From a virus: a DNA stretch of 28,769 nucleotides. Of the stretch, positions 1-28,769 are shown in pieces (the first letter of the stretch is position 1; each line of letters opens with the position of its first letter). The stretch covers positions 1-28,769 of the IMG/VR virus record IMGVR_UViG_3300043431_000254. The stretch is one strand, 5' to 3'. The position numbers were made by a program, and so were the translations under genes. The notes under the pieces were generated by a model that did not search any database, was not told the origin of the DNA, and saw only the letters and a list, made by a program, of their open reading frames with translations.

Positions 1-1026
1 TGGGGCAACACCAGTCAACAATTGAATGTAGAGAATGTGATCAGTTGAGTCGTTGCAAAGAATTTGACCCGTACCAGCCGTCAAGCCGGAACCCCACGAC
101 AACGGGGGTGCACCGCCCTGAACGAACGTACCACCTGTCGGAGTACCGATGTCCACCGAATGCGTGATGCCCCGGAACTTCTCACCGGGGATGTTGAAGA
201 TCGTCGCAGTCTCGCCGTTACGCGACTTGTACTTGATCGTCTCGTAAAACTGGTTGATCGTGCATGAGCCGCGATTCCACTCCGCGTAGTATTCCTCGTT
301 CGTAGTGTCTTGGTTGACGTCGATAGCCTTATAACCAGCCGTAGTTAGCGACACACCGGAGAACGGTGCACCAGTCATCGAGCCGATAATCGTCGCATTG
401 TTCAGGTCGTCGGCGTAGGTCAGAGGTACGACGTTCACGCCGCGCCCTGTTGCCGGAATGCGGAACTCGGAGAAAGTCTTGTTCCACTCACGCGTGGTGA
501 AGAGCAGCGTGCCGTTGTCGATCACGGCACCGTTGTTCTTGACCTTGACCATGAAGCGCATTGCCACACCGTTCGCCGGATCGGGGTTGATGCCCGCGAA
601 GGTTTCGCCGTTCGGGGTGTTATTCCAGAACTTATTCGCCAACACACCGTTGTTCTGGATGACGTTAACAATCACACCCCGGTTCGCCACGATGGAGATA
701 CCGTCGTAGATATCTTCACCGCCGCCGTCGTTCTGAATGATCGAGCCGCCGAAGATGTATTCGCTGGCGGGCGTGGCGTAGGCATCATCGAGATAGGCCG
801 CGTTCAGCAGTTCGATAATAGTCGTGAACTTTTTGTCGGACGGGTTGAGCTTGGTGATGTCGAGCAGATCGTCGCCAGCCGCAGCCGCATCATCCGCGAG
901 GTCTTGCAACCAGCGGTGCAGTTCGTACACCGAGACGTAGTTCGCTGTCGCCGTACCGTGTGCGCCACCGATGTAGCGGACACCCCGGTCGGAGCGGAAT
1001 TCCCATTTGGTTGAGTCTAGTGCCAT
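1..1026 (-). CDS. Tail/virion structural protein, 3' end outside window
   Basis: The frame is open from an ATG at 1026 down to base 1 with no stop, giving at least 342 residues; the C-terminus lies beyond the left edge. The start has a good AAAGGAG ribosome site about 8 nt upstream. The N-terminus begins MALDSTKWEFRSDRGVRYIG and is followed by an Asp/Ala-rich helical patch. The rest is rich in Asn, Gly, Thr and beta-branched residues, as in beta-solenoid or beta-sandwich tail proteins. It is the most downstream gene seen in the late arm, after the lysis genes and another tail protein, which fits a tail appendage or fibre-type role. Similar proteins are, to my recollection, known only as hypothetical phage structural proteins. 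No catalytic motif is visible. Confidence 0.7.
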   Translation of the reverse strand, partial: MALDSTKWEFRSDRGVRYIGGAHGTATANYVSVYELHRWLQDLADDAAAAGDDLLDITKLNPSDKKFTTIIELLNAAYLDDAYATPASEYIFGGSIIQNDGGGEDIYDGISIVANRGVIVNVIQNNGVLANKFWNNTPNGETFAGINPDPANGVAMRFMVKVKNNGAVIDNGTLLFTTREWNKTFSEFRIPATGRGVNVVPLTYADDLNNATIIGSMTGAPFSGVSLTTAGYKAIDVNQDTTNEEYYAEWNRGSCTINQFYETIKYKSRNGETATIFNIPGEKFRGITHSVDIGTPTGGTFVQGGAPPLSWGSGLTAGTGQILCNDSTDHILYIQLLTGVAP

Positions 1027-1041
1027 GATCTGCTCCTTTGT

Positions 1042-1644
1042 TTACGTCGTGGTTACTTCTTTGGCTACGGTGACAGTGCCTTTAAGCAGCTCTGTAACCA
1101 CACCCGATGCACTGACCAACTCCAGGTCGTACACAGCTTTCTTCCACGTGAGCGCAGCTGTCGCTGTCGCACTCATCGTGATGGTGATCGTCTTGAGCAC
1201 GTTGTCGATGGCGATACCACCGTTCGTTGTATCCAAGCGCACCAGCTCAGTTCCGCCGATCTTGTCTTTGATGGACATGCGCGCTGTGAAACCCGCGAGA
1301 TCCACCGGAGTGTTGTATTGCAAATATCCGCCGCTCAAGTAGGTCTTGAAGTCAGCAGCGTTGACATCGTTGAACTCGACGTTATCAACGTCGATTACCG
1401 TAGCCTGGTGATAATCACCATCCTTCGGCGGTGTGTTCTCGGCGTTGATCTGTGTCATGCCTTTGGCCGATACGACGACCGCACGCCATCCGGCCGGAAT
1501 ACCGTGACCCACAGCGGTAATACGTACCGGCGCTGTCTTGCTGATCGCTGTGATCGGCTTGTAGATGATCGGCAAGCATTCCCAGCGCAACACCTGCGGG
1601 AACGTCTTGCCCTGCTGAATAACGAAGTCTTTTGTCGAGGTCAT
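1042..1644 (-). CDS. Probable tail protein with FCCH/BppU-like beta domains (200 aa)
   Basis: The central part (about residues 40-110) has the ITAVGHGIPAGW ... FNDVNAADF pattern that is often labelled an E1-FCCH-like domain in phage tail proteins. The C-terminal half (about 115-195, with FTARMSIKDK, an ITITMSATATAALTW segment and YDLELV) resembles the short beta-sandwich seen at the N-terminus of baseplate upper proteins (BppU-like). I infer a structural tail or baseplate connector role. It starts 2 nt after the Rz1 stop and ends 15 nt before the next virion gene, so it is probably co-transcribed. The ribosome site before the ATG is weak (GGTAAG), suggesting coupling to the spanin genes. Family assignment is by eye. 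Confidence 0.65.
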   Translation of the reverse strand: MTSTKDFVIQQGKTFPQVLRWECLPIIYKPITAISKTAPVRITAVGHGIPAGWRAVVVSAKGMTQINAENTPPKDGDYHQATVIDVDNVEFNDVNAADFKTYLSGGYLQYNTPVDLAGFTARMSIKDKIGGTELVRLDTTNGGIAIDNVLKTITITMSATATAALTWKKAVYDLELVSASGVVTELLKGTVTVAKEVTTT

Positions 1645-1646
1645 GA

Positions 1647-1889
1647 TTACTTACCGAGTAGCGTCCGACACGTCTCGTGCAGGCGAATGCACTCCCCCGC
1701 CACCGAGAGCAGATCCACCACCCACTGATTTAAGTCCGACTCCAGAGCCGGGAGGGGCTGGCAGGTTGATTGACAGGCTTCCGGAACCACCGGTTCCAAG
1801 TGGAAGGTTTGCGGCATCGACTGCGGCGTTGACGCGCACCCTCCAATCAGCAGGGATACAAGTAGGAGCAGGTTTACTTTGGACATCAC
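1647..1889 (-). CDS. Rz1: Outer-membrane spanin lipoprotein, Rz1-like (80 aa)
   Basis: This is a short lipoprotein with a type II signal: a Met-Met-Ser-Lys start, a leucine-rich stretch and a LIGGC lipobox, with Cys at residue 18. The mature part is rich in Pro, Gln and Thr, as in o-spanins. It lies almost wholly inside the Rz-like gene in another frame (+1), with its stop 4 nt past the Rz stop. That nested arrangement is the classic Rz/Rz1 layout. The o-spanin is anchored in the outer membrane and contacts the i-spanin across the periplasm to fuse the membranes in the last lysis step. Several extra cysteines follow in the mature region. The nested position plus the lipobox make the call strong although the sequence itself is poorly conserved. 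Confidence 0.82.
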   Translation of the reverse strand: MMSKVNLLLLVSLLIGGCASTPQSMPQTFHLEPVVPEACQSTCQPLPALESDLNQWVVDLLSVAGECIRLHETCRTLLGK

Positions 1890-2181
1890 GGAGACCTTTC
1901 AATGCGACGTTGAGATTTGCTTTTGCCTTGTCCGCAGCAGCTGTTGCAGCGCCTCGCGCTGCGGCCTCGGAAACGGCGCGTTCCTGCGCAGCTTTAAGCT
2001 CTGTACTGAGTGCCGCAACAGCGCCGTCCTGAGCCTTGGCACGGGCTGCTTCGGCGCGGTTGAATCCCTGCGTATCACCGACGTTGTAGCTCCATGCGCC
2101 AACAGCTGCAACAGCCACAAGTAAGCCAATGAGTACGGCAGGAGAGGGGATGCCGAAGAAACCGAGGAATTTTGTAAACAT
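1651..2181 (-). CDS. Rz: Inner-membrane spanin, Rz-like (176 aa)
   Basis: There is one N-terminal membrane segment at about residues 13-32 (PAVLIGLLVAVAAVGAWSY). It is followed by a long Ala/Glu/Lys-rich coiled coil (about 40-105) and a Gly/Pro-rich C-terminal tail. This is the N-in, C-out type II topology of an i-spanin, which spans the periplasm and partners the o-spanin nested in its 3' half. The start ATG lies just past the stop of the upstream 64-residue gene, with AAAGG as ribosome site. The Gly/Ser/Pro-rich tail (about residues 130-176) is low in complexity, partly because the same DNA must also encode Rz1. The gene follows endolysin and holin, completing the lysis cassette. Confidence 0.85.
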   Translation of the reverse strand: MFTKFLGFFGIPSPAVLIGLLVAVAAVGAWSYNVGDTQGFNRAEAARAKAQDGAVAALSTELKAAQERAVSEAAARGAATAAADKAKANLNVALKGLRDVQSKPAPTCIPADWRVRVNAAVDAANLPLGTGGSGSLSINLPAPPGSGVGLKSVGGGSALGGGGVHSPARDVSDATR

Positions 2182-2182
2182 G

Positions 2183-2377
2183 TCATGCCTTTGTGTGATT
2201 GAGTGCTGCTCGCCACGCCTTGCACGCCACCATGTAGATGTGCTCCCAGGCTGAGCGCATGATCCCGTTGGCGGGCGGTGCGCCGATCTCTTTCTCGTGC
2301 CATTCTTCGAATGCGGACTCGGCCACCGCGTCGCAGCCGGTGTCGTCGCATCTTGAGCAGTGTGGTTTAGACATCAT
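2183..2377 (-). CDS. Small Cys-containing phage protein in lysis cassette (64 aa)
   Basis: I chose the tandem ATGATG start at 2377/2374 because GGAG lies 7 nt upstream; the longer in-frame extension is Arg-rich shadow sequence of the holin gene. The protein has a Cys cluster near the N-terminus (CSRCDDTGC) and then an AFEEWHEKE ... WEHIYMVACKAWRAA pattern. This Trp-spaced pattern recurs in many short phage proteins of unknown function. The gene overlaps the end of the holin gene by 11 nt and stops just before Rz, so it is translated within the lysis operon. I see no membrane segment. A role in lysis is possible from context only. Confidence 0.6.
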   Translation of the reverse strand: MMSKPHCSRCDDTGCDAVAESAFEEWHEKEIGAPPANGIMRSAWEHIYMVACKAWRAALNHTKA

Positions 2378-2612
2378 TCTTCGTCTCCGTCTTTCCTGCC
2401 ATGATCTTGTTCGTCGTGTAGCCTGCACCAGCGAGCGCACCCAGCACCGTGCCGAACGCGGTCAGCGGTGTGACCAGCTCAACCTTGAAGTAGGCCAGCG
2501 GTGTCAACACCAGCGTGCACAACGTCAGCGTCAGGCCGGCTGCGAGTGCAATTACGCGAGCGCTTGACACACGGCCTTGGGAGTTCGAAACAGCTTCGTG
2601 CATCCACTTCAT
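2367..2612 (-). CDS. Holin, two-TM type (81 aa)
   Basis: A small protein with two hydrophobic segments, about residues 20-42 (VIALAAGLTLTLCTLVL onward) and 47-66 (TPLTAFGTVLGALAGAGY). A short polar N-terminus and a charged C-terminal tail (KTETKNDV) complete it. This is the layout of class II holins, which form lesions in the inner membrane and time lysis. Its ATG overlaps the endolysin stop (TGATG), with GGAG upstream inside the endolysin gene, so the two are coupled. It sits between endolysin and spanins. The call rests on size, topology and neighbours; holin sequence families are too diverse to name by eye. Confidence 0.75.
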   Translation of the reverse strand: MKWMHEAVSNSQGRVSSARVIALAAGLTLTLCTLVLTPLAYFKVELVTPLTAFGTVLGALAGAGYTTNKIMAGKTETKNDV

Positions 2613-3025
2613 CAGCTGATCTCCAAGCTAATCTCTTCGTTACGCTCGTATGCTTCTTCCAAACGGGTAAACAACTGAGCGAAGGTCTGCCGACTGTTGG
2701 CAATGAAGTTGTCGCTCACGACGTTCGAGCCGACGAGGATGCAACCTTCAGTGTCTTCAGCTTTGTTGCCTGGATGAATCCTGATGCCCGCAAATCCGGG
2801 TACATCGAGAACATGCGGAAGCTCACGCTGGAAGCGGGGAGACCAATCGAGGATGACGCTGTAGGTGCCGCGTGGAATCGCTGTTTTGCCATAGAGCTTC
2901 ACCCCGTCACATTCAAGTTTACGATCTGTGTCCTCAAGCGTCTTGCAGAAGTACTCTCCGTTGACGAGAAGATCGCCAATAGAACAGACCGAGGAAAATG
3001 CGTAACGCACCAGCTTGAGTTCCAT
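2612..3025 (-). CDS. DUF5675-family endolysin-like cell-wall enzyme (137 aa)
   Basis: The sequence matches the DUF5675 pattern: KTLED near residue 35, IPRGTYSVI near 50, SPRF, then VPGFAGIRIHPGN with the invariant-looking EDTEGCILVG. The His and Cys in HPGN...EDTEGC are reminiscent of the catalytic His/Cys pairs of L,D-transpeptidase-like folds, so peptidoglycan peptide cleavage is the likely activity. In phages this family usually sits beside holins and spanins, as here. I start at the ATG at 3025, which overlaps the previous stop (TGATG) and has CGGAG 8 nt upstream; a further upstream in-frame start would only read through the preceding gene. There is no signal peptide, consistent with holin-dependent release. 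Confidence 0.78.
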   Translation of the reverse strand: MELKLVRYAFSSVCSIGDLLVNGEYFCKTLEDTDRKLECDGVKLYGKTAIPRGTYSVILDWSPRFQRELPHVLDVPGFAGIRIHPGNKAEDTEGCILVGSNVVSDNFIANSRQTFAQLFTRLEEAYERNEEISLEIS

Positions 3026-3423
3026 CACACAACTCCGTTGGAACCCATGAAGAACAACACCTTCACCGTTAAGAGAATAAGTCCACCGCCCATTGCTCCC
3101 CACAGGATGTAGGCCAACTGCGCCATCCCGGTAGTCTTGTTCATGAACTTTTCAAGATCCGACAAACGACCGTTGATCGCAACGTCGTCGGCATCGTGCT
3201 TGTTGTTCAGATCCGCAATCGCCTTGAACGCGCGTCCGAGGCCGTCAGAGTGGTGGCTGTGATTCGCTTCAAGCACGGCGATCTTCGATACCTGCGTGAG
3301 GATCGCGTCCAACTTGGTGTCGAACTTGTCGAGAGCTTTATGCAAGGCGTTATCTTGCTGCTCAAGGGCTACGAGCCTGGGTTCCTGTGAACATTCAGCG
3401 GACACGGGGCATCCTTCAGTCAT
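3025..3423 (-). CDS. Coiled-coil protein with C-terminal TM, XhlA/antiholin-like (132 aa)
   Basis: Residues about 15-95 are predicted helical coiled coil with heptad-like Leu/Ile/Val spacing. A single membrane segment follows near the C-terminus (about 101-125, LAYILWGAMGGGLILL onward). This resembles XhlA-type proteins that assist a holin, and many unnamed phage lysis proteins. It is the first gene of the lysis block, directly after the head-tail adaptor and overlapping the endolysin start by 1 nt. GGAGG lies 8 nt before the ATG. It could act as a second holin, as an antiholin, or simply as a membrane-anchored scaffold for lysis proteins; sequence alone does not decide. Confidence 0.6.
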   Translation of the reverse strand: MTEGCPVSAECSQEPRLVALEQQDNALHKALDKFDTKLDAILTQVSKIAVLEANHSHHSDGLGRAFKAIADLNNKHDADDVAINGRLSDLEKFMNKTTGMAQLAYILWGAMGGGLILLTVKVLFFMGSNGVV

Positions 3424-3425
3424 GG

Positions 3426-4106
3426 TTAAAGTCCTCCGTACGCAACAGTACGAACCTTGCTCTTGTACCGCTCCATCTCGTTCTTCGCGAACTCGCAGTA
3501 GTCTTCGAACTCTTTCTTGTTACTGTCACGCCGCCCGCGATCAAAGGTCTCGGCGTCCTGCTTGCTGTAAGCCCGATACTTCATCCACAGCAGCAGCGAC
3601 TCGTGGTGTTCTTCACCAATTTCGCTCGGTGTCTTGCCTTCCCCGTTAAGCTGAATTAACGGCAGGCGGTATACAGTGAGCTGCACCTGATCCGCGACCT
3701 GGGGTACACGCACCCAGCGCACCAGATTGCGCTCTTCACCGATCACCATTGCCACCACCGGGCCTGCCGTGCGATCGCGCAGGTAGAGGCGTGTGGTGCC
3801 GTAGTCATCGGTGTCATTCAGTGGGAGGTCGGTGTGATTGATGATTTTCACATCACGACTTGTAGAAACCAGCTCGGCGGATCTGAATTTCAGGATCAGC
3901 GAACTGACTTCTGCCGTTGCCTCTCCCTCCACCACATCCACCAGCGTCAGATCCGATGAGACATCGGAGATCCCGCCGATGAGCCGTACGAACATCCGAT
4001 AGGCGTCGTTCATGTAGCGCCACACCTCGTCGTCAGACCAGAGGTAGTCTTTCTCTTCATCAACGACATCCGCCCGAAAGGCGTCGTACAGCTCTTCGGA
4101 CTTCAT
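3426..4106 (-). CDS. Head-tail adaptor (gp6/SU10-adaptor-like, 226 aa)
   Basis: The N-terminus (ELYDAFRADVVDEE ... WSDDEVWRYMNDAYRMFVRLIGG) is the helical opening typical of phage adaptor proteins that bind under the portal ring. A beta-rich middle follows, then a C-terminal helix with LLLWMKYRAYSKQDAETFD and a charged tail. The HESLLLWMKYRAYSKQDAE stretch is very characteristic of the SU10-type adaptor family. It lies downstream of capsid genes, as expected for a connector component. The ATG at 4106 overlaps the upstream stop (TGATG); a GTG one codon earlier is possible. No good ribosome site is seen, so translational coupling is likely. Confidence 0.75.
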   Translation of the reverse strand: MKSEELYDAFRADVVDEEKDYLWSDDEVWRYMNDAYRMFVRLIGGISDVSSDLTLVDVVEGEATAEVSSLILKFRSAELVSTSRDVKIINHTDLPLNDTDDYGTTRLYLRDRTAGPVVAMVIGEERNLVRWVRVPQVADQVQLTVYRLPLIQLNGEGKTPSEIGEEHHESLLLWMKYRAYSKQDAETFDRGRRDSNKKEFEDYCEFAKNEMERYKSKVRTVAYGGL

Positions 4107-4483
4107 CACTCAGCTTTCGATTCGCGATACTTCTGCCACACTTCGTTCCGCTCGTTTGCTTCAACTTCGAAACCAGTGATCTTCGCCAACGGCTTGACGT
4201 TGGGGAGACCCTGCGCGTTGAAATCGCCGCGCGTGTTACTTGCTTCCATCTGCTCGAACGCAGCGAACATCATCGTTTCGCGCTCGTCGGCGGTCAGCTC
4301 AACAACAGCAACCGGCTCGGGGCCAAGCACGTCCACGTCACCGTCAACAGGTTCTGCGCCGATAGCGACGACATCCTTGACACAGGTCGGCGGCACATAC
4401 GCGGGTTTACCTTTTTCGAAACCAATGCGATGACCGTGCAGCGTCGCCAGCGTGTAGTTGCGGTTCAACACAAAATAGGGCAT
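4106..4483 (-). CDS. Conserved phage protein between decoration and adaptor (125 aa)
   Basis: The protein starts MPYFVLNRNYTLATLHGHRI and has KGKPAYVPPTCVKDVVAIGA, an acidic Pro/Val-rich linker (about 45-60), then a helical C-terminal half ending in Lys/Glu. I recall this family as a small protein that regularly follows the capsid gene in similar phages, but know no function. The position suggests a head-completion or capsid-related role. AGGAG stands 7-8 nt before the ATG. A strong hairpin separates it from the decoration gene upstream, so its expression may be set lower than that of the capsid genes. Confidence 0.65.
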   Translation of the reverse strand: MPYFVLNRNYTLATLHGHRIGFEKGKPAYVPPTCVKDVVAIGAEPVDGDVDVLGPEPVAVVELTADERETMMFAAFEQMEASNTRGDFNAQGLPNVKPLAKITGFEVEANERNEVWQKYRESKAE

Positions 4484-4500
4484 TTCAATCTCCTATGGAT

Positions 4501-4528
4501 ATGGAAGAAGCGGCCCCGTAGGGCCGCT
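4501..4528 (-). terminator. Hairpin terminator after the capsid/decoration genes
   Basis: A perfect 8-bp stem, AGCGGCCC/GGGCCGCT, with a 4-nt loop (4509-4528). On the minus strand it is followed by TCTTCC, a weak pyrimidine tract. It lies in the 56-bp gap between the decoration protein and the next gene. It probably makes partial termination, keeping capsid and decoration mRNA more abundant than the downstream adaptor and lysis genes. Confidence 0.6.
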
Positions 4529-4539
4529 CCAGTCAGCCT

Positions 4540-4980
4540 TTAACCAGGCTGAACTTCGTTGCCGCGACCCTGGATCGTGTACATCACACGAACCGTGGCC
4601 TTGCCGGTGGTGGCGTTACCGTTGGCGTTCGCCAAAGTCAGGCGGATGTTCTCGCCCGCACCACGGAAGCCGGTCGGCACCAGCGCCGTGCGAGCCAGCG
4701 CCTTGAGGTTGGTCGCGGCGAGGTAGCGGGTAGCCAGAGCCGAGTCACCAACGGCGAGAGTCGCAGTGCCGGTGTCGTTCGACACGACCTCGACGACCAG
4801 TTCACCGCCGATAACGGTGGCGTTGCCCGGCAGGTTGATGGCGTCGAAGACGCCGGCAGCGGCCTTGAACTCGGTCAGGACGCCAGAGATGTTCTTCATC
4901 GCATCAGCAGCGGCGATGTCGAACGTGAACTCAGCAACCAGGGGGTACTGAGCGACGCGTGCAGCGTTAAGGGTTGTCAT
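4540..4980 (-). CDS. Probable capsid decoration/minor head protein (146 aa)
   Basis: A beta-rich, Ala/Thr/Val-rich protein with few charged residues (VIGGELVVEVVSNDTGTATL, VMYTIQGRGNEVQPG). It is encoded 12 nt downstream of the major capsid gene with its own strong AAGGAG site. Small beta-sandwich proteins in this position are commonly head decoration or cement proteins. I know no named domain for it. It is followed by a hairpin terminator, so it is likely produced together with, and as abundantly as, the capsid protein. A tail-tube or fibre-like role is less likely from the order of genes. Confidence 0.55.
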   Translation of the reverse strand: MTTLNAARVAQYPLVAEFTFDIAAADAMKNISGVLTEFKAAAGVFDAINLPGNATVIGGELVVEVVSNDTGTATLAVGDSALATRYLAATNLKALARTALVPTGFRGAGENIRLTLANANGNATTGKATVRVMYTIQGRGNEVQPG

Positions 4981-4992
4981 GGTTGCTTCTCC

Positions 4993-6105
4993 TTACTGGG
5001 CAACGTAAACGGAAACCACACCGAAGTCCTCGACGGTGCCGCCCGAGTACTGGGTGTAGAACTGGGGCTTCTTGAAGCCCATGATCTTGCCGGTGGACAC
5101 AGCCTGCTGGTTCTCGAAGTCGAAGCCCTTCTCGACCCACTCCGGAGCGCCGATGTCGGCCATACCCATCGCCTGCGCGCCGCAGAAGAGCAGCTGGCAA
5201 CCATCGACCAGTCCACCTGCACCGTACTTGTTGCCGGAAGTGGCAAGGCGGGTGTTCGGGACATGGCGGAACTCGTGGAAGTAGATGCCGTCAATCTTCA
5301 CCGAGGAACCGGTAAACAGGACGTTGCCATCACCACGCGGCTGCGCATGACGCAGGTTCAGCATGTAGGTGGCGTCGAGCTTGAGGCGGGCCATCGCCTG
5401 CGGCGACAGGAAGCAGTGGTAGGTCTCTTCGCCACCCTTCTCACGGATACCACGGATGTAGTTGTCCTTGGCATAAGCCTTGAGCTGGACGAACAGCTCC
5501 CACATCGGCAGGTCAGCGGCAACGACTGCGGTAGACGCGCCACCGAGAACGAGCGCCTTGGCAGTGCCGTCCCAGCGGAACACGCGCTTGGCTGAGGGCG
5601 GGGTAACGTCAGCGGCAAACTCCAGATACGGCAGGTCGGAACCGACGCGCGTACCACCGGAGTTCTTCACGGTGTAGGCGAGACCGGCCATCGTCAGGAA
5701 CGCCAGCTGGTCGATACGATCGGACAGCCAGTAGGCCAGCTTGTCGCGGCTGTTCTCGCGGAAGTTGACGATCGACTTCTGGTCAGCCATGCGACCTTCG
5801 TGACGGTTCGCGTTACGCAGCTGGTCGATGCGGATCACCTGGTCGCTGGACTTGAGGGCTTCTTCGTTACCTTCCAAGGTGCGGTCGCCGGCAACGCCGT
5901 CGCCTTCCATGTCGTTCAGCAGGGTGATAACGGCACGGGCACCCTTCTCGGTCTTCTTCAGCTCAGTGATGTGCTGAACAAGCGAGTTGGAATCCTTGCC
6001 GAGGAACTGGTTGATGAAGGACATGTTGCGTGCCTGACGCCACATATCCATGCTCCATACGGTTTTCTGCTCGTTGGTAAGCAGGCCAAAGTTGGTCATT
6101 GTCAT
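4993..6105 (-). CDS. Major capsid protein, Phage_capsid_3/N4-gp56 type (370 aa)
   Basis: The sequence has the hallmarks of this capsid group. An N-terminal arm carries KTVWSMDMWRQARNMSFINQ, followed by a GDRTLEGNEEAL loop region, then QLRNANRHEGRMADQKS and the helix FRENSRDKLAYWLSDRIDQL. Later come FVQLKAYAKDNYIRGIREKG and YHCFLSPQAMARLK, typical of the HK97-fold spine and A-domain in these proteins. Length is normal. GGAG lies 8 nt before the ATG at 6105. A 244-bp leader with a promoter-like element precedes it, consistent with high independent expression. It would form the icosahedral shell around the scaffold encoded upstream. Confidence 0.9.
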   Translation of the reverse strand: MTMTNFGLLTNEQKTVWSMDMWRQARNMSFINQFLGKDSNSLVQHITELKKTEKGARAVITLLNDMEGDGVAGDRTLEGNEEALKSSDQVIRIDQLRNANRHEGRMADQKSIVNFRENSRDKLAYWLSDRIDQLAFLTMAGLAYTVKNSGGTRVGSDLPYLEFAADVTPPSAKRVFRWDGTAKALVLGGASTAVVAADLPMWELFVQLKAYAKDNYIRGIREKGGEETYHCFLSPQAMARLKLDATYMLNLRHAQPRGDGNVLFTGSSVKIDGIYFHEFRHVPNTRLATSGNKYGAGGLVDGCQLLFCGAQAMGMADIGAPEWVEKGFDFENQQAVSTGKIMGFKKPQFYTQYSGGTVEDFGVVSVYVAQ

Positions 6106-6349
6106 GACTCAATCTCCTAAAAGTGAACAAAAGTCGAACAAGTTCTAACGAACTGCGTCAGAGTCAGGCCACGTTGTCGCTGTGACTTGCGCGTTTGTCC
6201 GACCATCACGGAGTCGAGCCGGTAGCCGTGTCGTGGCTACGAACGTAGTGTTCTGTACTACAGTTGCCGAGTGTCGTTCGGGCTGACGAACGTGGACGGA
6301 CTGGCCGTCCACGTGTGCAGATTACATCAGACTACGTTAGATTGCAAGC
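6106..6349 (-). promoter_or_regulatory. Structured leader of the capsid gene with promoter-like core
   Basis: No gene is seen here. Close to the upstream stop is TGCAATCTAACG (minus strand, 6335-6346), which matches the TATAATCTAACG core found before other operons, although the -10 part is weaker. Downstream is a perfect 10-bp stem with 5-nt loop (6290-6314, ACGTGGACGG/CCGTCCACGT) without a T tract, and a GTAGCC/GGCTAC hairpin near 6219-6240. A GTTCGTTAGAAC palindrome lies near 6140. The region would form a long structured 5' leader that may stabilise capsid mRNA. The promoter role is inferred. Confidence 0.5.
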
Positions 6350-6730
6350 TCACTTGAAGCACCGGACTACCCCGGCGAACAAGTAGTCCTTCGTGCGCTG
6401 GGTGACGGGAAGCAAGTCATATGGCACGAGACAAGGGTGCTTCTTCGCAGCCGCGTCCTTCACCAGACCCCAGCTCCAGCCGTCGTTCACCTTGTGGGTG
6501 CACCAGAGTGAATGACTTTCCTTGGGCGAGATCTCGGTGTCGATGTGGGCCAACACCCCTGCGATGGCGCTTTCACGCTGCCAACCTTCGGCGTTCTCCC
6601 AGCTGGGCTGGGAGTCGTCACCGAGGGACGCGCAATACGCCCGGTTCACTTCGTGGCAGATACGGGCAATCTCCGTGATCTTGTCCATGTTCACCGGGGC
6701 GTCAAGCTCGATGTTCCCGGTGCCGCTCAT
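6350..6730 (-). CDS. RyR-domain protein (126 aa)
   Basis: Residues about 20-125 match the RyR domain first described in ryanodine receptors and known from many bacteria and phages. There is IARICHEVNRAYC, then WENAEGWQRESAIAGV, SHSLW, and the signature DGWSWGLVKDAAAKKHPCLVPYDLLP with a final helix ending in YLFAGVVRCF. The domain is thought to bind small ligands, possibly nucleotides, but the phage role is unknown. I prefer the ATG at 6730, which overlaps the Gp49 stop (ATGA) and has CGGAGG just upstream; a start five codons earlier is less likely. It lies within the head-gene cluster, so it may be packaged or made late. Confidence 0.8.
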   Translation of the reverse strand: MSGTGNIELDAPVNMDKITEIARICHEVNRAYCASLGDDSQPSWENAEGWQRESAIAGVLAHIDTEISPKESHSLWCTHKVNDGWSWGLVKDAAAKKHPCLVPYDLLPVTQRTKDYLFAGVVRCFK

Positions 6731-7101
6731 GACGGCCTCCGACACAACTGGGCGTCCAACACCTTGAGTTCTTCGATGAAGTCTCTCAAGGTGTAGTCCG
6801 TGTAGAACACCTTTGTAAACACTTCCTCGGCTGTCGGTTCCTTCTCCGTGCGATTACTGACGCGCTCAGCCAGCAGGTAGCCTTCGAGCTGCCACAGCTT
6901 CTGGAACGCATTCTCGTAGGCGATGTCCCTACCAATCGCAGCGTCGAAGTTCTTCGGGTCGACGCACGCGGACTCACCGCGCACGCCGAAGCCGTTGACC
7001 ATCGTGATGTTGCAGATCGTGCAGGTGGTGCCGGGCAGCACTGTGTAGCTGACATCCTTGATGCGGCTCTGGATGTAGGGCTTGTCGATGGATGTCTTCA
7101 C
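6727..7101 (-). CDS. Gp49-like phage protein (Phage_gp49_66 family, 124 aa)
   Basis: The sequence follows the Gp49/66 family pattern: VLPGTTCTICNITMVNGFGV, then RGESACVDPKNFDAAIGRDI and AYENAFQKLWQLEGYLLAER. The family is common beside RyR-domain and morphogenesis genes but has no known activity. Conserved Cys residues in the TCTICNIT and SACVD parts might bind metal. Translation starts at a GTG (7101) overlapping the scaffold stop (GTGA), with GGGGAG 7 nt upstream. The next gene overlaps its stop in turn, so scaffold, Gp49 and RyR form a coupled string. Confidence 0.8.
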   Translation of the reverse strand: MKTSIDKPYIQSRIKDVSYTVLPGTTCTICNITMVNGFGVRGESACVDPKNFDAAIGRDIAYENAFQKLWQLEGYLLAERVSNRTEKEPTAEEVFTKVFYTDYTLRDFIEELKVLDAQLCRRPS

Positions 7102-8036
7102 AGCGTATCTCCCCGCAACGACGCCTTCGTTGCTTCGGGCAACGCGGCAAACTCTTCCTGACTCAGACGCGACACGTCAACCTTGTTGATAATCCCGGCC
7201 TTGTCGCTGTCGATCCCGACTTCCTTCGTGCTGGGCGGCTGGGCCTTCGCTGCTGCCACGTTGCGCGCCACGGCCTCGGTCTTCCGGTCGTCCACCTTCT
7301 TCTTCCCGGCAGCGAGACCTTCCGGCTCGGGTGCAGGCTGATCGGTCGGCTTCTCGGCTATCGACATCACCTTCGCCGCAGCCTTGACCAGTGCGGCGGA
7401 CGCATCCATGCCGCGCTTCATGTAGACCTCCTGCCAGTCGAGCACGTCGTCAACCTTCTCCTGGTCGTACGTTTCCTCGTTGTCCTCGTTGAGGGCAGGG
7501 TACGTCGTCTTCAGAGAGTCGATAGCCATGTCCATGCGGATGTCTTCGCGGGCCTGGGCGCGGGCTTTCTCCGTCATGTTCGCCGCTTCCTGAGTCTGGA
7601 TCACGCGCTCTTTCATGCGGATCTGAGCCATCAGTTCGGCGGCTTTCTCGTGATCACCGTCGATCAGGAGCTTGCCGTGCTGCTTCTCCAGCTCGTTGAT
7701 CTCGCCTTCGAGCTTCTTCACGTCAGCGCTGGCGTCAACCTGCTTGAGCTGAGCCTGCAAGTCTGCAACCTTGCGTTCTGCCGCAACACGGGCTTCGCGT
7801 TCCTTCTCCAACACCTTCTCATGACGGTTCAGAGGAATGAAGCGCGGCTTCGTGTCCTCTTCCGTCTTCGGCTCGGCCGGGGTCTCGACCTTCGGCTCGG
7901 CAGGGGTCTCGGCCGGTTCTTCGGCCTTCGGTTCTGCTGGGATTTCAACCGGCGTCTCGATCTTCGGTTCGGCCGGGACGGCAACTACGTCGTCATTGGT
8001 GGGTGTGAAATTATCACCACGGTCTTCTGTTGACAC
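7098..8036 (-). CDS. Scaffolding protein (312 aa)
   Basis: A highly charged, mostly helical protein. Residues about 18-62 are a Pro/Glu/Lys-rich repeat of PAEPK(V/I/A)E(T/E)P units. A long coiled coil runs about 75-190 (RHEKVLEKEREARVAAERKV onward) and an acidic segment follows. The C-terminus is compact and charged and ends ALPEATKASLRGDTL. Composition, size and position between portal and major capsid genes fit a head assembly scaffold that nucleates procapsids and is later released or cleaved. It starts at GTG 8036 with AGGAG about 8 nt upstream; the nearby ATG is out of frame. The PAEPK repeats are likely disordered and vary easily in number. Confidence 0.75.
   Translation of the reverse strand: MSTEDRGDNFTPTNDDVVAVPAEPKIETPVEIPAEPKAEEPAETPAEPKVETPAEPKTEEDTKPRFIPLNRHEKVLEKEREARVAAERKVADLQAQLKQVDASADVKKLEGEINELEKQHGKLLIDGDHEKAAELMAQIRMKERVIQTQEAANMTEKARAQAREDIRMDMAIDSLKTTYPALNEDNEETYDQEKVDDVLDWQEVYMKRGMDASAALVKAAAKVMSIAEKPTDQPAPEPEGLAAGKKKVDDRKTEAVARNVAAAKAQPPSTKEVGIDSDKAGIINKVDVSRLSQEEFAALPEATKASLRGDTL
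7855..7985 (-). repeat. Imperfect tandem repeat coding for PAEPK units in the scaffold
   Basis: Repeated GC-rich units of roughly 24-36 nt (CTTCGGCTCGGC-like on the plus strand) encode successive PAEPK motifs in the scaffold N-terminus. The copies differ at third positions, so the protein repeat is better kept than the DNA. Such tracts expand and contract by slippage. Confidence 0.7.
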
Positions 8037-8093
8037 TGTACATCTCCTAGTTGTACCCCGGATGTCGCGCCGAGGCTCCGCGCTTGCTACCTG

Positions 8094-10241
8094 TCAATCA
8101 CTAGAAGAGTCGGCCAACCCCTTCTCGCGTTCTGCATAGTGGGCGGTGCGCTGCTGCTCGGCGGCGACATCGGCCTGCTCCTGCTTGATCGCTGCATCCT
8201 GCGCGTGGGACTCGCGCTTCATCTGCATCTCCTGTTGGAAGGCTTCCCACTTCATCGCCATCTCTTCGCGCATCTTCTGGAGTTCCATCGCATTCCGCTC
8301 GCGGTCTGCTTCCAGCTCGGCCTGCAACTTGACCAGTTCACCCTGACCGTCTTCCTGCGCGATGGCTTGCGCTTCGACGGTCTCTTTTTGTGTACGTGCA
8401 CCCTTGAGACCGGCGTCCGCAGTCTTGTCGCCCACCTCGGCTTCGACCTTCGCCACGGTGGCTTCGAGGTTCCGCATCTCCAGATCAGCTCTCTTCTGCG
8501 CCTCGGGGCTGTTCGCAACGGCCTGCATTTTCTTGATGATCTCGGAACGACGCATCAAGCGACTGTTCTCAATCAGCACCTCGTCGGGGATCGCAATACC
8601 TTCCTTGCGCATACCCAGTGCCTGCTCGAACTGGCTGTCTTCCATCGAAGCGCGGTACGGCGTGCTGACGATCACGATGTTGTACTCACCCAGCGTCAGG
8701 TCGTTGATGATCTCGCCGGTCGTCGGATCGGGCTGGTTGATCGCCACCTCTTCAGTTTCACGCGTCACGTCGTCGTGCGTGATGTGAATAATCCGTTCCT
8801 CGGTGTAGTAACCCTGCACGATGTCCAACACGTTCCGCGCAAGAATGAAGTCCGTGCGTTCGAGGTTATCAATCGACTTCGTGTGGCTGACCGAACCGCG
8901 CTGCTGCTTGTAGGCGATGGCCTTCGCCGCCACGTCCTCGCGGTCGTTACCCTGCATGCTGTCCGTGACGTTACTGATCGTCTTCATGGACTCTTCGGCC
9001 TTGTACGACAGGCGGTCGAGTCCGGTGGGGGTCTGGTTCGGCTGGATCTTCTCAGCCGCGCTGATGTCGTCCAGCTCCATGACGAGGCCGGTGCGTGCGC
9101 CGTTCGCCTCCAGTTCCTCGATGCTCATGTTGCGCAGCGAGCCGGTCTTCACCTTCCAGCCGCTGTTCGCTGTCGTGTTGACGACGTGCAGCTCCTGACT
9201 GGTGGTCTTGTTCAGCAGCTCCTGCGGGCCAAGCAGGTGTTCAACGAGGCCCGTGGTGGTGCCATAGCGGAAGCGGGGGAAGTACGGCACGACGGTCAGG
9301 TGCTTGTACGGCGACCAGTCGTCGTGCAGCACCACGTTGTCGCCAGTAACAGTCCACCGGATACGCTTCACCTGCTTGTTGATCACGTTGATCGTGTTCC
9401 CGGCGCGTTCCAGCACCGAGGCGATCTTGTTCCGATCCCAAGCGTCAGGCACCGGGCGCATGTCGCCGTGCACCACGTCGACAAAGTGCTTCTGCATGGT
9501 CAGCTTGCGGTACTGGCGCTCGATGGTGCGGATGTTGCGCCGTACACCGGCCTCGTCACTGATGCCGTAGTAACTACCCTGCAAAGCTGAACCGGAGAAC
9601 CGGTCACGCACGCGCTCAATCGAGTCGTAGGCATACGGGAACATGGCTGAGTCACGATCACGCAGGTACTCCGCGTCTTCGTCGCCGTACAGCATGGCAA
9701 TGTCTTGGAAGGTCAACCACTTCGTGACGAACACGTCGTTCCACAGGTCAGGGTCGTATTCCTCGGCGTCAGGGTCAATGACGCAGTTCTTACTGTTCAA
9801 CTGGGAGATCCGAACCTCGCCCTGCATGGCGTCGTTGAAGTCCAGACGCACGTCGAAGAATCCCCGACTACGTACGAGGCCGTCAGAGAACACCTCCGAG
9901 CGTACCCACGGCAGCTGGTTGTTCTGCGCGATCTGCATCCAGACCTTCGTCAACGCCTCGGCAGTGGGTGCCTTCGCCCCGGCCGCTGGACGGAACAAGA
10001 CCTCGTTCCGGTTCTGGATCTGATCACCTTCGAGGGTGCTAAGCGTGGACTGGATCTTGTTGATCGTCAGGGCCGGCCTGCGCTGGAGCTGAAGCGCGAA
10101 GAGATCAGCGCTTTCCCACTGATCTCCCTTGACGAACTTGTCACATTTGTCAGCCTTCGTAAGGAAGTCGTAGTGGCCGCGCTCCAGACAATACCGGAAG
10201 CGATACCACTGTTCTGATGCTAGGGAGTCGTTGACTGGCAT
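8094..10241 (-). CDS. Portal protein, P22 type (715 aa)
   Basis: The portal forms the dodecameric ring at the capsid vertex through which DNA is packaged and ejected. The N-terminal part (ERGHYDFLTKADKCDKFVKG, PALTINKIQSTLSTLEGDQI, RPAAG) is typical of P22-like portals, as are VWMQIAQNN, the FFDVRLDF wing segment and DPDAEEYDP. The middle has YFPRFRYGTTTGLVEHLLGP. The last ~120 residues are a long charged helix with Glu/Lys/Ala repeats, matching the barrel/crown helix of long P22-type portals. GAGG is 9 nt before the ATG. A promoter-like core lies in the 39-bp gap upstream. A 57-bp gap separates it from the scaffold gene. Confidence 0.88.
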   Translation of the reverse strand: MPVNDSLASEQWYRFRYCLERGHYDFLTKADKCDKFVKGDQWESADLFALQLQRRPALTINKIQSTLSTLEGDQIQNRNEVLFRPAAGAKAPTAEALTKVWMQIAQNNQLPWVRSEVFSDGLVRSRGFFDVRLDFNDAMQGEVRISQLNSKNCVIDPDAEEYDPDLWNDVFVTKWLTFQDIAMLYGDEDAEYLRDRDSAMFPYAYDSIERVRDRFSGSALQGSYYGISDEAGVRRNIRTIERQYRKLTMQKHFVDVVHGDMRPVPDAWDRNKIASVLERAGNTINVINKQVKRIRWTVTGDNVVLHDDWSPYKHLTVVPYFPRFRYGTTTGLVEHLLGPQELLNKTTSQELHVVNTTANSGWKVKTGSLRNMSIEELEANGARTGLVMELDDISAAEKIQPNQTPTGLDRLSYKAEESMKTISNVTDSMQGNDREDVAAKAIAYKQQRGSVSHTKSIDNLERTDFILARNVLDIVQGYYTEERIIHITHDDVTRETEEVAINQPDPTTGEIINDLTLGEYNIVIVSTPYRASMEDSQFEQALGMRKEGIAIPDEVLIENSRLMRRSEIIKKMQAVANSPEAQKRADLEMRNLEATVAKVEAEVGDKTADAGLKGARTQKETVEAQAIAQEDGQGELVKLQAELEADRERNAMELQKMREEMAMKWEAFQQEMQMKRESHAQDAAIKQEQADVAAEQQRTAHYAEREKGLADSSSD

Positions 10242-10263
10242 GCGGGAGACCTCGTGCAGAGTT

Positions 10264-10275
10264 CGTTAGAGTATA
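10264..10275 (-). promoter_or_regulatory. Promoter-like core TATACTCTAACG before portal
   Basis: On the minus strand this reads TATACTCTAACG, with its last base 23 nt before the portal ATG, in a 39-bp intergenic gap. It closely matches TATAATCTAACG (24993) and TATAATCTAA (14548 on the minus strand). The -35 side (around 10293-10298, TTTTTG) is poor by sigma70 standards, so an activator or a phage factor may be needed. Confidence 0.45.
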
Positions 10276-10280
10276 TCAGA

Positions 10281-12308
10281 CTATTCGAAGACCAAAAAGC
10301 TACCCCGGCCGAAACCGACCAGCCCTGTAGCGTCCTCGACACCCAGTGTGTTGCCGTACACCGTGAGGAAGTGCGTGTGAATCGCCTCTTTCGTCAACAC
10401 CCGTACGGCGGCGTCGTCGGCCGCACCGGTGAGGTTGTTCAGCAGGCTGTCGAACAGGCCGATGAACAGGCGGGCGTCTTGAGCGCGAGCTGTATACGTG
10501 TTGGCAGGGTATTTTACAGAGTCGTACGCAGTCTGATCAGGTGTCCACACTAGCTCATCCTTTACGTCGTTCGCCAACGTGAGCGCGGACTGCATGTGAT
10601 AGTTCACCCGCGTCGGCGTTAACTCCGTGCCGTCAATCAACATCAAGCTGAGTGAGGTGAAACCCGGTTCGATGAACCGAGCGGCGAAGTACTTGCCGAG
10701 GTCAGAGGCCAGCTGAAGGGAGAAGAAACTTGCGGTGTTTGAGGATTCTCTTTCAAAGGCGAAAATTTCTTTCTCGTCATCAGAGTGCGTCATTAAAAAA
10801 TGCTCTTCGTTTTTTTCAAACGAAATAAGATAGTCCTGCGGGTGATTGTTGAAAGTAATGTTTTGCGTCCATGTTCCTTTAACTCCAAGGTACAAATAGA
10901 CGGGGTTTTGTTTTACCCACACACTACCAGCGTAAGCCACACCGTTAATAGTGGCGACAGATGAGTTCGCCAACATGTCGTTTTCAACTGTAAACGGCCC
11001 GGTACTCCACACAATCGGCTTGATTTCAGCAGGCGGTGCGGGTGAGGCAGACCATTGTGAATAAGGCACCTGAACACCGTTCAGCGTGTATACGTACTCG
11101 CTTCCTGTGGCGTCCATGATTCTGCTATGAGCGACAACCTCTTCTTTGCGATATTTATAATTGAGAACGCCTGCACTGCGAATCTCTTCGCTATATGTGG
11201 TTTGTTGAGCAGAACTCACGGTGCTACCAAAACCAGTGGAGTACAGGCGTTCTGAATAATACAACTCAGTTCCCATCCAGGTAGCCGCGCCTGTCATATC
11301 ACGAATGTTTACTACGAACCAACCTGTTTTTTCACTATAGGTCGCCGTCGTCGTCGTCGATGAGTTTAACCCTGATCCAGAGCTTGTTGTTTGGTTTGTT
11401 ACCGGAACGGTAGCCACAAACCTGTATTGAGAACCCTGCACATGGAAATTCCCCAACAACATATCGGCGTCTACAGACAGAGTCTTCGTTGCTGCTGTTT
11501 TTGCGTACAGCCGCGACGCTTCATAAAGCAAGTTGACTTTGCCTTCAAACAATCCAAAGTCGTTTACAAATCCTCTTACCGTTGCCCGCGCTTGAGGGTA
11601 TATAAAGCTGTTGTTCGGTGTAAATGAAACAAGCTGCGGTGTCACAGAGTCTTTCAGTTCAATTTTCCACACAAACCCCATCTCGTCTGTGACGGTTGTC
11701 AGTCCACCCTCAACCCCTTGAACTTCAAAACTGAATTCCTGCTCGACAGTCAAATAGCCGGTGAGTTCACCACCCAACTTTGCACCAGGAATCTCAACTG
11801 ACCTTTGGACAGTGCCTGTATCGTTCGTTGCGATAGCTATGAATTCAAGTTTTTCGCCTTGCACGAGCGCCACACATCGCACGCCCAAATCAAAATCCAT
11901 CGTGTTGCCGCTCATGAGTCCTAACGACTTGTATACAGCTATGTTCAAATAAGCTGAACAATTTCCTTTCGCCGCGTTCTTCACCACGCGGGCGAGAGTC
12001 TTCCTCAGTGCGCGCTGTGACGTGGCACGCGGAGTCTTGAACCCTGGCTCCATGAAGACACCTGACAGCGTCATCTGACCGGCGCGTGCTGCGAGCAGCG
12101 GGGCGACAGGCATCAGGATCACGCGACCCTTGTCGTGCGCCGTCAACACCGTCACGTAGAGCGTGCCCATCCGACTGAACGGCACCGAGGTCTTCGCCGG
12201 GTACTTCTTCCCCCTGTGCAGCCGATCTATCGCGTGCTTGCCGAGCGCCAGCGCCAGCCCCAGCTCGTCCTCATCCCAGCCGTCCTCGGCGTCGTAGACG
12301 AACTTCAT
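10281..12308 (-). CDS. Large virion-associated protein between terminase and portal (675 aa)
   Basis: I know no named family. I start at ATG 12308, which overlaps the terminase stop (ATGA); the longer frame upstream is terminase shadow. The N-terminal ~115 residues are charged and helical. The centre, about 106-525, is Thr/Ser/Asn/Tyr-rich and beta-like (TTATYSEKTGWFVVNIRDM). The C-terminal ~140 residues are more helical. The central DNA (about 10735-11990) is visibly more AT-rich than either flank and than neighbouring genes, suggesting an exchanged cassette. An FMEPGF motif at 85-90 recurs as FIEPGF at 545-550. The composition suits a structural or host-contact protein, but the location between terL and portal is unusual for a tail fibre. 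Function is unknown. Confidence 0.7.
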   Translation of the reverse strand: MKFVYDAEDGWDEDELGLALALGKHAIDRLHRGKKYPAKTSVPFSRMGTLYVTVLTAHDKGRVILMPVAPLLAARAGQMTLSGVFMEPGFKTPRATSQRALRKTLARVVKNAAKGNCSAYLNIAVYKSLGLMSGNTMDFDLGVRCVALVQGEKLEFIAIATNDTGTVQRSVEIPGAKLGGELTGYLTVEQEFSFEVQGVEGGLTTVTDEMGFVWKIELKDSVTPQLVSFTPNNSFIYPQARATVRGFVNDFGLFEGKVNLLYEASRLYAKTAATKTLSVDADMLLGNFHVQGSQYRFVATVPVTNQTTSSGSGLNSSTTTTATYSEKTGWFVVNIRDMTGAATWMGTELYYSERLYSTGFGSTVSSAQQTTYSEEIRSAGVLNYKYRKEEVVAHSRIMDATGSEYVYTLNGVQVPYSQWSASPAPPAEIKPIVWSTGPFTVENDMLANSSVATINGVAYAGSVWVKQNPVYLYLGVKGTWTQNITFNNHPQDYLISFEKNEEHFLMTHSDDEKEIFAFERESSNTASFFSLQLASDLGKYFAARFIEPGFTSLSLMLIDGTELTPTRVNYHMQSALTLANDVKDELVWTPDQTAYDSVKYPANTYTARAQDARLFIGLFDSLLNNLTGAADDAAVRVLTKEAIHTHFLTVYGNTLGVEDATGLVGFGRGSFLVFE

Positions 12309-14062
12309 GCCGCCATGTGGCTCACGCCACCATCGTGTATCATCCCCGGCAGCTTGTCCTTCCAGCTCTTGAACGGCTTCTCTTCGGACTTCTTCGGCGC
12401 GGACTTCATCAGGACGAGGCGTACCAGCCACGCCAGCGCGTCCACCTGGTCGTCGTGCTTCCCGCCAGAGCCGAAGCGCAGCATCTCAGCCCGCAGCGCG
12501 TCCCACCAGCCCGCCCGCTCGTTGAACCAGACCTTGCCGCTCTGCATGCGGCCCTTGAGCGGCTGGGCGCGGACGAACTTGTCCGTGAACGGCTTCAACA
12601 CCTCGTACGACGGGTAGAGCTTCCGCTCCTGACAGCGCCGCAGGAATACCGCTTCGACCGACTTCCAGATCTGCCCGTCCTCAAAGCCGAGCAGGGCGCT
12701 CGAACCGTGAGCTTCCCAGTTGTCGAGAATTGCATCCGCAATAATGAACGCGTCGTCCGACCGGAAGCGCACAATGTCCACCACGTGCAGGTTGTCGTTC
12801 GTATCCAGATAGCCCGTCGCTCCGACCGTGTAGTCCGCCGCAGCTTTCTCCGTGATGGCGAAGTCCCAAGTCTGGTAGACCGCGCGCTCACTCTTGTGCG
12901 GCTCGGTGGTGTAGAAGCGGAACAACCCCTTCGTGAAGTACGCACCCTCTGCGGGCGTCGGGTTCTGCTGGTAGAGCGCCGCCCACCAGCGCTGCTGACC
13001 GAGCGCGTAGTACGTCGCCCGCCGTTTCATCAACGACTCGTACGTGTACCGCTCAGGGTGCAACGCCGAGTTCATCACCCGTGTCATCCGCGCGTCTTCA
13101 GGGATGTCCGAACCGGGCGGCAACTGCGTGATCGAGTCGTCCGCAAGAATGTACTCGTCACCCTCGTCGTTGATGGCGGGGTATTTAACCACTTCGAACT
13201 TATCCCCGTCGTCCATCGTGTTCAGCATCTGCAACCGGCCGGCGAGGTCGTCTTCGTTCCACCACGTCATGATCACCAGCACACCACCACCGGGCGCAAG
13301 CCGTGACAGAGCCGTCGAGATGTACCACTCCCACACGTTGTCACGGATCACCTGCGAGTCCGCCGCCTCGGCATCCTTCACCGGGTCGTCGATGAGCAGG
13401 ATATGTGCACCCCGCCCGGTGATCATCGTGCCGACACCCGCCGCGAGGTAGCCTCCACCAGCCGTTGTGTTCCAGTTTTCGACCGACTGACTCGATGGAT
13501 CGAGCTGAGTCTGCGGGAACAGAGCGCGGTAGCTGTCATCCCGTATCAGGTCGCGCTGATAGCGCGAAAACGATGTGGCGAGGGACTGTGCACCTGACGC
13601 GGCGATGATTTCCCACTCCGGGTGCTGCCCCAACACCCACGGCGGGAAGTTCCGGCTGGCGATCTCGCTCTTGCCCATCCGTACCGGCATGCAGAGCAGC
13701 AACCGAGGCTCTTCCCTGGCCTCCACGCGGGCCACAAACCGCTCCAGACGCCGGCAAATGTCTTTGTGCACCCAGCCCGCCTCGTACTTCGGCCGAAAGC
13801 GCTGAATGAAGGCCAGCAGACCGCGTCGACAACGCACCCGGTTCGCCATTTCCTTCGCGGTCGGGGCTTTGTAGTCAATTTCTGCACACACCGGGACGAA
13901 ATTATCGCCCGACATGCTGCCAGCAGACGGGATTGGGCCAATTTCCTCTTCAGGAGCCTCTACGGGTGCATTTTCACACTCTGTGCACACCGTGGCGCTG
14001 GACATCGGGAAGTCGAGCGTCGATTTTTCCTCTTTGCAGACCGTGCAGCGTTTACTGGACAC
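12305..14062 (-). CDS. terL: Terminase large subunit (585 aa, GTG start)
   Basis: This is the ATP-driven packaging motor and nuclease. The ATPase part has a Walker A-like PVRMGKS at about 126-132 and a Walker B LLIDDP at about 222-227, then VLVIMTWWNEDD (motif III region). The nuclease half begins with TWDFAITEKAAADYTVGA, has a DGQIWKSVEA stretch, and ends with the metal-binding HDDQVDALAW near residue 540. I prefer GTG 14062, 11 nt inside terS, with GAGG upstream. From this start an N-terminal zinc-ribbon-like pair (CTVC ... CTEC, residues 6-29) is included. An upstream ATG at 14119 would add 19 Arg-rich residues that look like terS shadow. The stop overlaps the next gene. Confidence 0.9.
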   Translation of the reverse strand: MSSKRCTVCKEEKSTLDFPMSSATVCTECENAPVEAPEEEIGPIPSAGSMSGDNFVPVCAEIDYKAPTAKEMANRVRCRRGLLAFIQRFRPKYEAGWVHKDICRRLERFVARVEAREEPRLLLCMPVRMGKSEIASRNFPPWVLGQHPEWEIIAASGAQSLATSFSRYQRDLIRDDSYRALFPQTQLDPSSQSVENWNTTAGGGYLAAGVGTMITGRGAHILLIDDPVKDAEAADSQVIRDNVWEWYISTALSRLAPGGGVLVIMTWWNEDDLAGRLQMLNTMDDGDKFEVVKYPAINDEGDEYILADDSITQLPPGSDIPEDARMTRVMNSALHPERYTYESLMKRRATYYALGQQRWWAALYQQNPTPAEGAYFTKGLFRFYTTEPHKSERAVYQTWDFAITEKAAADYTVGATGYLDTNDNLHVVDIVRFRSDDAFIIADAILDNWEAHGSSALLGFEDGQIWKSVEAVFLRRCQERKLYPSYEVLKPFTDKFVRAQPLKGRMQSGKVWFNERAGWWDALRAEMLRFGSGGKHDDQVDALAWLVRLVLMKSAPKKSEEKPFKSWKDKLPGMIHDGGVSHMAA

Positions 14063-14510
14063 GCGTCGCCTCGCCCTCAATGACACGGCCTTCCTCGATG
14101 GCGAGCAGTTCCTCGTCACTCAGGGCTTCGAACTTCGCCCGCAGACGCCCTTGCGCCATACTCAGCTCGATCTTCTTCACTTCCGGGGCGTAGTGACCGA
14201 GGATTTTGCCCACTTCCGTCCAACCCTTGATCACCTGAGCCGCATCACCCTGCGTGCGGGCCATTTCGATACCGTCCATCACCCCCTCAATCACGTCGAG
14301 GCGCTTGATCTGCGTGGTATCGGTCAACCAGCGCCGTGCCGCAGCGAGCTGTTCACGGATCGTCGATGAATGGACGAAGCCCGACGCGTTGACGGAGCCG
14401 GCAGCGGCAGCTGCCTGCGTATCATTTGCCCCTTCGAGCTTCGCTTCGACGAACTTTTCCTGTTTTTCGGTGAGCTTCGAGCGTGGACGACTCTTCTTGG
14501 TGACAGCCAT
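14052..14510 (-). CDS. terS: Terminase small subunit (152 aa)
   Basis: The N-terminus is basic (KKSRPRSKLTEKQEKFVEA), followed by ANDTQAAAAAGSVNASGF, the helix-turn-helix pattern of Terminase_2/P27-like small subunits that recognise the packaging site. A helical oligomerisation region follows, with WTEVGKILGHYAPEVKKIEL, and then an acidic C-terminus. It is the first gene of the late arm and overlaps terL by 11 nt. A GGAG lies unusually far (13 nt) from the ATG, so initiation may be modest. A TATAATCTAA promoter-like core sits 29 nt upstream of the start. Confidence 0.85.
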   Translation of the reverse strand: MAVTKKSRPRSKLTEKQEKFVEAKLEGANDTQAAAAAGSVNASGFVHSSTIREQLAAARRWLTDTTQIKRLDVIEGVMDGIEMARTQGDAAQVIKGWTEVGKILGHYAPEVKKIELSMAQGRLRAKFEALSDEELLAIEEGRVIEGEATRVQ

Positions 14511-14538
14511 AAGTATACTTAGACTCCATGAGAATTTT

Positions 14539-14548
14539 TTAGATTATA
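14539..14548 (-). promoter_or_regulatory. Promoter-like core TATAATCTAA before terS (late arm)
   Basis: Minus strand TATAATCTAA followed by AAAATTC, ending 29 nt before the terS ATG. The hexamer is a perfect sigma70 -10 box. At a 17-bp spacing the -35 would be TGTTCA, a poor match. The same TATAATCTAA core recurs before other operons here. It would drive the whole leftward late arm. Confidence 0.5.
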
Positions 14549-14554
14549 TATGGG

Positions 14555-14635
14555 ACTTCGCCCCGTGAACAGGGGTACGGGGTACTTCGGAACTTCGGAC
14601 TTCGAACGTCGAAGATGTGTACTTTGGTCTTCGAA
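14555..14635. repeat. Cluster of ACTTCG repeats with CTTCGA inverted repeat
   Basis: Direct copies of ACTTCG begin at 14555, 14584, 14592 and 14599, the last three only 7-8 bp apart. CTTCGA-ACG-TCGAAG forms a perfect inverted repeat at 14600-14614 and CTTCGAA recurs at 14629-14635. An AT-rich stretch follows directly. Repeats of this type can be protein-binding sites of a repressor, of replication initiation or of packaging. Confidence 0.55.
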
Positions 14636-14651
14636 ATTGAAAATTTATAAA
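14624..14651 (+). promoter_or_regulatory. Possible rightward early promoter
   Basis: TTGGTC (14624-14629) and TATAAA (14646-14651) are separated by 16 bp on the plus strand, within the AT-rich part of the control region. The -35 matches the consensus only in TTG. A transcript from here would carry the hairpins and terminator at 14683-14772 as its leader. Weak evidence. Confidence 0.3.
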
Positions 14652-14749
14652 AATATGCGGAAATAGTCGCGCTGTATCCCCTCCCAGTGCTTTGAAAGAC
14701 CCGACCCCGGTTCGGATTCACTTCGTCTTTCGTACTGGGACTCCTAGTA

Positions 14750-14772
14750 CGTCGAGCAAAGCTCGACGTTTT
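14750..14772 (+). terminator. Intrinsic terminator or attenuator before the early genes
   Basis: A perfect 8-bp stem CGTCGAGC/GCTCGACG with an AAA loop, followed by TTTT on the plus strand. No gene lies upstream in this direction for at least 240 bp, so it would act on the leader of the rightward genes. Its first two bases are shared with the preceding CGTACT/AGTACG hairpin, so the two compete slightly. Confidence 0.6.
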
Positions 14773-14822
14773 CAGTACGCAGTTCGTAGTTACCTTATTC
14801 AATCATCTTTCAGGAGATCATC

Positions 14823-14990
14823 ATGACCAAGTCAACTTCCACTGCAAACAAGATCGCTGATTCCATCGGTGCCACCATCCCCGCCGCTCGCGTGTACGCC
14901 AAGCGTGCCACCACCAGCACCAAGAGCTTCCTCGCTCGGGTTGCTGAGTCCTACAAGCGTCACGAGCAGCTCCGTCTCACCACCAAGTAA
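14823..14990 (+). CDS. Small basic early protein (55 aa)
   Basis: A 55-residue frame with an excellent CAGGAG site 8 nt before the ATG. It is rich in Ser, Thr, Ala, Lys and Arg (MTKSTSTANK at the start, SYKRHEQLRLTTK at the end) and net positive. The middle (GATIPAARVYAKRATTS) could be helical. There is no Cys and no membrane segment. I recognise no family. As the first rightward gene after the control region, with a strong ribosome site and its own terminator, it is probably an abundant early product; a nucleic-acid-binding or host-modifying role is a guess from charge and position. Confidence 0.7.
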   Translation: MTKSTSTANKIADSIGATIPAARVYAKRATTSTKSFLARVAESYKRHEQLRLTTK

Positions 14991-14996
14991 GTAACG

Positions 14997-15016
14997 AGGG
15001 GCTTCGGCCCCTTGTT
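14997..15016 (+). terminator. UUCG-loop hairpin terminator
   Basis: AGGGGC-TTCG-GCCCCT stem-loop followed by TTGTT, 6 nt after the stop of the small basic gene. The very stable UUCG tetraloop and the short T-rich tail fit a partial intrinsic terminator, or an RNA-stabilising 3' end. Confidence 0.65.
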
Positions 15017-15036
15017 CATAACTGAAAGGACATCGT

Positions 15037-15282
15037 ATGGGAATCGGCCTAGCTCACATGGACTTCACGCCGCTGTTCTACGGCTTCGTGATGTTCCTCG
15101 GTCTCTGGTCTATGTGGCACAAAGCCACGCATGGACAGTATTTCGCCTTCGTGGTTGAGGTTGCAGCCTTCGTGCTGGTCTTCAAGCTCCACGGCGGCAC
15201 GCTCGCTGGTGGCTTCGCCGCAATGGTATGTGCCTTGCTGGCAGGCTCAATCTTTCCGACACTCAGGAGGAAGAAGCAATGA
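15037..15282 (+). CDS. Small membrane protein, about three TM segments (81 aa)
   Basis: Three hydrophobic stretches are visible: about residues 12-28 (PLFYGFVMFLGLWSMW), 36-51 (FAFVVEVAAFVLVFKL) and 55-73 (TLAGGFAAMVCALLAGSIF). A basic RRKKQ tail should lie in the cytoplasm. AAAGGA precedes the ATG by about 7 nt. The family is not recognised. It is an early gene, so a role in superinfection exclusion or host membrane modification is possible, but nothing in the sequence proves it. Its end overlaps the next gene by ATGA. Confidence 0.7.
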   Translation: MGIGLAHMDFTPLFYGFVMFLGLWSMWHKATHGQYFAFVVEVAAFVLVFKLHGGTLAGGFAAMVCALLAGSIFPTLRRKKQ

Positions 15283-15506
15283 ACGAACGTAAAACCAAGG
15301 CCGAACTGCTGGCCGACAATCAAGCACTCGGTGCACAGAACCTCGCACTGCGCAGACAGATCGCAGATCTGGAGTTCAAGCTCCAGGTGCACACGAACTC
15401 CGTGCCGCCGCACGAGTATCCGTTGATCGACGGCCTCGGTCGTCGTTTCCGACTCGAAGGCCGTGTCCGCTGCTACCCAAGCGGCAGGCATGTTCATCCG
15501 TCCTAA
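15279..15506 (+). CDS. Small coiled-coil early protein (75 aa)
   Basis: The ATG at 15279 overlaps the previous stop (ATGA) and has AGGAGGAAG about 7 nt upstream, a near-perfect ribosome site. Residues about 3-40 form a likely coiled coil (TKAELLADNQALGAQNLALR with Leu spacing). The C-terminal half is Arg/His/Pro-rich (PLIDGLGRRFRLEGRVRC). It resembles leucine-zipper-like small phage proteins, possibly a dimer, but no function is known. A strong intrinsic terminator follows 5 nt after the stop, closing this small operon. Confidence 0.65.
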   Translation: MNERKTKAELLADNQALGAQNLALRRQIADLEFKLQVHTNSVPPHEYPLIDGLGRRFRLEGRVRCYPSGRHVHPS

Positions 15507-15511
15507 CCCCA

Positions 15512-15535
15512 GGCCCGCGTAAAGCGGGCCTTTTC
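15512..15535 (+). terminator. Strong intrinsic terminator
   Basis: GGCCCGC-GTAAA-GCGGGCC, a perfect 7-bp GC stem, followed by TTTTC on the plus strand. It lies directly after the 75-residue gene and separates the first early genes from the 261-residue gene. Confidence 0.85.
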
Positions 15536-15582
15536 AATTCGTTGGTGTGGGCAATCCTGCTCACACATTCTAGGAGAATCAA

Positions 15583-16368
15583 ATGAAATTCAAGACCATG
15601 ATGGAATCCATTCACTCCGAGCAAGGCCGCAAGGCCGTCGCCCGTTCCGCGTTCTTCGGCGCACGCAGTGCTTTGCTCGCCGCCACGGCGCAGCTCGAAG
15701 GCTTGTCCCGTACGATCACGCTGTTGCAAGACAAGTACCCGGAGCGTGCCCGCAACATCCGTGAGTCCACACGCTTTACGGACGCTGACGTCAAGGCCCA
15801 GGCTGCGGCCAACCGTGCTGCGGGCATCCACGCCATCGCTGAAGCGTTCGGCAAGGTTGATGTCGACTTCACCCCGACCATGTCCATGCCGCCGACGAAG
15901 GATGAGGCGGAACAGATCGCTGACGCTGCCGGTCTCGACGTGCAGTTCGTCCTGACCAAGCGTGCTGAAGCTGCCAACCGGCGCTTCCATGCGGAGATGG
16001 AGGCCAGCACGATGGCCGAGGCGTTCTTCTACGGTGCAATGGAGCCTGATGAAGATCCCGACGTGCGCGCCGAGATCGCCCTCAACGCTCTCACACGCCA
16101 GCGTGGCTTCATGCTGGAGTGGAGCAACGTCGACTACGCCGAGCTGGTACTGCTCAAGCATGACATCGCCCTGATGGAAGTCCAGGGCGAACTCGAAGCT
16201 ACGAAGGCCGAGGGTAGCAGCCCCGAGTCACCGCTCGAAGCCCTCTGTACGCAGAACTCCGAAGCGGAGGTCGTCGCTGACCTGAACAAGAAACAGATCG
16301 ACAAGCTGGTCGCCGCCAAGCTCGGCAAGACCAAACCCGCGCAACGTAAGAAAGGAGTGACAGCATGA
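15583..16368 (+). CDS. Early phage protein of unknown function (261 aa)
   Basis: A soluble, Ala/Glu/Lys-rich, mainly helical protein with no motif I recognise. Visible parts are SEQGRKAVARSAFFGARSAL, a helix RTITLLQDKYPERARNIRES, an acidic EPDEDPDVRAEIALNAL stretch, and a C-terminal basic tail KLGKTKPAQRKKGVTA that could touch nucleic acid. Residues about 205-225 look like a linker. TAGGAG lies about 7 nt before the ATG. It starts after a strong terminator, so it needs its own promoter within 15536-15575, a stretch where I see no clear consensus. Its stop overlaps the next small gene. Confidence 0.7.
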   Translation: MKFKTMMESIHSEQGRKAVARSAFFGARSALLAATAQLEGLSRTITLLQDKYPERARNIRESTRFTDADVKAQAAANRAAGIHAIAEAFGKVDVDFTPTMSMPPTKDEAEQIADAAGLDVQFVLTKRAEAANRRFHAEMEASTMAEAFFYGAMEPDEDPDVRAEIALNALTRQRGFMLEWSNVDYAELVLLKHDIALMEVQGELEATKAEGSSPESPLEALCTQNSEAEVVADLNKKQIDKLVAAKLGKTKPAQRKKGVTA

Positions 16369-16481
16369 CACACCGCGTCAAGATGGTATTCACCAAGGCA
16401 CCTGTGAAGTACAAGGGTGTCGTAGCCACGCCGTGCGCCACCTTGCACGGTGTGTTGAAGGAAATGTACCTTCCAAGCTAA
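16365..16481 (+). CDS. Small early protein (38 aa)
   Basis: A 38-residue frame, MTHRVKMVFTKAPVKYKGVV ... EMYLPS, overlapping the previous stop by ATGA, with AAAGGAG 7-8 nt upstream inside the previous gene. It is basic and beta-like at the start. It is too short to place in a family. The overlap, the ribosome site and the strong terminator directly after it support it being a real gene. Confidence 0.6.
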   Translation: MTHRVKMVFTKAPVKYKGVVATPCATLHGVLKEMYLPS

Positions 16482-16486
16482 CCACG

Positions 16487-16510
16487 TCGCCCCGGCTCAC
16501 GCCGGGGCGA
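16487..16510 (+). terminator. Very stable hairpin ending the early operon
   Basis: A perfect 10-bp stem TCGCCCCGGC/GCCGGGGCGA with a TCAC loop, 5 nt after the stop of the 38-residue gene. It has no clear T tract (AGTTCGTCC follows), so it may work as a pause, a processing block or a weak terminator. Confidence 0.6.
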
Positions 16511-16722
16511 AGTTCGTCCTCCAACGACTATGGGACGGTGTACAACGGTCGATTTTAGATGAGAAACGTTCGCAATAACGTTTGTTTACTATGCGGTTGT
16601 CCTATGCGCATGTATTTCGAAAACCTCTACGTATGGTTTTCTCTATGTTTTGTAAGTCGTTGATTTTACTGGGTTCAGTGTACGACATACGCATGACCTC
16701 GGTCGAAGCCCTCAAAAACGTC
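16511..16722. other. AT-rich non-coding stretch with inverted repeats
   Basis: No supported gene. Two clean inverted repeats are present: AAACGTT-6 nt-AACGTTT (16564-16583) and GAAAACC-9 nt-GGTTTTC (16619-16641). The base composition becomes AT-rich relative to the genes on either side. It leads directly into the GTTCCA repeat cluster and is probably part of the same control or replication locus. Confidence 0.5.
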
Positions 16723-17074
16723 AAAAGTGGAACAGCGAAACCCTGATCTGGCCTGGGTTGTTCCAGTTTAACCACTTGTTCCAGTTTCTAAAACTTAGCC
16801 CACAGTATGCATGTGCTTAGGTGCTTTTGCATTCTTTCTATTCTCCTATATATCTTATTTTCTGGAACAAATGGAACAAATAGATAGAAAAAGCCTGTAG
16901 AAGCCCTATTTAAGCCACGTATACCGATGTTCCACTTTTGTTCCACTTTTGTTCCAAAGAACCCCGTTTGTACCACTTTTAACGTATACAAATAAGATTC
17001 GCTTGCGTTCACGCTTGAATGCGATCTAAGATGCTCGTCCCGTAGTCTCGAAATTCCGGAACAAACTGGAACAA
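16723..17074. repeat. Iteron cluster GTTCCA/TGGAAC: candidate replication origin
   Basis: About eleven copies of a GTTCCA core occur in 350 bp in both orientations. TTGTTCCAGTTT occurs at 16758 and 16776 (18 bp apart). TGTTCCACTTT starts at 16928, TTGTTCCACTTT at 16938, and a third core begins about 11 bp later; a one-mismatch copy TTGTACCACTTT starts at 16968. In the other orientation are AAAAGTGGAACAG (16723), paired GGAACAAA copies at 16864-16880, and a pair at 17058-17074 just before the primase start. AT-rich DNA lies among them. Directly repeated sites beside a replication gene are typical of iteron origins; autorepression of the primase gene is an alternative or additional role. Confidence 0.65.
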
Positions 17075-17080
17075 CGCACC

Positions 17081-19516
17081 ATGACAAAAATCACGTTTTT
17101 GGGTGGCAAAAGTCACCTCGTCAAGACGATCTACATGCACAAGGGCAAGATCGACGTACGTCCTTATCCGAACGTCCTCAACTTCACGTCGTACGAAGAA
17201 CAATGTGCGACGCTCAAAGAACTGCATACGGCGATCGTCGCACACAGCAAGCTAGGACACTGCTTGTTGAAAGGCATCATCAAAGCTCCGTTGAAGGATG
17301 AATCGCGTGCTGGTAGCACCACGACCGAAGACCTGACCGACTGGATGTGTCTCGACCTGGACAAGGCACCCTTCAGCAAGGTGAGCGACCTGATGGACAA
17401 TCACCCGCTGCTCAAGGATGTGAGCTACATCGTGCAATACAGTGCGAGCCACGGACTGCCAGGTCGTCCAAAGAACACCATCAGCTGTCACGTGTTCATG
17501 CTGCTCGATGGCAAAGTGCGTGCGCCCTACCTCAAGGCGTGGCTGATGCAGCAGAACCTTGACGGCAAGTTCATGAACGGTGAGATCCGTCGTGCTATCA
17601 CCCTGACTGAACACAAGTCAGCACTGCACTATCCAATCGACGCCACGGCGTGTCAGAACGACAAGCTGCTGTTCATTGCGCCACCTGTGGTCAAAGACAA
17701 CATCAAGTATGTGCAAGAGCCGATCAGCTACGTTGCGAAGCCCCTGGGTGCGATGCCCGTAGAACGGGTAACGAAGAGCAACCTTGAACTCTGGAAGAAG
17801 GAAGCACTGGTTGTACGCAATGAGCTGCGCAAGCAGGAAGGGCTTGATCCGATCAACACCAAGACACGGATCATCGACGGCTTCGAAGTGCAGAAGCTCG
17901 ACGGTGAGTTCGTCATCACTGGTGGGCCGCGTGAAGACAACGGCTTTGTCCGCTTCAACTTCAATGACGGTGACTCATGGGCCTATTACCATCCGGTCGG
18001 CAACTTCGAATACATCCACTCGTTCAAGCAGGAGCCGAGCTACAAGACCAAAGAAATCCTGCCGGGGTACTACAAGCAATGTCAGCTGGCGCGCAAGCGT
18101 GAACAGTTGACGCCCACGGAGGAAGGCAATCAGATCCTCGCCATCTGTGACAAGCGCTCTGGTGCATATCACAAGGTGGCGTGGAACGCAGCTGAGCAAG
18201 AATTGCAGATGTACCCGGCCAGCTCGGACAAGCAGTTGAACGACTGGCTCCTGAGCCACAACAAGTTCGCTCAAGAGTTCGTCCCGCAATGGGATCTGGA
18301 ATTCAACCCGCAGAACGAGATCATCTGTGATGTGGCGAGCAACTACCTCAACACCTATGTACCAAGTCCGTGGTCAAGACTCAAGCGCACACCGAACATC
18401 GAAGCAATCAACAAGTGCCCAACCATCAAGCGCATCCTTGCTCACGTGCTGAGTGAAGGTAAGTGGAACGACGTTACGGATCACTTCATCAACTGGCTGG
18501 CATGCATCATCCAATATCGTGTCAAGACAGGCACGGCGTGGGTGCTGCACGGCACTGAGGGCACCGGTAAAGGCGTGCTGGTCAACACCATCATTCGCAA
18601 GCTGGTGGGTCATGAGTATGTAGTCTCCATGACTCAACGGGCGTTGGAAAATCAATTCAACGGCTACATCGAACGCGCCCTGGTTGTCTTGTTCGACGAG
18701 ATGGAGATCAACGCCTCGATGAACAAGGCTATGACCTCCGGTGAACTGCGTGACTGGATCACTGAAGAATATGTGCCGATCAGGCACATGCGCATGGCGC
18801 ACTACTCAGCGTTGAACTTCGCAAACTTCATCTTCGCTTCAAACAAGGAAGGGCCGGTGCAGATCAACGACCATGACCGGCGCTACAACATTGCAGAGTA
18901 TCAGAAGAACAAGATCGTCATTACTGAAAAAGACATTCGCACCTTGATCCCGGCAGAGCTGGGTCACTTCTACGACTACCTGATGGCGTACAACGCCGAC
19001 CGTGAACGTGCTCGCAAGGTGATTCATACGAAGGCACGGCGCGAAGTGATCGTGGCGAACCGCAACAGCGTCGACATGATGACCGAGGCGCTGCTCGATG
19101 GTGACATTGAACCCTATGTCGAAGTCCTGCCCGACATGCAAGTGCTAGCTGAGCTGCACGGTACAGGAACGAACAGCACACTTGCACTGTCCTACAGCAA
19201 CATCATTTCACGGGAAATGGAAGGGCTGCTCAAGTCCAAACAGACAAACCGTGAAGGCAACACAGTCTTCGAATCAAAACTCACCCGTGATGAACTGTGG
19301 GTGCTGCTGGAGTATTCAGTCGGAGGCATGCCTGTCTCACCGGCCAAGCTCACTCGGCTGCTTAAACACAAGCACATCGAAACCAAGCGCATGCGTGCTG
19401 CTAACGGTGATATGGCTTACGGTATCACTGTACGTTGGGTGGCCACGAAGGACTGGATCAAGGATCACACCGTCGTTGCTTCAAACAAAGTAGTGCCTAT
19501 CAGAAGGAAAGCATAA
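17081..19516 (+). CDS. Primase-helicase: AEP primase domain plus SF3-like helicase (811 aa)
   Basis: The N-terminal part looks like an archaeo-eukaryotic primase: WMCLDLDK with DLD at 92-94 as the metal-binding pair, followed by SCH at 135-137 in the ISCHVFMLLDG strand. The C-terminal half is a DUF5906/SF3-type ATPase with Walker A GTEGTGKG (491-498), Walker B VVLFDE (535-540) and a NFIFASNKEGP sensor-like segment. Together these would prime and unwind DNA at the phage origin. The ATG overlaps the end of the iteron cluster; GGAAC of the last repeat is the only ribosome-site-like element, so binding there could also block translation. It is the first gene of the rightward replication arm and is separated by 15 nt from the next gene. 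Confidence 0.85.
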   Translation: MTKITFLGGKSHLVKTIYMHKGKIDVRPYPNVLNFTSYEEQCATLKELHTAIVAHSKLGHCLLKGIIKAPLKDESRAGSTTTEDLTDWMCLDLDKAPFSKVSDLMDNHPLLKDVSYIVQYSASHGLPGRPKNTISCHVFMLLDGKVRAPYLKAWLMQQNLDGKFMNGEIRRAITLTEHKSALHYPIDATACQNDKLLFIAPPVVKDNIKYVQEPISYVAKPLGAMPVERVTKSNLELWKKEALVVRNELRKQEGLDPINTKTRIIDGFEVQKLDGEFVITGGPREDNGFVRFNFNDGDSWAYYHPVGNFEYIHSFKQEPSYKTKEILPGYYKQCQLARKREQLTPTEEGNQILAICDKRSGAYHKVAWNAAEQELQMYPASSDKQLNDWLLSHNKFAQEFVPQWDLEFNPQNEIICDVASNYLNTYVPSPWSRLKRTPNIEAINKCPTIKRILAHVLSEGKWNDVTDHFINWLACIIQYRVKTGTAWVLHGTEGTGKGVLVNTIIRKLVGHEYVVSMTQRALENQFNGYIERALVVLFDEMEINASMNKAMTSGELRDWITEEYVPIRHMRMAHYSALNFANFIFASNKEGPVQINDHDRRYNIAEYQKNKIVITEKDIRTLIPAELGHFYDYLMAYNADRERARKVIHTKARREVIVANRNSVDMMTEALLDGDIEPYVEVLPDMQVLAELHGTGTNSTLALSYSNIISREMEGLLKSKQTNREGNTVFESKLTRDELWVLLEYSVGGMPVSPAKLTRLLKHKHIETKRMRAANGDMAYGITVRWVATKDWIKDHTVVASNKVVPIRRKA

Positions 19517-19531
19517 ATCTAAGGAAGACTC

Positions 19532-20284
19532 ATGCACCCTAAACACATCAGAAAATTCACAGCACTCATCAGCACACCAGAACGCCGTAAAAATATTCGT
19601 ACTATGGCTGAGAGGTCGTTAAACACCCCCAGCTGGTACAGCCAACTGCGTGAGACGGTATACAAAATACTGAAGAGCGATGACAACAACTACTCAGCGG
19701 CTGACAGGAAGTGCACATCAATCCTGACACGCTCTGTCTTCTTCTACCTGTTTTACATACAGCGTGACAAACCTATTTCGGACGCAGAAATAGGCGAGTT
19801 CCTAAAAACGGAACCGGCATATGCTCGAAGAGATTGCGAAGACTTTCAGTTTACAGATCTCTATAGCCTGCACGCCGTCGCCGTATGTGGCAACCGCCAC
19901 CCGTTCGATCTCACAAAAACGCAGCTGGAAGCGTGGAGCATGCCTTGGCGAAATCCAACGGCAGAAGCAAAGCTCGTCATAGGCACCGGTACACCACCTG
20001 AACCAAGCAGCGACGCAGCTGACGCATTTTCGTTCTTCTCACTACTTCACAAGGATAAGACCATGAACAACAAGCCCATCACAACCATCACCTACGTCTA
20101 CGGCCGCGATATCAACTCGATGACCGACAACGACATCTACGATGTGTTGACCAAGCTCGAAGCTGACATCACACGCTTTGAGAGCCTCAAGGCCCGTCCG
20201 AAGTCCATCGAAACGAAGCTCGCAGAACTGCGTGCATCGGTCGAAGACATCGTTGCTGCATTCGATGCAAGGGTGCCGGCATGA
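19532..20284 (+). CDS. Unknown protein fused in frame to a conserved small phage domain (250 aa)
   Basis: AAGGAAG precedes ATG 19532. Residues 1-177 match nothing I know; they are Lys/Arg/Tyr-rich and use more AT-rich codons than neighbouring genes (RSVFFYLFYIQRDKPISDAE). Residues 178-250 start with MNNKPITTITYVYGRDIN and are a helical domain found, to my knowledge, as a free protein of about 70 residues in many phages. An AAGGA ribosome site lies 8 nt before this internal ATG at 20063. The reading frame is open throughout, so the locus may make a 250-residue fusion, the short protein, or both. The likely history is insertion of an upstream gene that lost its stop. Confidence 0.6.
   Translation: MHPKHIRKFTALISTPERRKNIRTMAERSLNTPSWYSQLRETVYKILKSDDNNYSAADRKCTSILTRSVFFYLFYIQRDKPISDAEIGEFLKTEPAYARRDCEDFQFTDLYSLHAVAVCGNRHPFDLTKTQLEAWSMPWRNPTAEAKLVIGTGTPPEPSSDAADAFSFFSLLHKDKTMNNKPITTITYVYGRDINSMTDNDIYDVLTKLEADITRFESLKARPKSIETKLAELRASVEDIVAAFDARVPA
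20063..20284 (+). CDS. Internal-start conserved small protein (73 aa), alternative product
   Basis: The same frame as the 250-residue product but started at ATG 20063 behind AAGGATAAGACC. The 73 residues form a probable two-helix coiled coil (DNDIYDVLTKLEADITRFES, KLAELRASVEDIVAAFDAR). The independent ribosome site and the family's usual length suggest this is the ancestral gene. The function of the family is unknown. The next gene overlaps its stop by ATGA. Confidence 0.5.
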   Translation: MNNKPITTITYVYGRDINSMTDNDIYDVLTKLEADITRFESLKARPKSIETKLAELRASVEDIVAAFDARVPA

Positions 20285-20508
20285 AGAAGCTCCTGCCCCA
20301 GCTCCCACTTCCGCCTAAGGGCCACCATCGGGCGATCCACACACGCGGCCCGCTGTCGGGGGCCATCTACCAGGCGAACGTGCAGCAGCGCGGCTCATTC
20401 ATCATGTGGTGTGTTCGCAAGCGCGCACGACTACAAAAGCTGCCGCGTCCAAACCTCATCGCTGTACTGAACGCAGTCGCTCGTCAAATGAAACTGGTGC
20501 TGACATGA
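20281..20508 (+). CDS. Small basic phage protein (75 aa)
   Basis: Starts at an ATGA overlap with the previous gene, with AAGGGTG as ribosome site. The N-terminus is Pro/Leu-rich (KKLLPQLPLPPKGHHR), then GPLSGAIYQANVQQRGSF, then a strongly basic helix (CVRKRARLQKLPRPNLIAVL). Net charge is high, consistent with nucleic-acid binding, but I recognise no family. It is part of the tightly overlapped accessory string after the primase gene. Confidence 0.6.
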   Translation: MKKLLPQLPLPPKGHHRAIHTRGPLSGAIYQANVQQRGSFIMWCVRKRARLQKLPRPNLIAVLNAVARQMKLVLT

Positions 20509-20804
20509 GCTTGCCCAGCGAACCACCACTCTTCCCTTACGCGCAAGAGCGTGAGCAAGAAATTGCTGAAGCACGCGCGCGGTTCATATACCAGCGCGTC
20601 GAAGAAATGAAAGGCATCCAGGAATCGCGCGAAACGATCTCCCGCATCATGGGTGACACACAGATGGCCGAACAGATCGAAGACGCCCTCACGAACACGA
20701 TTCAAGGTGGCGACAAGATGCTCTACCGCGTACTCGATACCTGCTGTTGTGAACTGGCTCGTCGTGAGTGGGAAGAAGAAATGATCACCCCTGCGCTGGC
20801 CTAA
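20505..20804 (+). CDS. Small helical phage protein (99 aa)
   Basis: Starts at ATG 20505, overlapping the previous stop by ATGA; the in-frame extension upstream is shadow sequence. The protein is Glu/Arg-rich and helical (EREQEIAEARARFIYQRVEE, DTQMAEQIEDALTNTIQGGD). It has a CCC triplet (RVLDTCCCELARREWEEE) that could bind metal or be incidental. No family is recognised. A short hairpin-containing gap (20805-20868) follows before the next gene. Confidence 0.55.
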   Translation: MSLPSEPPLFPYAQEREQEIAEARARFIYQRVEEMKGIQESRETISRIMGDTQMAEQIEDALTNTIQGGDKMLYRVLDTCCCELARREWEEEMITPALA

Positions 20805-20868
20805 CCCGTTTTCTCGGGAGCTTGCGATGGCTTCGCCAGCGCAGCGGGTGTCCACTAAAGGAGCAAAA

Positions 20869-21039
20869 ATGCAAATCAACACTGAAATCAAAGTCAACGC
20901 GATCATCTTCGAATCGAAGACCGACGAAACGACGTTCAGAGAAATTCTCGACCGTGCTGCACGTTCATCTGCACCATGCAGCACCGAGGCTTCTTACATG
21001 ATGAACAATTTGCGACTCTACTTCGGCCAAACAAAATGA
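20869..21039 (+). CDS. Small phage protein (56 aa)
   Basis: I chose ATG 20869 because AAAGGAG lies 7 nt upstream; the in-frame ATG at 20827 has no ribosome site. The start MQINTEIKVNAIIFESKTDE is beta-like and is followed by a helix with two Cys-free turns and SMC-free polar sequence ending NNLRLYFGQTK. No known family. The ATGA overlap with the following gene supports coupling. Confidence 0.5.
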   Translation: MQINTEIKVNAIIFESKTDETTFREILDRAARSSAPCSTEASYMMNNLRLYFGQTK

Positions 21040-21332
21040 AAACAAAATTGGTGTTTTCCGACATCTCACGCCCTGAAGAAAAAGAATTTCAAATGGTGGC
21101 AGGTGCAATTTTCACACACCAAGACAGTTCGTTGTACATGCTTACTCAAATCGACACCTGTGTATACACACTCGTTGGATTAGCTACCGGAAATCGTTGG
21201 AGCCGTGGTGTTAAAGACGGCTCACCTATAGACACACCGCTAATCAGCTCGACAACATGGGACGAACTCGCTCGGGATCAATTTCAACCATACGCACGCG
21301 ATTTCAGTGAACTGATGTCAATGCTCCAATGA
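21036..21332 (+). CDS. Phage protein of unknown function (98 aa)
   Basis: Starts at an ATGA overlap (ATG 21036) without a clear ribosome site, so it depends on coupling. The sequence alternates strands and loops (MVAGAIFTHQDSSLYMLTQI, TCVYTLVGLATGNRWSRGV) and ends with DELARDQFQPYARDFSELM. It may be a small beta-sheet domain. No family is recognised. Codons are more AT-rich than in the primase gene. Confidence 0.55.
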   Translation: MKTKLVFSDISRPEEKEFQMVAGAIFTHQDSSLYMLTQIDTCVYTLVGLATGNRWSRGVKDGSPIDTPLISSTTWDELARDQFQPYARDFSELMSMLQ

Positions 21333-21466
21333 ACAATCACTTTGTCTACGGCGGCACCACACCTCTGTGCGTCGGTGACATGCGTAAAGACTGGTTCGAC
21401 TCGGCGCTCGAAGTCCTGAAGACCGAAGGTAGCAACGCCTGGGCTGTGATGCTGAAAGGATGCTGA
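21329..21466 (+). CDS. Tiny phage protein (45 aa)
   Basis: A 45-residue frame begun by an ATGA overlap. It starts MNNHFVYGGTTPLCVGDMRK and ends AWAVMLKGC. Its CTACGGCGGCACC DNA (21346-21358) recurs at a recombination junction 316 bp downstream, so the gene may itself be a product of exchange. Support comes from the overlap and from the next gene starting one nt after its stop. No function can be given. Confidence 0.45.
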   Translation: MNNHFVYGGTTPLCVGDMRKDWFDSALEVLKTEGSNAWAVMLKGC

Positions 21467-21467
21467 A

Positions 21468-21638
21468 ATGAAGATCAACATGGTCTGCTCCCATTGCCGT
21501 AGTGACCAGGTAGTACGTGACGCGTGGGCCGAATGGAACCCCGAGACCCAGCAGTGGGAATTGCGGAACGTGTTTGATGTTGTGTACTGCGAAGTGTGCG
21601 ACGGGGAAACAACCTTGAAAGAAGTGCCTTATGAATAA
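21468..21638 (+). CDS. Small zinc-ribbon-like phage protein (56 aa)
   Basis: Two CxxC pairs, CSHC (7-10) and CEVC (41-44), separated by about 30 residues with several Trp, form a likely zinc ribbon. The C-terminal GETTLKEVPYE recurs at the end of the 109-residue gene 440 bp downstream because of a DNA duplication. AAAGGATG lies just upstream of the ATG at 21468. Similar small Cys-pair proteins are common in phage early regions, with unknown role. Confidence 0.65.
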   Translation: MKINMVCSHCRSDQVVRDAWAEWNPETQQWELRNVFDVVYCEVCDGETTLKEVPYE

Positions 21639-21671
21639 AAAACAGCGCATGCAGAACCGTGCTACGGCGGC
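21603..21671 (+). repeat. Left copy of a 69-bp direct repeat
   Basis: Bases 21603-21671 match 22043-22111 at 68 of 69 positions, offset exactly 440 bp; the difference is at 21621/22061. The repeat carries the end of one gene (GETTLKxVPYE plus stop) and the first 14 codons of the next. Confidence 0.9.
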
Positions 21672-21681
21672 ACCCCACTGA
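21631..21681 (+). pseudogene. Truncated 5' copy of the 82-residue zinc-finger gene (16 codons)
   Basis: It starts with the same 14 codons (MNKKQRMQNRATAA) as the intact gene at 22071. It then runs out of frame into different DNA at a CTACGGCGGC junction and stops after Pro-His. It keeps the same 8-nt overlap with the preceding gene as the intact copy does. It is a duplication by-product and unlikely to be functional. Confidence 0.7.
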
Positions 21682-21752
21682 TTGCCGCCATGCGCTGCTA
21701 TGTCGCAAGCAAGCTCGGCAATGAGGTCGAGATACCGGAAGAACTGAAATGA
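21663..21752 (+). pseudogene. C-terminal remnant of a DUF2591-like gene
   Basis: In this frame the DNA encodes YGGTPLIAAMRCYVASKLGN and then EVEIPEELK and a stop. This is the characteristic C-terminus of DUF2591 phage proteins (GPTPLIAAMRAYVASKFG-like). The rest of that gene is absent: the remnant begins exactly at the CTACGGCGGC junction with the duplicated block. No start codon lies in the conserved part except an internal ATG at 21690. The next gene starts at an ATGA overlap with its stop, which preserves the original gene border. Confidence 0.65.
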
Positions 21753-22078
21753 AAGATTTCACAAAACACATAGAGTGCCTGGCGCGCGTTCGTCGCTCGT
21801 TACAACGCCGTAACGCCTTTGTCTGCGTCCTAATCAAAAGTGACCATGCCACGCCACGGGAAGTGCGTATGGAGTTGGTGGCATGGATCGAGACGCTGAT
21901 GGGGCTTGACAGCCCTAGCTACACGCTGGAGACATGGTTGTTCGTCAAGTATCGCATCAATGCGATTGATCGGCGGTTTTCAACAAATGACATGCGCAAG
22001 TTGCGGTTGCGGTGGATTAATTGGATGATTAGAACTTTACAAGGGGAAACAACCTTGAAAAAAGTGCCTTATGAATAA
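21749..22078 (+). CDS. Small phage protein with C-terminus derived from a duplicated block (109 aa)
   Basis: Starts at the ATGA overlap with the DUF2591 remnant. RRNAFVCVLIKSD near residue 20, then VAWIETLMG, YTLETWLFVKYRI and LRWINWMIRTL are typical of a common small helical phage family of unknown role. The last residues, GETTLKKVPYE, are not typical and come from the 69-bp repeat, being the same as the end of the zinc-ribbon protein at 21468. So this gene appears to have lost its own end by recombination and borrowed another. It may still fold and work. Confidence 0.6.
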   Translation: MKDFTKHIECLARVRRSLQRRNAFVCVLIKSDHATPREVRMELVAWIETLMGLDSPSYTLETWLFVKYRINAIDRRFSTNDMRKLRLRWINWMIRTLQGETTLKKVPYE

Positions 22079-22111
22079 AAAACAGCGCATGCAGAACCGT
22101 GCTACGGCGGC
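22043..22111 (+). repeat. Right copy of the 69-bp direct repeat
   Basis: Partner of 21603-21671 (one mismatch, 440-bp offset). Here the repeat continues into the intact 82-residue gene, so its right end is the ancestral context, whereas its left end is joined to the 109-residue gene. Confidence 0.9.
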
Positions 22112-22319
22112 GCAACTTGCATGGGACATCCGACCGCCTTGCCCTGAATGCGGCCAGCCAGGCCAGCACTGGGCAAGCATGCCGCTGACACTGGAGAATC
22201 TCCTGAACGGCACAGAACCGACTGGGTTCTGGATCTGCAAAAATTCTACAGACCTGATGGGAGGCGGTTATGACCAAAGCTCAAGACGTATTCAAGCAAA
22301 TCAAAACGCACTACGGTGA
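22071..22319 (+). CDS. Small zinc-finger-like phage protein (82 aa)
   Basis: After a basic start (MNKKQRMQNRATAAQLAW) comes CPECGQPGQHW and, about 30 residues later, GFWICK. This Cys/His-rich arrangement is seen in many short phage early proteins. It overlaps the previous gene by 8 nt, and its last 50 nt overlap the next gene. The final residues (QSSRRIQANQNALR) are Gln/Asn/Arg-rich. A truncated copy of its start lies 440 bp upstream. The role is unknown; metal and nucleic-acid binding is plausible. Confidence 0.65.
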   Translation: MNKKQRMQNRATAAQLAWDIRPPCPECGQPGQHWASMPLTLENLLNGTEPTGFWICKNSTDLMGGGYDQSSRRIQANQNALR

Positions 22320-22521
22320 AGGTGAATACATCAACCGCTGCGACCTGTCGAACCATCTACGCGATGACGAAATCGACACGGGTGTTCGCGTCTGCCACAA
22401 GCATGACGGCTTCAACTCACCGATGAATTACGAAGACGCAATCCCGCTCGTCATGTACTACGATGATGCGAGCGTGCTCGTCGTCAGTATCGACCGCATC
22501 TTTGCAGCACAGGAGGATTGA
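22270..22521 (+). CDS. Phage protein of unknown function (83 aa)
   Basis: GGGAGG precedes the ATG at 22270 by about 6 nt, a strong ribosome site, which supports the gene despite a 50-nt overlap with the preceding frame. The protein is acidic, with KAQDVFKQIKTHYGEGEYIN at the start, CHKHDG in the middle and a final strand/helix (PLVMYYDDASVLVVSIDRIF). No family is recognised. Confidence 0.6.
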   Translation: MTKAQDVFKQIKTHYGEGEYINRCDLSNHLRDDEIDTGVRVCHKHDGFNSPMNYEDAIPLVMYYDDASVLVVSIDRIFAAQED

Positions 22522-22522
22522 A

Positions 22523-22837
22523 ATGAGACCTGAGCATCTCGATATTCTGGAAGAGATTCAAAGTCTCTACGACAAGGCCAGCGAGTTGCACATGAAGTCG
22601 ATCGTCGAGCAGGCACGAAGGATTCTTGAGCTTCCTGGATGCAAGGCGTGGAGCTTCTGCATGGGGATGGGCACTGCGACGTTTCGTGCAAAGACGGAGC
22701 ACGTCGATGAAGAAAATCCGATTGTGCGAGATTTTTACAACTTCCTTTATGAGTGGAACGATGTGTATCACACGACCGGATACCCGTATCGCATTGATCG
22801 GGTGAAGGGTGTGTTAGTTGAAAGGACGGACTGGTGA
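22523..22837 (+). CDS. Phage protein of unknown function (104 aa)
   Basis: I chose ATG 22523, behind a perfect AGGAGG 7 nt upstream and one nt after the previous stop. The N-terminal half is helical (RPEHLDILEEIQSLYDKASE). Then comes a Cys/Met/Gly-rich stretch (CKAWSFCMGMGTATF) and an aromatic C-terminal region (FYNFLYEWNDVYHTTGYPYR). It looks like a compact soluble domain. No function is known; neighbours are other small early genes. Confidence 0.6.
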   Translation: MRPEHLDILEEIQSLYDKASELHMKSIVEQARRILELPGCKAWSFCMGMGTATFRAKTEHVDEENPIVRDFYNFLYEWNDVYHTTGYPYRIDRVKGVLVERTDW

Positions 22838-23118
22838 TGAGCAAGAAAACTTTCGAAACTGTTGAACTGAGACTGCCGTTCGAGACGATCGACAAATTGA
22901 AGCGGGCGGCCAAGATCGCAAACATCACGCTGGATCAAGCAATCAACCTGATCATGGCAATGGATATGATCAAGCACGACTCGAACAAACCGTATCGCAT
23001 CGAAGATGAGTGCTTTCTGGTGAATGCACAGAGCGAGCTGATATCGCGTCTCGGTGAGGCGACCCCCAAAGAGCGCCAACTCATCGTCAATGCACTGAAC
23101 GCTTACGAAGGAGAGTGA
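22837..23118 (+). CDS. Putative ribbon-helix-helix DNA-binding protein (93 aa)
   Basis: The N-terminus fits an RHH (Arc/CopG-like) fold: a strand FETVELRLP, a helix ETIDKLKRAAKIANI, a turn, and a helix TLDQAINLIMAMDM. RHH proteins dimerise through the strand and read DNA with it, so this is a candidate phage repressor or regulator. The C-terminal half is helical and acidic (PKERQLIVNALNAYEGE). The ATG at 22837 overlaps the previous stop (TGATG) with AAAGGA 10 nt upstream. The fold assignment is by pattern only. Confidence 0.5.
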   Translation: MSKKTFETVELRLPFETIDKLKRAAKIANITLDQAINLIMAMDMIKHDSNKPYRIEDECFLVNAQSELISRLGEATPKERQLIVNALNAYEGE

Positions 23119-23119
23119 A

Positions 23120-23308
23120 ATGGATATCTCTCGGGAAGACGCCAAGTTTCGACCAGTCACCATCACTCTCGAAACACAAAATGAATACGATCAACTGATG
23201 GCGATCATTTATCACGTAGCGGAAAACAAAATCAACCACACACCGCCTCTGATTACAGCTGCAAAGAGAATGTACAACCAAATAAAAATGCAGGAGGATT
23301 GTTCATGA
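23120..23308 (+). CDS. Small phage protein (62 aa)
   Basis: GAAGGAG stands 6-7 nt before ATG 23120. The core FRPVTITLETQNEYDQLMAI followed by YHVAENKI resembles a small recurring phage family in which a strand precedes a helix; no function is known to me. Ends with a basic helix (AAKRMYNQIKMQEDCS). It overlaps the next gene by 4 nt. Confidence 0.6.
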   Translation: MDISREDAKFRPVTITLETQNEYDQLMAIIYHVAENKINHTPPLITAAKRMYNQIKMQEDCS

Positions 23309-23481
23309 CTTACGAACAGCGCAACGTTTACATCGTGAAAGACAACAAGGATGGCACGATCTACAAAGTGTTTGGTATTAAGTCCGAAGCCGAAGACTAC
23401 AAGAAACGGTGCGTCAACCCAAGCATGGTCATTGACATTTGGCCCGTTGAATTTGAGGTCGAAGAAAAGAAAGAAGAGTAA
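23305..23481 (+). CDS. Small acidic phage protein (58 aa)
   Basis: ATG 23305 has AGGAGG 7 nt upstream and overlaps the previous stop. The sequence has two strands and a helix (RNVYIVKDNKDGTIYKVFGI, KSEAEDYKKRC) and a very acidic end (EFEVEEKKEE). This could be a small alpha/beta domain. No family is recognised. The next gene overlaps its stop by one nt (TAATG). Confidence 0.55.
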   Translation: MTYEQRNVYIVKDNKDGTIYKVFGIKSEAEDYKKRCVNPSMVIDIWPVEFEVEEKKEE

Positions 23482-23594
23482 TGCTCGGCGCACGACGGAT
23501 CAGCAAGAAACAGTTCTACGCTCGCGGCGGCTTTGCCGCACCGCGCCAGTACCGCAAGATGCGGGGCCGCGCATGGACATATTGGGAGTTTTGA
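23481..23594 (+). CDS. Tiny conserved basic phage protein (37 aa)
   Basis: The pattern RRISKKQFYARGGFAAPRQYRK-to-WTYWEF (RKxFYxxGGFxxPRxxRK...WxYW) recurs, to my recollection, in many phages as a protein of 35-45 residues of unknown function. It is strongly basic and aromatic. TAATG overlap with the gene before and 1 nt gap to the DHH gene after support translation. It has no clear ribosome site of its own apart from GAAGA. Confidence 0.6.
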   Translation: MLGARRISKKQFYARGGFAAPRQYRKMRGRAWTYWEF

Positions 23595-23595
23595 C

Positions 23596-24516
23596 ATGAA
23601 ACCACTCGTGATTTACCACGCCGACTGCACAGACGGCTTCGGTGCGGCGTTCGCCGCTTGGCTCAAGCTGGGCGACGAGGCTGAGTATGTGCCTTGTCAA
23701 TACGGCGAATACCTGAGCAAACAGCAGATTGATTTTGCTGACCGTGAAATCTACATCCTTGACTTCAGCTTTCCCAAAGACGCTATGGACGTGCTTTTCA
23801 CTCAAGCCAAGCGCGTCGTGTGGCTCGACCATCACAAGACGGCGTTCGAGATGTGGTGCGGCAAGTACGAAAAAGGCTGTACTTACACCGAGAAGAGCTA
23901 CCAAGGGCTTCACTGTATTTTGCTCAATGACAACAAGTCCGGCGCAATGCTGGCGTGGGAATACTTCCACCCCGGCACTTCAGTGCCAATGCTGATCCAG
24001 CACATCGACGACCGCGACCGCTGGCAGTTCAAGATCGAGGGCAGCAAGGAACTGCACGCATATCTCGCATCAGTAAAACCGTGGAGTTTCAAAACATGGC
24101 GCGTTTACTGTAATGCCGTACACAGTATCGACCATGTTTATTTTAGTGAGGGAGAAGCCATCCTCCGCGCTCAAGACGCCCACGTGAAGGGCATGTGCGA
24201 GCAGGCACGGAAGTGCGTAATACTCGCCAAAGGCACAAAGGAGCTGATGGATTTACACCACGGAAGGTGCTTGTTTCCCGGCCTCGCCGTCAACGCAACC
24301 ATTCACATGTCGGAGGTAGGCCATGAACTCGCCAACAGTAGCGGAACTTTTGGATTGGTCTACTACATTGGGGCCGACAACAAAGTCAAGTGCTCCCTCC
24401 GCTCCAACGGAGACTATGACGTCTCTGCTATGGCAAGGGCGTTCGGTGGTGGAGGCCATCGAAATGCTGCGGGCTTTGAAACGGATGTCGAAACGCTGAT
24501 GAGATGGCTGAAATGA
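23596..24516 (+). CDS. DHH-family phosphoesterase (306 aa)
   Basis: A DHH/DHHA1 phosphoesterase. The N-terminal HADCTDGFGAA (residues 8-18) and ILDFSF (D56) supply metal ligands, followed by VVWLDHHKT with DHH at 78-80. The HIDDRDRWQF segment is another conserved element. The C-terminal GGGGHRNAAGF (284-294) is the substrate-binding DHHA1 signature. Family members cut phosphodiester or phosphoanhydride bonds in small nucleotides (for example nanoRNA or c-di-AMP) or ssDNA (RecJ). In this replication setting I favour nucleotide or oligonucleotide turnover. I start at ATG 23596, just past the previous stop; the ribosome site is weak. Length is normal for the family. Confidence 0.85.
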   Translation: MKPLVIYHADCTDGFGAAFAAWLKLGDEAEYVPCQYGEYLSKQQIDFADREIYILDFSFPKDAMDVLFTQAKRVVWLDHHKTAFEMWCGKYEKGCTYTEKSYQGLHCILLNDNKSGAMLAWEYFHPGTSVPMLIQHIDDRDRWQFKIEGSKELHAYLASVKPWSFKTWRVYCNAVHSIDHVYFSEGEAILRAQDAHVKGMCEQARKCVILAKGTKELMDLHHGRCLFPGLAVNATIHMSEVGHELANSSGTFGLVYYIGADNKVKCSLRSNGDYDVSAMARAFGGGGHRNAAGFETDVETLMRWLK

Positions 24517-24767
24517 TCCAGATGCGCAGATTTATCGCCATGCACAGTAGTGAGCCGGGGTTCGATTCGCACGCCGCCGTGCGCGATTGGATTGCTGAGA
24601 ACAATCCAGAAACATGCGATGAATGGCGCGTGGTCGAGATTATTCTTGATCCAGTGACAAAAGAAATAGCGTTTGGTGATTTGGCCCGCGCCAAGGAAGC
24701 ATCATTCCTCGAAGGAATAGAGGCCGAGCGTAATCGCATGCGACAACTTTTGGGATTGCAGAAATGA
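24513..24767 (+). CDS. Small phage protein (84 aa)
   Basis: ATG 24513 overlaps the DHH stop by ATGA; an ATG three codons earlier is also possible. The protein has IAMHSSEPGFDSHAAVRDWI, then NPETCDEWRVVEIILDPVT and an acidic/basic C-terminal helix (KEASFLEGIEAERNRMRQLL). It is probably soluble. No family is recognised. Confidence 0.55.
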   Translation: MIQMRRFIAMHSSEPGFDSHAAVRDWIAENNPETCDEWRVVEIILDPVTKEIAFGDLARAKEASFLEGIEAERNRMRQLLGLQK

Positions 24768-24979
24768 AATACGACAACTGGTCTAGCTGGCTGAACAAAT
24801 ACGCCCGCAAACCTCATCGTGTAAAAAAGCAGATCGAATGCCAGGCAACCGGAGTTGGCGGATCTGTTTGTAAAACCATAGACAAAGAAGAAACTCTCAT
24901 CTTGGTTGACGCTCGGGTGAGAAATTCGGTAGTCACAAAATACCCTCGCAATGTTTACATCGGCCACCCAATGACATAA
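24764..24979 (+). CDS. Small phage protein (71 aa)
   Basis: Starts by ATGA overlap with the previous gene. A basic, Trp-containing start (KYDNWSSWLNKYARKPHRVK) precedes a strand-rich end (KEETLILVDARVRNSVVTKY). Two Cys (ECQATGVGGSVC) might bind metal. Its last codons contain the -35 element of the promoter that serves the nuclease operon. No known family. Confidence 0.55.
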   Translation: MKYDNWSSWLNKYARKPHRVKKQIECQATGVGGSVCKTIDKEETLILVDARVRNSVVTKYPRNVYIGHPMT

Positions 24980-25009
24980 AACAAATGTCTGCTATAATCT
25001 AACGCAGAC
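24971..25009 (+). promoter_or_regulatory. Near-consensus promoter with inverted repeat across the -10 box
   Basis: ATGACA (24971-24976), a 16-bp spacer and TATAAT (24993-24998) match sigma70 consensus in 11 of 12 positions. GTCTGC (24987-24992) and GCAGAC (25004-25009) are a perfect inverted repeat separated by 11 bp that contains the whole -10 box, an ideal operator position. TATAATCTAACG is the same core seen in the late arm. Transcription would start near 25005 and drive the nuclease, helicase and polymerase genes. Confidence 0.7.
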
Positions 25010-25027
25010 TAAATTAGAGTAAACATA

Positions 25028-25744
25028 ATGATCAAATCCTGGTCTTACAGCAAGCTGATTGACTTCGAGCAATGCCGCTACCGCGCCAAGCTCAAGCATA
25101 TCGACCGCGTGCCTGAACAAAAATCCGAAGCGGCAGATCGCGGCACGGCCATTCATCAGCTCGCTGAAGACTTTGTCATCGGCAAGATCAAAGTACTACC
25201 CACTGAGCTGCGACGCTTTGAGGACGAATTCTTCGTTCTGCTGCGCGAGCACAAAGCCAAGAGAGTTTCACTCGAAGGTGAATGGGGCTTCAACACAGAG
25301 TGGTTGCCCCATGATTACAAGACCGCCTGGCTGCGTATGAAGGCCGATGCAGTGGTGTTCATGAGTCCCGACTTCGCAGTCGTGATTGACTACAAAACCG
25401 GCAAGCGCTTCGGCAACGAGCTGAAACACGGCGAGCAAGTGCTGCTCTACGCCATCGCCTCATTCATCCGCAACCCGCAGTTGCAGAAAGTCACTGTCGA
25501 ACTCTGGTATCTCGACATTGACGAACTGCACAGTGTCACCTACACCCGTCTCGAAGCGCTGCGCTACGTCCAGAGCTTCGACAAACGGGGTACAAAGGTG
25601 ACAACCGCAACAGACTTCCCGGCGAACCCGAACATCTTCACCTGCAAGTACTGCGCCTATGGCCCGAGCAAAGGTGGGCAGTGTGCATACGGGGTCGTAG
25701 CGGGTGAGAACGACATCAAGATGTATCGGAGGAAATTCGGATGA
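25028..25744 (+). CDS. PD-(D/E)XK nuclease, Cas4/AddB-like with Fe-S cysteines (238 aa)
   Basis: Nuclease motifs are in the RecB/Cas4 order: RGTAIHQLAE with H43, MKADAVVF with D107, VVIDYKTGK with D121 and K123, and a QVLLYAIA helix (motif QhxxY) at about 137-143. Four cysteines, C16 near the N-terminus and C206, C209, C219 near the C-terminus (CKYC...C), match the 4Fe-4S arrangement of Cas4/AddB-type nucleases. It probably resects DNA during phage recombination or replication. It follows a strong promoter, the ribosome site is weak (TAGAG), and its end overlaps the SNF2 gene by 4 nt. There is no CRISPR nearby, so a Cas4 adaptation role is not indicated. Confidence 0.85.
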   Translation: MIKSWSYSKLIDFEQCRYRAKLKHIDRVPEQKSEAADRGTAIHQLAEDFVIGKIKVLPTELRRFEDEFFVLLREHKAKRVSLEGEWGFNTEWLPHDYKTAWLRMKADAVVFMSPDFAVVIDYKTGKRFGNELKHGEQVLLYAIASFIRNPQLQKVTVELWYLDIDELHSVTYTRLEALRYVQSFDKRGTKVTTATDFPANPNIFTCKYCAYGPSKGGQCAYGVVAGENDIKMYRRKFG

Positions 25745-27099
25745 TCAAGCTCTTTGCTCATCAAAAAGTCTCGGTCGCTTTTGTCGACAAAAACCACCGC
25801 GTCTTTGACATGAGCGATGCCGGCACGGGCAAGACAGGTGTTCATGTCACAGCCTTTGCCAAGCGTCGCCGCATCAAAGGTGGCTGCGCACTGATCCTGG
25901 CACCGAAGTCACTGCTGTCGAACGCATGGGGTCAAGATTTCAAAAAGTTCGCCCCGGACATGAAGATCAGCATCGCGCACGCAACAAACCGCAAGCAAGC
26001 GTTGGCTGCAAATGCTGATGTGTACATTACCAATCATGATGCGGTGAAAGTACTCACTACTCTACCTGAGAATTTCTGGAAGAAGTTCGACACGATCATC
26101 ATCGACGAATCAACCGCTTTCAAGCACGGCACTTCGGCACGTTCGAAGAGTGCAGCCAAAATCGTGAAGCGCTTCGCACGGCGTGCGTGCCTCTCAGCTA
26201 CACCCAGTTCGAACGGGGTCACAAACATCTGGCATCAAATGTTCCTGCTCGATGATGGCAAACGTCTTGGCAAGAGTTTCTTCGCCTTCCGCGCCGCCGT
26301 GTGTTCACCCGTGCAAGTCGGCATGAGTCCGAACATGGTGCGCTGGGAAGACAAAGGCAACTCCGAAGCGATCGTCTCAGCCATCATCAAAGACATAACG
26401 ATCCGGCACAGATTCAAAGACTGTGTGGACATTCCACCGAATCACGAGTACCCAGTCAACTTCGAACTGAATACCAAGCATCGGAAGATCTATAAAGAAC
26501 TCGAAACAAACAGCATGCTGCTGTTCAAAAATAACAGGGTAGTGTCGGCGGTTAACGCCGCCGTGCTTTACAACAAGCTGTTGCAAGTCAGCTCGGGTGC
26601 TGTTTACTCATCTGATCGCGATTACGAAATCATTGATCGCGACCGGTATGAGCTGGTGATCGACCTAGCTGAAGCCCGGCCACACGTCGTAGTGTTCTTC
26701 CGCTGGGCACACCAGAAAGAATGCCTGATCGCAGAAGCGAAAAAGCGCGACTTAACCTACACATTGATTGACGGCAGCGTGACCTCAGACAAGCAGCGTG
26801 AAGACGCCGTCAAGCACTTCCAGGCCGGCTTCTATCGCATCCTGTTCGCGCACCCACAGAGCGCAGGCCACGGTCTTACCTTGACCAAGGGCACCGCAAC
26901 GATATGGGCTTCACCCACACCAGACCTTGAGCATTACCTGCAAGGTCTGAAACGCATCCATCGCATAGGTCAGACGCAGAAAACGGAAACGATCATGGTA
27001 TTGGCACCAGACACCATTGAAGAGCGCGTCTATGAATCACTGCTGGCGAAAGATGCAAAGATGGCCTCGCTGCTCGACTATCTCAAGAAAGCTGCGTGA
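25741..27099 (+). CDS. SNF2-type DEAD/DEAH helicase (452 aa)
   Basis: A compact SF2/SNF2 helicase. Motif I is DAGTGKT (26-32), motif Ia LAPKSLLSNAW, motif II DEST (122-125) and motif III SATP (152-155). The second lobe has VVFFRWAHQKE (motif IV region), an AHPQSAGHGLTL stretch (motif V) and RIHRIGQ (405-411, motif VI). Such phage enzymes translocate on dsDNA and may remodel replication or recombination intermediates. The ATGA overlap with the nuclease gene suggests the two products act together, as in end-processing helicase-nuclease pairs. Length is typical for phage SNF2 proteins. Confidence 0.88.
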   Translation: MIKLFAHQKVSVAFVDKNHRVFDMSDAGTGKTGVHVTAFAKRRRIKGGCALILAPKSLLSNAWGQDFKKFAPDMKISIAHATNRKQALAANADVYITNHDAVKVLTTLPENFWKKFDTIIIDESTAFKHGTSARSKSAAKIVKRFARRACLSATPSSNGVTNIWHQMFLLDDGKRLGKSFFAFRAAVCSPVQVGMSPNMVRWEDKGNSEAIVSAIIKDITIRHRFKDCVDIPPNHEYPVNFELNTKHRKIYKELETNSMLLFKNNRVVSAVNAAVLYNKLLQVSSGAVYSSDRDYEIIDRDRYELVIDLAEARPHVVVFFRWAHQKECLIAEAKKRDLTYTLIDGSVTSDKQREDAVKHFQAGFYRILFAHPQSAGHGLTLTKGTATIWASPTPDLEHYLQGLKRIHRIGQTQKTETIMVLAPDTIEERVYESLLAKDAKMASLLDYLKKAA

Positions 27100-27100
27100 C

Positions 27101-27286
27101 ATGTACCTACCCAACACTTTCGAAATACAGCAGCGTCTTCATCTAGTGTTGGGTCGTGTACGGCAAGAACAGATCCGCAAGTACGGTCTCGAAGTAGTCG
27201 AGGCTCTTGAATCAATCCACTACGACTACGAAGAACGCGAGCTGTTTGCTTCAATGTTCCTGAGTCTCGTCGATCACGGTACGTGA
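27101..27286 (+). CDS. Small phage protein (61 aa)
   Basis: ATG 27101 is one nt after the SNF2 stop. The protein is helical, starting MYLPNTFEIQQRLHLVLGRV, with charged residues, and ending FASMFLSLVDHGT. No known family. Its context within the replication operon and its tight spacing support it. The following small gene overlaps its stop (GTGA). Confidence 0.5.
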   Translation: MYLPNTFEIQQRLHLVLGRVRQEQIRKYGLEVVEALESIHYDYEERELFASMFLSLVDHGT

Positions 27287-27435
27287 TTGTTCGGCGGCGC
27301 ACCTGGACATACCTCGCGTTAGGGATGCGTGCCGCCAAAAAACTGAGTTTCAACACTCCAGTCAACAAACAACAAGTCAACAAATACATCGTTGAACAAC
27401 TGAAAAAGATACCAGTGAAGGTGTGGGCACAATGA
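27283..27435 (+). CDS. Tiny basic phage protein, probable GTG start (50 aa)
   Basis: An open frame from GTG 27283, overlapping the previous stop (GTGA), to a TGA that overlaps the polymerase start (ATGA). It would give 50 residues: RRRTWTYLALG, RAAKKLSFNTPVNKQQVNK and a helix EQLKKIPVKVWAQ, all strongly basic. An ATG at 27325 with GTTAGGG upstream would give 36 residues. The 4-nt overlaps at both ends argue for translation, since otherwise a 145-nt gap would separate the polymerase from its operon. No family. Confidence 0.45.
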   Translation: MIVRRRTWTYLALGMRAAKKLSFNTPVNKQQVNKYIVEQLKKIPVKVWAQ

Positions 27436-28769
27436 CGCAGCAACACGTGATATTCGATGTGGAAATCATCGGTACTAAAAAACCTGTTTTCATGATCGGC
27501 TGTATGGTCTTGGAAACGAAAAAGAAGTACGCATACTGGCTGCACCGCAAGGGCGACCGTGAGAAATTCCGGGCAGTACTCGAAAACCCTGACTACACCT
27601 GGGTTGGCTTCAACAGTGAACACTTTGACCGCCTGCTGGTGGCCGCATTCATCGTTGGACACAATGCCGCATTCCTGAAAGTGATCTCGAACGTGATCGT
27701 CAAAAAAGGTATGCGGTCGTGGAAGACCTACAAGGAATTCGATCTGCCGTTCATTGACTACGATCACATCGACTTGTTCGACGTGGCACCGGGTGTGATG
27801 ATCTCGCTGAAGACCTACATTGGTCGACTCGGTCTCAAGGTGATGATGGACATGCCCATGCACCACGACCATGATCCATCACCGGCCGAATGCAAGATCA
27901 TCGAGACTTACTGCTTGAATGACTTGACCGGCACAGCTGAATTGTTCGCAGCCCTACGCTCGGAGATCGAGCTGCGGATGGAACTGAGCGAAGAGTACGA
28001 GATTGACTTGCGCAGCAAGTCTGACGCACAAATCGCTGAAGCAATTCTGAAGAAGCGTGTCGGCATCAGCAACCAGACGAAGAACATCCCGAAGTTCGTA
28101 CGCTACAAAGCTCCGAAGTTCATCGTTACGAAGAGCGTGGCGTTGAAGAAGCTGATCGAGAATTTCGAGACCAGTCAGTACAAGATCGCAATGGCGAACG
28201 GCGCGGTCATCGCACCCGCCTTCCTTGAAGAGCTGTTCGAAATGCACGATGGCTTGTACAAGTGCGGTGTAGGTGGACTGCACAGCACACACGATGCCAA
28301 CCTGTACCTCGAAGCCACAGAAGAGAAACTGATCTCAGACTTTGACGTAGCCTCGTACTACCCCAACATCATGATGAAAGCGGGCCTGGTGCCTGCACTG
28401 TCGGGAAACAAGGGTCAACGCTTCATGGAAGAATATCAGCATCTGTACGAGATGCGGATGAAGGCCAAGCGTGAAGGTAACAAGAAAGTCGCCAACAGCT
28501 TGAAGATTACCTTGAACGGCACATTCGGCAAGCTGGGTAACATCTACTGCTCGTTCTATTCTCCAGATCTCCTGCTGGCAGTGACTGTCACCGGCCAGCT
28601 GAACCTGCTCTGTCTGATCTATGAGCTGGGTCTGATCAAGGGTGTCAAGGTTGAATCAGCCAACACGGACGGCATCACTGTCAGCTACGCACCGAAGCAC
28701 CGGGCTGCTGTGCTCAAGATCTTCCATGAGAATGCCAAGCGCACCGGCTTCGAGTACGAAGAGACGAAA
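27432..28769 (+). CDS. Family B DNA polymerase, 3' end outside window
   Basis: The frame runs from an ATGA overlap at 27432 to the right edge (446 residues so far, no stop). The exonuclease domain shows FDVEIIG (D9, E11), VGFNSEHFD (Exo II, D66) and YCLNDLTGT (Exo III, Y160, D164). The polymerase domain shows motif A DFDVASYYPNI (305 is the catalytic Asp), motif B KITLNGTFGKLGN (from 358) and motif C ANTDGITV (D413). Motif C has NTDG instead of the usual DTDS, keeping the second Asp. It is the phage replicative polymerase, working with the primase-helicase at 17081 and in the same operon as the nuclease and SNF2 genes. The C-terminus and thumb lie beyond the window. Confidence 0.9.
   Translation, partial: MTQQHVIFDVEIIGTKKPVFMIGCMVLETKKKYAYWLHRKGDREKFRAVLENPDYTWVGFNSEHFDRLLVAAFIVGHNAAFLKVISNVIVKKGMRSWKTYKEFDLPFIDYDHIDLFDVAPGVMISLKTYIGRLGLKVMMDMPMHHDHDPSPAECKIIETYCLNDLTGTAELFAALRSEIELRMELSEEYEIDLRSKSDAQIAEAILKKRVGISNQTKNIPKFVRYKAPKFIVTKSVALKKLIENFETSQYKIAMANGAVIAPAFLEELFEMHDGLYKCGVGGLHSTHDANLYLEATEEKLISDFDVASYYPNIMMKAGLVPALSGNKGQRFMEEYQHLYEMRMKAKREGNKKVANSLKITLNGTFGKLGNIYCSFYSPDLLLAVTVTGQLNLLCLIYELGLIKGVKVESANTDGITVSYAPKHRAAVLKIFHENAKRTGFEYEETK

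Follow-up and report, generated by a model that had tools for sequence, protein, structure and literature searches.

The 28,769 nucleotides (28.8 kb) of DNA that we analyzed (hereafter, the window) are part of the genome of an uncultivated podovirus. It encodes a P22-type portal and a large terminase (Table 1). After the terminase comes a rightward replication block, with a primase-helicase of 811 amino acids, a PD-(D/E)XK nuclease, and a SNF2-type helicase. The block also includes a predicted DHH phosphoesterase (phrog_4771, DHHA1; 23533-24516), which is 5' of the nuclease and the SNF2-type helicase. The gene order of PD-(D/E)XK nuclease and then SNF2-type helicase is shared with Pseudomonas phage KPP25. 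From the end of a small gene (near 16482) to the start of the primase-helicase there are about 600 bases of non-coding DNA, with no accepted open reading frame, and this region contains an array of short repeats.

Within 353 bp, GTTCCA or its complement TGGAAC is found exactly nine times (five forward and four reverse, between 16728 and 17072), and two more copies are degenerate (GTACCA at 16970 and CGGAACA at 17057). These add up to the "about eleven" cores that were reported in the initial annotation of this DNA, which relied on the sequence alone. The overlapping word GGAACA or TGTTCC has 10 copies in the same array. The extended repeat TTGTTCCA(C/G)TTT has exact copies at 16758, 16776, and 16938 on the forward strand and at 17063-17074 on the reverse strand, with near copies at 16927 and 16968, and the annotated spacings (18 and 11 bp) and the presence of both orientations were correct. 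The region was described as AT-rich and non-coding, and indeed its GC content is 34-47% across 16801-17100 (with a minimum of 0.34-0.38 across 16801-17000), compared to 55% for the whole window. The last iteron (17067-17072) was said to end 6 nt before the start codon of the primase-helicase at 17081, which holds if the trailing AA is counted as part of the repeat; otherwise the distance is 8 nt.

Repeats this dense are not expected by chance. The most common 7-mer in the array has 9 copies in 353 nt, while the maximum was 5 copies in 100 dinucleotide shuffles of the window and 4 copies in 500 shuffles of the local region. Similarly, the best 6-mer has 10 copies in the array versus 6 in the shuffles. 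Iteron origins have short repeats that cluster beyond chance in non-coding DNA, along with an AT-rich unwinding element, and both are present here.

Table 1. Features of the window and arrays or boxes in related phages. Coordinates are those of the window unless another genome is named.
Feature	Coordinates	Strand	Remark
P22-type portal	8094-10241	-	
Terminase (large)	12305-14119	-	
CTATGGGAC element 5' of the array	16528..16536	+	Only CTATGGG in the window
IHF-type site AATCAACGACTTA	16653..16665	-	Exact match to WATCAANNNNTTR, the only one in the window
Outer reverse iteron (CAAAAGTGGAACA)	16722..16734	-	
Forward iteron TTGTTCCAGTTT	16758..16769	+	
Forward iteron TTGTTCCAGTTT	16776..16787	+	
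Presumed DNA-unwinding element	16788..16862	.	AT/pyrimidine-rich tract, with forward iterons on one side and reverse iterons on the other
Core of the AT/pyrimidine-rich tract, cattctttctattctcctatatatcttattttc	16830-16862		
Two reverse iterons, TGGAACAAATGGAACA	16863..16878	-	
Three forward iterons (ATGTTCCACTTTTGTTCCACTTTTGTTCCAAAG)	16927..16959	+	11-bp spacing
Degenerate forward iteron TTGTACCACTTT	16968..16979	+	
Two reverse iterons (CGGAACA, AAACTGGAACAA)	17057..17074	-	Second core is 8 nt from the primase ATG
Primase-helicase	17081..19516	+	PF19263 (DUF5906); NrS-1-type PrimPol-helicase, presumed initiator
C-terminal domain of the primase-helicase	19154..19516	+	Residues 692-811; predicted winged-helix-like, presumed iteron-binding
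Wing hairpin	19376..19426	+	Residues 766-782; 768, 770, 772, and 780 covary with the iteron
KPP25, first array	~26395-26826		
KPP25, second array	58258-58543		L175 10259-10544
G013, second array	37464-37765		
G011, second array	26438-26750		
G009, second array	50467-50640		
L140, DnaA boxes	-3124..-3073		Relative to the primase start
L069, DnaA boxes	-5078..-5013		Relative to the primase start

Besides its match to PF19263, the primase-helicase has just one strong match to a solved structure, the helicase region of the NrS-1 polymerase (E = 7e-34). Its SF3 helicase domain is homologous to the NrS-1 CTR, as in an NrS-1-type PrimPol-helicase, and the structure model also includes the N-terminal domain, the putative primase-polymerase. 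When the structure model was compared to known structures with Foldseek, the helicase's top hit was again the NrS-1 CTR, and SaPI5 PriRep1 was further down. The C-terminal domain was modelled with high scores (pLDDT of 91 on its own and 93 in the full model). It is predicted to contain helices at residues 736-746 and 754-763, followed by a beta hairpin, or wing, formed by residues 769-772 and 778-788. The fold matches of this domain are weak: they include the NrS-1 Tail (best Z of 3.3) and RepE54-iteron complexes, and the origin-binding domain of phage P4 (1ka8) is a marginal match (E = 1.8).

Searches with primase peptide patterns or with megablast found no near relatives of the window. We gathered relatives from IMG/VR, GTDB contigs, and phage records, first via the terminase and then via an alignment of primases, which gave 98 distinct relatives (counting the window). 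Among isolated phages, the primase-helicase is 35% identical to those of the Pseudomonas phages KPP25, phiR18, CRPAP1904, and YMC17/07/R4900a, and is more distantly related to that of Aeromonas phage phiA008. About 40 of the roughly 98 relatives have the window's architecture 5' of a homologous PrimPol-helicase gene. The typical order is forward iterons, an AT/pyrimidine-rich tract, reverse iterons, and then forward iterons again. In about 30 relatives, the cluster of 7-mers directly 5' of the gene was larger than in 60/60 or 59/60 shuffles. Iteron words and orientations were assigned by the analyst from the consensus of each cluster, oriented on the pyrimidine-rich strand. Most of the words belong to one family, xTTyCz (GTTCCA, GTTCCG, CTTCCA, GTTACA, GTTACG, CTTACA, CTTACG, and GTTTCA), with CTAGCA, GTACCG, and CTTCTA as further variants. 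Of 40 relatives, 23 (the window among them) have their AT-richest 60-mer exactly between a forward and a reverse iteron. The span from the forward to the reverse iteron is 86 nt in the window (median 87 nt, interquartile range 82-96), and the distance from the reverse to the next forward iteron is 56 nt (family median 50 nt). The closest relative (L144, whose primase is 52% identical) keeps the GTTCCA word, the layout with the AT tract, and the IHF site.

The array is not always next to the primase gene. In nine relatives (L034, L090, L105, L116, L124, L140, L153, L072, and L069), it is about 1-5 kb 5' of the gene, behind other genes. About half of the relatives have no array within the ~6 kb upstream that we searched, and two complete genomes, phiA008 and G020, have no clear array; the AT-richest intergenic region of phiA008 has the IHF consensus and no clear iterons. 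The conservation that the initial annotation proposed to look for holds for the architecture, including in the nearest relative, and does not extend to every relative or to a fixed distance.

KPP25 lacks repeats next to its primase gene and at first seemed to be a counterexample, which we dropped once arrays were found elsewhere in its genome. It has two arrays of TGTTACGA, half a genome apart, and no other places in the 64-kb genome are as AT-rich. One is 12 kb upstream of the primase gene and the second is among structural genes. The first array is also found in KPP25's three relatives. (KPP25 also has 16 copies of a 9-bp tandem repeat of the CAGCCCAGC type, at 29984-30127, L174, but this is coding, within ORF036, and is unrelated to the origin arrays.) More broadly, in most of 20 complete relatives from IMG/VR, the array ranks first or second in the genome for AT content. 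G009, G011, and G013 clearly have a second array with the same word, and G005, G006, G007, and G016 probably do, while G001, which is close to the window, has one array only. The second arrays are about a third to half a genome from the first and are partly among structural genes. They could be second origins or crr-like elements. As the window is an incomplete genome, its phage might have a second array as well.

Many of the array regions contain sites for host factors. The IHF consensus WATCAANNNNTTR has 21 matches in 19 of 38 array regions, usually as AATCAANNACTTA, versus about 1.5 matches expected (at most 6 in 200 shuffles), and the reversed pattern has no matches in these 38 regions. 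The window's IHF site is placed similarly to that of L144. Perfect DnaA boxes (TTATCCACA) lie inside the arrays of just two phages (three boxes in L140 and four in L069), which suggests that some members of the group depend on the host's DnaA.

Another element, CTAYGGG(0-2)RC, is found on one strand (the forward strand in the window) in 13 of 43 array-flanking regions and on the other strand in none of them (about 1 expected). It precedes the first iteron, usually by tens of bases and never by more than ~200 bp. Besides the window, it is present in L056, L019, L032, L034, L029, L110, L089, L099, L145, L144, L077, and L069. As a sequence, CTAYGGG(R)C resembles the start site of a phage RNA polymerase (ACTATGGGA). 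A search for a phage RNA polymerase that might read it (PF00940) gave no match, but the controls gave none either, so absence is not established. Separately, a CTCTGAC / GTCTAA-type tract is found just 5' of the primase start in the window (17020-17055) and recurs ~30-60 nt ahead of the ATG in L144, L145, L056, L018, and L072; perhaps it is a conserved promoter.

The array might instead be an operator, bound by the primase-helicase or a small repressor to regulate transcription of the replication operon, with replication not starting there. In the window, the array does fill the promoter region, and the last iteron is similarly close to the ATG in L144 and L015. However, many relatives have other genes between the array and the primase gene, and KPP25's arrays are 12 kb away or among structural genes. 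Also, an operator has no need of IHF sites, DnaA boxes, or an AT-rich tract flanked by opposed iterons, all of which are features of origins. Because the array is 1-12 kb from the primase gene in some phages, and has second copies in several, it is not just an operator, and we consider this explanation to be unlikely.

To see which protein might read the iterons, we compared 727 columns of the primase alignment to the iteron base at each position, across 29 phages. For position 4 of the iteron (C, A, or T), the top column is residue 770, which is K or R in 16/16 phages with C and in none of those with A or T; residues 780 and 768 are in third and fifth place. L069 and L146 are exceptions to this rule (Q770 with C). 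For position 1, the top column is residue 772, which is W in 6/6 phages with C and is K or R (or S) with G. For position 6 (A/G), none of the 727 columns is a clear partner. The window has R770 and R772, which predict C at position 4 and G at position 1, as found. Arrays that were located after the rule was fixed also obey it (5/5: L029, L067, L077, L110, and L106).

We also looked for a correlation with iteron distance in each of 789 segments of 17 residues. The correlation peaks at residues 766-782 (rho = -0.35) and is absent elsewhere in the protein (+0.10). Finally, we built a tree without the 766-782 region and compared the closest pairs that differ at 770 or 772. (L092 was left out because the orientation of its iterons is ambiguous.) These contrasts were concordant with the change in the iteron in 17/19 cases for residue 770 and in 12/12 cases for residue 772, with about 9 independent changes for each. 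This is the pattern expected of direct base reading, in which K or R would contact the G of a G-C pair.

Another phage protein, such as a small basic protein from the same operon, might bind the iterons, and the covariation with the primase's tail could reflect coevolution or shared ancestry. The lack of a partner for position 6 would fit with this. But the correlation is found in just one wing segment of 17 residues and nowhere else in the protein, it makes chemical sense (K/R opposite G-C pairs), and it recurs in about 9 independent changes, so a different binder seems very unlikely. Less likely still is a site for partition (centromere-like), packaging, or recombination, bound by the primase-helicase or another phage protein. 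Iteron arrays serve as centromeres too, and some relatives have second copies half a genome away. However, the covariation is with the C-terminus of the primase-helicase and not with the rest of that protein, and we saw no constant placement of the array with respect to the terminase.

Overall, we think it likely that the region at 16.5-17.08 kb is the podovirus's replication origin and that the adjacent primase-helicase is the initiator, with iteron binding by its C-terminal domain. An iteron-type origin beside the primase-helicase was the central proposal of the initial annotation, and both the conserved architecture in relatives and the covariation support it. The outcome named there as refuting, close relatives that keep the primase but lack the repeats, was not seen, and even for KPP25 an array turned up upstream. 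Of the candidate binders that were suggested (the primase's N-terminus or the small basic proteins), the primase is favored, but via the wing domain at its C-terminus and not via the N-terminus. GC skew, which had also been suggested as a check, does not mark the array as the origin; we dropped it because switches of the coding strand seem to dominate its extremes.

Judging from these sequences, the primase-helicase most likely reads the iteron words and opens the DNA there. We infer binding, melting, the use of IHF, and the start of replication at the array, as follows. Several copies of the primase-helicase would bind the GTTCCA iterons via the winged-helix-like domain, with wing residues 770 and 772 reading iteron positions 4 and 1. 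The opposed iterons flank an AT/pyrimidine-rich tract of ~85 bp, so two oligomers could assemble face to face, and host IHF might bend the DNA at its site and help bring them together. The SF3 helicase ring would melt the AT tract and encircle it, with the first primers laid by the fused PrimPol domain. The last iterons, beside the primase ATG, may let the initiator damp its own expression, the autoregulation that was first annotated as a possibility.

We lean towards extending this view to the large podovirus clade that comprises the Kochitakasuvirus KPP25 and its metagenomic relatives. In this clade, a PrimPol-helicase would be the initiator, with residues 770, 772, and 780 setting the iteron bases; the word would have switched repeatedly, apparently in steps of a single base and a single residue; several genomes would have two origins, separated by about a third to a half of the genome; and the NrS-1-type Tail domain would gain a function. 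If this is true, then the replication start and the initiator are identified for a group that includes the isolated Pseudomonas phages KPP25 and CRPAP1904, which are of therapeutic interest and whose initiator genes are annotated as hypothetical. It would also provide a testable protein-DNA recognition code for iteron origins and a model for how an initiator and its origin change together. More speculatively, by analogy to the PLE iterons and ICP1's Odn, a case of an origin-targeting nuclease (PMC8263062), diversified origin words may let related phages escape each other or such nucleases.

Of the known systems, the closest overall are P4 alpha with ori-crr and the SaPI/PICI rep-ori, both described below; no earlier account of the window's type of origin turned up among open-licence papers. 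The NrS-1 PrimPol is the closest solved relative of the helicase part of the window's protein, and the C-terminal domain has the NrS-1 Tail as one of its best matches, weak as these are. The 8-nt recognition sequence of NrS-1 occurs just twice, its Tail was reported as a novel fold with no assigned role in reading DNA, and sequence recognition was reported as unexplained (PMC7102993). If our interpretation is true, then the C-terminal domain of NrS-1-type PrimPols has a likely role. Unlike in the window, we found no iteron array upstream of the NrS-1 polymerase gene.

The origins of iteron plasmids (RepE/mini-F, RK2, and RepA) also combine iterons with an AT-rich DUE, IHF, and sometimes DnaA boxes, and RepE54-iteron complexes were among the weak fold matches. 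Such plasmids differ in that their Rep proteins, which are not known to be helicases, recruit the host's DnaB, and in that their repeats are longer (about 17-22 bp) and mostly share one orientation.

In the rep-ori module of SaPIs and other PICIs, an AT-rich melting region sits between two iteron sets (PMC6092414), and the helicase's C-terminal domain recognizes the iterons (PMC7581432). The window similarly has a (presumed) primase-helicase initiator and two sets of iterons around an AT-rich region, and SaPI5 PriRep1 is among the structural matches. However, PICI origins are 3' of rep, while the window's array is 5' of the gene; in relatives, the array can be up to 12 kb from the gene, and some genomes have a second array. 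Also, the window's protein is of the NrS-1 type (DUF5906) and serves a phage of 60-70 kb, the IHF consensus is built in, and, unlike a satellite, the window carries its own portal and large terminase. Because the array is 5' of the gene and belongs to a full phage, it is not a PICI module.

Phage P4's alpha protein combines primase, helicase, and C-terminal winged-helix origin-binding activities, and acts with ori1/ori2 and crr. P4's iterons are short, TGTTCACC-like, and found in more than one cis region. Two replicons have been reported for P4, according to titles cited in PMC6092414. Our searches detected no sequence homology to P4 alpha, but the two systems share a primase-helicase fusion, C-terminal origin binding (presumed, for the window), and short iterons, which in some relatives of the window also lie in more than one cis region. 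We conclude that the window's array probably works like the SaPI/PICI rep-ori and phage P4 alpha.
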